The position numbers were made by a program, and so were the translations under genes. A stretch of 64,000 nucleotides of DNA from Pseudogemmobacter hezensis (GTDB lineage: Bacteria; Pseudomonadota; Alphaproteobacteria; Rhodobacterales; Rhodobacteraceae): the NCBI RefSeq assembly GCF_013155295.1, contig NZ_JABJXT010000008.1:1-64000 (forward strand), written 5' to 3'. Each line of letters starts with the position of its first letter. Position 1 is the stretch's first letter. Of the stretch, positions 1-64,000 are shown in pieces. The notes under the pieces are model-generated. The model had not been told where the DNA came from, searched no databases, and was given only the letters and a program-made list of their open reading frames with translations.

Positions 1-2
1 CG

Positions 3-170
3 TCGCAGGTTCTCTTGAACCGATGGCGTTCACCTGCTCCACTCAAGGCATTCGGGGAACGCATCGCATCACGTGATCCGGATCGCCAAACCGCCGAGGT
101 CCAGATCCGCGTAGCACTCATGAACCGCTTCAATGCACTCGGCACTGCCGAGATCGAACGCGTGGCATGA
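3..170 (+). CDS. possible 3' fragment of an ORF entering from the left edge
   Basis: An open frame runs in from the left edge and stops with TGA at 168-170, giving at least 55 residues. The composition is protein-like (it ends MNRFNALGTAEIERVA) and the third codon positions are moderately GC-rich, somewhat less than in neighbouring genes. I cannot name the family. A competing antisense frame (69-320, minus strand, TTG start, 83 residues) covers the same DNA with similar codon statistics, so the coding strand is uncertain. Positions 171-345 show no other gene. This is the only part of the window that might be a gene remnant or a mobile-element piece. Confidence 0.25.
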   Translation, partial: SQVLLNRWRSPAPLKAFGERIASRDPDRQTAEVQIRVALMNRFNALGTAEIERVA

Positions 171-345
171 ACACTGCGGGGAAAGGGGAGCGTCCGGCCA
201 ATCCACGACTTCTGCAACAATGCCGCTCTCGACATGAACCATAGCTGGATCCTGGAGCGCGAGGCAGAGGTCGGCGTTGCGAAGCTTCTGAATGGCGTAG
301 CGGCGCTTGCCGGCGCACAAGCCCCGTCGCCATTCAGGCTGAGTC

Positions 346-1229
346 CTACAGGATCTGATCGGTCAGCTTCAGACAGGTTTGGATCCTGCCGCTGCGCAGC
401 CCGGAATTGAATGCGGACTCCCTTTGCTGCGAGGTGCCATGTGTGAAGGTATGCGGCATCGGGCGGCGACCGGCGTTTCTTTGCAGCGTATCGTCTCCGA
501 TCTGGCGGGCCGCGTTCAGCGCCTCGTCAAAATCGCCGCTTTCGACCACGCCCAGCGTCTTTTGCGCCTCATGCGCCCAGACGCCCGAGAGGCAATCCGC
601 CTGCAGCTCTATCAGCACCGAGACCTGGTTTGAATCCGTCTCGCTGAGCTGGCGGCGCAGGGTATTGGCACGCCCAAGAATGCCCAGTTCGTTTTGCACA
701 TGGTGGCCGATTTCATGGGCGACCACATAGGCCGCAGCAAAATCGCCACCGGCGCCCAGCTGGCGCTCAAGCGTGGTGAAAAAGGCGGTGTCGAGATAGA
801 CCTTGCGATCTGCCGGGCAATAGAATGGCCCCGTCGCCTCTGACGCGCCACCACAGGGCGACTGGGTTCCATTGCTGAACAGAACCAGCGTCGCCGGGCG
901 ATAGCTCTGGTTCAGCTGGCTGCGAAACAGATCGGCCCAGACGGTTTCGGTGTCGCCCAGCACGACGGAAACGAACTCTCCGGCGGCCTTTTCCTGAGCG
1001 CTCAGTTCCTGGGGAGGATAAGCGCCCTGCCCGCCAGTCTGGCCGCCATCACCAAGCCCGGTCTGGTTCAGAAGCTGGGTCGGATCGACGCCCAGAACCA
1101 GCGCAATGACAAAGACCGCAACCAGGCCAAGGCCCCCGACACCGGCGGCCCCGCCCGTGCGCATGCCAGTGCCACGCTGACCGCGGCGATCCTCGACATT
1201 GTTGCTGCCGCGGCGGCCTTTCCATTGCA
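346..1229 (-). CDS. neutral zinc metallopeptidase (YpfJ family)
   Basis: A membrane-anchored putative zinc protease of the YpfJ/neutral zinc metallopeptidase family, about 294 residues. Starting at the ATG at 1229, the N-terminus is basic and Gly/Arg-rich (residues 1-25). One hydrophobic anchor follows (GLVAVFVIALVLG), then a periplasmic domain carrying the zincin motif VVAHEIGHHVQ. The two His of HExxH bind zinc and the Glu is catalytic. The frame stays open upstream to 1524, but those extra residues look random and the family normally begins MxWxGRRxSxNVEDRRG, so the internal start is preferred. The gene is divergent from dsbB. The physiological substrate of the family is not known to me. 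Confidence 0.88.
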
Positions 1230-1501
1230 TCCTGGTCACTCCAACTGAAATCTTCGCCAAATCTAGCGGGCGCGCCCGTGCTGGGAAAGCCCTGATTGCG
1301 GTCTGTCCAACGCTGCTTTCCCCGGTTTTCCCGGCGCGGACAGGCCCCGGCGAATTGCCCTGACGTGGCAAAGTGGCGCTTTCTGGCCCCTGCCCCCGTG
1401 TCACGCCAGAGTGATCAGTGCATTGCGATCCCTTTCCCTTTGCGCGGCACAGGCCTATGCATGACGCGAAAACCGCGAAAACAAGGAAAGCGAGGGCGGA
1501 T

Positions 1502-1969
1502 ATGGGCCTGAAATCTTCTGCCATTACTGTGGCCGGGCTGGGCTCTGCGGCACTGCTGGCCGGGGCCTTTGCGTTTCAGTATATCGGCGGGCTGCACCCG
1601 TGCCAGCTGTGTCTGTGGCAGCGCTGGCCCCATGCGGCGGCGGTGGTGATCCTGCTGGCCTGGGCTGTAACGCGCTGGCGGATCTGGCCCTGGCTGGGGG
1701 CATTGGCGGCCCTGGCGACAGCCGGGATCGGCTTTTTCCATGCGGGTGTCGAGCAGGGCTGGTGGGAATTTGCCTCGACCTGCACGCAAGGCTCCGTTGC
1801 CGGGATATCGGCATCGGATCTGATGAACCCTGGCCTGGCGTCTGCCCCGGTTATCCGCTGCGACGCGATTGCATGGTCGTTTATCGGTCTTTCAATGGCG
1901 GCCTGGAATGCGATTGCCTCCCTTGGGCTGGCCTTCCTTTGGCTTTTCGCGGCCAGCCGCCGCGACTGA
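1502..1969 (+). CDS. dsbB: disulfide bond formation protein B (DsbB family)
   Basis: An inner-membrane quinone-linked oxidase that reoxidises DsbA. The protein is about 155 residues with four hydrophobic helices. The first periplasmic loop carries the redox pair CQLC followed by WQRW, as in the family. A second loop holds two further cysteines (STCTQG and VIRCDA), the expected second pair. The start at 1502 places the first helix at the N-terminus. In-frame ATGs at 1418 and 1457 would add a charged extension that lacks family character. No DsbA gene lies nearby. Confidence 0.88.
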   Translation: MGLKSSAITVAGLGSAALLAGAFAFQYIGGLHPCQLCLWQRWPHAAAVVILLAWAVTRWRIWPWLGALAALATAGIGFFHAGVEQGWWEFASTCTQGSVAGISASDLMNPGLASAPVIRCDAIAWSFIGLSMAAWNAIASLGLAFLWLFAASRRD

Positions 1970-2031
1970 GAAAGTGTCCGGATCTGGCGGGCTTATGACC
2001 CGCCAGCATTGGGGCGAAGGCGGTGACAGCC

Positions 2032-3258
2032 TCAGATCGTTGCGGTGACGGGGGCGCGGTTGAAAAGCCGCGCATGTTCCTGGATCGCAAAACGGTCGGT
2101 CATCCCGGCGACATAATCGGCCACGATCCGCGCCAGAAGCGTCTCATCGCCTGCGGCCCTGATGTCTTCCTGCCATTCGGCGGGCAAAAGCGCCGGGTCG
2201 TTCATGAAAAGCGGGAAAAGATCATCCATCACGCCTGTCACCTTCGCCCGCACCTCCATCACGGAAGGGGCGCGATACATGCGCTGGAACAGGAAACTGC
2301 GCACCGCTTTCAGCTCCTGGTAAAGCGGTTTCGAGAAGCGGATGATCGTCGTGCCCATATGGCGGATCTCATCCACCGATTGCGGCTGCGCGGCCTCAAG
2401 CCGGTTTTGCGCGACATGGATCACGTCTTCGACCATCCGGCCAAAGACCCGGCGCAGCGCCTCATGACGGCGGCGCATGCGGTCGAGGCCCGGGTATAGC
2501 TCATCCACTGCGCGGAAAGCCGGGCCTGCAACGGGCAGCTCCATCAGGTCTTCTTCGGTGAAAAGGCCCGAGCGCAGACCGTCATGCAGATCGTGATGCG
2601 AATAGGCGACATCATCGGCGATGGCCGCCACCTGAGCCTCGGCGCTGGCATGGGTGGACAGTTCCAGATCCCAGGCGCGGTTCACCTCATCCAGCGCATA
2701 GGGCAGATGGTCAGGGTCGTGCTTGTGCTTTTCATCGGCATTGGGGCCGATCACCGGGCCATTGTGTTTGGCGATGCCTTCCAGCGTCTCCCAGGTCAGG
2801 TTCAGCCCGTCAAAGCCCGCGTAATGGCGTTCAAGCCTAGTGACGATACGCAGCGCCTGGGCGTTGTGGTCAAAGCCGCCATAGGGCTGCATCAGCCGCG
2901 CCAGCGCATCCTCTCCGGTATGGCCGAAAGGCGTATGGCCCAGATCATGGGCAAGCGCGATCGCCTCGGCCAGATCGGTGTTCAGCCCAAGCACGCCCGA
3001 GATCGTGCGCGCCACCTGCGCCACCTCGATCGAGTGGGTCAGACGGGTGCGGTAATAATCGCCCTCATGTTCGACAAAGACCTGGGTCTTGTGCTTGAGG
3101 CGCCGAAAGGCCGAAGAATGGATGATCCGATCCCGGTCACGCTGAAACGGCGAGCGGAACGTGCTCATTCCTTCGTCATGAAGCCGTCCATGCGAGGCTT
3201 CGGGCTGGCAGGCATAGGGGGCGAGCATAAGGTCTGCTTCCGGGCTTGTGGGGCGCAT
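2032..3258 (-). CDS. dgt: dGTP triphosphohydrolase-like HD protein
   Basis: A deoxyguanosinetriphosphate triphosphohydrolase-like protein of up to 408 residues that cleaves dNTPs to nucleoside and triphosphate. The N-terminal signature (SPFQRDRDRIIHSSAFRRLK) and the metal-binding HD domain are present: RLTHSIEVAQ, then AHDLGHTPFGHTG, with the paired H-D residues. Length fits the shorter bacterial Dgt-like class. Two starts are credible: ATG at 3258 (AGGAAG just upstream) and ATG at 3228, giving MLAPYA, a common beginning for rhodobacteral homologues (GGAAG also upstream). It is divergent from erpA, with 48-78 bp between the starts, so the promoters must overlap or be adjacent. Confidence 0.93.
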   Translation of the reverse strand: MRPTSPEADLMLAPYACQPEASHGRLHDEGMSTFRSPFQRDRDRIIHSSAFRRLKHKTQVFVEHEGDYYRTRLTHSIEVAQVARTISGVLGLNTDLAEAIALAHDLGHTPFGHTGEDALARLMQPYGGFDHNAQALRIVTRLERHYAGFDGLNLTWETLEGIAKHNGPVIGPNADEKHKHDPDHLPYALDEVNRAWDLELSTHASAEAQVAAIADDVAYSHHDLHDGLRSGLFTEEDLMELPVAGPAFRAVDELYPGLDRMRRRHEALRRVFGRMVEDVIHVAQNRLEAAQPQSVDEIRHMGTTIIRFSKPLYQELKAVRSFLFQRMYRAPSVMEVRAKVTGVMDDLFPLFMNDPALLPAEWQEDIRAAGDETLLARIVADYVAGMTDRFAIQEHARLFNRAPVTATI

Positions 3259-3306
3259 TCGGGCTTCCTATATTCGCAGAACGCGCTGAAAGATACCGGA
3301 ACAGCC

Positions 3307-3669
3307 ATGGAACTTACGCTTCCCCCCGATGCCGCCCCCTTTGCTGACGCCCTGCCCCGCGTCACCGACCGTGCTTTCGCGCGGCTGGCCGAGATTGCCG
3401 AAATCACCGGCGAGGCGCAGCCCCTGCGCATCGGCGTGCTTGGCGGTGGCTGCTCGGGGTTCCAGTATGAGATCGTGCTGGGCCAGGCGGGCCCTGAGGA
3501 TCTGGTCTTTGAGAAAGACGGCCAGCGGGTGCTGGTCGATCCGGTCTCGCTGCCCTTCCTGCAAAACGCGGTGATCGACTTCACCGAAGAGCTGATCGGG
3601 GCGCGCTTCGTGATCGAGAACCCGAATGCATCAAGCAGCTGCGGCTGCGGCACCTCTTTCTCGATCTGA
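3307..3669 (+). CDS. erpA: iron-sulfur cluster insertion protein (HesB/IscA family)
   Basis: A 120-residue A-type carrier that passes Fe-S clusters to apo-proteins. The three conserved cysteines are present: C49 in GGGCSGFQYE and C112/C114 in the C-terminal CGCGTSF motif. The frame stays open far upstream over the dgt gene, but the ATG at 3307 gives a family-sized protein, and the residues before it read antisense to dgt. An ErpA/IscA divergent from dgt is a familiar alphaproteobacterial arrangement. The exact A-type subclass (ErpA versus IscA) is inferred, as no isc/suf genes are in view. Confidence 0.9.
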   Translation: MELTLPPDAAPFADALPRVTDRAFARLAEIAEITGEAQPLRIGVLGGGCSGFQYEIVLGQAGPEDLVFEKDGQRVLVDPVSLPFLQNAVIDFTEELIGARFVIENPNASSSCGCGTSFSI

Positions 3670-3721
3670 GCGGTTTGGCTGATTTTCCTGGCTGGCTGCG
3701 CCAAGGGATTGCCTGATCGGG

Positions 3722-4567
3722 TCAGGGTTCTTTGCAGCTTTCGGTCTCATAGATTCCCTCGACAAGGTTGCGGGTGAAACTGTCGTCCAGCCAGGCCAGC
3801 GCCCGCATCCGCAGGGATAAAGCCGGAAACTCATAGCTTTGCTCAACCTGGCAGCCGATTGCCCGGTCTGTGAGACTGGTCGTAAGCCTGCCCTCGGGGT
3901 TCAGCAGCTTTTGCGCGATTTCCGGGCTGGCCCGCCAGCGGATAATCACCTGATCCGGCCGGTCCAGGCTTTCGATCTCAGCCTCCATACGGGCGTGGAT
4001 ATTTGCGGCAGAGAGATAGCTGAAACTCCTCCCCGGCTCGATCCATTTAAACTCTCCGATCCTGCGACTCAGGGCCCCCACATTGCAATCAGGAGTGGGC
4101 GCCAGCCACGGCCAGAGCCTGTCTCGCTCAAGGCGGCTGTTCGCACGCGCAAGCACGGTAACCTGAGGCCCCGCCCCTCTGCCGCGGCCAGGTGTGATGG
4201 CAATCCACAACAAAGTGCCATACAGAATTGACCACAGAATGGCCTTAAAAAGAAGCGAGTCGGGCAAGAGCCAGTAATTGTCCAGGACCGCTACAGGCAA
4301 CAGCCCCACAGTCATGACGCTGAGAACATCAGGTATCCAGCGGATTGCGGGCACCACCGCCGCAAGGCAGCTGGCAAGGAGTCCAATCCCCATGGCGAGG
4401 CCAGCGCTTCGAAGCAGAATCCCGGGCATGACCTCATCCGGGGCCAACTTGCCGTCGGGCCTGAGCAGCGAAAGCCACAGGGCGGCGGCAATGACCACAA
4501 CGCTGACGAATACAAAAGACCGGCGGCGGTTCAGCCAGAGCCGCAGCCCGAAGATCTTCCATGTCAT
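3722..4567 (-). CDS. hypothetical membrane protein with C-terminal soluble domain
   Basis: A 281-residue protein that I do not recognise. The start at 4567 (MTWKIFGLRLWLNRRR) gives a positive-inside N-terminus followed by four hydrophobic segments at roughly residues 17-35, 52-74, 80-95 and 106-124. A soluble region of about 150 residues follows, with no motif I can place, containing two Cys (DCNVGA and AIGCQV) and ending ETESCKEP. The frame is open upstream to 5500 but overlaps rluE and the cupin gene there, so the longer form is rejected. The gene is convergent with erpA (52 bp gap) and divergent from rluE. Confidence 0.62.
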   Translation of the reverse strand: MTWKIFGLRLWLNRRRSFVFVSVVVIAAALWLSLLRPDGKLAPDEVMPGILLRSAGLAMGIGLLASCLAAVVPAIRWIPDVLSVMTVGLLPVAVLDNYWLLPDSLLFKAILWSILYGTLLWIAITPGRGRGAGPQVTVLARANSRLERDRLWPWLAPTPDCNVGALSRRIGEFKWIEPGRSFSYLSAANIHARMEAEIESLDRPDQVIIRWRASPEIAQKLLNPEGRLTTSLTDRAIGCQVEQSYEFPALSLRMRALAWLDDSFTRNLVEGIYETESCKEP

Positions 4568-4687
4568 CGCGCACCTTTGACGTAACCAAACCAGCCGATT
4601 GCCAAGACTGGCATGCCTGCGCGACAAACTGAACCCTTTGGCCAAATGGGCGCTTTTCGCCACCCGCGCCGCATGCAAGATAACACC

Positions 4688-5233
4688 ATGTCCCGCATTA
4701 TCCTTCTGAACAAACCCTATGACATGCTCTGCCAGTTCACCGATCTGAAGAGCCCCAGCCCACGCCCGACGCTGTCTGCGGTGCTTGATCAGCCTGGCGT
4801 CTATCCTGCCGGGCGGCTGGACCGCGACTCTGAGGGGCTGGTGGTGCTGACCGATGATGGGCGGCTGCAGGCGCGGATCTCGGATCCAAAGCACAAGACC
4901 GAAAAGACCTATTACGCCCAGGTCGAGGGCAGCCCCGATCAGGCGGCACTTTCGGCGCTGGAAAAGGGCGTCATCCTTAACGACGGCCCTACCCTGCCCG
5001 CCCGTGCGCGCATAATTCAGGCACCCGACTGGCTTTGGCCGCGTGACCCGCCGATCCGGGTCAGAAAATCCGTGCCTGATGCCTGGATTGAGCTTACCAT
5101 ACGTGAAGGGCGCAATCGTCAGGTCCGCCGGATGACGGCGGCGGTTGGCCTGCCCACGCTGCGCCTGATCCGCTGGCGCGTCGGTGACTGGACCCTGGCC
5201 GGTATTTCTCCGGGGCGTTGGAGGGAAATATGA
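4688..5233 (+). CDS. rluE: 23S rRNA pseudouridine synthase, RluE-like
   Basis: A pseudouridine synthase of the RsuA/RluE family, about 181 residues. RluE modifies helix 89 of 23S rRNA in E. coli. The catalytic motif is clear: [14 protein letters not shown], with the aspartate of RLD as nucleophile. Family motifs [13 protein letters not shown] and [11 protein letters not shown] follow. It lacks the N-terminal S4 domain of RsuA/RluB, which fits RluE. The start at 4688 ([13 protein letters not shown]) is chosen, with 4673 as an in-frame alternative. Its stop overlaps the next start by ATGA, so the two genes are probably translationally coupled. Confidence 0.9.
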
Positions 5234-5679
5234 GCCTGGCGGGGATTGGCGCAGATGCGGCCGCAAATGTCGCCACGAAGCTGATCGCACAGCTGGGCCT
5301 GCAGCCCCATCCCGAGGGCGGCTGGTATCGTGAAACCTGGCGCGGCCCGGCACGTGAGGGGCGCTCGGTCGGATCTGCGATCCTGTTTTTGCTGCGCGCG
5401 GGCGAGCGCAGCCACTGGCACCGCGTCGATGCAGATGAGATCTGGCATTGGCATGCGGGGGCGCCGCTGCAGATCCTGATGGGCGAGCGAAGGGCCGCAA
5501 CGCAAATCCTGGGCCCCGATGTGCTTGCCGGCCAGCAGTGTCAGCTGATCGTGCCAGCAGGCTGGTGGCAAAGCGCCGAGACCAGCGGCGCCTGGTCGCT
5601 GATGTCCTGCACCGTCAGCCCCGGCTTTCGCTTTGAGGGTTATGAGCTGGCCCCGGTTGGCTGGGCCCTGCCCGTCTGA
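5230..5679 (+). CDS. cupin_5 (DUF985) domain protein
   Basis: A small cupin of the DUF985 family, about 149 residues. Typical family features are visible: an N-terminal region [11 protein letters not shown], then the barrel with [16 protein letters not shown], whose histidines could bind a metal or sugar-like ligand, and the C-terminal [10 protein letters not shown] motif. The ATG at 5230 overlaps the rluE stop (ATGA) and has GGAGGGAA upstream. An ATG at 5218 is also in frame but lies before that ribosome site. Function in the family is unknown; coupling to an rRNA modification gene may be only positional. Confidence 0.87.
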
Positions 5680-5866
5680 AAGCCGCCCATCAGGGGTATG
5701 CCCGCGAAAATGCGGCCCCAGTTAAGGCTGCCCCAGAAATCCGCACTGGCCATTCGCATCGGCCGGCCGCCCGGCCAGGCAGAGCAGCGCCCGAAATCCG
5801 GGTTGAACTTGTATCCGTCACAAGATCAGATCTCGCCGGGATGCGCTATGCACGATAGGGGAAGCT

Positions 5867-6829
5867 ATGGAACCGCGTCAAACACCCCAGCCCGTGTTGC
5901 AACCTGTGTCGCAGCCCCTGTCTCAGCCCGGCCAAAGCCCTGACAGCGGCGACAGCCTTTCGGGCTTTCTCTACGCCCTCGGTGCCTATGTGCTTTGGGG
6001 TTTCCTGCCGCTTTACATGAAGCAACTCGACCAGGTCTCTCCGGTTGAGGTGGTGGCGCATCGGGTGATCTGGGCGCTGCCTGTGGCCTTTCTGGTGCTG
6101 GCGCTGACGGGGCGGATCTCAGGGCTGAAGGCGGCCTTGCGCAACCCGGCCATGCTGGGAATGGCAATGGTGACGGCGGGGCTTTTGTCGCTGAACTGGG
6201 GCCTATACGTCTGGGCAATCGCCTCAGGCCGGGCGCTGGATGCGGCGCTGGGCTATTACATCAACCCGCTTTTCTCGGTTCTGCTGGGGCGTATCCTGCT
6301 GGGCGAACGGCTCAGCTCCGTGCAATGGCTGGCCATTGCCTCGGCCGCAATCGGCGTGGTGATCCTGACGGTTGAGGCCGGGCGTCTGCCCTTCCTTGCC
6401 CTGGGGATGACGCTGACCTGGGGCATCTATGCCTATTTCAAAAAGAGCCTGCCCATCGGCCCCAATCAGGGCTTTGCGCTTGAGGTGCTGGTGCTCCTGA
6501 TCCCGGCCCTGGTGGTCATCACCTGGTTCGGCATAAGCGGCCGGATGGTCTTCCTGCATGGCCCGGGCTGGCAAAGCCTGATGCTGGTGCTGCTGGGGCT
6601 GGTCACCGCCGGGCCGCTGATCCTTTACGCCAATGGCGCCAAGCGGCTGCGGCTGACCACGATTGCAATGATGCAATATATAGCGCCGACCATGATCTTC
6701 CTGATCGCGGTTTTCGTATTCAACGAGGCATTCAGCATGATCAAGCTGGTGGCTTTTGGCTTTATCTGGCTGGCTCTGGTTATCTACACCGCCTCGATGC
6801 TCAGGCGCGGCAGGAAAGCCCTCGCCTGA
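5867..6829 (+). CDS. rarD: EamA-family transporter RarD
   Basis: An inner-membrane drug/metabolite-superfamily permease of the RarD type, about 320 residues. After a Gln/Pro-rich 30-residue N-terminus there are ten hydrophobic segments in two EamA repeats. RarD hallmarks are present: YVLWGFLPLY and HRVIWALPVAF, then NWGLYVWAI and ALGYYINPL in the first half, and YIAPTMIFLIAVF near the end. The substrate is unknown for most members. The Gln-Pro repeats (QPVLQPVSQPLSQPGQ) are encoded by a short degenerate DNA repeat at the 5' end. Confidence 0.9.
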   Translation: MEPRQTPQPVLQPVSQPLSQPGQSPDSGDSLSGFLYALGAYVLWGFLPLYMKQLDQVSPVEVVAHRVIWALPVAFLVLALTGRISGLKAALRNPAMLGMAMVTAGLLSLNWGLYVWAIASGRALDAALGYYINPLFSVLLGRILLGERLSSVQWLAIASAAIGVVILTVEAGRLPFLALGMTLTWGIYAYFKKSLPIGPNQGFALEVLVLLIPALVVITWFGISGRMVFLHGPGWQSLMLVLLGLVTAGPLILYANGAKRLRLTTIAMMQYIAPTMIFLIAVFVFNEAFSMIKLVAFGFIWLALVIYTASMLRRGRKALA

Positions 6830-6874
6830 GAATCCCACGCCTGAGCCGCTGTGTTTTTCACACCATGGGCGGGC

Positions 6875-7858
6875 TTAATGCGCCGCATGGGCCTTGCCGC
6901 TCAGCTTTGACCACAGCGGCAGGATCACTTTGGCTACGACCGGGATCAGCAAGGCCCCCAGCAGCACCCCGATCACCCCATCCAGCGCGGCGGTGACCAG
7001 CCATTCGACCAGGCCCGCCACCTGCGGCACCATAGCTGCGGCTTTCGCGGCCAGATCGCGGATCACCTCATAGGGCAAGGCCCACAGATGGGTGACCTCC
7101 AGCCCATGCACGACGATATTGCCGCCGACCCAGGCCATAGCCGCCGTGCCCACCACCGAAAGCACGCGCAGCAGCACTGGCATGCCGCGCAACAGCCCAC
7201 GCCCAAGCGCACGCACAGGCGCAAGCCGCCCGCCAGAGGCAAGGTGCAGCCCGACATCATCCATTTTGACGATCATCGCCACCGCCCCATAGACCGCGAT
7301 GGTGATCAGCGTGCCAACCACAGCCAGCACCACCGCCTTCATCCACAGCTCGGGGGTGTCGATCGTCGAAAGCGCAATCGTCATGATCTCAGCCGAGAGG
7401 ATGAAGTCCGTCTTGATCGCGCCTGCGATCTTTTCCTCTTCCAGCGCCAGCGCGTCACCTTGCGAAGCCCCCTCATCCGCCGCAGACGAATGGGCCGGCG
7501 CATGGGCGAAAAAGGCGTGATACAGCTTTTCCGCCGCTTCAAAGCACAGATAGGCCCCGCCCAGCATCAGCAAGGGCGTGATGACAACCGGCAAAAACGC
7601 ATCAAGCGCCAGCAGCAAAGGCAAAAGGATCAAAAGCTTGTTGCGCAAAGAGCCCCGGGTGATGCGCCATATGATCGGCAGCTCGCGGGCGGGCTGAAAC
7701 CCGGTCACATATTTCGGCGTCACGGCGGCATCATCAATCACCACCCCCGCCGCCTTGCTGCCAGCCTTCAGCGTCGCCGCCGCGACATCATCGACCGACG
7801 CCGCCGCAACCTTGGCAATCGCCGCCACATCATCCAACAGCGCCAGAAGTCCGCTCAT
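6875..7858 (-). CDS. DUF808 family inner-membrane protein (YedI-like)
   Basis: An integral membrane protein of the DUF808/YedI family, about 327 residues. The N-terminus from the ATG at 7858 (MSGLLALLDDVAAIAKVAA) is the diagnostic DUF808 start, followed by AAGVVIDDAAVTPKYV and ITRGSLRNKL. Several hydrophobic helices follow, and the C-terminal region carries GALLIPVVAKVILPLW. The frame continues upstream to 8071, but those residues lack family character. It is convergent with rarD (46 bp) and divergent from the gap locus. Function is unknown. Confidence 0.9.
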   Translation of the reverse strand: MSGLLALLDDVAAIAKVAAASVDDVAAATLKAGSKAAGVVIDDAAVTPKYVTGFQPARELPIIWRITRGSLRNKLLILLPLLLALDAFLPVVITPLLMLGGAYLCFEAAEKLYHAFFAHAPAHSSAADEGASQGDALALEEEKIAGAIKTDFILSAEIMTIALSTIDTPELWMKAVVLAVVGTLITIAVYGAVAMIVKMDDVGLHLASGGRLAPVRALGRGLLRGMPVLLRVLSVVGTAAMAWVGGNIVVHGLEVTHLWALPYEVIRDLAAKAAAMVPQVAGLVEWLVTAALDGVIGVLLGALLIPVVAKVILPLWSKLSGKAHAAH

Positions 7859-8171
7859 GTCACACCTGTAAATCTCTGCAGCACCCTGTGTCGGGGAATC
7901 ACCGTGCCACAGCAAGGGGGAGCGTGGAAAAGATGCTCCCCTTCCCTGGTATCCGCCGCCTGCCCGCCCCTTCGGGCCGATCTGCGGGCAGGCGGGCTGG
8001 CGCAAAACGGGCGGATCGCCGCCACTGTTACCGCAAGCGCTAGCGCAAACATCTCTGGTTTGCGCTAACATGATGAAATTGCGTCGTTTTTATGCTTTGA
8101 ATATGGGGGCGGCACGGCTAGGGACAATCAAACCCAGGGCCAGCATGCCCCCTCAACCGGAGATGCAGCAG
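7859..8171. other. 313-bp intergenic region between DUF808 gene and first gap gene
   Basis: There is no gene here. The right part holds two 14-bp operator-like sites (8026-8039 and 8057-8070) and a 10-bp perfect inverted repeat, TAGCGCAAAC/GTTTGCGCTA, at 8041-8067. The left part has only imperfect GC-rich repeats. The promoter of the first gap gene should lie between about 8060 and 8150, an AT-richer stretch; I cannot fix its -10/-35 elements with confidence. Confidence 0.6.
8026..8070. promoter_or_regulatory. paired LacI-type operator candidates upstream of gapB-like gene
   Basis: Two sites resemble the palindrome TGTTAGCGCTAACA: TGTTACCGCAAGCG at 8026-8039 (10 of 14) and GGTTTGCGCTAACA at 8057-8070 (12 of 14). 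Their starts are 31 bp apart, close to three helical turns. A related site precedes the second gap gene (9397-9410, 13 of 14) and another precedes glk (30982-30995, 12 of 14). LacI-family regulators of central carbon metabolism, such as CceR of Rhodobacter sphaeroides, use palindromes of this general kind. The link to a specific regulator is inference. Confidence 0.55.
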
Positions 8172-9173
8172 ATGACAATCACCGTCGGTATCAACGGATT
8201 TGGCCGGATTGGCCGCTGCACCCTTGCCCATATCGCCGAATCGAACCGCAATGATGTGCAGGTGGTTGCCATCAATGCGACCGGCCCGATTGAGACCAAT
8301 GCGCATCTTCTGAAATACGACTCGGTCCATGGCCGCTTTCCGGGCACGGTAAAGGTTGAGGGCGGCGCGCTGGATCTGGGCCGCGGCCCGATCCGGGTGA
8401 TGTCGACCTACAACCCCGAAGAGCTGGACTGGGAGGGCGTCGATGTCGTCCTGGAATGCACCGGCAACTTCAATGAGCGCAGCAAGGCCGCCGTTCATCT
8501 GGGGCGTGGTGCCAAGCGTGTTCTGGTCTCTGCCCCGGCGAAGAATGCCGATCTGACGGTGGTTTACGGGGTCAATCACCGCTCGCTTCTGCCCGAGCAT
8601 CTGGTGGTCTCGAACGGGTCCTGCACCACGAATTGCCTGGCGCCGCTGGCCAAGGTTCTTAATGACACGATCGGGATCGAATCCGGGATCATGACCACGA
8701 TCCACTCTTACACCGGGGATCAGCCGACGCTCGATCGCCGCCATTCAGACCTTTACCGGGCGCGTTCGGCCGCAATGGCGATGATCCCGACTTCGACCGG
8801 GGCTGCGAAAGCGCTCGGCGAGGTGCTGCCGGAACTGAAGGGCAAGCTGGATGGATCCGCCATCCGCGTGCCGACGCCGAATGTCTCGGCGGTCGATCTG
8901 ACCTTTATCGCCGCGAAATCCGTCACCGCCGAAGAGGTAAACCAGATCGTGCGCGAGGCCGCGCAGGGCTATATGGGCATGGTCATGGCCTATGATCCGG
9001 AACCCAAGGTTTCAATCGATTTTAATCATACTCCGCAATCATCGATCTTCGCACCGGATCAGACGCGGGTGGTTGGCCGTTCCGTTCGCGTTCTGGCATG
9101 GTATGACAATGAATGGGGTTTCTCCTGCCGGATGGTCGATGTGGCGGCGGCAATGGGGCGCCTTGCTGGCTAA
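8172..9173 (+). CDS. gap: type I glyceraldehyde-3-phosphate dehydrogenase, possibly NADP-preferring
   Basis: GAPDH of about 333 residues: NAD(P)-dependent interconversion of glyceraldehyde-3-phosphate and 1,3-bisphosphoglycerate. The dinucleotide motif [10 protein letters not shown] and the active site SNGSCTTNCLAP (catalytic Cys) are intact, as is WYDNEWG near the end. Unlike its neighbour, the residue after the second beta-strand that normally binds the NAD ribose is Ala36 (VVAINATGP) rather than Asp. The same Asp loss occurs in GapB-type enzymes that favour NADP. The start at 8172 has GGAG upstream; the longer open frame to 8070 is not family-like. It heads a gap-microprotein-gap cluster under paired operator-like sites. 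Confidence 0.93.
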   Translation: MTITVGINGFGRIGRCTLAHIAESNRNDVQVVAINATGPIETNAHLLKYDSVHGRFPGTVKVEGGALDLGRGPIRVMSTYNPEELDWEGVDVVLECTGNFNERSKAAVHLGRGAKRVLVSAPAKNADLTVVYGVNHRSLLPEHLVVSNGSCTTNCLAPLAKVLNDTIGIESGIMTTIHSYTGDQPTLDRRHSDLYRARSAAMAMIPTSTGAAKALGEVLPELKGKLDGSAIRVPTPNVSAVDLTFIAAKSVTAEEVNQIVREAAQGYMGMVMAYDPEPKVSIDFNHTPQSSIFAPDQTRVVGRSVRVLAWYDNEWGFSCRMVDVAAAMGRLAG

Positions 9174-9212
9174 GACCCGGGCTAAGGTCCCGGAATGACC
9201 CGGGAGACCTGA

Positions 9213-9356
9213 GTGACAGATCGCGTTGCCCTCTATCTTGCGCTTGTTCTGGCGGCGGCCATCGGTGCCGATCTGCTGCTGAACCAGGGAGAGTACCTGC
9301 TCTTCATGGCAAGGAAATTTGTCTATCTTGTGGATTGGGTGCAATTCTGGCGCTGA
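9213..9356 (+). CDS. 47-residue membrane microprotein between the two gap genes
   Basis: A small gene with a GTG start at 9213 preceded by GGGAG (9202-9206) and ending at TGA 9354-9356. The product (start VTDRVALYLALVLAAAIGAD) has one hydrophobic helix, an acidic/Asn linker (DLLLNQGEY) and a second amphipathic segment (ARKFVYLVDWVQFWR). I have an impression of similar short proteins beside gap genes in other Rhodobacterales, but cannot verify this here. It sits 39 bp after the first gap gene and 131 bp before the second, on the same strand. A role in anchoring or regulating GAPDH would be speculation. Confidence 0.62.
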   Translation: MTDRVALYLALVLAAAIGADLLLNQGEYLLFMARKFVYLVDWVQFWR

Positions 9357-9396
9357 TTGCGCCAGGATTGCATTGCATTTTTCTGCGTTTCGGTGT

Positions 9397-9410
9397 TGTT
9401 AGCGCTAGCA
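9397..9410. promoter_or_regulatory. palindromic operator candidate upstream of second gap gene
   Basis: TGTTAGCGCTAGCA matches the palindrome TGTTAGCGCTAACA at 13 of 14 positions. It lies 77 bp before the ATG of the second gap gene and after the microprotein stop, so the second gap gene probably has its own regulated promoter. It is the best of the related sites in this window. Confidence 0.55.
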
Positions 9411-9487
9411 GGCCGATGCAGGGGCATCAAAGCCGCAGCGCTGCACATGGGTAGCGCAAAGACACCGCAGCACCGGAGGAACAGGTC

Positions 9488-10489
9488 ATGGCTGTCAAGG
9501 TTGCAATCAATGGATTTGGCCGCATCGGACGCAATATCCTGCGTGCGATCATCGAATCGGGGCGCACCGATATCGAGGTTGTGGCGCTGAATGATCTGGG
9601 TCCGGTTGAGACCAATGCGCATCTGTTGCGTTTCGACTCGGTCCATGGTCGTTTCCCGGCCGAAGTGACGACCGGGCCTGACTGGATTGATGTTGGCCGT
9701 GGCCCGATCCGCGTGACCGCGCTGCGCAACCCCGCCGAGCTGCCCTGGTCGGATGTCGATGTCGTTCTGGAATGCACCGGCATCTTCACCTCGAAAGAGA
9801 AATGCCTCGCGCATCTCGAAAATGGCTCAAAGCGTGTGCTGATTTCGGCCCCGGGTGATGGCGCCGACAAGACCATCGTCTTTGGTGTGAACGACAAGAC
9901 CCTGACCAAAGACGATCTGGTGGTCTCGAATGCCAGCTGCACCACGAATTGCCTCTCGCCGGTGGCGAAGGTGATCAATGATGCGATCGGCATCGAAAAA
10001 GGCATGATGACCACGATCCACAGCTATACCGGCGATCAGCCGACGCTGGATACGATGCATAAGGATCTCTACCGCGCCCGTGCGGCGGCCCTGTCGATGA
10101 TCCCGACCTCAACCGGTGCTGCGAAAGCCGTGGGCCTCGTGCTGCCGGAACTGAAAGGCAAGCTTGATGGCTTCGCAATTCGCGTGCCGACCCCGAATGT
10201 CTCGGTCGTTGATCTGAAGTTCATCGCAAAGCGCGAGACCTCGGTCGAAGAGATCAACAATGCGATCATTGCGGCCGCAGATGGCCCGCTGAAAGGCATT
10301 CTGGGCTATACGAAGTTCAAGAATGTGTCGTCGGATTTCAACCATGACCCGCATTCGTCGATCTTCCACATCGATCAGACCAAAGTCATGGACGGGACCA
10401 TGGTTTCGGTTCTCAGCTGGTATGACAATGAGTGGGGCTTCTCGAACCGCATGGCAGACACTGCTGTGGCGATGGGGCGGCTGATCTGA
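9488..10489 (+). CDS. gap: type I glyceraldehyde-3-phosphate dehydrogenase (NAD-type)
   Basis: A second GAPDH of about 333 residues. The cofactor motif [10 protein letters not shown] is followed by VVALNDLGP, keeping the Asp (D36) that selects NAD. The active site is [12 protein letters not shown] and the C-terminal [12 protein letters not shown] is intact. A strong ribosome site, GGAGGAA, precedes the ATG at 9488. It shares long identical blocks with the upstream paralogue (for example the [12 protein letters not shown] region), so the pair arose by duplication or early divergence. NAD preference and retained Asp suggest the glycolytic enzyme. It is convergent with coaD and separated from it by a compound hairpin. 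Confidence 0.95.
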
Positions 10490-10496
10490 ACCAGCA

Positions 10497-10581
10497 AACC
10501 AGGGGCACGGATTTTTCGAAAAATCCGTGCCGATTTCCTCCAGGAAATCGGGGCGCGAGCGGATGCTTTGCGCCCCTGGTT
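10497..10581. terminator. nested multi-hairpin structure between convergent gap and coaD
   Basis: Three perfect or near-perfect hairpins stand in a row: a 28-nt perfect palindrome (10504-10531, GGCACGGATTTTTC arm), GATTTCCT/AGGAAATC (10532-10549) and GGGGCGC/GCGCCCC (10550-10576). An outer stem AACCAGG/CCTGGTT (10497-10503 with 10575-10581) could enclose all three as a cloverleaf. TTTTAT follows on the plus strand. It probably serves as a bidirectional terminator, overlapping the coaD stop, but it is more elaborate than usual. Confidence 0.7.
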
Positions 10582-11076
10582 TTATGTTCTGTATTTTTGT
10601 TCCAATGCCACAGCGACAGCAGGCGGCACGAAGCGACTGACATCGCCATCAAGGCGCGCGATCTCTTTGACAAGCCGTGAGGCGATTGCCTGGCGCCGCG
10701 CATCGGCCATCAGAAATACAGTCTCTACAGTATCGTCCAAAGCACGATTCATGCCGACCATCTGAAATTCATACTCAAAATCGGCAACCGCCCGCAGGCC
10801 ACGGACGATAACACTGGCGCCAACATCACGGGCGCAGTTGATCAGCAGGTTTTCAAAGGGATGCACGACAATCTCGCCGCCACATTCTGCGGTAATCGCG
10901 GCGCATTCAGGCTCCAGCAGCGCAACGCGCTCTTCCAGACTGAACAATGGCCCCTTGTCACGATTGATCGCAACACCAATCACCAGCCGGTCCACCAGCG
11001 CCAATGCGCGGCGGATAATGTCGGTATGGCCGAGCGTAACAGGATCGAATGTTCCCGGATAAAGACCGATGCGCAT
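10582..11076 (-). CDS. coaD: pantetheine-phosphate adenylyltransferase
   Basis: Transfers AMP from ATP to 4'-phosphopantetheine, the fourth step of coenzyme A synthesis. The 164-residue product begins MRIGLYPGTFDPVTLGHTDI, with the nucleotidyltransferase T/HxGH motif (His18). The second signature, ASRLVKEIARLDGDVS, corresponds to the ISSTxxR-like region and binds ATP phosphates. VIVRGLRAVADFEYE is also typical. Length matches the family exactly. It is convergent with gap, and its stop lies in the edge of the compound hairpin. Confidence 0.96.
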   Translation of the reverse strand: MRIGLYPGTFDPVTLGHTDIIRRALALVDRLVIGVAINRDKGPLFSLEERVALLEPECAAITAECGGEIVVHPFENLLINCARDVGASVIVRGLRAVADFEYEFQMVGMNRALDDTVETVFLMADARRQAIASRLVKEIARLDGDVSRFVPPAVAVALEQKYRT

Positions 11077-11186
11077 GGCTAAACCCCTTTTGATCCCGCT
11101 ATCGCTGGCGCAAGCAACAGTATCGCCCGCTTCTGCGCAAGATCAAATCGCCGAAGTCATGCCCCGGTGACAGGGCATGACTGGCC

Positions 11187-11618
11187 TCAATAGCCCATGA
11201 TCATCCCTTCGAGCGCGTCTTTCTCGGCATGCAGTTCCTGCAGCCTTGCCTTGACCACGTCACCGATGGTGATGATGGCCAGCACTTTGCCGCCCTCGAT
11301 CACCGGCATGTGGCGAAAGCGCCCATCGGTCATCTGCTGCAGCACCGCGGTATTGGTGTCGCCGCTGGTGCATGAAACCAGCTTTGCCGTCATCAGCTCG
11401 CTCACCCGGTTTGACAGGCAGCTGGGCCCCGTGCGCCCCAACTCGCGCACGATGTCACGCTCTGACAGGATACCCTGCGCGGTTTTCCCGTCGCTTGAGA
11501 CGATCAGTGCCCCGATCCGCTTTTCAGACAAAAGAGCGGCGGCCTCGGCAATCGTCGCCTCCGGCGCGATGCTGATAACGCCCTCGGGCTTTGATTTCAG
11601 GATCTGGCTGACAAGCAT
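11187..11618 (-). CDS. two-CBS-domain protein
   Basis: A stand-alone CBS-pair protein of 143 residues. CBS1 spans about 8-60 (IAEAAALLSEKRIGALIV, then GILSERDIVREL) and CBS2 about 72-125 (MTDGRFRHMPVI, then AIITIGDVVKARL). Such proteins usually bind adenine nucleotides and modulate a partner enzyme; no partner is obvious here. The ATG at 11618 has GGAGACG just upstream, whereas the earlier in-frame ATG at 11681 overlaps the LysR gene end. It may be cotranscribed with the upstream LysR gene (59 bp gap). Confidence 0.9.
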   Translation of the reverse strand: MLVSQILKSKPEGVISIAPEATIAEAAALLSEKRIGALIVSSDGKTAQGILSERDIVRELGRTGPSCLSNRVSELMTAKLVSCTSGDTNTAVLQQMTDGRFRHMPVIEGGKVLAIITIGDVVKARLQELHAEKDALEGMIMGY

Positions 11619-11677
11619 GGGCGTCTCCTCACTTCCCCTGGTTGTCAGAAGAAGCGTCCGCCAGCGCATCTCATCTG

Positions 11678-12601
11678 TCAAGCCTTCTGCGTGTCGTGAT
11701 GGCCAGAGCCGCCCATTTCCAGCCGGGCCATCTCGGCCCTTGTCTCGCGGATCAGGAGTTGCGCAAAGCGGTTCAGTCGCTGCACGCGCCCGTCATCGGC
11801 ATGCCGGATCAGCCAGAAAGACCGCGTCAGCCCCACCTCTTCAGGCAGGATCTGCCGCAATTCGGGCGCGGCTGGCAGCGCGAAATCATGAACGATGCCG
11901 ACCCCTGCCCCCTGGCGCAGAAAATTCAGCTGGACTGAGACCGAATTCGAGGAAATCGCCACCTGGGGGGCGCCAAGCTCGGCCAGGTAGTCCAGCTCTT
12001 TGTCAAAGATCAGATCCGGGATATAGCCCACGAATTGCAAGCCTTTCAGCTCGGCCCGTGAAAGCGGTATGTGATTGGCGGCAAGCCAGGCGTCAGAGGC
12101 TGCCAGCACCAGGCGGTAATCGGTCAGCTTTTGCACTGTCAGCCGCCCGGCCTCGGGGCGTGAGACGCCGATCGCCATATCCGCCTCACGTTTTGACAGG
12201 TTGAACACCCGTGGCAAGGCGACGATCTGCACCTCAAGCCCTGGATTTTCAGCGCAAATCCGCGAGATAACCGAGGGCAGAAGATAGTTCGCACAACCAT
12301 CGGGCGCCCCCAGCCTGATCAGCCCGGTCAGCGCCTCGCCGCCGCCCGGGCTTGCCAGGGCCTCGGCTGCGGCCAGCATCGCCGCCTCGGCACGTTCGGC
12401 GGCAGGCAGCAGCCGCTCGCCTGCCGGGGTCAGCTGATAGCCCTGGGGGCTGCGGGCAAAAAGACGCTGGCCGAGCGCCTCTTCAAAACGAGAAATCCGT
12501 CGCCCAACGGTTGCCGCATCTATCCTGAGCCGCTTCCCGGCCCCCGACAGGCTTTCATATCGCGCAACTTCAAGGAAAATGCGCAGATCATCCCAGTCCA
12601 T
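11678..12601 (-). CDS. LysR-family transcriptional regulator divergent from mmsA
   Basis: A LysR-type regulator of 307 residues. The N-terminal winged helix-turn-helix is clear: MDWDDLRIFLEVARYESLS, then RIDAATVGRRISRFEEALG and LFARSPQGYQLTPAG. The C-terminal two-lobed ligand domain follows (about 95-295). Divergent placement 124 bp from mmsA, with a direct repeat TTGCAAAA in between, fits the usual LysR pattern of controlling the neighbour and itself. The inducer is unknown; intermediates of valine, thymine or myo-inositol breakdown would be natural candidates given MmsA, but that is inference. Confidence 0.9.
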   Translation of the reverse strand: MDWDDLRIFLEVARYESLSGAGKRLRIDAATVGRRISRFEEALGQRLFARSPQGYQLTPAGERLLPAAERAEAAMLAAAEALASPGGGEALTGLIRLGAPDGCANYLLPSVISRICAENPGLEVQIVALPRVFNLSKREADMAIGVSRPEAGRLTVQKLTDYRLVLAASDAWLAANHIPLSRAELKGLQFVGYIPDLIFDKELDYLAELGAPQVAISSNSVSVQLNFLRQGAGVGIVHDFALPAAPELRQILPEEVGLTRSFWLIRHADDGRVQRLNRFAQLLIRETRAEMARLEMGGSGHHDTQKA

Positions 12602-12626
12602 CCTGCCCCCGTGTTAAGGCTGAGTC

Positions 12627-12642
12627 TTGCAAAATTGCAAAA
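12627..12642. promoter_or_regulatory. tandem TTGCAAAA repeat in the LysR-mmsA intergenic region
   Basis: Two adjacent copies of TTGCAAAA lie 26 bp upstream of the LysR start and 84 bp upstream of the mmsA start. Further GCAAA/GCAA elements lie on the mmsA side (12671-12675, 12702-12705 and 12708-12712). The AT-rich block stands out in this GC-rich region and could hold the divergent promoters and regulator site. No footprint is implied. Confidence 0.4.
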
Positions 12643-12725
12643 TACATTTGGGATAATGGTGCTTTGATCAGCAAATGTGCAATGGTAGTTTTCTGCCAAA
12701 GCAATCGCAAATCGGAGGAACAGCC

Positions 12726-14225
12726 ATGGCTGAGATTGGTCACTGGATCGACGGGAAACTGGTTAAGGGCACCTCGGGCCGCTTTACCGATGTGTTCAAC
12801 CCCGCAACCGGCGAAGTGCAGGCCCGTCTTGCGCTGGCCACCCCGGCCGAGCTGGACGCCGCGATCCAGTCTGCCGCGAAAGCGCAGCTGAAATGGCAGG
12901 CCGTCAACCCGCAGCGCCGCGCCCGCGTGATGATGGCCTTCGCCGCGCTGATCAACCGCGACATGGAAAAGCTGGCCGAGATGGTCTCGCGCGAGCATGG
13001 CAAGACCATTCCCGATGCCAAAGGCGATGTGCAGCGCGGGCTGGAAGTGGTTGAGGTCTGCATGGGCGCGCCTGCGCTGATGAAGGGCGAGTTCACCGAT
13101 TCCGCAGGCCCCGGCATTGATATTTACTCGATGCGGCAGGCACTTGGCGTTGTGGCTGGCATCACGCCCTTCAACTTCCCGGCGATGATTCCGCTGTGGA
13201 AGCTGGCACCGGCGATCGTGTCCGGCAATGCGATGATCTTGAAACCGTCCGAGCGCTGCCCCTCGACCTCGCTTTACCTCGCGGAACTGCTGAAAGAAGC
13301 GGGGCTGCCCGATGGCGTGCTGCAGGTGGTCAATGGTGACAAGGAAATCGTCGATGCGATCCTTGATCATGAGGTGATCCAGGCGGTTGGCTTTGTCGGC
13401 TCGACCCCGATTGCGCAATATATCTATGGCCGCGCCGCAACCAACGGCAAGCGCGCGCAATGCTTCGGCGGCGCGAAGAACCATATGATCATCATGCCCG
13501 ACGCCGATCTCGACAAGGCGGCGGATGCGCTGATCGGCGCCGGTTTTGGTGCTGCGGGCGAGCGTTGCATGGCGATCTCGGTCGCGGTTCCGGTTGGTCA
13601 GAAAACCGCCGATGCGCTTATCGAAAAGCTGGTGCCGCGCATCGAAAAGCTGAAAGTCGGCCCCTATACCGCAGGTGACGATGTCGATTTCGGGCCGGTG
13701 ATCACCGCCGCTTCGGCGCAGCGGATCCGTGGGCTGATCGATTCGGGTGTGGAACAGGGGGCGAAACTGGTGGTCGATGGCCGCGGCTTCAAGCTGCAGG
13801 GCTATGAGAATGGCTTCTTCGTCGGCCCGACCCTGTTCGACAATGTCAGCCCCGAGATGGAGATCTACAGGCAAGAGATCTTTGGCCCGGTTCTGACCCA
13901 GGTGCGCGCGGAAAGCTATGAAGAGGCGCTGAACCTGGTGATCGACAATGAATACGGCAATGGCACCGCGATCTTCACCGCCGATGGCGATACCGCCCGC
14001 GACTTCGCCAGCCGGGTGAATGTCGGCATGGTTGGCATCAACTTCCCGATCCCGGTGCCGCTGAGCTATTTCACCTTTGGCGGCTGGAAAAAGTCGGCCT
14101 TTGGCGATCTGAACCAATATGGTCCCGATGCGCTGCGTTTCTACACCAAGACGAAAACGGTGACGGCGCGCTGGTTCTCGGGCATCAAAGAAGGCGCCTC
14201 GCTGAATTTCAAGGCGATGGACTGA
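12726..14225 (+). CDS. mmsA: CoA-acylating methylmalonate-semialdehyde dehydrogenase
   Basis: Oxidises methylmalonate semialdehyde (or malonate semialdehyde) to propionyl-CoA (acetyl-CoA) with NAD and CoA, in valine, pyrimidine and inositol catabolism. The 499-residue product shows MmsA signatures: HWIDGKLVKGTSGR at the N-terminus, ITPFNFPAMIPLWK, GGAKNHMIIMPDAD, and the catalytic Cys281 in AAGERCMAIS. The C-terminal FFTKTKTVT-like motif reads FYTKTKTVTARW. The ATG at 12726 has GGAGGAA upstream. It stands alone with its divergent LysR gene; no mmsB or acyl-CoA dehydrogenase is adjacent. A hairpin terminator follows. Confidence 0.95.
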   Translation: MAEIGHWIDGKLVKGTSGRFTDVFNPATGEVQARLALATPAELDAAIQSAAKAQLKWQAVNPQRRARVMMAFAALINRDMEKLAEMVSREHGKTIPDAKGDVQRGLEVVEVCMGAPALMKGEFTDSAGPGIDIYSMRQALGVVAGITPFNFPAMIPLWKLAPAIVSGNAMILKPSERCPSTSLYLAELLKEAGLPDGVLQVVNGDKEIVDAILDHEVIQAVGFVGSTPIAQYIYGRAATNGKRAQCFGGAKNHMIIMPDADLDKAADALIGAGFGAAGERCMAISVAVPVGQKTADALIEKLVPRIEKLKVGPYTAGDDVDFGPVITAASAQRIRGLIDSGVEQGAKLVVDGRGFKLQGYENGFFVGPTLFDNVSPEMEIYRQEIFGPVLTQVRAESYEEALNLVIDNEYGNGTAIFTADGDTARDFASRVNVGMVGINFPIPVPLSYFTFGGWKKSAFGDLNQYGPDALRFYTKTKTVTARWFSGIKEGASLNFKAMD

Positions 14226-14270
14226 TCCAGTCGCGGCGGGCGTTATGCTCGTCGCCCATATGAGACCAGG

Positions 14271-14295
14271 GGCACCCTTTCGGGGGTGCCTTTCT
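14271..14295 (+). terminator. rho-independent terminator after mmsA
   Basis: GGCACCC (14271-14277) and GGGTGCC (14284-14290) form a stem around TTTCGG, followed by TTTCT. It sits 46 bp after the mmsA stop and just before the 3' end of the convergent amidotransferase gene. Confidence 0.75.
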
Positions 14296-14310
14296 CATGC
14301 GACGCAGCGC

Positions 14311-15105
14311 TTATGCGGCCTCAGCCAGGCGGCAGGGCATGAAAGGCTGCACTTCGACGCGATTGGCGATGAAGGTGCAGAAACTGGCGGGGGGAACCTC
14401 GATCCAGCCGCCCTCTTCCGCCTCTAGTGGTTCCGAGACGACCGCCATCCCCTTGCGGCTTTCCGACCAGCGATACCAGAGCGAGGGCGCAAATTCGTCG
14501 CTGGAATAGCGGATCGCATAAAGCGATTTGCCATCCGACAGCGCCGCCGCCAGCCGCAGATAGGGGGCCGCCCCCTTGCGCCGGGCCAGGGCGATGAACC
14601 TGGCGCAGGCGCGTTCCAGCGCGGCGCGGGGATCGGCCTCCAGCCCCTCAGACAGCGCCACAAGGAACAGCGCCTCACTGTCGGTCGCCCCTTTGCGCTG
14701 CGGATAAAGCGCCTCTGGGATCATCATCTCGGCATCGCGGCGAAAGGCGTCATAGCCGCCGATCTGGCCGTTGTGCATGAAGCTCCACCGTCCGGCGGTG
14801 AAAGGATGGCAGTTGTTGCGGCTGGTCGCCGTCCCTGTCGAGGCGCGGACATGGGCCATAAACAGCCCCGATTTGACCTGGGCGGTCAGGCTTTTCAGGT
14901 TCGGATCCGACCAGGCAGGCATCACATCGCGGTAAAGGCCGGGCGTCTCACGCTCGCCATACCAGGCGATGCCAAAACCATCGGCATTGATGGCGGTATG
15001 GCATTGGGTGGCGCAATGGCTTTGATGGATCAGCGAGTGACCGGGGCGTGAAACGATGTCTTCGAGGAAAATCGGCTCACCGCTATAGGCCGCCCAACGA
15101 CACAT
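14311..15105 (-). CDS. class II glutamine amidotransferase (YafJ-like)
   Basis: A stand-alone N-terminal-nucleophile glutamine amidotransferase domain of 264 residues. The invariant Cys2 follows the initiator Met (MCRWAAYSGEP). Other glutaminase motifs are GFGIAWYG (NADGFG), MAHVRASTGT and FMHNGQIGGY, matching the YafJ/EgtC-type class II fold. There is no synthetase domain, so the partner or acceptor is unknown. The start is fixed by the need for Cys at position 2. It is convergent with mmsA. Confidence 0.9.
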   Translation of the reverse strand: MCRWAAYSGEPIFLEDIVSRPGHSLIHQSHCATQCHTAINADGFGIAWYGERETPGLYRDVMPAWSDPNLKSLTAQVKSGLFMAHVRASTGTATSRNNCHPFTAGRWSFMHNGQIGGYDAFRRDAEMMIPEALYPQRKGATDSEALFLVALSEGLEADPRAALERACARFIALARRKGAAPYLRLAAALSDGKSLYAIRYSSDEFAPSLWYRWSESRKGMAVVSEPLEAEEGGWIEVPPASFCTFIANRVEVQPFMPCRLAEAA

Positions 15106-15183
15106 GATCTGCCCTTCCCGCTAAAAACTGCCGGGCCTGCCTGATTCACCGCAAAGCCCGAACCCTATGGCCAGAATACAGAA

Positions 15184-15211
15184 CGGGCCGGGCGATGACA
15201 GCCCCGGCCCG
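15184..15211 (-). terminator. hairpin downstream of the alaS-DUF1330 genes
   Basis: GGGCCGGG (15185-15192) and CCCGGCCC (15203-15210) form an 8-bp GC stem with a 10-nt loop. It lies 46 bp beyond the DUF1330 stop in the minus direction. The T tract is poor, so it may need Rho or simply protect the 3' end. Confidence 0.55.
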
Positions 15212-15256
15212 CTCAATAAGCACAGATCTGATGAATCCTGCCTTAAAAAGCAGCGA

Positions 15257-15547
15257 TTATTCTGCCGCCTCGACCACCACGAGATCACGGACCGCCGCGC
15301 CCCGGGCATGATCCAGAGCCGCCTGATAGGCCTCCGAGTGATAGCAGGCCACCGCCGTTTCAAGATCGGGGAAGCGGGCCAGCACATTTCGGGCACGGTC
15401 CCGGCCCTCAAGCTGCACATAGCGCCCGCCCCGTGCAAGGAATACGCCGCCATGCGCGGCAATCGCCGCGGTCGCGCCTTTGGCATAAAGCGCGTAAGCG
15501 GCCTCATCCGTCACTTCGACATGGGCGATCCAGAAGGCGACCGGCAT
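15257..15547 (-). CDS. DUF1330 (dimeric alpha-beta barrel) protein
   Basis: A 96-residue DUF1330 protein with a ferredoxin-like dimeric barrel fold. Family features: AFWIAHVEVTDEAAYALYAK, GGVFLARGGRY and a central SEAYQAALDHARGAAVRDLVVVE. Only one base separates its start from the alaS stop, so it is almost certainly cotranscribed with alaS. The biochemical role of the family is unknown; the structural relatives include stress-inducible and monooxygenase-like proteins. A hairpin follows downstream. Confidence 0.88.
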   Translation of the reverse strand: MPVAFWIAHVEVTDEAAYALYAKGATAAIAAHGGVFLARGGRYVQLEGRDRARNVLARFPDLETAVACYHSEAYQAALDHARGAAVRDLVVVEAAE

Positions 15548-15548
15548 C

Positions 15549-18206
15549 TCAGCCGCCGATCACGGCTTCGGCCGCTTTGATCGCTGCATCGGCCCCGGCA
15601 ATGTCATTGCCCCCGGCCTGCGCCATATCCGGGCGGCCACCGCCGCCTTTACCGCCCAGGGCCGCCGCTGCCGCCTTGACCAGATCTACCGCCGACAGAC
15701 GATCCCGCAGATCCTGGGTCACACCGGCTGCCACCGCAGGTTTCGCGCCGGTATCGGCAATCAGCAGCACCGCCCCCGAGCCAAGCCGGGTCTTCATCTC
15801 ATCGATCAGCGCCGGAAGATCCTTGCCAGAGACCCCCTTCATCACCTGAGCAATCAGCTTTACGCCGTTGATTTCACGCGCTTCCGGGCCAGCGGCACCG
15901 CCGCCGCCCATCGCCAGCTCGCGCCGCAGGTTTGCCACATCGCCTGCCAGCTGACGGCGCTCTTCGGCAAGGGCACGAACGCGTTCGACCACTTCGGAAA
16001 CCGGGGCTTTCAGCACGGCTGCCAGCTCTGACAGACGCGCATCCTGGGCCCGCAGATGGGCCAGAGCCGCCGCGCCCGTCAGCGCCTCGATCCGGCGAAC
16101 ACCTGCCGAAGAGGCGCTGTCGCCCAGCAAAACAAAGGCCCCGATGTCGCCGGTGCGGGCCACATGGGTGCCGCCGCAAAGCTCCAGGCTATAGGTCTGG
16201 CCATCGGCACCCTTGCCCGAGCCAGGCAGACGCCCCATCGAGACCACGCGGACCTCATCGCCATATTTCTCACCAAACAGCGCCTGGGCACCGATGGCAC
16301 GGGCATCGTCAGGCGTCATGATCCGCGTCTCGACCGAGGTGTTCTGGCGGATATAGTCATTCACCTCGGCCTCAACCTGGGCCAGCTCGGCCGCAGTCAG
16401 CCCCTGGCCATGCGAAAAGTCAAAGCGCAGACGGTCCGGCGCATTCAGCGAGCCCTTTTGCGCCACGTGATCGCCAAGCGCCTCGCGCAGGGCCTCATGC
16501 AGCAGGTGGGTCGCCGAGTGGTTGGCGCGGATCGCCGAGCGGCGGCTGTGATCAACCTCAAGCCGCGCGGGCTGGCCCTTGGCGATACCGCCCTCAATAA
16601 CCTTGCCGATATGGATAAAGATCCCGGCGGCCTTTTTGGTGTCGCTGATCTCGACCACCCCGGTATCGGTGCGGATCAACCCGCTGTCACCAACCTGGCC
16701 ACCGCTTTCAGCGTAGAAAGGCGTCTGGTTGACGACGATCTGAACAGCCTCTCCGGTCTGGGCGGCACCGATCTCAGCGCCCTCGCGCACCAGGGCCTGA
16801 ATGACGCCTTCAGCGGTCTCTGTCTCATAGCCCAGAAACTCGGATACGCCTTTGGATTCAGCCAGTTCGAACCAGATCTTCGCGTCTTTTGCCTCGCCCG
16901 TGCCCGACCAGGCGGCGCGGGCTTTCTGGCGCTGTTCATCCATCGCGGCGTCAAAACCGGCGACATCGACATTGCGGCCCATTTCGCGCAGCGCGTCCTG
17001 GGTCAGATCAAGCGGGAAACCGTAGGTGTCATAAAGCTTGAAGGCCGCGCCGCCGGGCAGATCGGCCCCTTCGGGGATCTTCGCCAGTTCCTCGTCCAGC
17101 AGCTTCAGACCGCGATCGAGCGTCTGGCCGAATTTGGTCTCTTCCAGCTTCAGCGTTTCCTCGATCAGGCTTTGGGCCCGGGTCAGCTCGGGGTAAGCGG
17201 CGCCCATCTGGCGCACGAGGGCTGGCACCAGACGGTGCATCACCGGATCCTTGGCACCCAGCATGTGGGCATGACGCGCGGCCCGGCGCAGGATGCGGCG
17301 CAGCACATAGCCGCGCCCCTCATTCGAGGGCATCACACCATCGGCGATCAGGAAAGAGGTCGAGCGCAGGTGATCGGCGATCACGCGGTGATGCACCTTG
17401 CCGGTGCCATCGGGATCGGTCGAGGTGACATTGGCCGAGGCCTCGATCAGCGAGCGCATCAGATCAGTGTCGTAATTGTCGTGCTTGCCCTGCAAAAGCG
17501 CGCCGATCCGCTCCAGCCCCATGCCGGTGTCGATCGACTGCATCTCAAGGGGGCGCATCGTGCCATCCTCGAACTGCTCATTTTGCATGAAGACGTTGTT
17601 CCAGATCTCGATGAAACGGTCGCCATCCTCATCGGCCGAGCCGGGCGGGCCACCCCAGATCGAGGGGCCATGATCGTAGAAAATCTCGGTGCAGGGGCCG
17701 CAGGGTCCGGTCGGCCCCATACGCCAGAAATTGTCATCCGAGGCGATGCGGATGATGCGATCATCCGTCAGCCCCGAGACCTTTTTCCAGATCGAGGCGG
17801 CCTCATCATCGGTATGGTAAACCGTGACCAGCAGCTTGTCTTTGGCAAGGCCGAAGTCTTTGGTCAGCAGTTCCCAGGCGAAGGCGATGGCCTGATCCTT
17901 GAAATAATCGCCGAAAGAGAAATTCCCCAGCATTTCAAAGAAGGTGTGGTGGCGCGCAGTATAGCCGACATTGTCGAGATCGTTGTGCTTGCCGCCCGCC
18001 CGCACACATTTCTGCGCGGTGGTGGCGCGCTTGTAATCGCGATGCTCGGTGCCGGTGAACAGGTTCTTGAACTGCACCATGCCCGAATTGGTGAACATCA
18101 GCGTCGGGTCATTCCTGGGCACCAGCGGCGAGCTTTCAACAACGCGGTGCCCGTTCTTCTTAAAGAAGTCGAGATAGGTGGTGCGGATGTCGTTAAGCGA
18201 CGCCAT
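15549..18206 (-). CDS. alaS: alanyl-tRNA synthetase
   Basis: Charges tRNA-Ala with alanine, 885 residues. The N-terminal class II core begins [20 protein letters not shown] and includes the motif 2-like [10 protein letters not shown]. The editing domain carries [11 protein letters not shown] and the zinc-binding CGGTH motif. The C-terminal region has the Gly-rich C-Ala domain ending in a conserved [12 protein letters not shown] stretch. The ATG at 18206 is preferred over the frame start at 18314, whose extra residues are not family-like; GGAGG lies upstream at about 18214-18218. recA ends 172 bp upstream, with a terminator between. Confidence 0.97.
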
Positions 18207-18319
18207 GGCCGGGCCTCTTTTATGGAGGAAAACAGGGTTCAGGCCTCCGTGTAACGGTGCGGCCTGCCCCTGTCCAGGGGGAACCGCAGCCGAAAATGCG
18301 CCCAGGGCATCCACAATGC

Positions 18320-18355
18320 AAAAAGGCCGGGGCTGTTGCCACCGGCCTTGTTTTT
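18320..18355 (-). terminator. recA terminator
   Basis: AAGGCCGG (18323-18330) pairs with CCGGCCTT (18342-18349). Read on the minus strand the stem is followed by TTTTTGC, a good intrinsic terminator for recA. The plus strand also shows GTTTTT. Confidence 0.8.
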
Positions 18356-18377
18356 ATGATCAAATTCCCGGTGGGGA

Positions 18378-19448
18378 TCAGCTGTCATCCTCAACCACAC
18401 CATCCTCGGACGACATGTGGAAATCCAGGCCATTTGCGGCGCGGATCTTTTCCTCAATCGACAGCGCGGTGGCGGGATTGTTGCGCAGGAAGGTTTTCGC
18501 GTTTTCACGCCCCTGCCCGATCCGTTCATCCCCGTAAGAATACCAGGCGCCCGACTTTTCAACCACGCCGGCTTTGACGCCGATATCGACCAACTCGCCC
18601 ATTTTCGAGATGCCTTCGCCATACATGATGTCGAATTCAACCTGTTTGAAGGGCGGCGCCACCTTGTTCTTAACCACTTTGACACGGGTCGTATTGCCGA
18701 CCACCTCTTCGCGGTCTTTAATCGCACCGATGCGGCGGATGTCGAGGCGCACCGAGGCATAGAATTTCAGCGCATTGCCACCGGTGGTGGTTTCAGGCGA
18801 GCCGAACATCACACCGATCTTCATGCGGATCTGGTTGATGAAGATCACCATACAGTTCGATTTGCCGATTGAGGCGGTCAGCTTGCGCATTGCCTGGCTC
18901 ATCAGGCGGGCCTGGGCGCCGACGGTCGCATCGCCCATATCGCCCTCAAGCTCAGCCTTTGGGGTCAGGGCCGCAACCGAATCGACAACGATCATCGAAA
19001 CCGCGCCCGAACGCACCAGTGTATCGACGATTTCCAGCGCCTGCTCGCCGGTGTCGGGCTGCGAGATCAGCAGTTCATCAAGGTTAACGCCCAGCTTCTT
19101 GGCATAGGTCGGATCCAGCGCATGTTCGGCATCGACAAAGGCGCAGACGCCGCCCTTTTTCTGCTCTTCCGCGACTGCGTGCAGGGTCAGCGTGGTCTTG
19201 CCCGAGCTTTCCGGCCCGTAAATCTCAATGATCCGCCCCTTGGGCAGGCCGCCAATCCCAAGCGCGATATCCAGCCCCAGCGAGCCGGTCGAGGTCGCTT
19301 CGATCTCCATCGCCGGGCTGTCAGCGCCCAGCTTCATGATCGAACCCTTGCCGAACTGGCGTTCAATCTGCTGCAGAGCGCTTTCCAGCGCCTTTTGCTT
19401 ATCCATGTCTTTCTTGCTCCCGAAATCCAGCAGACTGGCTGTTGCCAT
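18378..19448 (-). CDS. recA: recombinase RecA
   Basis: The ATP-dependent DNA strand-exchange protein and LexA coprotease, 356 residues. Walker A is GPESSGKTT (about 78-86), and Walker B lies in [19 protein letters not shown]. The L1/L2 loops (MSQAMRKL and [14 protein letters not shown] with [15 protein letters not shown]) are intact. The C-terminus ends in the usual acidic tail ([11 protein letters not shown]). The start at 19448 gives the normal alphaproteobacterial N-terminus. A promoter with a LexA-like box in its spacer lies about 73-100 bp upstream. Confidence 0.98.
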
Positions 19449-19520
19449 GATGTTTTTCCCTTATTTCACAGCCGCATCCAGGCGGCAATCCCGAGGCATG
19501 TTTTTGATTTGTTCCTGTCG

Positions 19521-19549
19521 CTTATCGGAACAAAACAGGAAAGTAGCAA
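19521..19549 (-). promoter_or_regulatory. recA promoter with LexA-type SOS box in the spacer
   Basis: On the minus strand TTGCTA (19544-19549) and GATAAG (19521-19526) are spaced by exactly 17 bp and fit -35/-10 elements. Inside the spacer (19528-19542) lies TTTC-N7-GTTC, one base from the alphaproteobacterial LexA consensus GTTC-N7-GTTC. A repressor there would block polymerase directly. A further GTTCC/GGAAC inverted repeat spans 19511-19531. Confidence 0.7.
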
Positions 19550-19699
19550 GGGTTTTCTTCAATTCATTCTGAAATCAGATTGCTTAACGACTGGTTTACA
19601 ACGCTTGTGAAAAAAAGCCCGGCATTAGGGGCGCGATCGTTTTTTCCGGCCTTTGATCACGATAGAAGCCGGAATAACAACCTGAGGGGGTGTTCTGCC

Positions 19700-20305
19700 T
19701 TGCTGGTATTCTGGGATCAAAAGCTTGTCTTGCTGGCAACCCCCAAGACAGGGTCAACTTCGCTGGCGAACGCCCTCGAATCACTGGCGGCGGTGGCCAT
19801 TCAGCGTCCGCCGGTGCTGAAACACACAACCGTGCATCGCTATCGCCGCTTTGTTGGCCCCTATCTTCAGGCGGCCTCGCAGGGGGAGTGGACCGTGGTC
19901 GCCCTGATGCGCGAGCCGCGTGACTGGCTGAATTCCTGGTATCGCTTTCGTTCACGCGAGGATCAGACCGATCCGACGAAATCCACCCGGGGGATGAGCT
20001 TCGACGATTTCGTCCGTGCCTGGTGCCAGGATCCGCGTCCGGCCTTTGCCGATGTCGGTGCCCAGGAGAAATTTCTGCGCCCGCGCCAGGGCGAGGGCGT
20101 CGATCGCCTGTTCCGCTATGCCGAGATCGACACCTTTGTCGAATTTCTCGAAGATCGGCTGGGATGTGAGATTACCCTGCCCAGAATCAATGTCTCGCCC
20201 CCCGGTGAGACCTGGCTGAGCCCCGAGACCGAGGCCTTGCTGCACCGGGTGGCCGCCGCTGATTTCGCCCTTTACGAGACGCTGAAACATCCCGATCAGG
20301 CCTGA
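19700..20305 (+). CDS. sulfotransferase-like protein between recA and cckA
   Basis: A 201-residue P-loop protein of the sulfotransferase superfamily. The 5'-phosphosulfate loop is ATPKTGSTS (residues 13-21) and the 3'-phosphate region is MREPRDWLNSWYRF. The TTG at 19700 is chosen because GAGGGGG lies 9 nt upstream and the product then begins M-LVFWDQKLVLLATPKTG, placing the first strand at the N-terminus as in compact bacterial homologues. An ATG at 19580 would add 40 residues without family character. The acceptor is unknown. Its last 10 bp overlap the 3' end of convergent cckA. Confidence 0.78.
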   Translation: MLVFWDQKLVLLATPKTGSTSLANALESLAAVAIQRPPVLKHTTVHRYRRFVGPYLQAASQGEWTVVALMREPRDWLNSWYRFRSREDQTDPTKSTRGMSFDDFVRAWCQDPRPAFADVGAQEKFLRPRQGEGVDRLFRYAEIDTFVEFLEDRLGCEITLPRINVSPPGETWLSPETEALLHRVAAADFALYETLKHPDQA

Positions 20306-22653
20306 TGCAGCTGAGCTTGCACGGTCGCTGTCAGATCGTTCAGCGAGAAGGGTTTTGCCAGAAACACCGAGTTCGGTATCTGTGACTGATCTGCGGAAAT
20401 ATGATCCTCGGCATAGCCGGACACAAAGACCACGCGCACATCGGGGCGTTCTTCCAGGGCGCGTTTGACCCAGGTCGGGCCATCCATGCCGGGCATGATC
20501 ACATCGCTGACAAAGATATCGACAACCATCGCCGGATCGTCCAGCAGCTGCAGGGCCTCTTCGGCATTTGCGGCCTCGACCACGGTGTAGCCGCGCATTT
20601 TCAGCGCGCGGCTGGCAAAGGCGCGCACCGCTGCCTCATCCTCAACCAAAAGAACCACGCCCGCGCCGTTGCGCAAATGCTGGAGCCGTTGCTGCTCGGG
20701 CGCATCGGGGTCTTCGACCGGCGCAGGCGGGCCATCGACCACCAGGCCTTCCTGCACCGGGAAGAGCAGCTCAAAAGTCGCGCCGTGGTCGGGCTCACTT
20801 TCGACGAAAACAAAGCCACCGGACTGTTTTACGATGCCGTAAACCGTTGACAGGCCGAGACCTGTGCCTTCGCCGGGGCGTTTTGTGGTGAAGAAGGGTT
20901 CAAAGATTTTGCCAATCCGGTCTGGCGGGATGCCGCAGCCGGTGTCAGACACCCGGATCACCGCCCAGCGACCCGCCGAGACGGTTGCGCCGTCGCGGGT
21001 TACCGGATCCGTCAGAGTGATGTCTTCGGTTTCGATCAGAATGGTGCCCTTCCCGGCCATCGCATCACGGGCGTTGACCACCAGGTTCATCAGCACCTGT
21101 TCAAGCCGTCTGCGGTCGGCGCGGATTGGCCCCAGATCGGGATCATTGCGCAGCGTCAGGGTGATGCGCTCGCCCACCAGCCGGTTCAGCAGATGCGCGA
21201 CCTCGCTCATGACGTCAGACAGATCCAGCCGCTCTGGCCGCAGGGTCTGTTTGCGCGAGAAGGCCAGCAGCTGGCTGACCAGCGCTGCCGCCCGGTTCGC
21301 ATTCTGGCGGATCTGTTCCAGATCCGAGAAATCGCTGTCCTCCTGGCCATGGCGCAGCAGCAAAAGGTCGCAATGGCCCGAGATTGCTGTCAGCAGGTTG
21401 TTGAAATCATGGGCAATACCGCCAGTCAGCTGGCCGATGGCCTGCATTTTCTGGCTTTGATCGAACTGCGCCTCCATCTTCTTCAACACGGTAACATCGG
21501 CCAGGATCGCCAGGGCCAGCGGCCTGCCATTTTCGATAAAGCGGCTTAGCTGAACCTGGACGAAATGCTCTTCATCGCCGCCACGCAGGCGCAGCATCTC
21601 GGCCCCGGCGGGCAGGCGTTGCTCGATCACATCGGCCAGCCAGTCATTTACCGGGCGGCCCAGATCCTCAAACAGGTCGTGGAATGTCATGGCACCGACC
21701 TCACGTGCGCCCAGCAGCTCACGGGCGGCCAGATTCGACTGGCGCATCCCGCCATCGAGGCCGAATTTCATCAGCGCGACGGGAACATTCTCGAAATCGA
21801 CGGGGATCGAATCCTCTTCGCGCCGGGCGGGCGCAGGCAGAAGGAAGATCTCACGCCGGTCGCCCGCGCCATCCAGCTCGGCCACGATTGCGCGGGTGGT
21901 GCCGCCTGCCGTCGCCACCTCGACCTCTTCGCCGCTGGTCACGCGGGGCTGCATGAAGATACGGTCAAGCCGCTTGGGACGCTCGCCCAGCAGGCGGCGC
22001 ATCGCTTCATTCGAGAACAGCACCACGCCCGCGCGATTGGCCACCACCATCGGCAGGCTCAGGGCTTCGGCACCGCGCCCGGCCGGGCTGCGATCCTCGA
22101 ATTCCTCAATCCGCCACAGGAATTTATCGGTGGCAATCCGGTGCACGGAAAGACGCAGATGGCCGCGGCGGGTGACTATATCCTCATGCACGCCGCCATG
22201 ATTGGCCGCCCGCGACTGCAAACGATACATCACCGCCGAGGGTGAGGCGATCTGCTCATGCAGCTGCGCGGCCAGGGTGGCCGGGGCCTGATCGCCAAAA
22301 CGCTCGATCGCGGCGCGGTTTCGGAACAGGATCTGCCCCATCGTATCGGTCGAAAAGCACGGCGCCACATCCTCGCCGATCAGCAGCGAGAGGCGGGCGT
22401 TGGTCTGCGCATCCTCATGGCGGGCAATCCGCGCCATGCCCCATAGCAGCAGCGTCACCAGCACCAGCGCCAGCCCCGTCACCGACAGCGTAAAGCGAAA
22501 ACCACTGTCGCCAACCAGCACCGCAAGGATCAGGCAGACCGCCGCAACCGCCACCAGCCAGCCAGAGCGCAGCGCAAGGCCGCGTGCCCCGTTCAGCAGC
22601 CCATCCCTCTCATATCCCGGAGTTTGCACCCATTCCCCCGCACCCAGCTGCAT
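20296..22653 (-). CDS. cckA: hybrid sensor histidine kinase CckA
   Basis: A membrane hybrid kinase of 785 residues. CckA phosphorylates ChpT, which passes phosphate to CtrA (cell cycle, motility and gene-transfer-agent control in this group). Two helices lie near the N-terminus (about 32-75), followed by PAS-like regions. Then come the HisKA dimerisation helix with the phosphoacceptor His in GGIAHDFNNLLTAISGH, the ATPase domain (VVNARDAM, DTGCGIPPD, GTGLGLSTVYGIVKQSGG) and a receiver domain with the Asp in VSDVIMPGMDGP. The HDFNNLL type and the fused receiver are CckA hallmarks. The start may be a few codons downstream. Confidence 0.93.
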   Translation of the reverse strand: MQLGAGEWVQTPGYERDGLLNGARGLALRSGWLVAVAAVCLILAVLVGDSGFRFTLSVTGLALVLVTLLLWGMARIARHEDAQTNARLSLLIGEDVAPCFSTDTMGQILFRNRAAIERFGDQAPATLAAQLHEQIASPSAVMYRLQSRAANHGGVHEDIVTRRGHLRLSVHRIATDKFLWRIEEFEDRSPAGRGAEALSLPMVVANRAGVVLFSNEAMRRLLGERPKRLDRIFMQPRVTSGEEVEVATAGGTTRAIVAELDGAGDRREIFLLPAPARREEDSIPVDFENVPVALMKFGLDGGMRQSNLAARELLGAREVGAMTFHDLFEDLGRPVNDWLADVIEQRLPAGAEMLRLRGGDEEHFVQVQLSRFIENGRPLALAILADVTVLKKMEAQFDQSQKMQAIGQLTGGIAHDFNNLLTAISGHCDLLLLRHGQEDSDFSDLEQIRQNANRAAALVSQLLAFSRKQTLRPERLDLSDVMSEVAHLLNRLVGERITLTLRNDPDLGPIRADRRRLEQVLMNLVVNARDAMAGKGTILIETEDITLTDPVTRDGATVSAGRWAVIRVSDTGCGIPPDRIGKIFEPFFTTKRPGEGTGLGLSTVYGIVKQSGGFVFVESEPDHGATFELLFPVQEGLVVDGPPAPVEDPDAPEQQRLQHLRNGAGVVLLVEDEAAVRAFASRALKMRGYTVVEAANAEEALQLLDDPAMVVDIFVSDVIMPGMDGPTWVKRALEERPDVRVVFVSGYAEDHISADQSQIPNSVFLAKPFSLNDLTATVQAQLHQA

Positions 22654-22746
22654 TCATCGGGTCCAGAAGACGGGTAAACAGTTAACGTGGGCTTAACTCC
22701 GTTAAGAAAAATGCGGATTGTGTTTTTCGGGCATGATCGCCTGTCT

Positions 22747-22814
22747 GGCCAGTCTTTGGATCAGGCCAGTCTTTGGATCAGGCCAGACTTTGGATCAGAC
22801 CTGACTTTGCATCA
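22747..22814. repeat. four tandem 17-bp repeats between rsmB and cckA
   Basis: Units at 22747-22763, 22764-22780, 22781-22797 and 22798-22814. The first two are identical (GGCCAGTCTTTGGATCA), the third differs by one base, and the fourth is diverged and contributes the rsmB stop codon. The repeats begin right at the end of rsmB and end 94 bp before the cckA start. Confidence 0.9.
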
Positions 22815-23972
22815 GGACTGACTGCGGAGCAGGCGGGCGGTGAAAAAGCCGTCGCCGCCGTCCAGCGGGCTGAAGCGGCGCGAAGAGGCCAGCTGCCAGC
22901 CCGGATGACGCTGCAGGAAGGCGTTAACCTGATCCTCATTTTCTTCCTTCAGAAAAGAGCAGGTCGCATAGGCCAGGCAGCCACCAGGTGCCACCATCGC
23001 CGCGGCGCGATCGGTGATCTGCTGTTGCAGAACGGTCAGTTCCTGAAGGCGTTCGGGGGTCAACGCCCATTTCCCCTCGGGGTCGCGCCGCCAGCTGCCA
23101 GAGCCGGAACAGGGCACATCGGTCAGCACCAGATCATAGGGCGCATGGGCCTCTGGATCGGCGGTCAGTTGGATGGGCACCCCTGCCCGCTCGGCCCGCG
23201 CCGGCAGATCGGCCATGCGGCGGGCGCTGACATCATAGGCCCAAAGCTGCAATCGCGCCTGGGCCGCCATCGCCAGCGTCTTGCCGCCGCCGCCTGCGCA
23301 AAGATCCAGCACCCGCATTCCGGCTGCCAGCCCCAGATCAGCGACCACCGCCTGAGAGGCCGCGTCCTGCAACTCAACCAGGCCGTCATTGAAGGCGGCC
23401 GATCCGGCGATAGTACGTGCCCCGGCAGTGACATGCAGCGCGGTTGCGGCCAGTGGATGTGGCTCGGCGGTGATGCCTTCCGTGTTGAGCGCAGCAATCG
23501 CCGCCTCGCGGCTGATGCGGGCGGAATTCACGCGCAGGATCACCGGGGCGCGGTGGCGCATCTCTTGCATCACGGGCGCGAAATCCGCGCCAAGCGCGGC
23601 TTGCAGCGGGGCCTCCAGCCAGTCGGGGATGTCATGCTGCGCGGCGCCCAGCGGCTGCTTTGGCGCCTCATCGGCCTGGGGCGGCGCGGGGGCGTGATCG
23701 GAGCCGTCGAACCACCCTGCCAGATCCTCGCCCCTTGCCCGCAGGATCCCCAGCACCAGCGCCCGCCCGCCTGCCGCGCCACCGCCCAGAGCCTGGGCCG
23801 TGCGGCGCTGGCGCAGCGCGTCAAACACCAGATCACGCACCGCCGCGCGATCCTTTGATCCGGCATAGCGCGAGGCACGCCCCCAGTCGCTGAGCGCTTT
23901 TTCAGCCGCCTCGCCGCCCAGAATACGGTCAAGGACAAGGATCGCCGCTGAGGCCCGGCCTGGGGAACGCAT
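22812..23972 (-). CDS. rsmB: RsmB-type rRNA (cytosine-C5) methyltransferase
   Basis: A SAM-dependent 16S rRNA m5C methyltransferase of the RsmB/NOL1/NOP2/sun family, 386 residues. An N-terminal NusB-like RNA-binding region is visible (RAAVRDLVFDALRQRR). The catalytic domain has motif I VLDLCAGGGGKTLAMA, the release Cys in TDVPCSGSGSWRRDP and the nucleophile Cys in YATCSFLKEENEDQV. The ATG at 23972 has AAGGAG upstream; the frame is open to 24071 without family-like residues. It lies upstream of cckA on the same strand, separated by a tandem repeat block. Confidence 0.9.
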   Translation of the reverse strand: MRSPGRASAAILVLDRILGGEAAEKALSDWGRASRYAGSKDRAAVRDLVFDALRQRRTAQALGGGAAGGRALVLGILRARGEDLAGWFDGSDHAPAPPQADEAPKQPLGAAQHDIPDWLEAPLQAALGADFAPVMQEMRHRAPVILRVNSARISREAAIAALNTEGITAEPHPLAATALHVTAGARTIAGSAAFNDGLVELQDAASQAVVADLGLAAGMRVLDLCAGGGGKTLAMAAQARLQLWAYDVSARRMADLPARAERAGVPIQLTADPEAHAPYDLVLTDVPCSGSGSWRRDPEGKWALTPERLQELTVLQQQITDRAAAMVAPGGCLAYATCSFLKEENEDQVNAFLQRHPGWQLASSRRFSPLDGGDGFFTARLLRSQS

Positions 23973-24080
23973 CTCTGTCTCCTTACATATGTCGCTGGCT
24001 GCACCGCAGATCGGCTGAAAATGGCGATAAGGCAAGCAGGCTATCGCTGCCATTTTCTGAGACAGGGGCAATTTTACAGC

Positions 24081-24117
24081 AAAGGCGGCCCGGAAACAGC
24101 ATTCCGGGCCGCCTTTT
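24081..24117 (-). terminator. strong hairpin after the Tad-like gene
   Basis: A perfect 15-bp stem: AAAGGCGGCCCGGAA (24081-24095) pairs with TTCCGGGCCGCCTTT (24102-24116) around a 6-nt loop. The flanking A/T runs suit termination of the minus-strand tad genes. It also insulates rsmB, whose promoter lies just upstream on the same strand. Confidence 0.75.
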
Positions 24118-24148
24118 CAGATATCCCGGCGCTGCTGCGCCCAGGGAT

Positions 24149-25573
24149 TTACCAGACGATGCGCGATCCGGCGGCCTTCGCGGGCTTTGCCTCAGGCAGA
24201 GCCTGATCGTATTCCGCGTTCAGGCGTTTGCCGCAGCCGTTGAACTTCAGGTTGCCGCCCAGCGGCACGAAATTCCGGGCCTCGAAGTAAAGCCCGCCTG
24301 AATTGCGCATCGCGCCGCCCGGGTTGAAGCCAGGCGCTGCGCCGAACAGGCCATGCGCACCCGCACCGCCCCCCCAGCCGCCAAGCGATACCGTGGAATT
24401 GACCGAGAACGTATAGACGCTGTAGCGACCGTTCTCGCAATATTTCCCGGCGTCCCCCCATTGGATATCGCCACCCGAATTGATCATTCCGGTCGCAAAG
24501 AAGAAGTTGTCGGTATAGTGCAGATTGGGCCCACCGCCGATGCCGATCTGGCCTTTCGCAATGATTCCAACCTTTTGCGCCTGAACATTCCCGGCAATCT
24601 GCATGCCGTGATTGACCACATAGACGGTGTTCGGCTTCAGATCGCCAGGCTGCGCGGTCCACCAGCCATTGTCGATATAGACGATGGCGATGCGCCCCTG
24701 GGCATCCTTCAGGAAATCGGGCAGCAGATCGCCGGTATAATAGCCATCAACCTGCAGATCGCGGCCATTCGCATCCGGAACCTCCAGCGCAGCCCAAAGC
24801 TCATCGAACATAGATTGCAGCTTTGGCAGCACGACCGGGCGCAGGTCAGAGCCGGTACGCACCTGCTCGGCCGTGGCCGATCCCTGACGGACATGGTTCA
24901 CGGTCACATCCTGCGCCGATTGTGCCGAAAGACGCACCTCGGGGCTGTACCAGTCATTGCCGCCTGTGTGCAGACCGTTGCGGCCATGCAGACAGATCTT
25001 GCCATCCAGTGTATTGCCGCCACCAATATCCATCGAATTGTCGGTCAGGATCATCGCATCCTCGCAGCCGGGCGAGGCATTGGTGCCATCACCGCCGCTG
25101 GATACGGCAATCGAGCCCCCGGACGGGCTGAGCGTCGGCACACCGACCAGACGCAGAAACATCGTGCCCAGCGGATTGCCGCGCTTTTCGGTCATGCCGG
25201 TATCGACCCGCACGGCCTCGGCATCGTCATCATGCTCGAAAAAGGCGCCAGTCTCATCAATCGAGCCAAAGCGCAGATCCGAGGGCCCGAAGGTATGCGT
25301 GCCTGCATCGAGATTGCGGCGCATCAGCTCCTGCGCGATTTCTGTTGCCTTTTCGCGGTCTGGCAGCTGTGCCGCCGCCCCCAGAGCCGCCGCATCCGCC
25401 GCAATCTGCAGGCGGTTCTGCATTCGCCAGGCATTGGCGCTGTCGACCGCGACGCCTGCCATCAGCAATGCCAGCACCAGCAAAAACAGCGTGGCGACCG
25501 AAACCGCGCCAGACTGATCGCGGGTAAACTGCCTGAAATTGCCCCCTTTGGGCAGAGTTTGCTTATACTGCAT
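24149..25573 (-). CDS. TadG-like Flp pilus-associated / surface protein
   Basis: A 474-residue secreted or membrane-anchored protein. The N-terminus is of TadE/TadG type: a charged leader ending DQSGAVSVATLFLLVLALLM, then AGVAVDSANAWRMQNRLQIAADAAALGAA, the usual TadG N-domain. There is no obvious von Willebrand A domain. Instead the rest is Gly/Asn-rich with repeated short hydrophobic steps (MDIGGGNTLDGKICLHG, NVQAQKVGIIAKGQIGIGGG), suggesting a beta-helix. It begins 11 bp inside the upstream tadE gene. No tadABC or flp genes are in the window, so the pair is detached from a complete Tad cluster here. Confidence 0.72.
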   Translation of the reverse strand: MQYKQTLPKGGNFRQFTRDQSGAVSVATLFLLVLALLMAGVAVDSANAWRMQNRLQIAADAAALGAAAQLPDREKATEIAQELMRRNLDAGTHTFGPSDLRFGSIDETGAFFEHDDDAEAVRVDTGMTEKRGNPLGTMFLRLVGVPTLSPSGGSIAVSSGGDGTNASPGCEDAMILTDNSMDIGGGNTLDGKICLHGRNGLHTGGNDWYSPEVRLSAQSAQDVTVNHVRQGSATAEQVRTGSDLRPVVLPKLQSMFDELWAALEVPDANGRDLQVDGYYTGDLLPDFLKDAQGRIAIVYIDNGWWTAQPGDLKPNTVYVVNHGMQIAGNVQAQKVGIIAKGQIGIGGGPNLHYTDNFFFATGMINSGGDIQWGDAGKYCENGRYSVYTFSVNSTVSLGGWGGGAGAHGLFGAAPGFNPGGAMRNSGGLYFEARNFVPLGGNLKFNGCGKRLNAEYDQALPEAKPAKAAGSRIVW

Positions 25574-25988
25574 CGCCGGGCTCCTTCCACATCGTGACCG
25601 AAGCGGTCAGATCTGTTTCGCCCAGCATGCTGCCAAATATGCTGATGATGCCGCGATATTCGGCCCTGACAACAGTCGTGACATAGTCGCCATCAATGGT
25701 GACCTCTGCCTTAACGGCCATCCTTGGCGGGAAGCGATCAGCCACACGCGCTGCGGCCTGTTCTGGGGGGACGCTGTTGGTCGCAACCGAGCGGGCCGCA
25801 TCACGGGCCGCATCAAACAGCAGGGTCTGGGTCTGCAAAACCAATGTCGCATTGGTGATGAAAACCATCAGCACGGTGACGATGGGAACCCAGAAGATAA
25901 ATTCGATGGTGCTGACACCATCCTCAGACTTAGTGAACCGTTCAACCCTGGCGCTGAGGCCAGTCACACAACCTATTGAGCGATTCAT
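25563..25988 (-). CDS. TadE-like pilus assembly protein
   Basis: A 141-residue TadE-family protein. The pseudopilin-like N-terminus reads KSEDGVSTIEFIFWVPIVTV, with the processing-type Glu five residues after the Gly, then a single helix and QTLLFDAARDAARSVAT, a conserved TadE stretch. GGAGGCG lies just before the ATG at 25988. It overlaps the TadG-like gene by 11 bp, so the two are translated together. A perfect TTGACA (26047-26052, minus strand) upstream could be its -35 box, though no good -10 follows. Confidence 0.8.
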   Translation of the reverse strand: MNRSIGCVTGLSARVERFTKSEDGVSTIEFIFWVPIVTVLMVFITNATLVLQTQTLLFDAARDAARSVATNSVPPEQAAARVADRFPPRMAVKAEVTIDGDYVTTVVRAEYRGIISIFGSMLGETDLTASVTMWKEPGDAV

Positions 25989-26309
25989 CTCGCCTCCAAT
26001 TCAGCTATGGATTGCGCTGTTAGCCGTGTGAATGAGGGCGAATTTATGTCAATTTTTCAGTAATTTCATTTATTTAGTGGGGTAATATGTCGCATCACTT
26101 TTGTCTGCCTGCCGATCCGGCACCCGCGTTCAGCCGATTGCTTTTGGCGCGGCGATTGCGACAGATCTGGTCCAGATCCGCTGCGGCAGGCTGTGGCAAA
26201 GACAATCCCGGAATGAAACAGGCGGCCCCTGATGGGCCGCCTGCAACATCTCTGGTATCAGCCGCAATCGCCAGCCCAGCCCCCAAAGCGGGCAGACCGG
26301 GCGAATGGC
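25989..26309. other. intergenic region between guaB 3' end and tadE
   Basis: A 321-bp stretch without a gene. The left third is AT-rich (about 26020-26095) and includes TTGACA on the minus strand at 26047-26052, likely part of the tad promoter. The right part holds the guaB hairpin at 26221-26241. Short open frames here lack ribosome sites and family character. Confidence 0.6.
26221..26241 (-). terminator. guaB terminator hairpin
   Basis: GGCGGCCC (26221-26228) and GGGCCGCC (26234-26241) form a perfect 8-bp stem with a 5-nt loop, about 70 bp beyond the guaB stop. Read on the minus strand it is followed by TGTTTCATT, a weak T-rich tract. Confidence 0.65.
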
Positions 26310-28695
<2,386 letters not shown>

Positions 28696-28785
28696 GCAAT
28701 CGGCGCGGGCATCCCGGCTGGACATAACGGCTGGTCTTAACGGGTGGACGTAACGGGCCGTGTTCAGCCGTAACGCCCACCACGC

Positions 28786-29796
28786 CTAGCTGGCCTGAAC
28801 ATTGGTCATATCGGCCAGCTTCCCCTTCGGCCAAAGTCTGAAGATCCGCCAGCAAACCACCAATGCAAAAGCGGAAATCGGAATCAGGACTGCCGCGCTG
28901 GTTCCCAGGGCACCGCCTTTTGCCAGGGCCTCTGCCACCAGCGCCACCGGCCAGATCACGCTGCCCCAGATCGGGGTGAATCCGGCCCGCGTCAGCCAGC
29001 TGACCGCTGCAACCATACCGAAAAGCAGCAAAAGCGCCACCAATCCGAGGATTGCAGCCGCCATCTCGTAGCCGAAACTCAGCGCCACAATTGACGCCAG
29101 CGCGACCGGCGCGAGATGAAGCAAAAGCATCGGCCGCAAGGGTGCCGGGTTCTGCTGACGCAGCAGCCCGATCGCGCCTGCCAGCAGGCAAAGGCTTGCC
29201 GGCACCAGACAGATCACCGACAAAGCCGCAGCGAGGCCGGTCCAGCCCAATCCGATGAGCGTGGGCACCGCGACCAGAGGCCCCGCATAAATCAGCTGCA
29301 TGCCAGGATCCGGCCAGGCCCAGGAATGAGGCGCAGTTCCGCGCCGGTTGCGCCAGACCAGGGTGAAAAAGACCAGCGCCATAATCAAATGCGCCACCAT
29401 CGCCAGGACGACCAGCACAAGTGACGCCCGCGGTGCGTAGGGCGCGATCATCTGCCCGGCAATCATCCCCGAAATCGTCGCCGAAAAGAGCCCGTTTCTG
29501 GAAGCCAAAACCCGCAAATCATCAGCAATTACAGTGGCCCGCCGCCCGATCCTGACAATCAGCGCGAAGATGCAGAACAGCCAGAGCGCCAGCAGGATCC
29601 CCGCCGCAGCATCCGCCGCCGCCAGTGGCAGATCGGCCTGCACCAGCAGCTGCCGCGCAACCAGCTGTATCGCCATCACCCCGACCAGCGCAGTAAAGAT
29701 CACAGGGGGCGTTCGCGCAAACAGCGCCGTCTTGCGCGGCGGAAACTCTGGCACGGGAAAGCGTTTGGGCCGAAAGCCTGCAGGGTCGTCGGACAT
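28786..29796 (-). CDS. TDT/TehA-family membrane transporter
   Basis: An integral membrane protein of about 336 residues with around ten hydrophobic helices. The N-terminus (FPVPEFPPRKTALFARTPPV) is the stretch I associate with rhodobacteral tellurite-resistance/dicarboxylate (TDT, SLAC1-like) proteins; later motifs are weaker. Three consecutive ATGs (29802, 29799, 29796) follow a GGAG; the third has the best spacing and gives MSDDPAGF. Anion or dicarboxylate efflux is the usual family role; resistance to tellurite is only a historical label. It is convergent with the amidotransferase gene. Confidence 0.65.
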   Translation of the reverse strand: MSDDPAGFRPKRFPVPEFPPRKTALFARTPPVIFTALVGVMAIQLVARQLLVQADLPLAAADAAAGILLALWLFCIFALIVRIGRRATVIADDLRVLASRNGLFSATISGMIAGQMIAPYAPRASLVLVVLAMVAHLIMALVFFTLVWRNRRGTAPHSWAWPDPGMQLIYAGPLVAVPTLIGLGWTGLAAALSVICLVPASLCLLAGAIGLLRQQNPAPLRPMLLLHLAPVALASIVALSFGYEMAAAILGLVALLLLFGMVAAVSWLTRAGFTPIWGSVIWPVALVAEALAKGGALGTSAAVLIPISAFALVVCWRIFRLWPKGKLADMTNVQAS

Positions 29797-29931
29797 CATC
29801 ATCTCCGGGTTCAGTCTGCCCGCCTGTCTGATCGGCAATTGCGATCATCTCAAGGCGTTCTGATGTCGCGCTTTGGCTTGCCAATCACATGCCCGGCCCG
29901 CAGTCTTGGCAAAACGAGGGAGAGAGACCAG

Positions 29932-30912
29932 ATGCCATCCGCGCCAAAAACGCCCAGCAATCCACCCAGGCTGAACCTGCCCTTTGTCGGCATTTCGACC
30001 TTTGGCAAAAACCCTTATCAGCCCGACTGGAGCCAGATTGACGCCGATGTCGCGGTGATGGGCGCGCCCTTCGACTTTGGCACCCAGTTCCGCGCCGGGG
30101 CGCGTTTCGGGCCAAGGGCGATCCGTGAGGCCTCGACGCTGTTTTCCTTCGGTCTGGGTGGCGCCTATGACCATGAGGATGACGCGACCTACCTGGGCGA
30201 GGATGTGCGCATCGTCGATATTGGCGATGCCGATATCATCCACACCGATACCGAGGGCAGCCACGCCAATATCGAGGCGGGCGTGCGGGCGATGCTGGCG
30301 GCGGGGGCGCTGCCGGTGGTGCTGGGGGGCGATCACTCGGTCAATATCCCCTGTATCCGGGCCTTTGACGATCAGGGGCCGATCCATATCCTGCAGATCG
30401 ACGCGCATCTGGATTTCGTCGATATCCGCCACGGGGTGCGCCATGGCCATGGCAATCCGATGCGCCGCGCGGCCGAGAAGGACTATGTCAGCGGCATCAC
30501 CGCTTTGGGGATCCGCAATGTCTCATCCACCGCGAAGGACGGCTATGATGCGGCGCGGAAGATGGGGGATGATATCCTGTCAGTGCGCCAGACCCGCAAG
30601 CTGGGGGTTGAGGGCGTCATGGCGCGGATCCCGGCAGGTGCCCGCATCTATGTGACGCTGGACATTGACGGCTTTTGCCCCTCGATCGCGCCGGGGACAG
30701 GCACGCCCTCGCATGGCGGTTTCCTTTATTATGAGGTGCTTGAGATCCTGCAGGCTATTGCCAATCGCCATGAGGTGGTCGGCATGGATCTGGTCGAGGT
30801 GGCGCCTGATTATGATCCATCAGGCTCGACCCAGATCCTGGCGGCGCAGGTGCTGCTGAATTTTCTGGGCTTCATCTTCCATGCCCGCAGCAAGGCTGCA
30901 AAAAGCGGGTAA
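29932..30912 (+). CDS. speB: ureohydrolase family protein (agmatinase-like)
   Basis: A manganese ureohydrolase of 326 residues that hydrolyses agmatine (or a related guanidino compound) to an amine and urea. Metal motifs are present: GGDHSVNIP, IDAHLDF and the DID of TLDIDGF. The last signature normally reads DxDxxDP, but here it is DIDGFCPS, so the third Asp is replaced by Cys; the two metal-binding Asp remain. GTGTPSHGG follows as usual. The ATG at 29932 has GAGGGAGAG upstream. glk follows 128 bp downstream on the same strand. Substrate identity is not certain. Confidence 0.85.
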   Translation: MPSAPKTPSNPPRLNLPFVGISTFGKNPYQPDWSQIDADVAVMGAPFDFGTQFRAGARFGPRAIREASTLFSFGLGGAYDHEDDATYLGEDVRIVDIGDADIIHTDTEGSHANIEAGVRAMLAAGALPVVLGGDHSVNIPCIRAFDDQGPIHILQIDAHLDFVDIRHGVRHGHGNPMRRAAEKDYVSGITALGIRNVSSTAKDGYDAARKMGDDILSVRQTRKLGVEGVMARIPAGARIYVTLDIDGFCPSIAPGTGTPSHGGFLYYEVLEILQAIANRHEVVGMDLVEVAPDYDPSGSTQILAAQVLLNFLGFIFHARSKAAKSG

Positions 30913-30981
30913 GACTGGCGCAGAGCGCGATCACGGCAAAGCCTTGCCCGAAGGCGGGCTTAGCCGCTATTCATGTGACAG

Positions 30982-30995
30982 TGATAGCGATAACA
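30982..30995. promoter_or_regulatory. operator candidate upstream of glk
   Basis: TGATAGCGATAACA matches 12 of 14 positions of the palindrome TGTTAGCGCTAACA, found also upstream of both gap genes. It lies 45 bp before the glk ATG, where a repressor could occlude a promoter. Confidence 0.5.
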
Positions 30996-31040
30996 TCTGC
31001 GCAGCCCCGCCTGCGCAGACTTTGCAGATGGAGCGGCCCG

Positions 31041-32021
31041 ATGTCCCTTGCGATCCTTGCCGATATTGGCGGCACCAATACGAGGGTGGCGCTGTCAGAG
31101 GCGGGCAAGGTGGTGGCGGGTTCAATCCGGCGCTTTCCCAATGGCGAATACAAAGCGCGCGGCGAGGATATCGCGGCGGTGTTGCGCGACTATCTGCAAG
31201 GCAGCGGTGCCAGCGTCGAGGGTGTCTGCGTCGCGGCGGCTGGCCCGGTGCAGGACGGCGTCGCCACGATGACCAATCTCGACTGGGTGATGGATGCCGA
31301 TAAGCTGCGCCGCGCCACCGGGGCTGCGCGGGTCTCGATCCTGAATGATCTGCAGGCGCAGGGGCATGCGCTTGGGCATATCCCGGATACCGCTTTGCGC
31401 CCGCTGATTGATGGCGCGGCCATTCCGGGCCAGACCATGCTGGTGGTGGGCCTGGGCACCGGGGTCAATGCGGCCCCGGTTTATGGCCAGGGCGCGGCCC
31501 GGGTGGTGCCGCCCTCGGAAAGCGGCCATATGAATATGCCGGTGCGAAATGAGGAAGATTTCGCGCTGATGCGTTTCATCGAGGCGCTGCTGCATCAGCG
31601 CGGCGAGATCCCCCATTGCGGCGTCGAAGAGGTGCTGGCCGGGCGCGGGCTCGCCAATCTCTACAGCTTCGCAACCCGTCAGACCGGAACGCCAGGCGCG
31701 AAATCCTCGGCGGAAATTCTGGCGCTGCTGGCCGAGAATGACCCCGCCGCGCTGGCGGCGGCCCGGCTTTACAGCCATATCCTCGCAGGGTTTCTGGCCG
31801 ATCTGGCGCTGAGCTATCTGCCCTGGGGCGGGATTTATCTGATCGGCGGCATGGCGCGGGCGATGACGCCCTGGTTCGGCACCAATGCCATCGCCGATGC
31901 CTTCCGCGAGCCGCGCCGTGTGGATCTGCTGACCCATGCCTTCCGGGTCTCGGTGGTTGAGGATGATTATGCCGCCCTGACCGGCTGCGCCGCCTGGCTT
32001 GAGGCCTCACGCGAGGCGTGA
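31041..32021 (+). CDS. glk: glucokinase
   Basis: Phosphorylates glucose with ATP, feeding the Entner-Doudoroff pathway typical of this group; 326 residues. The ASKHA phosphate-1 motif is ILADIGGTNTRVAL (residues 5-18), and the second phosphate motif is VVGLGTGVNAA. The sugar-binding region includes LNDLQAQGHAL with the catalytic-base Asp and PSESGHMNMP. The YLPWGGIYLIGGMAR stretch is adenosine-binding. The ATG at 31041 is chosen; the frame opens at 30975 but that part overlaps the operator-like site. No zwf/edd genes are adjacent. Confidence 0.93.
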   Translation: MSLAILADIGGTNTRVALSEAGKVVAGSIRRFPNGEYKARGEDIAAVLRDYLQGSGASVEGVCVAAAGPVQDGVATMTNLDWVMDADKLRRATGAARVSILNDLQAQGHALGHIPDTALRPLIDGAAIPGQTMLVVGLGTGVNAAPVYGQGAARVVPPSESGHMNMPVRNEEDFALMRFIEALLHQRGEIPHCGVEEVLAGRGLANLYSFATRQTGTPGAKSSAEILALLAENDPAALAAARLYSHILAGFLADLALSYLPWGGIYLIGGMARAMTPWFGTNAIADAFREPRRVDLLTHAFRVSVVEDDYAALTGCAAWLEASREA

Positions 32022-32050
32022 AGCCAGGCGTGAAACCAGGCAGGCGCTTA

Positions 32051-32710
32051 TCACCCCGGCAGGTGCTCTTTCAGGAAGCCAAGCGCGGCGCCCAGACCAT
32101 CGGGCGCGATGCCATGGCCGGTGCCCTTCATCACATGGGCATAGGTGTCAAACCCCGCCCCGGACAGCGCATCGCCCGCCAGCGCCAGGTTTTCAAAGGG
32201 CACCACCGGATCCTGATCGCCATGGATCAAAAGGACCGGCGGCTTAACCCGCGTCTCAGCCGCCAGCAGTTCGGGGGCGAGCAGGCGGCCTGAGATCGCC
32301 ACCACCGCCGCCACCGGATCAGCCCGGCGCGGGGCGACATGCAGGCTCATCATCGCGCCCTGGGAAAAGCCCAAAAGCGCCAGCGCCGAAGCGGGCAGCC
32401 CCTCATCGGCAAGCCGCTGGTCTATGAAAGCGTTCAGATCATCCGCCGCGGCCAAAAGCCCCTGACGCGCCGCCTCTTCGCTGGAGCCATCCAGCCAGGG
32501 GATCGGAAACCATTGCCGCCCGAAGGGATTGCCTGCGCAGGGCTCTGGCGCATCGGGGGCGACAAAAACCGTATCCGGCAGATGCGGGGCCAGCGGATCG
32601 GCAAGGCCCAAAAGGTCATTTCCATCGGCACCATAGCCATGCACCAGGATCACCAGCGATTTCGCCTGGCCCTTTTCGGGGCCTTTGCGACCGAATTTCA
32701 GCTCTCTCAT
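32051..32710 (-). CDS. alpha/beta-hydrolase (carboxylesterase / phospholipase family)
   Basis: A 219-residue carboxylesterase of the phospholipase/carboxylesterase (YpfH/EstB-like) family. The oxyanion strand is SLVILVHGYGADGNDL, the nucleophile elbow GFSQGAMMSL (Ser), the acid in LLIHGDQDPVVPF (Asp) and the His in KGTGHGIAPD. It overlaps the alkA stop by four bases (ATGA), so the two are translationally coupled. Natural substrate unknown; short acyl esters are usual. Confidence 0.88.
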   Translation of the reverse strand: MRELKFGRKGPEKGQAKSLVILVHGYGADGNDLLGLADPLAPHLPDTVFVAPDAPEPCAGNPFGRQWFPIPWLDGSSEEAARQGLLAAADDLNAFIDQRLADEGLPASALALLGFSQGAMMSLHVAPRRADPVAAVVAISGRLLAPELLAAETRVKPPVLLIHGDQDPVVPFENLALAGDALSGAGFDTYAHVMKGTGHGIAPDGLGAALGFLKEHLPG

Positions 32711-33342
32711 CCTGTGATCCCTTCGCGTCCCTTATCCACCCGGTAGTAGGACCATAAAAGCCGTGCCGCAACCGATCTCCAGGGGCTCCAGCTTTCTGCC
32801 ATGGCGCGAAAGGCTTTTTCCGTGGGGCGGGCGTCCAGCTGAAACAATCTGCGGGCGGATTCCTGCAAGGCCAGATCGCCGGGCGCGAAGATATCGGCAT
32901 GGCCAAGCGCAAACATCGCGTAGATCTCCGCCGTCCAGCTGCCGATCCCGGGCAGCGCCACCAGCGTCTTCACCACCTCCTCGCCCGGGGCCTGGCGCAG
33001 GGCCATATAATCCAGCCGCGCCTCGGCCAGGGCCTTGGCATAGCGGGCCTTTTGCCGCGAAAGGCCGGCGGCGCGCAGATCGTCATCGCAGGCAGCCCCA
33101 AGGCGCGCCTCATCCAGATAGCCCGCCTCTGCCATCCGCGCCCGGATCGCATTGGCCGAGGCGACCGAGACCTGCTGCGAGATGATCGCATCCAAAAGCG
33201 CCGCAAAACCATCAGGGCGCAGCCGCAAAGGCGGCAGACCTGTCAGGCGCGCGGCCTCGGCAAAGCGTGGCTCGGCCTGTGAAAGCCAGGCGATGCCTTC
33301 GGCAAGGCAGGCCTCGCCCCGGATGATACGTGGGTTTTCCAT
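32707..33342 (-). CDS. alkA: DNA-3-methyladenine glycosylase II (AlkA-like)
   Basis: A base-excision DNA glycosylase of the HhH-GPD superfamily, about 211 residues, removing alkylated bases. AIISQQVSVASANAI is the usual Q-rich helix. The helix-hairpin-helix GPD motif is LVALPGIGSWTAEIYAMFALG with the catalytic Asp in HADIFAPGDLAL. The ATG at 33342 (MENPRIIRGEA) is chosen over the upstream open frame. It lacks the N-terminal AlkA-N domain, so it is the short form. Translationally coupled to the esterase downstream. It is divergent from an MFS gene. Confidence 0.9.
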   Translation of the reverse strand: MENPRIIRGEACLAEGIAWLSQAEPRFAEAARLTGLPPLRLRPDGFAALLDAIISQQVSVASANAIRARMAEAGYLDEARLGAACDDDLRAAGLSRQKARYAKALAEARLDYMALRQAPGEEVVKTLVALPGIGSWTAEIYAMFALGHADIFAPGDLALQESARRLFQLDARPTEKAFRAMAESWSPWRSVAARLLWSYYRVDKGREGITG

Positions 33343-33467
33343 GCGCAAAACATGCGCATGATATGCCGGGAAAGGCAAAGACAAAGGCAATCTGTCGCAG
33401 CATGCCGCGCCTGCCCGCCTGCATCCGGGGATTGACCCCGGCGCAGCCTGCGGCCTCTTGTTGGGCC

Positions 33468-34694
33468 ATGACACAGGCCCATGATTCCCTCTCTGCACCC
33501 GTCTCTGACGCGCTTGCGCGGCGCAATGTGGCCATCCTGATCGCCGCCCAGGCGGTGCTGGGGGCGCAGCTGCCGATCATGTTCACCGTCGCGGGGCTGG
33601 CCGGGCAAAGCCTTGCACCGAATATCTGCTGGGCGACGCTGCCGATCACGCTGTCGGTGCTGGGCTCTATGCTGACCGCGACGCCGATTTCTGCGCTGAT
33701 GCAGCGCTATGGCCGGGTGCCGGGCTTTGTGCTGGGGGCGCTTGGCGGCGCGCTTGGCGGGGTCTTTGGCGCCTGGGGGCTTTGGGAGGGCAGCTTCGCG
33801 CTTTTCTGCCTCGGCGGTTTTTTCTCTGGCATCTATATGAGCGCGCAGGGCTTCTTCCGCTTTGCCGCCGCCGATACCGCGTCAGAGGCCTTTCGGCCCC
33901 GAGCGATCTCCTGGGTGATGGGCGGCGGGCTTTTGTCGGCCCTGCTGGGGCCCCTGATCGTGCGCGGCACGGCCGAGGCCTGGGTTGTCCCCTTCCTTGG
34001 CAGTTATCTGGCGATTATCGGTCTGAATCTTATCGGGGTTTTCCTGTTCTTCGCGCTGAAGATCCCGCGCCCCACGCGCCGGATCGACAGCGGTCAGGGC
34101 CGCAGCCGCGCCCAGCTCTTGCGCGATCCGACGATCCTTGTGGCGATGATCTGCGCCACCGTCGCCTATGCGCTGATGAACCTGGTGATGACCTCATCGC
34201 CGCTGGCGGTGGTTGGCTGCGGGTTCGAGACCGGGGATGCGGCCAATATCGTCTCGGCCCATGTGCTGGCAATGTATCTGCCCAGTTTCCTGACCGGCCA
34301 TTTGATCGCCCGGTTTGGCACGGAAAAGGTGATCGCCGCCGGGCTGGTGATCCTTTTGGGTGCGGGGGCTGTGGCGATGACCGGGGTGGCGCTTGAGAAC
34401 TTCTATGCCGCGCTGATCCTGCTGGGGCTTGGCTGGAATTTCGGCTTCATCGGGGCCACCACCATGCTGACCACCGCGCAGCGCCCTGAAGAGCGCGGCC
34501 GCCTGCAGGGGCTGAATGATCTGGTGGTGTTTGGCGGGGTGACGCTGGCCTCACTGGCATCGGGCGGGCTGATGAGCTGCTCGGGCGGCTCGGCCCAGAC
34601 GGGCTGGCAGATGGTCAATCTGGCGATGCTGCCCTTCCTGACCCTGGCCGGAGGGGCGCTGATCTGGCTGTGGCTGCGCCCGCGTGAGACCTGA
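33468..34694 (+). CDS. MFS transporter
   Basis: A major-facilitator permease of 408 residues with about 12 hydrophobic helices. The loop between helices 2 and 3 reads ISALMQRYGRVPGFVLG, the MFS motif A position. It resembles YfmO/YbjJ-like drug or unknown-substrate carriers; I cannot name the substrate. The ATG at 33468 (MTQAHDSLSAPVSDALARRN) begins a normal cytoplasmic N-terminus; the frame before it overlaps the alkA promoter region. A strong terminator follows six bases after the stop. Confidence 0.88.
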   Translation: MTQAHDSLSAPVSDALARRNVAILIAAQAVLGAQLPIMFTVAGLAGQSLAPNICWATLPITLSVLGSMLTATPISALMQRYGRVPGFVLGALGGALGGVFGAWGLWEGSFALFCLGGFFSGIYMSAQGFFRFAAADTASEAFRPRAISWVMGGGLLSALLGPLIVRGTAEAWVVPFLGSYLAIIGLNLIGVFLFFALKIPRPTRRIDSGQGRSRAQLLRDPTILVAMICATVAYALMNLVMTSSPLAVVGCGFETGDAANIVSAHVLAMYLPSFLTGHLIARFGTEKVIAAGLVILLGAGAVAMTGVALENFYAALILLGLGWNFGFIGATTMLTTAQRPEERGRLQGLNDLVVFGGVTLASLASGGLMSCSGGSAQTGWQMVNLAMLPFLTLAGGALIWLWLRPRET

Positions 34695-34699
34695 GACAT

Positions 34700-34724
34700 A
34701 AAGCCCCCGTTCAGGGGGCTTTTT
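34700..34724 (+). terminator. rho-independent terminator after the MFS gene
   Basis: AAAGCCCCC (34700-34708) and GGGGGCTTT (34714-34722) pair around GTTCA and run into TTTTT. Classic strong terminator; it also faces the convergent assembly-factor gene. Confidence 0.92.
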
Positions 34725-34794
34725 CGTTTGGGCCTTTGGTAAAACGCAAAGACGTCAGGCGGGCTTTCGCGGTCGTTCTTTACCAGCGCCCGCT

Positions 34795-35559
34795 TTACCA
34801 GCGCCCGGAAAAGGCCTGCCACAACAGACGCCCGCGCTTTGCAAACTCTGACAGCTCCAGCTGCCCCTGGGCCACCGCCTCTGGATCGGCAACCGCGCGG
34901 CGCAGCACCGCATCCGCCTGCCAGCCAGGCAGCAGCGCTGCAGCAACGGGCCGAGGTATCAGCCGCCGCCCGTCCCGCGCTATGGCAAGCCAGGAAAGCC
35001 CCTCACGCGCCAGTGTATCGGCGGCAGCGGGCAGCGCCACCCTGCCCCGCGCCTCAAGTTCCGGCACCGCCCGCAAATAATTGGCCAGCCCCGCCGCCCG
35101 GCCCCAGGCCATGACGGCAGCCTCGGCGTCGGGCCGCGCCCCAAGCGCCAGCGCTGAAAGCCAGGTAAGCCCGCCCCCGGTCGCATTCAGATAATCCGCA
35201 AAGGCGGCCTGATCGGCAAAGGGCTCGCCCCAGGCGTCATGGCGACGCGCCTCGATCATCGCGTCAAACACCGCAACCGGCAGGCCATGCGCCCGGATCA
35301 CCGTGTTCAATGGCCCTGCAACCTCATGCGCACGGGCAGCCTCACCGGCGGCTGCGGCCTCGACCACCTCACGCCACCATTGCAGGCGCATCTCGGCGAT
35401 CAGCGGCTCTTTCGTGGCCCAGGGAATTTTCGCCAGCTCAAGGTTCAGCGCGAAAAGCGGCAAAAGCTGCGCCCGCGCCGCCACAGGGGCCGCCATCAGC
35501 GCCTGCCAGCGGTCAGGATCGCCCTTTGCCACCAGCTCTGCACAGGCATCAAGGCTCAC
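34795..35559 (-). CDS. squalene/phytoene synthase-like protein (NDUFAF6 type)
   Basis: A 254-residue protein of the trans-isoprenyl synthase (squalene/phytoene synthase) fold. Visible features: FALNLELAKIPWATKEPLIAE with EMRLQWWREVV, typical of the family. The Asp-rich DxxxD motifs of true synthases are not evident; this class is related to NDUFAF6, a respiratory complex I assembly factor, and such genes are common in alphaproteobacteria. It overlaps the cimA stop by four bases (ATGA), implying coupled translation. A 13-bp direct repeat (TTACCAGCGCCCG) spans its stop codon. Confidence 0.8.
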   Translation of the reverse strand: MSLDACAELVAKGDPDRWQALMAAPVAARAQLLPLFALNLELAKIPWATKEPLIAEMRLQWWREVVEAAAAGEAARAHEVAGPLNTVIRAHGLPVAVFDAMIEARRHDAWGEPFADQAAFADYLNATGGGLTWLSALALGARPDAEAAVMAWGRAAGLANYLRAVPELEARGRVALPAAADTLAREGLSWLAIARDGRRLIPRPVAAALLPGWQADAVLRRAVADPEAVAQGQLELSEFAKRGRLLWQAFSGRW

Positions 35560-37181
35560 GCCGCGCCCCCGATCCCGCTGTCGCGCGTCAGCTTCCAGCG
35601 CACCGCATCCAGCAGCGCCTCGAATGAGGCGTCAACGATATTGGCCGAGACCCCCACCGTCGACCAGCGCCGACCCGCCCCGTCCTCGCTGTCGATGATG
35701 ACACGCGTCACGGCCTCGGTGCCGCCCTGGGTGATGCGCACCTTGAAATCGACCAGCCGCATATCATCAACCAGCCCCTGCCAGGGCCCCAGATCCTTGG
35801 CCAGCGCCTTCCAGAGCGCATTGACCGGGCCACGGTCCGCCCCCGCCTCATCCTGGCTTTCCGAGACCGAAAGCATCCGCTCACCGCCCGCATCGACCAC
35901 CACCACAGCCTCTGACAGCGTCTTGCGGCTGCCGTCGGGTTCCTGCCGCCGCTCGACCGTCACGCGGTAGCGCAGCACCTCAAAGAAATGCGCAGCCATG
36001 CCCAGCTCGCGCCGTGCCACCATCTCGAAAGAGGCCTGGGCGCCATCATAGGCATAGCCCTGATCCTCGCGGCGCTTGATCTCATCCAGGATGCGCGCCA
36101 GCCGCGGATCCTTCGGATCAACCTCGATCCCCGCCGCCGCCAGCCGCGCCCGCAGGTTCGACTGCCCGGCCTGGTTCGACATCGGGATCTGGCGCTCATT
36201 GCCGATCAGCGCCGGATCAAGATGCTCATAGGTTGAGGGATCCTTCAGGATCGCGCTGGCATGCAGCCCCGCCTTATGCGCGAAGGCCGAGGCCCCCACA
36301 TAGGGCGCTGAACGCAGCGGCACCCGGTTCAGAATGTCATCAAGCATACGGCTGGTTTTCACCAGCCCCGCCAGTGCCGCATCCGAGACCCCGGTCTCAA
36401 GCTGGCTGGCAAAGGGCTCTTTCAGCTTCAGCGTCGGGATCAGGGTGATCAGATTGGCATTGCCGCAGCGCTCGCCCAGACCGTTCAGCGTGCCCTGGAT
36501 CTGACGGCAACCGGCCTGAACAGCGGCCAGCGAATTGGCCACCGCATTGCCGGTATCGTCATGACAATGGATGCCCAGCTGCGCCCCGGGAATGCCCGCC
36601 GCGATCACCTCAGCCACCACGCGGCCCACCTCGCCCGGCAGGGTGCCGCCATTGGTGTCGCAAAGCACGATCCAACGCGCCCCGGCCGCCAGCGCCGCCT
36701 GCAAACACTCCAGCGCATAAGCCGGATTGGCGCGGTAGCCATCAAAGAAATGCTCGGCGTCAAACAAGGCCTCACGCCCCTTCGCCACCACATGCCGCAC
36801 CGAATCCGAGATCGCCGCGAGATTCTCTTCCAGCGTCACCCCAAGCGCAGTGATCACATGGAAATCATGCGTCTTGCCCACCAGGCAAACCGCGGGCGTT
36901 CCCGCATCCAGCACCGCCGCCAGCACATCGTCATTCTCAGCCGAGCGGCCAACCCGCTTCGTCATGCCAAAAGCGGTCATCACCGCCCGCGTCTGCGGTG
37001 CCTCGCGGAAGAAATCACTGTCGGTCGGATTGGCCCCGGGCCAGCCGCCCTCGATATAATCGACGCCCAACCCGTCAAGCGCCCGCGCAATCGAGATCTT
37101 TTCGCCCGCTGAGAACTGCACCCCCTGGGTCTGCTGCCCGTCACGCAGGGTGGTATCAAACAGGAAAAGCCGCTCTTTCAT
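35556..37181 (-). CDS. cimA: (R)-citramalate synthase
   Basis: Condenses pyruvate with acetyl-CoA to (R)-citramalate, an alternative start of isoleucine synthesis; 541 residues. The DRE-TIM barrel begins LFLFDTTLRDGQQTQGVQFS, with metal ligands in GIHCHDDTGNAVANS. GTLNGLGERCGNANL is the HMGL-like loop. The C-terminal LeuA-type allosteric domain (about 390-535) is present, consistent with isoleucine feedback. Length and the TQGVQFS variant favour CimA over isopropylmalate synthase. It ends in an ATGA overlap with the phytoene-synthase-like gene. Confidence 0.93.
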   Translation of the reverse strand: MKERLFLFDTTLRDGQQTQGVQFSAGEKISIARALDGLGVDYIEGGWPGANPTDSDFFREAPQTRAVMTAFGMTKRVGRSAENDDVLAAVLDAGTPAVCLVGKTHDFHVITALGVTLEENLAAISDSVRHVVAKGREALFDAEHFFDGYRANPAYALECLQAALAAGARWIVLCDTNGGTLPGEVGRVVAEVIAAGIPGAQLGIHCHDDTGNAVANSLAAVQAGCRQIQGTLNGLGERCGNANLITLIPTLKLKEPFASQLETGVSDAALAGLVKTSRMLDDILNRVPLRSAPYVGASAFAHKAGLHASAILKDPSTYEHLDPALIGNERQIPMSNQAGQSNLRARLAAAGIEVDPKDPRLARILDEIKRREDQGYAYDGAQASFEMVARRELGMAAHFFEVLRYRVTVERRQEPDGSRKTLSEAVVVVDAGGERMLSVSESQDEAGADRGPVNALWKALAKDLGPWQGLVDDMRLVDFKVRITQGGTEAVTRVIIDSEDGAGRRWSTVGVSANIVDASFEALLDAVRWKLTRDSGIGGAA

Positions 37182-37204
37182 CGCGCCACTCCTGTCTTTT
37201 CAAC

Positions 37205-37250
37205 TGTCGGAAAATATCCTCGGGGGGTGTGGGGGGCAGAAAGCCCCCCG
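37205..37250. repeat. Rhodobacteraceae-type GC hairpin element after cysS
   Basis: The block contains AAAATATCCTCGGGGGGTGT followed by a perfect hairpin GGGGGGC/GCCCCCC (37231-37249). I recall similar AT-box plus GGGG-hairpin elements near 3' ends in Rhodobacteraceae genomes, so it may be a dispersed repeat that also terminates cysS. Only one copy is visible in this window. Confidence 0.5.
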
Positions 37251-37266
37251 CTGCCTGCCGCTTCCA

Positions 37267-38628
37267 TCAGTCCAGGGCCTCCAGTTTTGCCGCATCAAAT
37301 CCGGGCCCGGGCACCAGCTCGCAGCCTGATTTCGACATCCGCACCTCAACCCCCGCCGCGACCAGCTGCGCCTTCATCGCATCGGCTGGCGCGAAATTCT
37401 TGCTTTCCATCGCCGCCTGCCGCAAAGCGGCCAGCCGCTCGGCCCAGGGGGTCAGATCAACTCCGGCCTCACTCCAGGCCCCCATATGATCTTCCAGCAG
37501 CCCAAGCATGGCAGCCGAGGCCTTCAGCCCCGCAAGATCGCCCTCACGTGCCAGATCATGCAGGACCGCAATCGCCCCGGCAGTGTTCAGATCATCCGAG
37601 ATCACATCAATCACCCGCTGATCGGGCTGCGAGGGCGCAACGCCCTTCACCAGCCCCCGCCATTTGCGCAAAGTGCCCTCGGCCTCGCGTGCCTTCTCCA
37701 CGGTCCAGTCCATCGGCTTTTTGTAATGCGTGCCAAGATAGACCAGCCGGATCACCTCACCCGGATAGCCCTGGTCCAGCAGATCGCGCACGGTGAAGAA
37801 ATTGCCCAGGGATTTGGACATCTTCTTGCCCTCGACCTGAAGCATCTCATTGTGCATCCAGACCTTCGCGAAAGACCCATGCGGATGGGCGCAGCAGCTT
37901 TGCGCGATCTCATTCTCATGATGGGGGAATTGCAGATCCAGCCCGCCGCCGTGGATGTCGAAACTTTCGCCCAGCAACTCATATGACATGGCCGAGCATT
38001 CGATATGCCAGCCCGGACGGCCAAACCCCCAGGGGCTGTCCCAGCCTGGCACTCCAGCCTCCGAGGGCTTCCAGAGCACGAAATCCATCGGATCTTCTTT
38101 ATAGGGCGCAACCTCAACCCGCGCGCCCGCGATCATATCATCGACCGAGCGCCCCGACAGCGCCCCGTATTCCGCATAAGAGCGCACCCGGAACAGCACA
38201 TGGCCCGAGGCCTCATAGGCATGACCGCCCTGGATCAGCCCCCCGATCATCGCAATCATCGCACCGATATATTCGGTGGCGCGTGGCTCATGCGTGGGCC
38301 GCAGCGCGCCTAGCGCATCCATATCCTCATGATACCAGCCGATGGTCTCATCGGTGATGTCGCGGATCGGGCGGCCGGTCTCGGCGGCGCGGGCGTTGAT
38401 CTTGTCATCCACATCGGTGAAGTTTCGCGCGTAGGTCACCGCATCCGCACCGTAAACATGACGCAGCAGCCGGAACAGCGTGTCAAACACCACCACCGGG
38501 CGCGCATTGCCGATATGGGCGCGGTCATAAACGGTCGGGCCGCAGACATACATCGACACCTGCCCCTCGCGGAGCGGCGTGAACTCTTCCTTGCGACGCG
38601 TCTTTGAATTGGTCAGCCGGATGGTCAC
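37267..38628 (-). CDS. cysS: cysteinyl-tRNA synthetase
   Basis: Class I synthetase that charges tRNA-Cys, 453 residues. The catalytic zinc Cys lies in [11 protein letters not shown], and the HIGH-like motif reads AHIGNARP. The second zinc cluster includes WHIECSAMS and [10 protein letters not shown], and KMSKS ([11 protein letters not shown]) is intact. The C-terminal helical domain is short but complete. The ATG at 38628 is supported by the family N-terminus ([16 protein letters not shown]). It lies upstream of cimA on the same strand with the GC element between. Confidence 0.97.
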
Positions 38629-38825
38629 CAGTTTAACTCCTCGCGCGATGCTTTTCCCCGCGCGGGGCCAAGTGCTCTGTCCTGAGAATAGACGAAGCCG
38701 CCCGCGCGATCCTGGATCAGCGGTTAATGCAGCAGTCAGGGGTAATGCGCAATCCGGTCATGTGACTGGCCCCATCCTCACCTTGTTCTGTCCTGACCGG
38801 CAGCCATCTGCCCGATCATCCGCGC

Positions 38826-38861
38826 CCATTCTGGCGCATGCGCACGGATGTGCCAGAATGG
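38826..38861. repeat. 10-bp perfect inverted repeat enclosing a second palindrome
   Basis: CCATTCTGGC (38826-38835) and GCCAGAATGG (38852-38861) are perfect inverted repeats 16 bp apart. Inside lies the self-complementary GCGCATGCGC (38834-38843). It is too far from cysS for a standard operator (about 200 bp). It may be a hairpin in a transcript or a protein-binding dyad. Confidence 0.75.
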
Positions 38862-38913
38862 CAGTCCGCTGCCAAGCCATAATCGCGACGCATCCCACAG
38901 CCGAAACAGAAAC

Positions 38914-38941
38914 GGCGCCGCCTCCGCAAAGAGGCGACGCC
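38914..38941 (-). terminator. terminator after the outer-membrane protein gene
   Basis: GGCGCCGCCTC (38914-38924) pairs with GAGGCGACGCC (38931-38941), one mismatch, 6-nt loop. Read on the minus strand it runs into GTTTCTGTTTC. Confidence 0.75.
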
Positions 38942-39009
38942 GCAATTCAGACGGGATCGCCGAGCCATGATCTGCCGGGGCAAATCTGGCTCAGCCAGGC
39001 CGCCGCTGA

Positions 39010-39618
39010 TCAGAAGCGATAGTTCGCGCGGATGGCAAAGGTGCTGCCATCGAGATCAACGCCGGATTTGTCGAAATCGTCGAATTTATTGTAGAGATAC
39101 TCGGCACCGACCAGCCAGTTGTTGCCCAGGTCATAGTCATAGCCCAGACCGGCCACCCAGCCATTGTCGGAATAATCCGCGCCCGCCACGCTGGCTTTGG
39201 CCCAGGAGGCACCAGCGGTTGCATAGACCAGCGACTGGCCAAGATCATAGCCAAGCTGCAGCTTCAGGTCGGTCTTGTTTTTCAGCTTTGCGTCAACGCC
39301 ATCGTCTTTGACATCAGAGCCGGAGTAAGCGGCCTCGACACCCAGAACGGTATTGCCCAGATCCCAGCGATAGCCCAGCTGGACACCACCGATGGTGCCG
39401 TCACCGTCAAAGACCTTGCTGCCAGCAAGATCGCCCTCAAACGAGCCATAGCCGAGGCTAAGACCGCCATAGGCCCCATCCCAGTTGCCCTGGGGCGCAG
39501 CGACAACAACGGCTGGCGCAGCAACAACCAGCGGTTCATCAACCACAGTGGTCGGGCCACCGGCAAAGGCCGGGGCAGCCAGACCTGCAAGGGCGACAAC
39601 GGCTGCAAAGGTTTTCAT
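39010..39618 (-). CDS. outer-membrane beta-barrel protein
   Basis: A secreted beta-barrel of 202 residues in the opacity/OmpA-like barrel class. The signal peptide (MKTFAAVVALAGLAAPAFA) has a clear A-x-A cleavage site. The mature part shows alternating aromatic and glycine strands (YGGLSLGYGSFEG, VQLGYRWDLGN, GYDYDLGNNWLVGAEYLY) and ends in Phe (AIRANYRF), the usual C-terminal signal for barrel assembly. It stands alone, with a hairpin terminator downstream. Function beyond an outer-membrane protein cannot be given. Confidence 0.85.
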   Translation of the reverse strand: MKTFAAVVALAGLAAPAFAGGPTTVVDEPLVVAAPAVVVAAPQGNWDGAYGGLSLGYGSFEGDLAGSKVFDGDGTIGGVQLGYRWDLGNTVLGVEAAYSGSDVKDDGVDAKLKNKTDLKLQLGYDLGQSLVYATAGASWAKASVAGADYSDNGWVAGLGYDYDLGNNWLVGAEYLYNKFDDFDKSGVDLDGSTFAIRANYRF

Positions 39619-39830
39619 CGTTCACTCTCCATTGTTTCACGTCGCTGCAGCTACTTCCGCAATCAGCGCGTGTCGTCGAGAGAGGTGATCCTCTTTTGCG
39701 GTCCGCACAAGCGGGCCTCACCGGGACGTGAATGCTGCGCGATCTGGCGTGAACTGTTCGGTTCAGTTTCGGCCAGATCCCGCCGATCGGGCGGCACAAT
39801 CCGGCGGATTTCCCGCAGGTTCTGACGGCC

Positions 39831-41654
39831 CTATTCGTCGCGGGCCGCCAGATCCAGCCATTCTTCCTCAGCCGATGCCAGGCTCTGCTGACGCTCGGCC
39901 AGCATTTCGCTGGCTTTGCGGAACTTGACGGGCTCACGCTCAAACAAATCGGGCTGGGCCAGCAATTCCTCGATCCGGGTGATCTCTGTCGCCAGTTTTT
40001 CAATCACGCCTGGCAGGTCGGCCAGCCGCTTTTTCTCGGTAAAGCTCAGCGCCGAGGCTGGCTTTGCGCTGGCCACAGGGCTGGCCACAGCTTTCGCCGC
40101 CGATGCGGGTTTGGCCGCGGGGGTATCCGCGCTTTGCTGCGCCAAAGACGGACGCTGGCTGACGTAATCCGACCAGCCGCCCGGATAGGCCGTAACCCGC
40201 CCGCCGCCTTCCATCGCCACCGTGGTCGTCGCCACCCGGTCGATGAAATCGCGGTCATGGCTGACCAGCAGAACCGTGCCGTCAAACTCGCCCAGGATGT
40301 CCTGCAGCAGATCCAGCGTTTCGACATCCAGATCGTTGGTAGGTTCATCCATTATCAGAAGATTGGACGGCAAGGCCATGATTTTGGCCAGCAAAAGCCG
40401 CGCCTTCTCGCCCCCTGACAGGGATCGCACCGGGGCCCGCGCCTGGGCGTCATCAAAGAGGAACTCTTTCAGATAGCCGACCACATGCTTTGGCACGCCC
40501 CGCACCATCACCTGGTCAGAGGCCCCAGACACCGCCATCAGCGGATCGCCGGTCAGGTTCTCCCACAGGGTGGCATTGGGATCGAGGCGTGAGCGGGTCT
40601 GGTCGAAAACCGCGATCTCCAGGCTGGTGCCCAACGTCACCGTGCCCGCATCGGGCGCGATCTCTCCGGTCAGCAGTTTCAGCAGCGTGGTCTTGCCCAC
40701 CCCGTTCGGCCCGACAAAGGCCACCCGGTCGCCGCGCTGCACCCGCAGATCGAAATCGCGGACGATGGTCTTGCCCTCAAAGGCCTTGCTCAGCCCGACC
40801 GCCTCAACCACCCGCTTGCCCGAGACCGGGCCGCTTTCCAGCGCCATCGCGGCGGTGCCCTGACGGCGGATCTGCGAGGCCCGCTCTTCGCGCAGCGCCG
40901 CCAGCGCCCGCACCCGGCCCTGATTGCGCTTGCGCCGCGCCGAGATGCCCTCAACCGCCCATTTCGCCTCGGCCTTGATCTTGCGGTCCAGCTTGTGGCG
41001 CGCCTCATCCTCTTCGGCCCAGATCGTCTCGCGCCAGTCCTCGAAGCCTTCAAACCCTGCCTCACGCCTGCGCACTTCGCTGCGATCGATCCACAGGGTG
41101 GCGCGGGTCAGCGCCTTCAGGAACGCGCGGTCGTGGCTGATCAGCACGAAGGCCGCCCGCGTGTCGCGCAGCTCATTTTCCAGCCATTCGATGGCCTGAA
41201 TGTCCAGGTGGTTGGTCGGCTCGTCCAGCAGCATCAGCTCTGGCGCCTCGGCCAGCAGCTTCGCCAGCGCCGCGCGCCGCTTTTCCCCGCCCGAGGCGGT
41301 GGCAACCGGAACCGCAGGGTCGAATTTCAGCCCTTCCGCCACCGCATACAGCCGCCAGCTCTCATCCTCGGGCAGACGCGAGGCCGCGAAATCGCCCAAA
41401 GTCTCATAGCCCGACAGATCCGGGTCTTGCTCCATATAGCCGACGGTGGTTCCGGCAGAGACCACGACAGAGCCTTTATCCGGCTCAACAATCCCGGCCA
41501 TCACCTTCATAAGAGTGGATTTTCCCGACCCATTGCGCCCGACCAGCGCCACCCGGTCACCGGGCTGAACGGTCAGCGAAAGATCATCGAATACCGGATT
41601 GCCGCCGAAAGTCAGCGAAATCCCCGAAAGCTGAAGAAGAGGTGCACGTGCCAT
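39831..41654 (-). CDS. uup: ABC-F ATPase (Uup-like)
   Basis: A soluble duplicated ATPase of 607 residues acting on ribosomes or DNA structure, with no transmembrane domain. Two nucleotide domains: Walker A GRNGSGKST and GPNGVGKTT, signatures TASGGEKRRAAL and SLSGGEKARLLL, Walker B LMLLDEPTNHLDI and LIMDEPTNDLDV. The interdomain linker (RHKLDRKIKAEAKWA) and the C-terminal coiled-coil region (FTEKKRLADLPGVIEKL) fit Uup rather than EttA. The Ala/Lys/Pro stretch before the coiled coil is low complexity. Confidence 0.9.
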   Translation of the reverse strand: MARAPLLQLSGISLTFGGNPVFDDLSLTVQPGDRVALVGRNGSGKSTLMKVMAGIVEPDKGSVVVSAGTTVGYMEQDPDLSGYETLGDFAASRLPEDESWRLYAVAEGLKFDPAVPVATASGGEKRRAALAKLLAEAPELMLLDEPTNHLDIQAIEWLENELRDTRAAFVLISHDRAFLKALTRATLWIDRSEVRRREAGFEGFEDWRETIWAEEDEARHKLDRKIKAEAKWAVEGISARRKRNQGRVRALAALREERASQIRRQGTAAMALESGPVSGKRVVEAVGLSKAFEGKTIVRDFDLRVQRGDRVAFVGPNGVGKTTLLKLLTGEIAPDAGTVTLGTSLEIAVFDQTRSRLDPNATLWENLTGDPLMAVSGASDQVMVRGVPKHVVGYLKEFLFDDAQARAPVRSLSGGEKARLLLAKIMALPSNLLIMDEPTNDLDVETLDLLQDILGEFDGTVLLVSHDRDFIDRVATTTVAMEGGGRVTAYPGGWSDYVSQRPSLAQQSADTPAAKPASAAKAVASPVASAKPASALSFTEKKRLADLPGVIEKLATEITRIEELLAQPDLFEREPVKFRKASEMLAERQQSLASAEEEWLDLAARDE

Positions 41655-41837
41655 GCCTCTCCGCTAGTCGCCGCCCCGGTCGCCGTCAACGGCTGTTTTG
41701 TGCATGGCTGCGCCTGCGGAGGGTGATCCATGTCGCAAACACGCCGCGAACAGGTCGCAACCTGACGCTTACCGCCCTTGCCATGGCCCGCGCCCAGGCT
41801 AGAACCAATCCTGCGCGTGAGAGCAAAGGCCAATCCC

Positions 41838-43874
41838 ATGTCACAAGACGCACTCGTCATTTTCACCCCCTCGGGCAAGCGCGGCCGTTTCCCGCATGGC
41901 ACCCCGGTGCTGCAGGCGGCCCGATCCTTAGGCGTGGATCTCGATTCTGTCTGCGGCGGACGGGGGATCTGCTCAAAATGCCAGATCACCCCTGGCTATG
42001 GCGAGTTTCCCAAACATGGCGTGACCGTCGCCGCCGATGCGCTGTCTGAATGGAACGCGGTCGAGGACCGTTATAACCGCATCCGGGGCCTGGCTGATGG
42101 GCGCAGGCTTGGCTGTCAGGCCAAGGTGATGGGCGATGTGGTGATCGACGTGCCGCCCGAAAGCCAGGTCCATAAGCAGGTGATCCGCAAATCTGCGACC
42201 GAGCGTGAGATTGCCATGGATCCGGCCACCCGCAGCTTTTACGTCGAGGTTGAAGAGCCCGATATGCATGTGCCGACCGGCGACTTTGAACGCCTGGCCC
42301 GCGCATTGAAAGAACAATGGAATATCAATGGGATCACGGCTGATCTTTCCATTCTGCGCAAACTGCAGCCTGTCTTGCGCAAGGGCGAATGGAAGGTCAC
42401 GGCGGTTGTGAACCAGGGCAATCACGATGAAAGCCATCGCCTGCTTGAGATCTTCCCCGGCTATTCCGAGGCGCCCCTTTACGGCCTGGCGGTCGATCTG
42501 GGCTCGACCACCATCGCCGCCCATCTTTGCGATCTGTCCACGGGCAAGGTGCTGGCCTCTTCGGGGCTGATGAACCCGCAGATCCGCTTTGGCGAGGATC
42601 TGATGAGCCGCGTCTCTTATGCGATGATGAACCCCGGCGGCGATGTCGAGATGACAAAAGCCGTGCGTGAGGCGGTGAACAGCCTGGTCTTGTCGATCGC
42701 GCAGGAGGCCGGGATCTCTGCCTCGCAAATCTATGAAATGGTTATCGTTTTCAATCCGGTCATGCATCACCTTTTCCTCGGCATCGACCCGGTCGAGCTG
42801 GGCCAGGCCCCCTTTGCGCTGGCCACCTCGGATTCGCTGTCGCTGGATGCGCGGGCGCTGGATCTGACCGCGATGAACCACAATGCGCGGGTCTATGTGC
42901 TGCCCTGTATCGCGGGCCATGTGGGTGCCGATGCGGCAGCGGTGGCTTTGTCGGAAGAACCGAACAAATCCAAAGACATGGTGCTTATAGTTGATGTAGG
43001 CACCAATGCCGAGATCCTGCTTGGAAATGAGAAACGCGTGCTGGCCTGCTCGTCCCCGACCGGGCCTGCTTTTGAAGGCGCGCAGATCTCTTCCGGGCAA
43101 CGCGCCGCGCCAGGTGCGATTGAGCGGATCACCATTGATCCCCTGACCAAAGAGCCGCGCTTCCGGGTGATCGGTGTTGATCTGTGGTCGGATGAGGCGG
43201 GCTTTGCCGAGGCGGTCGCGAAAACCGGGATCAGCGGCATCTGCGGCTCTGGCATTATCGAGGCGGTGGCCGAGATGCGGATGGCGGGCCTGCTGGATGC
43301 AAGCGGGCTGATCGGCAGCCCCGAGCAAACCGGAACCCTGCGCTCTGAGGCCAATGGGCGCACCTTCTCTTACCTGATCCATGACGGCTCTGAACAGGGC
43401 GGGCCCAGGATCACTGTAACACAGGGCGATATCCGCGCGATTCAACTGGCAAAATCGGCGCTTTACGCCGGAGCGAAGCTGTTGATGGATGAGATGGGGG
43501 TCGAGCATGTCGACCGGGTGACTCTGGCCGGGGCCTTCGGCGCCCATATCTCGCCCAAACATGCGATGGTGCTGGGGATGATCCCGGATGTGCCGCTGGA
43601 AAAGGTCACCTCGGCCGGGAATGCGGCGGGCACCGGGGCGCGGATCGCGCTGTTGAACCGCGCGGCCCGCGATCAGATCGAGGCCACCGTGCACCAGATC
43701 CACAAGGTGGAAACGGCAATCGAGCCGCGCTTTCAGGAACATTTCGTCAATGCCAGCGCGATCCCGAATGCGGTTGATACCTTCCCCGAGCTGGCGAAGG
43801 TCGTCACCCTGCCCGATCTGTCCTTCAATACCGGCGGCAGCGGAGATGGCGGGCGCAGGCGGCGGCGCGGCTGA
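41838..43874 (+). CDS. ferredoxin-ASKHA protein, corrinoid activation type (RACo/RamA-like)
   Basis: A 678-residue fusion. An N-terminal 2Fe-2S domain has Cys39, Cys45 and Cys48 (VCGGRGICSKC) plus Cys93 (RRLGCQAK), the plant-type spacing. After a linker comes an ASKHA ATPase-like domain of the DUF4445 family (YGLAVDLGSTTIAAHLCDL, DVGTNAEILLGN, ICGSGIIEAVAEM, GAFGAHISPKHA). Such proteins reductively reactivate corrinoid methyltransferases with ATP. No methyltransferase or corrinoid protein is beside it, so its client must lie elsewhere. The ATG at 41838 (MSQDALVIFTPSG) is chosen over 41778. The C-terminus is a basic GGRRRRRG tail. Confidence 0.85.
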   Translation: MSQDALVIFTPSGKRGRFPHGTPVLQAARSLGVDLDSVCGGRGICSKCQITPGYGEFPKHGVTVAADALSEWNAVEDRYNRIRGLADGRRLGCQAKVMGDVVIDVPPESQVHKQVIRKSATEREIAMDPATRSFYVEVEEPDMHVPTGDFERLARALKEQWNINGITADLSILRKLQPVLRKGEWKVTAVVNQGNHDESHRLLEIFPGYSEAPLYGLAVDLGSTTIAAHLCDLSTGKVLASSGLMNPQIRFGEDLMSRVSYAMMNPGGDVEMTKAVREAVNSLVLSIAQEAGISASQIYEMVIVFNPVMHHLFLGIDPVELGQAPFALATSDSLSLDARALDLTAMNHNARVYVLPCIAGHVGADAAAVALSEEPNKSKDMVLIVDVGTNAEILLGNEKRVLACSSPTGPAFEGAQISSGQRAAPGAIERITIDPLTKEPRFRVIGVDLWSDEAGFAEAVAKTGISGICGSGIIEAVAEMRMAGLLDASGLIGSPEQTGTLRSEANGRTFSYLIHDGSEQGGPRITVTQGDIRAIQLAKSALYAGAKLLMDEMGVEHVDRVTLAGAFGAHISPKHAMVLGMIPDVPLEKVTSAGNAAGTGARIALLNRAARDQIEATVHQIHKVETAIEPRFQEHFVNASAIPNAVDTFPELAKVVTLPDLSFNTGGSGDGGRRRRRG

Positions 43875-43941
43875 TCTCTGCGCCCACATCGCAAAGTGAG
43901 GCTTGCACTTGGCCACGACTGCGGCTATTCGGGCTTTGTGC

Positions 43942-44015
43942 GCGGGCGTAGCTTAATGGTAAAGCTCCTGGTTCCCAACCAGATGACGAGGGTTCGATTC
44001 CCTTCGCCCGCTCCA
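43942..44015 (+). tRNA. tRNA-Gly (CCC anticodon)
   Basis: A 74-nt cloverleaf including encoded CCA. The acceptor stem GCGGGCG (43942-43948) pairs with CGCCCGC (44005-44011); the D region is AGCTTAATGGTAAAGCT; the anticodon loop is TTCCCAA, giving anticodon CCC; and the T arm is GAGGGTTCGATTCCCTT. It reads GGG codons. It stands alone, 67 bp after the ASKHA gene. Confidence 0.95.
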
Positions 44016-44383
44016 TATCCTCAGACGATAAATTAGACGATAAATTTCTGAATTGCGAAACAGAGACAGCCTGTTTCGCAAGAAATCTGATGTGAAATCA
44101 TCTCTGGCATTCGCAAGGCCAGGGCCAGCCTGCCAGCCCCTGGCCAGCCCCCTGCCAACCGCTGCCAATCCCTGCGCGTGATCCTCTTTGCAGGGCCTCA
44201 TCGAAAAACCGCCCAGCAATCGGCCGCCCGTCCATTTTAGAAAGGGGCCGCAAGGCGCAGGTTTGATGCTGCGCGGAAGCCCTGCGGGCCTGCCTTTCTG
44301 GTCCGGCGTTGCATCACGCGGCCTCAGCGGGCAAACTGACCGGCCCAGCCCTTACTGGCACAAACAGATGAGAGACGTGTTTT
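44016..44383. other. 368-bp gene-free region downstream of tRNA-Gly
   Basis: It holds a 12-bp tandem repeat (44023-44046), a perfect 11-bp hairpin TTGCGAAACAG/CTGTTTCGCAA (44053-44081) that may terminate the tRNA transcript, and a low-complexity run of CTGCCAxCC-type motifs (about 44120-44175). The stretch after tRNA-Gly is AT-richer than its neighbours. No integrase or second tRNA 3' copy is visible, so it is not a proven island junction. Confidence 0.6.
44023..44046. repeat. 12-bp tandem duplication next to tRNA-Gly
   Basis: AGACGATAAATT occurs twice without a gap (44023-44034 and 44035-44046), eight bases beyond the tRNA 3' end. Confidence 0.9.
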
Positions 44384-45613
44384 ATGAGCAACCTCCGGGC
44401 CATCGCGGTCGATAACCCGTGGATCGAAACCATTTTCTGGCTGGCGCTGCTGCTGCTTGCGGCCGCTTTTGTGAATTACGTCGTAAAAGTCGCATTGGTA
44501 CGGATCCTTCATCGGCTGATCGGGGCGTTTCATTTTCTGCAGGGCGCTGAGGTCGTCCGGTCAGGGGTGATTGCAAGGATCGCCAATGCGGCCCCCGCGC
44601 TGGTCATCTCGGTCGGGATCGTTCAGGTGCCCGGACTGCCTGCAGCCGTGGCCACTGTCATCGGCAATGTGGCCAATGCCTTCATCATCCTGGTGTTCGC
44701 CATGGCGATCTCGGCGGCGCTTGGGCTGTTCCATACGATCTGGAACCGGCGTCAGGACGGCAATGGCCGCTCGATCAAGGGATATGTCCAGGTCGCGACA
44801 ATTGCTGTTTATGGCATCGCCGCCATTTTGATGGTCGCTGCAGTTATCGACCGATCCCCGATGATCCTCTTGTCCGGTCTGGGCGCGCTGACCGCGGTGC
44901 TGATCCTTGTGTTTCAGGATACGCTGCTGTCGCTGGTTGCCTCGGTTCAGATCAGCTCTACCGATATGGTCAAGGTCGGCGACTGGATCGAAATGCCGGC
45001 GCAGAATGCCGATGGGGATGTTATCGAAATCGCCCTGCACACCGTCAAGGTGCAGAACTGGGACAAGACGATCACCACGGTGCCGATCCGCAACCTGGTG
45101 ACCCAGCCCTTCAAAAACTGGCGTGGCATGCAAGAGTCCGGCGGTCGCCGGATCAAGCGTGCGATTAACATCGACCAGAACACCATTCGCTATCTGACAG
45201 ATGACGAACTGCGCAACCTGCAGCAGATGAAGCCGATCCGGGCCTATATCGAACGCAAGACCCGCGAATTGTCTGAGTGGAACGCCCTGCTGGAACCCGC
45301 AGATGCCAGCGTAAACCGTCGTCGTCTGACGAATATCGGCACCTTTCGCGCCTATGTCGAAAGCTATCTGAAGGCGCATTCGCTGCTGCGGCAGGATATG
45401 ACAATGATCGTGCGCCAGCTTCCGCCAGAGGCCAACGGCCTGCCAATCGAGATATATTGCTTCACCGATACGATCGCCTGGGTCGCCTATGAAGCAATTC
45501 AATCCGATATCTTCGACCATCTCTATGGCGTGCTTCCCGAATTCGGCCTGGCGGTATTCCAGGCGCCTTCGGGCAGCGATTTCAGAACCCTGTCGGCAAG
45601 CGAAGAGGCGTAG
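44384..45613 (+). CDS. mechanosensitive channel of the MscS family (YbdG-like)
   Basis: A 409-residue MscS-superfamily channel that releases solutes on hypo-osmotic shock. Five hydrophobic helices are visible within residues 1-190, the last being the pore-lining MscS helix (LLSGLGALTAVLILVFQDTLLSL region, about 166-188). The beta domain follows with VGDWIEMP and VKVQNWDKTITTVPIRNLV. The large C-terminal cytoplasmic part (about 260-400) and the length match E. coli YbdG. A strong hairpin terminator follows. It is not linked functionally to rpoH, which has its own upstream region. Confidence 0.88.
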   Translation: MSNLRAIAVDNPWIETIFWLALLLLAAAFVNYVVKVALVRILHRLIGAFHFLQGAEVVRSGVIARIANAAPALVISVGIVQVPGLPAAVATVIGNVANAFIILVFAMAISAALGLFHTIWNRRQDGNGRSIKGYVQVATIAVYGIAAILMVAAVIDRSPMILLSGLGALTAVLILVFQDTLLSLVASVQISSTDMVKVGDWIEMPAQNADGDVIEIALHTVKVQNWDKTITTVPIRNLVTQPFKNWRGMQESGGRRIKRAINIDQNTIRYLTDDELRNLQQMKPIRAYIERKTRELSEWNALLEPADASVNRRRLTNIGTFRAYVESYLKAHSLLRQDMTMIVRQLPPEANGLPIEIYCFTDTIAWVAYEAIQSDIFDHLYGVLPEFGLAVFQAPSGSDFRTLSASEEA

Positions 45614-45988
45614 ATCCTTTGCAAAATCCCTCAGCCGGCCCCACCGCAGCAGGCCGGCTGAGGAAAAGGCCAGGCCTGATCAAGGCAATGTGAGGGCCAG
45701 GGTCAGGGCCTGAAGCCGCCCCTTGCGAAAAAGGGGATTACCACGCCGATCCCCCGGCCCTTGCTGCAGGAAACCCAGTCGCGACAGAGCCTTAACTTCG
45801 ACGGGGATTGCCGCGGCCCTGGTGACATTCACGTGAACCCTCTGTCACAAACCTTTCAGCCCGCGCCCCCGCTTCCCATGTCACCTTCATCTTTCGTTGA
45901 CCCATCTCTTGTAACGAGTGAGGGTGAACCATAAGTGAAGCGGTTCTCCGGGGGCTAATGGCACCGGAAGAAGAAACAGGGGGCAGAC
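45614..45988. other. 375-bp intergenic region upstream of rpoH
   Basis: The left part holds the MscS terminator (45629-45663). The right part is the rpoH leader, with a 10-bp palindrome TTCACGTGAA (45828-45837), a TTGACC (about 45898-45903) that could be a -35 element, and a purine-rich ribosome site (GGGGGCAG) before the rpoH ATG. No coding frame is supported. Confidence 0.55.
45629..45663 (+). terminator. terminator after the MscS-type channel gene
   Basis: A perfect 12-bp stem CCTCAGCCGGCC/GGCCGGCTGAGG with an 11-nt loop, 15 bp after the stop. AAAA follows rather than a T run on the plus strand. Confidence 0.7.
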
Positions 45989-46885
45989 ATGAGCACCTAT
46001 ACCAACCTTCCCGCACCCAGCCCTGAGCAGGGTCTTAATCGCTATCTGCAGGAAATCCGCAAATTTCCACTGCTTGAGCCAGAGCAGGAATACATGCTGG
46101 CCAAAGCCTGGACGGAACGCCAGGATTCGAAAGCGGCCCACCAGCTGGTCACCTCGCATCTGCGGCTGGCCGCAAAAATTGCCATGGGCTATCGCGGCTA
46201 TGGCCTGCCGCAGGCAGAGGTCATCTCTGAGGCCAATGTTGGCCTGATGCAGGCGGTCAAACGCTTTGATCCGGAAAAAGGCTTCCGGCTGGCGACCTAT
46301 GCCATGTGGTGGATCCGCGCCTCGATCCAGGAATATATCCTGCGTTCGTGGTCTTTGGTGAAAATGGGCACCACCTCGGCGCAAAAGAAACTGTTCTTCA
46401 ATCTGCGCAAGGCCAAGGCCAAGGTCGGCGCGTTGGAAGAGGGTGATCTGCGGCCGGAAAACCTGGCCCAGATTGCCAAAGATTTGTCGGTGTCCGAGAC
46501 CGAAGTCGTCGAGATGAACCGCCGTCTGTCAGGCTCTGATGCCTCGCTGAACGCGACGGTCGGATCAGATGGCGATGGCGCGACCCAGTGGCAGGACTGG
46601 CTTGAGGATGAGGACAGCGATCAGGCAGGCGCCTATGCCGAGCAAGATGAGCTGGACACCCGCCGCCAGATGCTGACTGAGGCGATGTCGGTTCTCAATG
46701 ACCGTGAGAAAGACATCCTCATGCAGCGCCGCCTTTCCGAAGAGCCCGTTACGCTGGAAGATCTGTCGGAAAACTATGGCGTCTCGCGTGAGCGGATCCG
46801 CCAGATCGAAGTGCGTGCTTTCGAAAAGCTGCAGGCGCGGATGCGAGATCTGGCCCGCAGCAAAGGCATGGCAATCCCGGCCTGA
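45989..46885 (+). CDS. rpoH: RNA polymerase sigma-32 factor RpoH
   Basis: Heat-shock sigma factor, 298 residues. The N-terminal region 1.2 begins LNRYLQEIRKFPLLEPEQE; region 2 has SHLRLAAKIAMGYRGYGLP and DPEKGFRLATYAMWWIRASIQ-type core-binding and -10 recognition. The RpoH box AQKKLFFNLRKAK, which binds DnaK/FtsH and distinguishes RpoH from other sigma-70 proteins, is present. Region 4 ends VSRERIRQIEVRAFEKLQ. It stands alone with an extended upstream leader and a terminator. Many Rhodobacterales carry two RpoH genes; which one this is cannot be told here. Confidence 0.95.
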   Translation: MSTYTNLPAPSPEQGLNRYLQEIRKFPLLEPEQEYMLAKAWTERQDSKAAHQLVTSHLRLAAKIAMGYRGYGLPQAEVISEANVGLMQAVKRFDPEKGFRLATYAMWWIRASIQEYILRSWSLVKMGTTSAQKKLFFNLRKAKAKVGALEEGDLRPENLAQIAKDLSVSETEVVEMNRRLSGSDASLNATVGSDGDGATQWQDWLEDEDSDQAGAYAEQDELDTRRQMLTEAMSVLNDREKDILMQRRLSEEPVTLEDLSENYGVSRERIRQIEVRAFEKLQARMRDLARSKGMAIPA

Positions 46886-46918
46886 TCTGCGCGAAAAGCA
46901 CGTAAATACAATCAGATA

Positions 46919-46948
46919 CACCCGGCGCCCATGGTGCCGGGTGTTTTT
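46919..46948 (+). terminator. rpoH terminator
   Basis: CACCCGGC (46919-46926) and GCCGGGTG (46936-46943) form a perfect stem followed by TTTTTC, 33 bp after the rpoH stop. Confidence 0.9.
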
Positions 46949-47114
46949 CTGTCTGCCGTTTCCCGAAAAAAAAATCAACCAAAGCACGTTTTTTTCAAAA
47001 TCTCACCAAGGTCCCCCAGGGTGCCGACGTCTCTATATCAGACAGACAGCAATCATTGGCGGCAGTATGGGCGACAAGCCCATGCAGATCGCGCCACACC
47101 AGGGGAGGTTTGAA

Positions 47115-47903
47115 ATGACCTGTAACACCGTTCTTGAACTGCTTGGCCAGATCGCCTGCGCAAGCTCGATCGATGAGACATGGGAAATTGCCACCAGCCA
47201 TTTCGCAGGCATCGGCTTTGCCCGGGCGAATTACGGCTTCACCCGCTTTCGCCACCTGAAAACCATTGGCGACCCTGATGACGCGCTGTTTCTCAGCACC
47301 ATGGATCAGACCTATGCGCGGCGCTATTTTGAAAGCGGCCTGTTCAGCCGCAGCCCGGTTTTTCGCTGGGCAGAACGGAATTCAGGCCTGAAGACCTGGA
47401 AATGGGTGCATGACGCCCTGGCCGAGGGCCGCCTTTCCCCCGCCGAGGCCGATCTTGTGCGCCAGAATGACAGCAATGGCATTCGCGCCGGCCTGACCGT
47501 CAGTTTCCCCGAGACCTCCTCGCGCGCCAGGGGCGCATTGGGCCTGATCGCCGATCAAAATCTCAGCCATGAGGATGTCGAAGAGATCGTCCGCGAACGT
47601 CATGATGAGATCAACGCCATCGCCAATATGATGCATCTGCGCATCGTTCAGCTGCCGCAGCTGACGAAATCACGCGCGCTCAGCCCGCGCCAGCGCGAGG
47701 CGCTGGAATGGGTGGCCGATGGCAAGACCACCCAGGATGTGGCTTTGCTGATGGGGGTTTCCTCGGCGATGGTTGAAAAGCATCTGCGCCTTGCCCGCGA
47801 TGCCCTGGCTGTCGAGACCACGGCGCAGGCGGTGGCAAAGGGGGCTTTGCTGAATATGATTTTCCAGAACTTCCCCGCGCCAGCAGCCCAGGCCGCGCGA
47901 TAA
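47115..47903 (+). CDS. LuxR-type regulator with a degenerate autoinducer domain
   Basis: A 262-residue regulator with an N-terminal autoinducer-binding domain (about 12-165) and a C-terminal LuxR helix-turn-helix (about 190-250: LSPRQREALEWVADGKTTQD, then MGVSSAMVEKHLRLAR). Against TraR numbering with an offset of 10, Tyr61, Pro71 and Trp85 are kept (Tyr71, Pro81, Trp95), but Trp57 is Tyr67 and the key Asp70 is Ser80. No luxI gene is in the window, so it is a solo. The ATG at 47115 has GGGGAGG at ideal spacing; an ATG at 47067 is weaker. It lies in its own AT-rich promoter region after the rpoH terminator. Confidence 0.85.
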   Translation: MTCNTVLELLGQIACASSIDETWEIATSHFAGIGFARANYGFTRFRHLKTIGDPDDALFLSTMDQTYARRYFESGLFSRSPVFRWAERNSGLKTWKWVHDALAEGRLSPAEADLVRQNDSNGIRAGLTVSFPETSSRARGALGLIADQNLSHEDVEEIVRERHDEINAIANMMHLRIVQLPQLTKSRALSPRQREALEWVADGKTTQDVALLMGVSSAMVEKHLRLARDALAVETTAQAVAKGALLNMIFQNFPAPAAQAAR

Positions 47904-47986
47904 AAGCGCAGGCACCCTGCCCCGGTTTCCCTTGCAAATTCAGTCAGATGCCAGCCGATCCTGCCAGCGCCTCTGACCTGACATAA

Positions 47987-48015
47987 GAAAAGGGCCGCAC
48001 CTTTCGGCACGGCCC
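47987..48015 (-). terminator. terminator after the rpsB-tsf genes
   Basis: Read on the minus strand, GGGCCGTGCC (48015-48006) pairs with GGTGCGGCCC (48001-47992) around GAAA, using two G-U pairs, and runs into TTTTCTT. Confidence 0.88.
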
Positions 48016-48039
48016 CTGTCTTTCAACGCCTGGGCTGGA

Positions 48040-48951
48040 TCAGCCGCCAGCAAGAGTTTTCGCAACTTCTGCCGCGAAATCTTCTTCTTTCTTCTCGATG
48101 CCTTCGCCGACGGCCACACGGGCATAGCCGGTGATTTCGACGCCAGCTTCTTTGGCAGCCGCTTCAACGGTCAGGTCGGGATTGATGACGAAAGCCTGGC
48201 CCAGAAGCGTGTTCTCGGCGAGGAATTTCTTCATCCGGCCCGGGATGATGTTGTTGTGGATCACCTGCTCGGGCTTGGGCTTGGCCGAGGACGCATTTTC
48301 TTCCAGCGCCTTGGCGGTTTGCACGGCCAGCTCGCGCTCGACCACGACCGGATCAAGGGTTGCTTCCGACAGCGACAGCGGGTTGGTCGCAGCGATATGC
48401 ATAGCGAATTGCTTGCCGATCTCTTGCGCCTTTGCGCCTTCGCCTTTCAGCGCAACCAGCACGCCGATTTTGCCCATGCCGTCGGTGGCCGCATTGTGGA
48501 CGTAAGACACAACCGTGTCACCTTCCAGCGCATGCATCCGGCGCAGGGTCATGTTCTCGCCGATACGGGCGATTGCGTCGGTCAGCACTTCCGAAACGGG
48601 CTTGCCGTTCAGATGGGTGGCCTTCAGCACTTCGACGTCATTGGCGGTGGTCAGAGCGACTTCGGTGATCTCACGGACCAGCTTCTGGAAGTCGGCGTTT
48701 TTCGCCACGAAGTCGGTTTCCGAGTTGATCTCGATAGCCACGCCTTTGCCAGCGGTGACAGAAACGCCAACCAGGCCCTCTGCCGCAACGCGGTCAGCCT
48801 TTTTGGCGGCTTTCGCCAGGCCTTTGGTGCGCAGCCAGTCAACCGCGGCTTCCATGTCGCCATTGGTTTCGGTCAGCGCTTTTTTCGCGTCCATCATGCC
48901 TGCGCCGGTCGTCTCGCGCAGTTCTTTCACCATTGCTGCGGTGATGCTCAT
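48040..48951 (-). CDS. tsf: elongation factor Ts
   Basis: Guanine-nucleotide exchange factor for EF-Tu, 303 residues. The N-terminal UBA-like domain [30 protein letters not shown] is the standard signature. The core carries [15 protein letters not shown], and [10 protein letters not shown] and the C-terminal [12 protein letters not shown] motifs are intact. It lies 116 bp downstream of rpsB in the usual rpsB-tsf order and is followed by a strong terminator. Confidence 0.97.
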
Positions 48952-49067
48952 TTTAGTGCTCCTTCGGAACGGAATTACATCGGGCGGAAACGGACTACGG
49001 CGGGGCTATCCCCGCCGTGCAACAACCCGGTGACGGTGAAGGGGGCAAATGCTGCCCCCTGCTCCGA

Positions 49068-49835
49068 TCAGGCTTCTTCGGCGGTCGCTTCTTCGGCCGG
49101 AGCCTCGTCCAGCGCGCCGAGATCAACGCCTGCAGCACCCAGCTGCGCCGACATGCCGTCCAGCGCTGCGCGTGCGATCAGGTCGCAGTAAAGTGCGATA
49201 GCGCGGGCCGCGTCGTCGTTGCCCGGGATCACGTGGCTGACGCCTTTGGGCGAGTTGTTGGTGTCGACGACGCCCACAACCGGGATGCCCAGCTTTTGTG
49301 CTTCGAGGATGGCGAGGTCTTCTTTGCCAACATCGATGATGAACAGCAGGTCAGGAACGCCGCCCATTTCACGGATCCCGCCCAGCGAAGCCTGCAGCTT
49401 GGCCTGGTCGCGTTCCATGCCGAGACGCTCTTTCTTGGTCAGGCCTTCTGCGCCCGAAGCAAGGGTCTCGTCGATTTGCTTAAGACGCTGAATCGACTGG
49501 GAAATGGTTTTCCAGTTGGTCAGCGTGCCGCCCAGCCAGCGGTGGTTCATGTAGTATTGTGCGCATTTCTCAGCGGCTTCGGCGATCGGCTTCTGAGCCT
49601 GACGCTTGGTGCCAACAAAGAGGATACGGCCGCCTTTGGCGACGGTGTCGCGCACGACTTTCAGAGCCTGGTCCAGCAGCGGGACGGTCTGGGTCAGGTC
49701 AACGATATGGATACCGTTGCGGTCGCCATAGATGTACTCCGCCATCCGCGGGTTCCAGCGCTGAGTCTGGTGACCGTAGTGAACGCCAGCTTCCAAGAGC
49801 TGACGCATCGAGAATTCAGGGAGCGCCATGTCCAA
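49068..49835 (-). CDS. rpsB: 30S ribosomal protein S2
   Basis: Small-subunit protein S2, 255 residues. Signatures: [24 protein letters not shown] at the start, [30 protein letters not shown], and [19 protein letters not shown] with [13 protein letters not shown]. The C-terminus is extended and Glu/Ala-rich ([12 protein letters not shown]), as in many alphaproteobacteria. The 220-bp region before it should hold the operon promoter and S2 leader, but I see no defined structure there. Confidence 0.97.
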
Positions 49836-50055
49836 ATACCTTTCCGGTTTGCGCCTGAGCGGAGGATTTCAGAGCAGATGCCCCAACCGGTGGACTGTTG
49901 CAGGATTTCTCCCCGCAAAGCCCGCCTCCGCCTGTGAAGTGCCGCGCATATAAACCGCCCCGCACCCTACCGCAAGCCGATAAACCTGCAGACTGCGGCA
50001 TTTTCGGCAGATTTCGCAAAGTTTACAGCGCCTCTCAGGGCTTGCGCCCCAAAGC

Positions 50056-50592
50056 CTAGGAGACCAGCGGAAAATTGGGGTCATTGGTCAGATCGTCGGT
50101 CTCGCCGGCCTCTGGCGGCCAGGCAGGCTCCAGGTTGCGCAAGGCGGCAGCCCGATTGCCCCATTGTGCGGCCATGATGCTGTCCTCATCAAAGCCGCCT
50201 TCGATCAGAAGATTGCGCAGCCCGCGTGCCGACCAACGTGAGCAATCGACCGGAACCGCATGATAAGGCACGAAAAACGGCACAGCCAGCCAGAAATATC
50301 CGCCAGGCCGCAGCATCTTCCAGACGCTGCGCAGGGCTGCATAGGGGCGCTCGATATGTTCCCAGACCTGATTGGCCAGGATGATGTCGAACTTCATCAC
50401 CTTGCCATCGGCATTGCGGAATGGGCCGTTACAGGGGTCGAAATCGGGAAAATGGAACGCCTGATGACTGCGAAAGCCCAGACGTTCCCCCCAGTTTCCA
50501 GAGATCTCCGCCGCATGTAACCGGGCCGGATCGAGATCACGCAGCCATTGGCGGCTGACCTGTTGCATCACGATCCGGTTCAGTGACGGCAT
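50056..50592 (-). CDS. SAM-dependent methyltransferase-like protein
   Basis: A 178-residue class I methyltransferase-like protein. Motif I is degenerate (AAEISGNWGERLGF); downstream motifs are good: FDIILANQVWEHIERP, where Asp and His/Glu match the usual methyltransferase motif, and LRPGGYFWLAVPF, the post-catalytic strand. The acceptor is unknown. The start at 50592 has AAGGAAGG upstream and lies 15 bp past the lpdA stop, so it is probably cotranscribed. An acidic C-terminus (ETDDLTNDPN) is unusual. Confidence 0.78.
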   Translation of the reverse strand: MPSLNRIVMQQVSRQWLRDLDPARLHAAEISGNWGERLGFRSHQAFHFPDFDPCNGPFRNADGKVMKFDIILANQVWEHIERPYAALRSVWKMLRPGGYFWLAVPFFVPYHAVPVDCSRWSARGLRNLLIEGGFDEDSIMAAQWGNRAAALRNLEPAWPPEAGETDDLTNDPNFPLVS

Positions 50593-50607
50593 CTGCCCCG
50601 CCTTCCT

Positions 50608-52005
50608 TCAGAAGTGGATCGCCCGACCATAGGCGTTCAGCACCGATTCATGCATCATTTCCGACAGGGTCGGATGCGGGAAGACGGTTTCCATCAGCTC
50701 TGCCTCGGTGGTTTCCAGCGTGCGGCCGACGATATAGCCCTGGATCAGCTCGGTCACCTCGGCACCAACCATATGGGCGCCCAGCAACTCGCCGGTTTTG
50801 GCGTCGAAAATGGTCTTGACCAGGCCCTCTGGCTCGCCAAGTGCAATCGCCTTGCCGTTGCCGATAAAGGGGAAGCGACCAACGCGGATCTCATAGCCCT
50901 GCTCTTTCGCCTTCGCCTCGGTCAGGCCAACCGATGCCACCTGCGGGTGACAATAGGTGCAGCCCGCGATCGAGCCCGGCTTGATGGGATGCGGATGCTG
51001 ACCCGCGATCAGCTCTGCCACCATCACGCCCTCATGGCTGGCCTTATGGGCAAGCCAGGGGGCGCCCGCTATATCGCCGATGGCGAAAAGGCCGGGCACG
51101 CCGGTGCGGCAGAACTCATCTGTGACGACATGGGTGCGGTCGATTTTCACGCCCAGCTCTTCGAGGCCCAGGTTTTCGACATTGCCGACAATGCCCACCG
51201 CCGAGATCACGGTGTCAAACTCCTGGGTTTCAACCTTGCCGCCGATCTCAATATGGGCGGTGACGCCCTTGCCGGGCTGACGGTCGAGCTTTTTCACGGC
51301 AGCCTTTTCGAGGATCTTCATCCCCTGCTTCACGAATTGCTTCTTCGCAAAGGCCGAGATTTCCGCGTCTTCCACTGGCAGGATGCGATCCATCACCTCG
51401 ACGACAGTGGTCTCAGCGCCCAGCGTATTGAAGAAGCTGGCAAATTCGATGCCAATCGCGCCGGATCCGATCACCAGCAGCTTTTTCGGCATCCGGCTTG
51501 CCACCAGCGCGTGCTTATAGCTCCAGACCAGGTCGCCATCGGCCTCAAGGCCGGGCAGTTCACGGGCGCGGGCCCCGGTGGCCAGGATGATGTTTTTGGC
51601 CGCCAGCGTCTCGGTGCCCTTGTCGGTTTTCACCTCGACCTTGCTGCCCGCCAGCAATTTCGCGGTCCCCATGACCACGGTCACCTTGTTCTTCTTCAGC
51701 AAATGGCCAACGCCACCCGCCAGCTGTTTCGCCACCCCGCGCGAGCGGGCAACGACGGCGGGAAGATCGTAAGAGATCCCCTCGGCTTTCAGGCCAAATT
51801 CCTTGGCGCGGTGCATCAGGTGAAACACCTCGGAAGAGCGCAAAAGCGCCTTGGTGGGAATACAGCCCCAGTTCAGGCAGATACCGCCCAGGTGCTCGCG
51901 TTCGACCACGGCGACTTTCTGGCCCAGCTGGGCCGCCCGGATCGCCGCGACATAGCCGCCCGGCCCAGACCCAATCACGATCACATCGAAGTGCTGATCG
52001 GCCAT
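50608..52005 (-). CDS. lpdA: dihydrolipoyl dehydrogenase (E3)
   Basis: FAD-dependent oxidoreductase that reoxidises lipoamide of 2-oxo-acid dehydrogenase complexes, 465 residues. FAD site GSGPGG (12-17), redox disulfide GGICLNWGCIP (Cys43-Cys48), NAD-binding VIGSGAIGIEFASFF and the catalytic His-Glu in VFPHPTLSEMMHE are all intact. Rhodobacterales have several paralogues; the CLNWGC variant is one common type. No E1 or E2 gene adjoins it, so the complex it serves is unknown. Confidence 0.95.
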   Translation of the reverse strand: MADQHFDVIVIGSGPGGYVAAIRAAQLGQKVAVVEREHLGGICLNWGCIPTKALLRSSEVFHLMHRAKEFGLKAEGISYDLPAVVARSRGVAKQLAGGVGHLLKKNKVTVVMGTAKLLAGSKVEVKTDKGTETLAAKNIILATGARARELPGLEADGDLVWSYKHALVASRMPKKLLVIGSGAIGIEFASFFNTLGAETTVVEVMDRILPVEDAEISAFAKKQFVKQGMKILEKAAVKKLDRQPGKGVTAHIEIGGKVETQEFDTVISAVGIVGNVENLGLEELGVKIDRTHVVTDEFCRTGVPGLFAIGDIAGAPWLAHKASHEGVMVAELIAGQHPHPIKPGSIAGCTYCHPQVASVGLTEAKAKEQGYEIRVGRFPFIGNGKAIALGEPEGLVKTIFDAKTGELLGAHMVGAEVTELIQGYIVGRTLETTEAELMETVFPHPTLSEMMHESVLNAYGRAIHF

Positions 52006-52081
52006 TCATTCCTCCCTCGGATAAACTGGTTTACCCTTAAACAATCTGGTTTAATCGTGCAACAAAGGTGGTGCCGCAACG

Positions 52082-52669
52082 CTATGCGTCTGATGCATGG
52101 CTGCTGCGCAGTCTTTCGACCAGGGCCGGATAGGCCCCTTGTGCAAGAAATTCGGCCTCGGCAGGAGTGGTTTCGCGGCCAAGCGCCTGGTTTCGAAAGG
52201 GAAAGCGGCCGAACAGGCGGATGATTTCCCGATGGGCGCGGGCATGAAGCAGGCTATCGGGGTTTTCCGGCATGCGCTCCTCGAAAAGTTGCACCGCCAG
52301 ATCCTGGTCAGCCAGATCCTCCGAGTGCTCAAAGGGCATGTAGAAGAACTGCCGCTCGGGCTCGGGTGCGCCCAGATCCCAGCCCTCATCCAGCGCGACA
52401 CGTGCCGCCGCACGGGCCATCGGGTCGCTGGCAAAGGCTTTGGCACTGCCGCGATGGATATTGCGCGAAAACTGATCGGCGATCACCAGATAGGCCAGCG
52501 TGCCGATCGGGCCGTCAATCCAGTGTTCCAGCCCGCCGCTCTGCAACGCTTCCAGCAGCTCGCCGAAACGCGCGGCGCAGGCGTCATCGGTTGCCGGATC
52601 GCCCGCATACCAGCCCTCGGGGCCGATCTCTTCGATCCAGAACTGCAAGACTTCGATTGGATCAGACAT
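52082..52669 (-). CDS. DUF924 family protein
   Basis: A 195-residue DUF924 (TPR-like helical) protein. Family motifs: VLQFWIEEIGPEGWYAGDP at the N-terminus, GTLAYLVIADQFSRNIHRGSAKAF, and EPERQFFYMPFEHSED with HREIIRLFGRFPFRNQAL. These His/Asp/Arg positions are the usual conserved ones, but no reaction is known. The ATG at 52669 has GGAGGTAA upstream. It lies upstream of lpdA on the same strand with 76 bp between them. Confidence 0.9.
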   Translation of the reverse strand: MSDPIEVLQFWIEEIGPEGWYAGDPATDDACAARFGELLEALQSGGLEHWIDGPIGTLAYLVIADQFSRNIHRGSAKAFASDPMARAAARVALDEGWDLGAPEPERQFFYMPFEHSEDLADQDLAVQLFEERMPENPDSLLHARAHREIIRLFGRFPFRNQALGRETTPAEAEFLAQGAYPALVERLRSSHASDA

Positions 52670-52720
52670 CTTTACCTCCGCTTTGGGCCAGACTGGCAGG
52701 CCGGGCGGCAAGGCGCAACC

Positions 52721-54151
52721 TCAGCCGTCGCGCGGTGGTGATTTTCCATCCTCTGACAGCGGGGGGACATCAGAGCGCAAGGTGGCCTCATCCGCCGCGC
52801 CCGTATCAGCTGTGCCCGTATCAGCTGTGCCCGTATCCGCTGACGTAGCCGGATCGCTGGTTTCGCGTACGATGATCAGCGCCTCTGCCGCCTCGGCTGC
52901 GGCCTCGGGATTTTCGGGCGAGGGATTGATTTCAGGCGCATTCTCTACGACCGCCACCGCCGCCACCGCCGAGGCCGTGGGCGAGACGCCGACAAAGGCC
53001 CCCGTCACCGTGGGCGTCGCCCGCTTTGTCATCCGCCAGGCCGCATAGCCGGCCAAAGCCGCATAAAGCACGCCGACAAAAAGAAAGAAGCCGCGAGACC
53101 CAACCACCCCCATCAGCCAGCCAGTAATCAGCGGCCCGAAGATCGACCCCACGCCATTGATGAACAAAAGCCCCGCAGAGGCCGCCGCCATCTGCTCTTT
53201 CGAGAGGTAGTCATTGGTATAGGCGATGATCAGGCCGTAAACCGGGTAAGTGATGCCGCCCAAAAGCGCCGCAACCACCAAAAGCGCCGGGAAGGGCAAG
53301 GGAAAGAGCGTGGCAATCGCCATGACAGCCGCCGCAATCACCGAAAGCCACAGAAGGATCTTGCGGCGGTCGATCCGGTCGGACAGCTTGCCGATCGGAT
53401 ATTGCAGGATCAGCCCGCCGATATAGAGGCAAGAGGTGAAAAGCGCGATCTGCTTGACCGACAGCAGGCTGACCGTGCCCCAGACCGAGGCCATGCCGAA
53501 CATCGCCGAGAACACGCCGCCGATCAGGAAGATCCCCACACAGCCCAGCGGCGAGATCTGGTACAGCTCACGAAAGCCGAGGCGCTGGCCGGTTTCAAAG
53601 CTGGGGGTCGGGAAGGTGGCCAGCAAAAGCGGCAGGAAGGCCAGCGAGACCAGAACCGAGGGGATCAGGAACAGTTCATATCCAAACGGATCGCCATAGG
53701 CCAGCAGCACCTGGCTGGATACGATCCCCAGCATCTGCACGATCATATAGGCCGAAAGCGCCTGGCCGCGCGTCTCATTCGTGGCAATCGAGTTCAGCCA
53801 GCTTTCCGCCGTGATATAGACACCCGCAAAGCCAAAGCCGATCACGATCCGCATCAGCGCCCAGGCCTGCCACTCGATCAGCATCGGATAGACCACCAGC
53901 ACCGCCGAAATCAGCGAGCCAAGCGCCGCGAACACCCGGATATGGCCGACATGCTGCAGCATCCCCGGCACATAGCGCGAGCCCAGCAAAAAGCCCAGGA
54001 AATAGGCCGACATCACCACCGACAGCTGGAAGGTGCCAAAGCTTTCCAGCGTGCCCCTGATCCCCAGCAGAGATCCCTGGACGCCGTTCCCCAGCATCAG
54101 CAGCAGCACCCCCAGAAGAAGCGGCCAGGTGGTGTAAAGAACTCTCAGCAT
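52721..54151 (-). CDS. MFS transporter with a repeat-bearing C-terminal tail
   Basis: A major-facilitator permease of 476 residues with 12 hydrophobic helices, YcaD-like in outline (GIRGTLESFGTFQLSVVMSAYFLGFLLGSRY at the N-terminus, IGKLSDRIDRRKILL in the middle loop, ITYPVYGLIIAYTNDYL). After about residue 390 comes an 85-residue hydrophilic tail rich in Ala, Glu and Asp. It includes a TADTG repeat encoded by 15-bp tandem DNA repeats. The tail is not part of the family fold and is likely disordered. Substrate unknown. Confidence 0.85.
   Translation of the reverse strand: MLRVLYTTWPLLLGVLLLMLGNGVQGSLLGIRGTLESFGTFQLSVVMSAYFLGFLLGSRYVPGMLQHVGHIRVFAALGSLISAVLVVYPMLIEWQAWALMRIVIGFGFAGVYITAESWLNSIATNETRGQALSAYMIVQMLGIVSSQVLLAYGDPFGYELFLIPSVLVSLAFLPLLLATFPTPSFETGQRLGFRELYQISPLGCVGIFLIGGVFSAMFGMASVWGTVSLLSVKQIALFTSCLYIGGLILQYPIGKLSDRIDRRKILLWLSVIAAAVMAIATLFPLPFPALLVVAALLGGITYPVYGLIIAYTNDYLSKEQMAAASAGLLFINGVGSIFGPLITGWLMGVVGSRGFFLFVGVLYAALAGYAAWRMTKRATPTVTGAFVGVSPTASAVAAVAVVENAPEINPSPENPEAAAEAAEALIIVRETSDPATSADTGTADTGTADTGAADEATLRSDVPPLSEDGKSPPRDG
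52800..52844. repeat. three 15-bp tandem repeats inside the MFS gene
   Basis: Units CCCGTATCAGCTGTG at 52800-52814 and 52815-52829 (identical) and a diverged third at 52830-52844. Being in frame, they encode repeated T-A-D-T-G in the protein tail; unit number could change without frameshift. Confidence 0.9.
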
Positions 54152-54232
54152 AGCGCGCTCCGGACAGAGAACTGGCTTACGGGGTCATATGGTTCAGCGG
54201 CGCCGATTGCGGCACCGCAGATCATTGGCAGC

Positions 54233-55270
54233 TTACGGGATCAGCAAAGACGAGTCGCCGTAGGAAAAAAAGCGGTATTGGTTCACGATGGCATGATCAT
54301 AGATTTCGCGCATCCTCTCCTGTCCCATAAGCGCCGAAACAAGCATCAAAAGCGTCGATTTGGGCAGATGGAAATTGGTCATCAGCGCATCGGACACGCG
54401 GAAGGTAAATCCTGGGTAAATAAAGATGTCGGTCCAGCCCGACCAGGCGGAAATTTCGCCGCTTTCTCTGGCGGCGCTTTCGATCAGGCGCAGCGCGGTG
54501 GTGCCGACCGGGATCACCCGCCCGCCCGCTGCCTTTGTGGCGCGGATTTCGGCGGCGGCGGCCTCTGTCACCTCGCCCCATTCGGCATGCATGCGGTGGG
54601 TGGTGACATCCTCGACCTTGACGGGAAGGAAGGTGCCCGCGCCGACATGCAGGGTGACTTCGGTGAAATCCACGCCGCGTGCCCGCAGCGCCTGCAAAAG
54701 ATCCGCGTCGAAATGCAGGCTGGCGGTGGGCGCGGCGACGGCACCGGAATTGCGGGCGAAAACAGTCTGGTAATCGTCATTGTCGGCGGCATCGGGGGCG
54801 CGTTTGGCGGCGATATAGGGCGGCAAAGGCATGGTGCCCGCAGCCTTCAGCGCCGCCTCGAAAGCGTCACCCTCCAGATTGAACTCAAGCCGCAGATCGG
54901 TTTCGCCCTTCTCGGCCACCCTCGCGCTGAGCTGGTCCGAGAAGCGGATCTCTTCGCCCAGGGCCAGTTTGCGCAGGGGCTTTGCCATCGCCCGCCAGCC
55001 GCCAGCGGCGGCGGGCTCCATCAGGGTGATCTCGATCTTTGCCACCGCATCGCCGCGTGCGCGGGTGCCGCTGAGCCGCGCCGGGATCACCTTCGTATTG
55101 TTCAGGATCAGCCGGTCGCCGGGACGGAAGATATCGACCAGATCGCGCACATGCAGATCCTGGATGCCGCCGCGCTCGGCCAGCAAAAGCCGGGCCGCGC
55201 TGCGCGGCCGCGCCGGGCGGGTTGCGATCAGCTCTTCGGGCAGGTGAAAATCGAAATCGGAAAGCTGCAT
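54233..55270 (-). CDS. queA: tRNA preQ1 ribosyltransferase-isomerase
   Basis: Transfers the ribosyl group of SAM to preQ1-modified tRNA, making epoxyqueuosine; 345 residues. N-terminal motif [19 protein letters not shown], then [18 protein letters not shown], and C-terminal [16 protein letters not shown]-like and [20 protein letters not shown] motifs are all present. Its start codon overlaps the stop of the AsmA-like gene (TGATG), so the pair is translationally coupled. tgt is the expected partner but is not in this window. Confidence 0.95.
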
Positions 55271-58200
55271 CAGCCAGCGCCTTTAAGCACCGGCGCAGGC
55301 CGGCGGAAGATATCACGAAACATCCCCGGCGTCAGAATCGACAGCGGGTTGACGCTGATCTGCGGGCTTTTCGCGGGGCCTGCAAGACGGTAGTTGAAGC
55401 CAAACAGCCCCTCGCCCTTGCGGGTGAAGATCTGGCCGATGCCATTCAGCAGATAGATCGGCGAGATGGTGCCCTGAATGTCGATCTGATTGCTGGCCGA
55501 ATGATAAAAGCCCGAAAATGAGATCCCCATAGAGGCCCCGATCGCCGCCCCTCTGGCGATCTGCACGCCTTCGGGCAGGATCAGGAAGCTGGCGTCCCCT
55601 TCGGAAAACTGGATGCCGCCGCCGTTCAGCTGTTCCAGCAGGCCAACGACCGAGGCGGCGGACAATAGCTCGGCCAGAACCGGCGCGTTCTGGATCGAAA
55701 AGCCGGTGACCGTTGCCACGCCGCTGTATTGGCCCGGCGTGTCGCGCGGCTGGATCGTCATATCCAGGCTGCCGCCCCGCCCCATGTCGAAAAGCCCCGC
55801 CGCCGCCATCACCCGCCCGGCGTCATTGGCGGTGATCCGCACGGCGGTGCCGCCCTTATAGGGGATCGTCGCGCCGCCAATCTGGCCCTTGCCATTGACG
55901 GCGGCGACAAAGCGCCCCTCCAACCCGCCCTGGCGCGGTGTGAAGGTGCCCGAAAGCCCGGTCAGGGCGATGCCGCTGGTCACAACCAGCCGATCCAGAT
56001 TGACCTCTATCGGGGTTGAGGCCTGCCCCGCAGCTGCGCCCGCGCCGCCTGCCCCGCCACCCGATTTGGGCAATTCGCGCAGATCCAGCGTGCCGCCGGT
56101 CAGTTTCGCCGTCACATCCGCGCCCTTGCCGCGCCCGGTCAGCTCGACCGTGGCATCCAGCCAGCCGCCCGCCTTCACCTCAGAGAAGCTGGCGCGATCA
56201 AGGCCGCCGCCGGCTTTGGTGGTCAGCCGCCCTTTGGCCGCAAGGCCGGGGCCGTTCAGCTCAAGTTTCGTGACCTCGGGCGCCGCGCCCAGCACCGCCT
56301 CGACCAGCAGGCGCCCGGTGCTTTGGGTGGTTTTGCGCCAGCTCAGCGGCGGGACGGAAAGCCCCAGCCCCCGCAGATCGCTTTTCAGCGTAAGGCGCGC
56401 GGGCTGGCCTTTGGGCAGGGCCAGCTCTGCCTCGGCCTGGGTCTCGCCCGAAAGCCAGCCCTGCGGCAGCTGCACCCCCAGTTTGCGCAGGCCCGCATCG
56501 CTGAGCTTCGCCGTGCCGCGCACCTGCGCCCGGCCCGCCGCATCCTTGCCGAAGGGCTGTTCATAACGCGCCACAATCGGCACCGAGGCGATACTGCCCG
56601 CCCCCGAAAGCGTCATCCCGGCAGGGGTCACCTTTACCGCCAGATCGGGACTGAGGATCTCTTTTCCCGGCACCAGACGGTCAGAGCGGAAATCGAGGAT
56701 GCGCCCGGTGACATCATAGCGGATATCCTCGGTTTTCAGCTTGCGCAGCAGCGGAAAGCGCAGATCGGCGACCAGCACCGCCCGCCCCTCGCCCAGATCA
56801 ACCTGACGCCCTGCCTTTGAGATAAAGCGGAACGGCTCCTGATCCAGCAGCGACAGCGTCGCGGTCAGCCCGGCGTCAACGATCAGCCGCACCTCGGCAT
56901 CCGCGGGTTTCTTGCGGATATCGGGCACCCGGAACAGCGAGCCGTCAACCGTGATCCGCGCCGCGTCCTCGCCTGCCGCATTTGCGCCAATTCCGGGTGC
57001 AGTAATTTCGCCGCCCTCGACGACCAGCGTATAGACATTGTCCTGCATCGCCGCCCGGCCCCGGCCATTGGTGATCGGCGGCAGCGATCTGATCACCCGC
57101 ACCGCCGCGCCCGAGAACTCATAATCCAGCGCGAAACGCGGCTCTTCCCCGGGCTGAAAGCGGATGGCGGCGGCGACATCGGACAGCTCGCCCTCGCCGA
57201 CATTTTCCGCCAGCCAGGTGCGGGTGCGCGGCACCGCGATCAGCGGCCAGAGGCGGATCAGCCGATCAGATGAGATGCGGTTCAGCGCCACATCGACCGC
57301 GCCGCTCCAGCGGCCATTGCCATCGGCGCTGATATCGCCGCGCAGGACCAGCCGCTCGTCATCTTCCTGCAACGCGACCTCGCCGATCTCGATGCGGAAA
57401 GGTTCCAGCGTCAGCCGCGATACAGCCGAGCCACCGCCAAAGCGCACCGGGGCCTCAAACAGCCCGTCGGGATCGACCATGACCTCGCCGATTTTCAGCT
57501 GCGAAATCACCACATGCGGCAGCTCGCCGGGGTCAAGCGGGCCGCCGCCCTCGTCGCGCAGCTCGGTGGTGCCGCTGGCCGAAAAGCGCAGGGACGCGCT
57601 TTCGACCGTGACCTGATCCAGGTAAACGCGCTGCAGCCCGGCATCATAGCGCAGCCCGATTGAGGCGCTGTCAAAACCCACCACCCGCGGCACCGGCAGC
57701 GCAGCAGGCGCATCACCCGGCGTGCCATCGGCATTGGACAGGTTCGCCGGCGGGGAGGTGGCATTGCTGTCAATCGCGGGCCCGTCGCTGTCGGGCGGGG
57801 CTGGGATCTGCAGCGAGCTATCCTTTGCCTCGATATTGCGCAAAGCGCCCGGGTCCAGCGCGCCCGCGCCCAGGGACAGGCTGCCCTCAAAAAGGCCGGG
57901 CTTGCCGTCGGCGTCCAGTGCCCCGCTCAGCCGCCCCGAGATCGGCGCATCCAGCACCGCAAAAGCCGCAAGCGGGGCGGCCTGGACCGCCAGATCGCGC
58001 GCCGCCACATGGTCAATCGTGGCCGAGAACCGGGCCGAGCTGTCCGCCTTTGAGGTCTCGACCACCAGGCTGGCCCGCGCCGGATCGGCCCCGGCCAGCA
58101 GGGTCACCGACAATTCGCCCGTCAGCCCCTCATCGCGGTTGGTCAGCACCAGACGGCCATCGCCCAGCTGCCATTTGCGCCGCGCCCGCGCGTCATCAAG

Positions 58201-58818
58201 TGTCAGGGCAAGGCCCTCGATCTCGATCAGACCCAGGCTGGCCAGGGCATCGCCCGAAAACATCCGGTCCAGCGCGTCGAGGATTTCAGCAGGCGTGCCC
58301 ATCGCAGGCGCCCCCGACAACCCCGCGAAACTAAGCGCAATCCGCCCATCGGCATCACGGGCAACCGCAATCTGCGCCCCGGTCATGCGCACAAGGCGCG
58401 GCCTGACCTGGCCCGTCAGCAGGGGCAGCGGCTCCAGGTCGATGCGCAGTTCCGGCAGCGATACAAGCGCCGTGCCCCGCTGATCCAGCAGCCGCAGATC
58501 CGTCAGCATCAGCCGGGGCGAAAGATCGCGCCCGACCATCACGCTGACCTCGCCCAGCGAAACGGCGCTGCCCTCGGGCAGATGCGTGCCCAGCTGCCTG
58601 TTCAGCCGGTCCTCAATCCCCGCCACCGCCCAGACCGGCAACGTCAGTGTGCGTCCGGTCAGCACGATCCCGGCAAAGCCAACCATCAGCGCCAGCAGGA
58701 TCAAAAACGCCCCAAGCCGCAGCCCGATACGCCACCTGCCCCTGCGACGGCCAGCGCCTGTGGGGGGGCCACCTGACTTTCCGCCGGGGCTGTCGTGATC
58801 GGCATCTGCCTCGTTCAA
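55270..58818 (-). CDS. AsmA/YhdP-like large envelope protein
   Basis: A 1182-residue protein of the AsmA-like/YhdP superfamily. After a charged N-terminus one transmembrane helix (about 31-55: [21 protein letters not shown]) anchors a long periplasmic part built of repeated beta-rich segments. The C-terminal AsmA-like region ends with the [31 protein letters not shown] and [21 protein letters not shown] motifs typical of the DUF3971/AsmA_2 class. Such proteins form bridges for lipid transport between membranes. The low-complexity Ala/Gly content is high. It overlaps queA by one base and likely heads the operon. Confidence 0.88.
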
Positions 58819-59134
58819 TGCTCAGACGTCCTTGTCTCTTCACGCCCCGTAACACCACAGGGTATCTGCATCCCGGAGTGCCGGGCCCCGCCACCGTTGA
58901 CAGGCACCACCGGAAAGCACCATTGACAGGCACCGATGGCAGGCACCACTGGCACGGCCCCGTTTCACGCGCTATTGTGGCGTGAAGCAAAAGGAAACAC
59001 AAAGGCTTGCGGCAGCAATCAGCCGGATCCTGCGATCTGCCGCCTGGGGCTGTGCCAGACCCTGCCCGGATCGGCCGCACAAACCCCTACAATCCATGCA
59101 ACATGCGAATACGCATCACCCACAGGAGCCTATC
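58819..59134. other. divergent promoter region between AsmA-like gene and bcp
   Basis: A 316-bp region without a supported gene. It contains a 26-bp-period direct repeat of TTGACAGGCACC at 58897-58908 and 58923-58934, with a third partial GGCAGGCACC at 58937-58946. TTGACA within each copy matches a -35 box, so these could be promoter elements for bcp. Confidence 0.5.
58897..58934. repeat. direct repeat TTGACAGGCACC, period 26 bp
   Basis: Two identical 12-bp copies (58897-58908 and 58923-58934) upstream of the peroxiredoxin gene, about 200-240 bp before its ATG. Confidence 0.85.
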
Positions 59135-59611
59135 ATGAGCGCTGCGCTGACAACCGGAAGCCTTGCCCCAGACTTTACGCTGCCCCGTGATGGCGGTGGC
59201 GAGATTTCCCTGCAGGCCCTGCTGCCGGGCAAGGTGGTGCTTTACTTCTATCCGCGCGACGATACCCCCGGCTGCACGCTTGAGGCGCAGGATTTCACCC
59301 GGCTGATCGCCGAATTCCAGGCCGCAGGCACCACGGTGATCGGCATCTCGAAAGACAGCGTCGCCGCCCATGACAAATTCTGCCGCAAGCATGGCCTGGG
59401 CATCATCCTGGCCTCGGACGAGCATGGCACCACCTCGGAAGATTACGGCACCTGGGGCGAGAAGAAGAATTACGGCAAGACCTATATGGGCATCACCCGC
59501 ACAACCTTCCTGATCGGCTCCGATGGCCGCATCGCGCAGATCTGGCCGAAGGTGAAGGTCGCAGGCCATGCGCAAGTGGTGCTTGAGGCCGCCCGTGCCT
59601 TGCCGGGCTGA
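59135..59611 (+). CDS. bcp: peroxiredoxin Q / Bcp
   Basis: Thiol peroxidase of 158 residues reducing hydroperoxides. The peroxidatic Cys47 is in DDTPGCTLEAQDF. The E. coli-type resolving Cys five residues on is Gln52 here, but Cys83 (HDKFCRKHG) is at the position of the resolving Cys in the other PrxQ subclass (36 residues on), so a functional 2-Cys enzyme of that type is expected. The ATG at 59135 has AGGAG upstream; the frame opens earlier at 58982 but the extra residues are not family-like. It is divergent from the AsmA-like gene. Confidence 0.93.
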   Translation: MSAALTTGSLAPDFTLPRDGGGEISLQALLPGKVVLYFYPRDDTPGCTLEAQDFTRLIAEFQAAGTTVIGISKDSVAAHDKFCRKHGLGIILASDEHGTTSEDYGTWGEKKNYGKTYMGITRTTFLIGSDGRIAQIWPKVKVAGHAQVVLEAARALPG

Positions 59612-59663
59612 TGCCTCTGGCATGCAGCCTTCACAGATTGACCAGGCCATTGGATAGCAAGCG

Positions 59664-60506
59664 ATGATGACCCTTTCAGAGATGGCGGTTCAGGTTCTGA
59701 CCACCGCCGACGGCCGCGCCAAGGCCGCATTGGGGCGGCAGCATGCCGCGGCCTGGTTCGCCGCACGCAAGGCGGGTGCGCCGCTGGACATCGGCCGTGC
59801 CACCCCGCCTTTGCGACCGGCCCGGCCCGAACGGCCAGAGCTGCTTGCCCCGCGCGATGTGCCGCGCAGGCGCACCGGCAGCCCCGCCGGGCGGATCGCG
59901 CTTTTGCACGCCCTGGCCCATATCGAGCTGAACGCGATTGACCTGCACTGGGACATCATCGCCCGCTTTGCCGATCACCCGATGCCGCCCAGCTTTTACG
60001 ACGACTGGGTCCGCGCCGCCGATGAAGAGGCGAAGCATTTCACCCTGCTTTCAGATGTGCTGGAAGAAATGGGCTGCTATTACGGCGCCCTGCCCGCCCA
60101 TGCCGGCATGTGGCAGGCCGCCGAGGATACGGCCCAGGATTTCAAAGGCCGCCTTGCGGTGGTTCCGATGGTGCTTGAGGCCCGCGGCCTTGATGTGACG
60201 CCCGGCATGATAGAGATCTTCCGCCGCGCCCGCGATCAGGGCGAGCAAACCGGGGCGCTGGCCGCGCTTGAGGTGATCTATGCCGAAGAGGTCGGCCATG
60301 TCGCCTATGGCTCTAAATGGTTCAACTGGCTTTGTGGCCGCGATGGCGAGGATCCCAAAGAGGTATTTCACGCCCTGGTCCGCCACTATTTCCACGGCCA
60401 GCTGAAACCCCCTTTCAATGAGGAAAAACGCGCCGAAGCCGGGATCCCGCCCGATTTCTACTGGCCGCTGACCGAAGAGCTGGCGGATCCCGACCTGGCA
60501 GGATGA
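59664..60506 (+). CDS. DUF455 ferritin-like protein
   Basis: A ferritin-like four-helix protein of 280 residues. The dimetal ligand pattern is visible: HALAHIELNAIDLHWD (Glu with His), then DEEAKHFTLL, LEARGLDV and EEVGHVAYGSKWF. DUF455 proteins are relatives of MiaE and diiron oxygenases; their reaction is not established. It may be cotranscribed with bcp, 52 bp upstream, which would fit an oxidative-stress theme, but that is inference. The first or second Met (59664 or 59667) could be the start. Confidence 0.87.
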   Translation: MMTLSEMAVQVLTTADGRAKAALGRQHAAAWFAARKAGAPLDIGRATPPLRPARPERPELLAPRDVPRRRTGSPAGRIALLHALAHIELNAIDLHWDIIARFADHPMPPSFYDDWVRAADEEAKHFTLLSDVLEEMGCYYGALPAHAGMWQAAEDTAQDFKGRLAVVPMVLEARGLDVTPGMIEIFRRARDQGEQTGALAALEVIYAEEVGHVAYGSKWFNWLCGRDGEDPKEVFHALVRHYFHGQLKPPFNEEKRAEAGIPPDFYWPLTEELADPDLAG

Positions 60507-61083
60507 GACCTGGCCGGCTGAACGCCCTGCCCCTGCCCCTGGCCGAGCCTGACCAGGCCTTGGGCATGCCCAGATCAGTCATGTCAAGATCAGGGCCAGG
60601 CCAGCTGCCTGCCTGGGCCACCTGTCCGCATCAGACCCGGTCTGATTGCATCGCAAGCCCCGGGCGCAATCGGCGAGTTCTTGCCTGGTATGGGCGCAGT
60701 TTGGCGCAGCCCGGCCCCCTGACGGCGTGAAATGTTGCGGGACAGGGCGCCGGGCGTTAATGACCCAGGACCTGACGAAGGTGCGAATCTTCGGCGGCGG
60801 TTGGTTTGCCGGAACCTGTGCCGGCTGGTGTGCAAGGCTGAAATGGCACCCGATTGCGGGTGACATCCACGCCTGCAACCCCGGCTGTTGCTGTAAAATG
60901 CGCGCCAGACTGTGCGCCAGAGACTACGCGCCAGTTGCCGGGCTGCCTTTGTGGCCTTGCTCTGTGGTGTGAACGGTGATGGGACCGGGGCTTCCGTTCA
61001 GGAACCAGCCCTGCCCCAATCACCCTGAAGGAAGAAGCGATCCCCAATTGCCCCTGTAACAGGTGGGGGCCAGAGGGCAGGAA
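60507..61083. other. 577-bp gene-free region with an operator-like dyad
   Basis: No frame here has a family match, a ribosome site and good codon use together. It contains ATCAGACCcGGTCTGAT, a perfect 8+1+8 dyad at 60630-60646, and three GCGCCAG motifs at 60902-60936. The promoter of the M23-bactofilin operon should lie near its right end, where a GAGGGCAGGA ribosome site precedes the ATG at 61084. This is the longest unexplained stretch in the window. Confidence 0.55.
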
Positions 61084-62436
61084 ATGGAAAACCGGGTGCT
61101 TTCAAGACTGGCCTTTCGGATCAATTCGGCGCTGGAGACTGTGTTCCCCGAGCAGCGCCTCTACCTGAAATCCGAGCACGGAACCCATTATCTGCGGCTC
61201 AGACCCGCGACCCAGGCGATTGTTGTGCTGGTGGGGGCGCTTGGGCTGGCCTGGACGATCGTTGCGACCTCGATCTTCATGATGCAGTCGATCGGTGCCG
61301 GATCCGGGCGCGTGCAAAGCCAGCGCCAGGGGATGATGTTTGAAGAGCGCCTGGCGGTGCTGTCTGCCGACCGCGATCTGCGCGCATCCGAGGCCGTCCA
61401 GGCGCAGGAGCGCTTCAACCTGGCGCTTGGCCAGGTTTCGTCGATGCAGGAAATGCTGCTGGCCTCGGAAGATCGCCGCCGCGAGCTGGAGACAGGCATT
61501 GACGTGGTGCAAAACAGCCTGCGCGGCATGATCCGCGAACGTGACGAGGCCCGGACTGAGGTCGCCAAGCTGACCGCGATGCTGGGCGAACAGGGCGGCA
61601 ATACCACCGAGATGGGCCGCATCCGCGACACCGGGCAGACGCTGGCCTTTCTGACCGGCAAGCTGGACGCCACCGCCCGCGAGCGTGACGCCCGCAAGGC
61701 CGAGGCCAGCATCGCCCGCGAAGAGCTGACGCTTGCGCTGGATGAACGCCGGGCGCTGGAGCTGCGCCATGACGCGATTTTCGCCAAGCTGGAAGATGCG
61801 GTCACCGTCTCTGTCGAGCCGCTGGAAAAGATGTTCCGCGCCGCCGGCATGAACCCAGATGATCTGATTGCAACCGTGCGCCGGGGCTATTCGGGCCAGG
61901 GCGGCCCCCTGTCGCCGATCACTGCGTCGAGCATGGGCGGGCCGCTGACAGAGGGCGAGAAACGCGCCAATGCGATCCTGAAAAACATGGAAGAGATGGA
62001 TCTCTACCGTCTCGCCGCCTGGAAAGCGCCTTTCGCAACCCCGATCACCGCAGGCAATGTGCGCTGGACCTCAAGTTTCGGCACCCGCGATGACCCGTTC
62101 GGGCGCGGCAGCCGCCGCCATGAGGGCACCGATATCGCAGGCCCCTATGGAACCGCGATCTTTGCCACCGCCGAAGGCACGGTCACGCATGCGGGCTGGC
62201 AAAACGGATACGGCCGCCTTATCAAGATCCAGCACGCCTTTGGCGTCGAAACCCGTTACGCTCATTTGTCACAGATCCGTGTCCAGGTTGGACAAAAGGT
62301 GTCGCGCGGCGACAGGATCGGTGATATGGGCAATTCAGGCCGGTCGACCGGCACTCATCTTCACTACGAAGTCCGCATCGGTGGCACAGCTGTGAACCCG
62401 ATGACCTTCATAAGGGCAGCGAGAAATGTTTTCTAA
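61084..62436 (+). CDS. membrane-anchored M23 metallopeptidase
   Basis: A 450-residue inner-membrane protein of the LytM/M23 family that may cut peptidoglycan crosslinks. One helix (about 42-70) is followed by a long charged coiled-coil region (about 80-225). The peptidase domain lies at about 320-445 with the zinc ligands HEGTDIAGPYG (HxxxD) and THLHYEVRIGG (HxH). GGARGQE-type residues before 61084 are dropped; this start gives MENRVLSRLAF. It overlaps the bactofilin gene by 11 bp, a conserved pairing in alphaproteobacteria. Confidence 0.93.
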   Translation: MENRVLSRLAFRINSALETVFPEQRLYLKSEHGTHYLRLRPATQAIVVLVGALGLAWTIVATSIFMMQSIGAGSGRVQSQRQGMMFEERLAVLSADRDLRASEAVQAQERFNLALGQVSSMQEMLLASEDRRRELETGIDVVQNSLRGMIRERDEARTEVAKLTAMLGEQGGNTTEMGRIRDTGQTLAFLTGKLDATARERDARKAEASIAREELTLALDERRALELRHDAIFAKLEDAVTVSVEPLEKMFRAAGMNPDDLIATVRRGYSGQGGPLSPITASSMGGPLTEGEKRANAILKNMEEMDLYRLAAWKAPFATPITAGNVRWTSSFGTRDDPFGRGSRRHEGTDIAGPYGTAIFATAEGTVTHAGWQNGYGRLIKIQHAFGVETRYAHLSQIRVQVGQKVSRGDRIGDMGNSGRSTGTHLHYEVRIGGTAVNPMTFIRAARNVF

Positions 62437-62941
62437 GAGCCGCATCAACGAAACGGGCGCGAAACCCGAAGCAGACAAACCCAAGGCGCCGGAGGCCCCC
62501 GTGTCGAAACCTTCCATGGATTTCACTCCCTCGGCCCCCAAGGGCAAAGCTGTCGCATCCGTGCTGTCCTCGGATCTGACGGTTGTGGGCAATCTGCGCA
62601 CTTCGGGTGATATCCAGGTCGAGGGCACGGTTGAGGGCGATATCCGCGCCCATCTGCTGACCGTCGGCGAAAGCGCCACCATCCGCGGCGAGATCGTGGC
62701 TGACGATATCGTCGTCAACGGCCGCGTCATCGGTCGGGTGCGCGGGCTGAAAGTGCGCCTTACCTCGACCGCACGTGTCGAAGGCGACATCATCCACAAA
62801 ACCATCGCCATCGAATCGGGTGCCCATTTCGAGGGTTCGGTTCAGCGCCAGGAAGATCCGCTGTCCACCGGGCGCGGCGCGACGGCATCGGTCATCCAGC
62901 CCCAGGTCGCCGATGCGGCCCCGGCTGTCGAGACGCCCTGA
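62426..62941 (+). CDS. bactofilin
   Basis: A polymer-forming cytoskeletal protein of 171 residues (bactofilin/CcmA family). A disordered Lys/Pro/Ala-rich N-terminus (1-45) precedes the beta-helical core with repeated hydrophobic-Gly steps (VVGNLRTSGDIQVEGTVEGD, SATIRGEIVADDIVVNG, ARVEGDIIHKTIAIESGAHF), and an Ala/Pro-rich tail follows. In related bacteria the adjacent M23 peptidase is recruited by the bactofilin to shape local cell-wall growth (LmdC-BacA type). Confidence 0.93.
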   Translation: MFSKSRINETGAKPEADKPKAPEAPVSKPSMDFTPSAPKGKAVASVLSSDLTVVGNLRTSGDIQVEGTVEGDIRAHLLTVGESATIRGEIVADDIVVNGRVIGRVRGLKVRLTSTARVEGDIIHKTIAIESGAHFEGSVQRQEDPLSTGRGATASVIQPQVADAAPAVETP

Positions 62942-62979
62942 TCCTCGCATAACCCCGCCGCAAGGCCGGGATGACTATC

Positions 62980-63016
62980 AAACGGCCCTTCCGATTGCGG
63001 GGGGCCGTTTTTCTTT
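62980..63016 (+). terminator. terminator of the M23-bactofilin operon
   Basis: AAACGGCCC (62980-62988) pairs with GGGCCGTTT (63002-63010), followed by TTCTTT. Confidence 0.85.
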
Positions 63017-63137
63017 GCCGCATATTCTGATGCCTCAGGCGGGCGATATGCCGCGTTAAGATCTGCCAGCCCCAGCCCGCCTCTTTCCCTTTTCGCGCGT
63101 ATTGGCTAAATCCTGCCTCAGCATAAGGGGAAGCGCG

Positions 63138-64000
63138 ATGGCTATGGAAAAGACCTTCAACGCCCAGGAAGCCGAGGCCCGGATTTCCGAACTCTGGATC
63201 GACCAAAAGGTCGGCCGTGCGGGCGCAAATGCCAAACCCGGCAAGCCCGCCTTCTCCGTCGTCATTCCGCCGCCGAATGTCACCGGCAGCCTGCATATGG
63301 GCCATGCCTTCAACAACACGCTGCAAGATGTGCTGGTGCGCTGGCACCGGATGCGCGGCTTTGACACGCTTTGGCAGCCCGGCACCGATCACGCGGGCAT
63401 CGCCACCCAGATGGTGGTCGAGCGCGAGCTGGCCAAAGACGGCAAGCGCCGCTCGGATTTCTCGCGCCCTGAATTCCTGGGTCTGGTGTGGGAGCAAAAG
63501 AAGAAATCGCGCGGCAATATCATCGGCCAGCTGATGCGCCTTGGCGCGACCTGCGACTGGGACCGTGAGGCCTTTACCATGTCGGGCGCCCCCGATGCGC
63601 CTGCGGGCGAGGAAGGCAATTTCCACGACGCGGTGATCAAGGTCTTTGTCGATCTTTACAACAAGGGCCTGATCTATCGCGGCAAGCGGCTGGTGAACTG
63701 GGATCCCCATTTCGAGACCGCGATCTCTGACCTTGAGGTCGAGCAGACCGAGGTCGACGGCCATATGTGGCATTTCAAATACCCGCTGGCCGGGGGTGAG
63801 ACCTATCTTTACGAAGAGAAGGATGAGGACGGCAACGTCACCTTCTCGGAAACCCGCGACTATATTTCCATTGCGACCACCCGGCCTGAGACGATGCTGG
63901 GCGACGGCGCGGTGGCGGTGCACCCCTCTGACAGCCGCTATGCGCCCATCGTCGGCAAGCTCTGCGAAATCCCCGTCGGCCCGCAAGAGCATCGCCGCTT
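63138..64000 (+). CDS. valS: valyl-tRNA synthetase, 5' part (cut by window end)
   Basis: The first 287 codons of a class I synthetase that charges tRNA-Val. The HIGH motif region reads [17 protein letters not shown], followed by [28 protein letters not shown] and the start of the CP1 editing domain ([17 protein letters not shown]). The ATG at 63138 ([16 protein letters not shown]) has AAGGGGAAG upstream. The gene continues past 64000; KMSKS and the C-terminal domain are not in view. No frameshift is visible in the part shown. Confidence 0.96.

Follow-up and report, generated by a model that had tools for sequence, protein, structure and literature searches.

The luxR gene considered here lies in a window of 64,000 nucleotides from Pseudogemmobacter hezensis (the whole stretch of DNA that was analysed, to which all coordinates refer). 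It belongs to a vertically inherited LuxR subfamily of the Rhodobacteraceae, Group 1 of the unknown LuxR solos, and is a further, mostly ordinary member of a group described since 2015. The reading that we favour, with slightly better than even confidence, is that the protein is an AHL-insensitive, dimeric DNA-binding factor. The ligand-binding domain would have lost the contacts of W57 and D70 (TraR numbering) to the AHL head group, the former being replaced by Tyr and the latter by Thr, Ser, Ala or Gly, and the DNA-binding domain would be nearly unchanged. The protein would bind DNA as a dimer, its activity would be governed mainly by the amount produced, and the pocket would be empty of ligand or hold an endogenous non-AHL metabolite. 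The identity of the ligand, or proof that there is none, would define the meaning of a “quorum-sensing” annotation that is very common in Rhodobacteraceae. The gene and its domains are placed as follows:

47115-47903, + strand: Group-1 LuxR solo, 262 aa (ORF call, Pfam, AlphaFold fold)
47169-47642, + strand: ligand-binding domain of the LuxR solo, residues 19-176 (Pfam)
47676-47834, + strand: HTH of the LuxR solo, residues 188-240 (Pfam)

The ATG start is preceded by a good Shine-Dalgarno sequence (aggggagg). Pfam assigns Autoind_bind (PF03472) to residues 19-176 with 73 bits (cut-off 23), and both Sigma70_r4_2 (36.5 bits) and GerE (PF00196, 29.7 bits) to the HTH; with Autoind_bind and GerE above their curated cut-offs, the protein is of the LuxR type. 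An AlphaFold model built from 68 orthologues (pLDDT 80.9, pTM 0.67) has the LasR ligand-binding domain as its best structural match (Z 18.6, rmsd 2.4 Å, 164 residues), and also matches full-length TraR, QscR, RhlR and SdiA, with the two domains rotated relative to each other. The positions that matter for ligand recognition are:

47313-47327, + strand: codons Y67 to Y71 (TraR W57 and Y61 positions; phmmer, profile and hhalign alignments)
47352-47357, + strand: codons S80-P81 (TraR D70-P71 positions; phmmer, profile and hhalign; Asp in 0/137 distinct orthologues)
47397-47399, + strand: codon W95 (TraR W85 position; invariant, 137/137)
47466-47468, + strand: codon N118 (Asn in 133/137; tentatively opposite TraR A105, in 2/3 alignments; phmmer and profile register)
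47691-47693, + strand: codon Q193 (TraR E178 position; Gln in 137/137)

The preliminary description had put Tyr67, Tyr71, Ser80, Pro81 and Trp95 at the TraR W57, Y61, D70, P71 and W85 positions. A phmmer alignment to TraR (1h0m) agrees, and the same register for all five residues is obtained from a profile of 68 orthologues and again by hhalign against 15 LuxRs encoded beside LuxI. Two of the six AHL pocket residues (W57, Y61, D70, P71, W85 and G113) are changed, W57 to Tyr and D70 to Ser, and the other four are kept. The W57M and Y61W pair of the PAB LuxR solos is absent, with Y67 and Y71 in its place.

Loss of the Asp on an intact scaffold, also proposed at the outset, extends to the whole family. 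From 154 proteins encoded at loci scoring at least 150 bits, 137 distinct orthologues were obtained, and position 80 is Thr in 82, Ala in 42, Ser in 8, Gly in 4 and Met in 1, with Asp in none; in the AlphaFold model the fold matches that of the LasR domain. W95 and G126 are invariant (137/137), and Y67 is found in 128 and N118 in 133 of these proteins. Ser80 itself, the conservation of which had been suggested as a check, turned out to be uncommon in relatives, Thr being present in 81 of the 89 members of the near clade. This clade A (at least 50% identity to the window protein, support 0.96) has mostly Thr80 and Tyr71, and D147 is conserved within it. The remaining 48 orthologues, clade B, have mostly Ala80 and Phe71, the Asp position being occupied by Ala or Gly. 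The takeover of the contact by another Asp had been considered too; columns 74-85 of the alignment hold no conserved acidic residue, and hence no sequence-adjacent residue substitutes for the missing one.

For comparison, the columns of W57, Y61, D70, P71 and W85 were inspected in 18 LuxRs whose genes lie no more than 1.5 kb away from LuxI, and all 18 keep W, Y, D, P and W. The sample is narrow: of the 20 LuxI loci with the highest scores in Rhodobacteraceae, 17 contributed to it. Against these paired LuxRs and the second LuxR of the genome, Group 1 forms a single clade (137/137 tips, support 0.765), which is a weak test since a threshold of 150 bits had been used to select its members. Judged from these alignments, a loss of AHL sensing is likely, and a non-AHL ligand, or none, is plausible. 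An alternative that we regard as unlikely is that the protein still is an AHL receptor that eavesdrops on the AHLs of neighbours, with Thr/Ser80, N118, or D56/D147 replacing Asp70. The scaffold does align with AHL-bound LasR, QscR and TraR, and this protein retains Y71, P81, W95 and G126. Speaking against it, almost every member has lost W57 and D70 jointly, the sampled paired LuxRs keep both, and in clade B an Ala or Gly stands where the Asp would be. Among the candidate substitutes, the acidic residues D56, which is invariant across the 68-row orthologue alignment, and D147 might reach the pocket. In TraR, T129 and A105 line the AHL pocket. N118 is paired with A105 in the phmmer and profile alignments, with a gap nearby in hhalign, and the T129 position corresponds to G143 (profile), A146 (phmmer) or D147 (hhalign). 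Ala146 as the T129-contact residue was dropped, since the profile and hhalign alignments give other registers.

The absence of a synthase from the neighbourhood, as first described, extends to the entire genome, where a search with PF00765 finds no match, and the protein is a LuxR solo in that it has no cognate LuxI. The same search matches 218 of 246 family genomes (246 different genera; 210 matches above cut-off) and all 11 other genomes of the genus, five strongly and six weakly but above cut-off, so that the absence looks peculiar to this genome; the assembly consists of 64 contigs, and a gap is conceivable. Since all 12 genus genomes examined carry the same luxR, the altered pocket does not result from the loss of LuxI. 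Some match to the Group-1 protein is found in 214 of the 246 Rhodobacteraceae genomes, about 174 being strong (E below 1e-30). At this threshold Group 1 is commoner in genomes with LuxI (166/218) than in those without (8/28), as counted by eye from tables, with the 8 of the 28 LuxI-less genomes assigned by elimination. This co-occurrence in most genomes is a further point for the AHL receptor; it may reflect a connection with AHL signalling, or phylogeny alone. A profile search across 289 genomes of the class gave 275 to 454 bits in the five Rhodobacteraceae and no more than 61 bits in any other genome, and in the searches run strong matches are confined to this family. The best 80 of 153 candidates encoding a relative in the genome_contigs scan (53-82% identity) likewise have titles that name Rhodobacterales taxa, three of them being bins labelled Pseudomonadota or Alphaproteobacteria only.

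Returning to the favoured reading of an AHL-insensitive factor, the two domains differ in conservation. Mean entropy is 0.65 bit in the HTH versus about 1.65 in the ligand domain, and because the HTH is so much more conserved, its DNA target site may well be common to the whole family. At 19 presumed pocket positions, mapped via the phmmer TraR alignment, the value is 1.45 bits, compared with 1.68 for the rest of the ligand domain, a difference that is not significant (permutation p 0.15). Because pocket conservation is not significantly above that of the rest of the domain, it does not demonstrate a ligand, and it keeps alive the stricter half of our preferred explanation, i.e., a ligand-free, constitutively folded LuxR regulator in which the protein's own side chains fill the pocket and activity follows expression only. 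We consider this a tentative possibility. That the Asp position varies from clade to clade (T, A, S, G or M) points in the same direction, but the invariant W95 and G126 together with the nearly invariant Y67 and N118 would fit a kept cavity. The preliminary description had also mentioned a host signal as ligand. We find no support for this and judge it unlikely, since the gene is fixed beside tsf-rpsB across so many genera.

Group 1 of the unknown LuxR solos was listed by Subramoni et al. 2015 (PMC4338825, Table 4) from 25 Rhodobacterales genera, with a layout of aroQ or any gene, luxR, and then tsf on the other strand, and with the residue changes W57Y, Y61F, D70I/G/A, P71V and E178Q. From the transcription unit shared with aroQ, a role in aromatic amino acid synthesis was suggested in the same source. 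The gene described here conforms to this pattern in its Rhodobacterales host, in the convergent tsf downstream, in having an arbitrary upstream gene (“geneX”, here rpoH), and in W57Y, a changed D70 and E178Q. It differs in the identity of the residue at D70, which is I/G/A as published in PMC4338825, whereas here it is Ser, and most of the near clade has Thr. The upstream aroQ of PMC4338825 is restricted to part of the other clade (directly upstream of luxR in 17 of 34 clade-B loci with long flanks, 30 of which have tsf) and occurs at none of the near loci (0/80, the best 80 of 153), and mscS-rpoH is upstream here only. Furthermore, the table in PMC4338825 prints rpoB after tsf, where we find rpsB. 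Dshi_1550 (luxR3) of D. shibae has been described as an orphan LuxR (PMC3824088), and we infer that it is the Group-1 gene of this species because its neighbour Dshi_1549 is a translation elongation factor (PMC7901474). Expression of luxR3 was reported as unchanged by AHLs in a luxI1 mutant (PMC4886583), a result that concerns transcription, not binding. In open-licence PubMed Central, we found no study of function, ligand, binding or reporter response of a Group-1 protein.

Compared with AHL receptors of the TraR/LasR/CerR type, the fold, the domain order and the residues at the P71, W85, G113, L182 and G188 positions are common, but W57, D70 and E178 differ, and no synthase was found here. 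The PAB LuxR solos OryR, XccR and PsoR (PMC10134790, PMC4338825) are likewise solos with pocket changes, but as described there these are W57M and Y61W only, and the genes lie beside pip genes. AvhR of Agrobacterium vitis combines W57F and D70S (PMC4338825, Table 3), i.e., an aromatic swap and loss of the Asp as in our protein, but has W85R where Trp is kept here, and its synteny is different. Another LuxR of Rhodobacteraceae with an altered W57 position (W57F) is CerM of Cereibacter sphaeroides (PMC11655674), although in that account Asp70 is kept, the gene lies beside cerR-cerI, and binding site and regulon have been mapped. CerM indirectly represses ctrA, and CerN-AHL counteracts this effect (PMC11655674), which could suggest that our protein acts as a partner or antagonist of other LuxR proteins through mixed dimers, in the way that CerN-AHL keeps CerM in check. 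A potential partner is encoded in the same genome (contig C13, 1360-2157 of locus L002), but it is the sole other Autoind_bind protein, is only 26% identical to the Group-1 LuxR, and no LuxI match is found in the genome, and we therefore regard a mixed-dimer role as quite improbable. According to the alignment, this second LuxR has kept the Asp at the D70 position, but Arg takes the place of W57 and Gln that of E178. Its gene is located between GntR-like and outer-membrane efflux-like genes (named by eye), without LuxI.

The surroundings of luxR contain the following features:

48040-48951, - strand: tsf, convergent with luxR; conserved neighbour (ORF and synteny)
49068-49835, - strand: rpsB, conserved neighbour (ORF and synteny)
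45989-46885, + strand: rpoH-type sigma factor, adjoining luxR in this genome only (Pfam, tblastn)
46918-46948, + strand: GC-rich inverted repeat followed by a T run, likely terminator after rpoH (read from sequence)
44016-47000, + strand: block (mscS-type channel gene and rpoH) between tRNA-Gly(CCC) and luxR that has no counterpart in the near relative L004, right border approximate (BLAST)

At the best 80 of 153 loci, tsf and rpsB are near luxR in 79, and tsf is convergent downstream in 78, the exceptions being L067 with tsf on the other side and L058 with none in its sequence. As stated originally, the LuxR solo directly follows rpoH in the window, but the implied synteny is not conserved. 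By tblastn, rpoH is absent from all of these 80 orthologue loci (search range 4 kb upstream at most, shorter where a contig ends; best 80 of 153), and in none of the 11 other genus genomes is luxR within 1.5 kb of rpoH, one contig ending 0.9 kb from it. The two genes are on different contigs in nine sister genomes, and 261 and 395 kb apart in two. Each sister has one close rpoH, and two have a second, 45-46% identical, all of them away from luxR. With these counts the rpoH linkage was ruled out as a functional clue, and the rpoH neighbour looks like a local, one-off rearrangement. Synteny with P. bohemicus (L004) extends up to the end of tRNA-Gly(CCC) at 44015, and the BLAST match resumes within luxR at 47169 (at 47113 and 47104 for L003 and L005); by eye, a ctcaccaagg near 47002 is common to the window, L003 and L004. 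The mscS and rpoH of the block have no match in the P. bohemicus locus. To judge from its sequence, the hairpin at 46918-46948, with its T run, probably terminates transcription of rpoH, separating this gene from luxR.

A dyad, ATGAC-N7-GTCAT, starts 118-157 nt 5' of luxR in part of clade A (Pseudogemmobacter, Tabrizicola, Rhodobacter and near genera). It is exact in 20 of the 89 clade-A upstream regions, and present in 30 at up to 1 mismatch (shuffles 0.5); 5' of aroQ in clade B it is not enriched (4/21 at up to 2 mismatches, shuffles 2.2). Nine of the 11 sister genomes have the exact site RTGACAWNTNCYGTCAY 5' of luxR; each genome contains between 0 and 3 additional matches, and the reversed control pattern gives none. 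Altogether there are 23 matches in the 12 genus genomes, 9 before luxR and 14 elsewhere, and no exact site exists in the genome of the window, the luxR upstream region included. An OmpR-type histidine kinase gene, present in all 11 sisters and missing only from the genome of the window, is no more than about 0.4 kb away from seven of the 14 sites elsewhere (7/11 sister genomes). Because the sites adjoin the kinase gene, and the kinase-less genome lacks the dyad at luxR, we read the dyad as a two-component-system site, which by this co-occurrence would feed into luxR in the sister species. Exceptions to the link are G534 with a kinase but no exact site, G536, which has a kinase and a single site, but not at luxR, and G532 and G540, with no exact site beside their kinase. 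An operator of LuxR itself, which was also considered, was set aside in favour of the two-component-system site. The input to luxR was perhaps lost in this genome through the event that brought rpoH. The presence of the dyad before luxR in nine sisters, as a motif common to the two-component-system cluster, also speaks for the ligand-free regulator introduced above.

In the sisters, a cluster of OmpR-type response regulator, histidine kinase and caspase-like (Peptidase_C14) genes is observed at loci L219, L225, L229, L230 and others; at L230, the kinase occurs with a response regulator and a Peptidase_C14 gene (Pfam; other neighbours by eye). The 17-bp dyad recurs near the kinase, before luxR, and before an MFS gene, as at L223 (Pfam). 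A more elaborate version of the non-AHL reading, which we find doubtful, is that throughout the clade the LuxR fold senses an endogenous metabolite, the gene being fixed next to tsf-rpsB in Rhodobacteraceae. The AHL contacts would then have given way to Thr or Ala in place of the Asp and to the near-invariant Asn118, and expression in Pseudogemmobacter and near genera would depend on an OmpR-type two-component system by which a caspase-like protease is controlled as well.

When up to 2 mismatches are allowed, a different repeat, CATAAT-N4-ATTATG, is located 44-238 nt 5' of luxR or aroQ-luxR in 20 of 48 clade-B regions (shuffles 0.6; examples are L107, L110, L167 and L188) and in 7 of 89 clade-A regions. 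It resembles the chromosomal dif site, and was for this reason set aside as a luxR operator. The window contains neither a match to the repeat nor a skew flip at luxR. CATAATNNNNATTATGTWA is absent from 11 of 20 genomes and occurs exactly once in the other nine, in five of these within 2 kb of luxR. The D. shibae dif region comprises Dshi_1554-1563 (PMC7901474), which fits with this proximity, and the Group-1 luxR/tsf locus thus seems to lie near the replication terminus in many Rhodobacteraceae.
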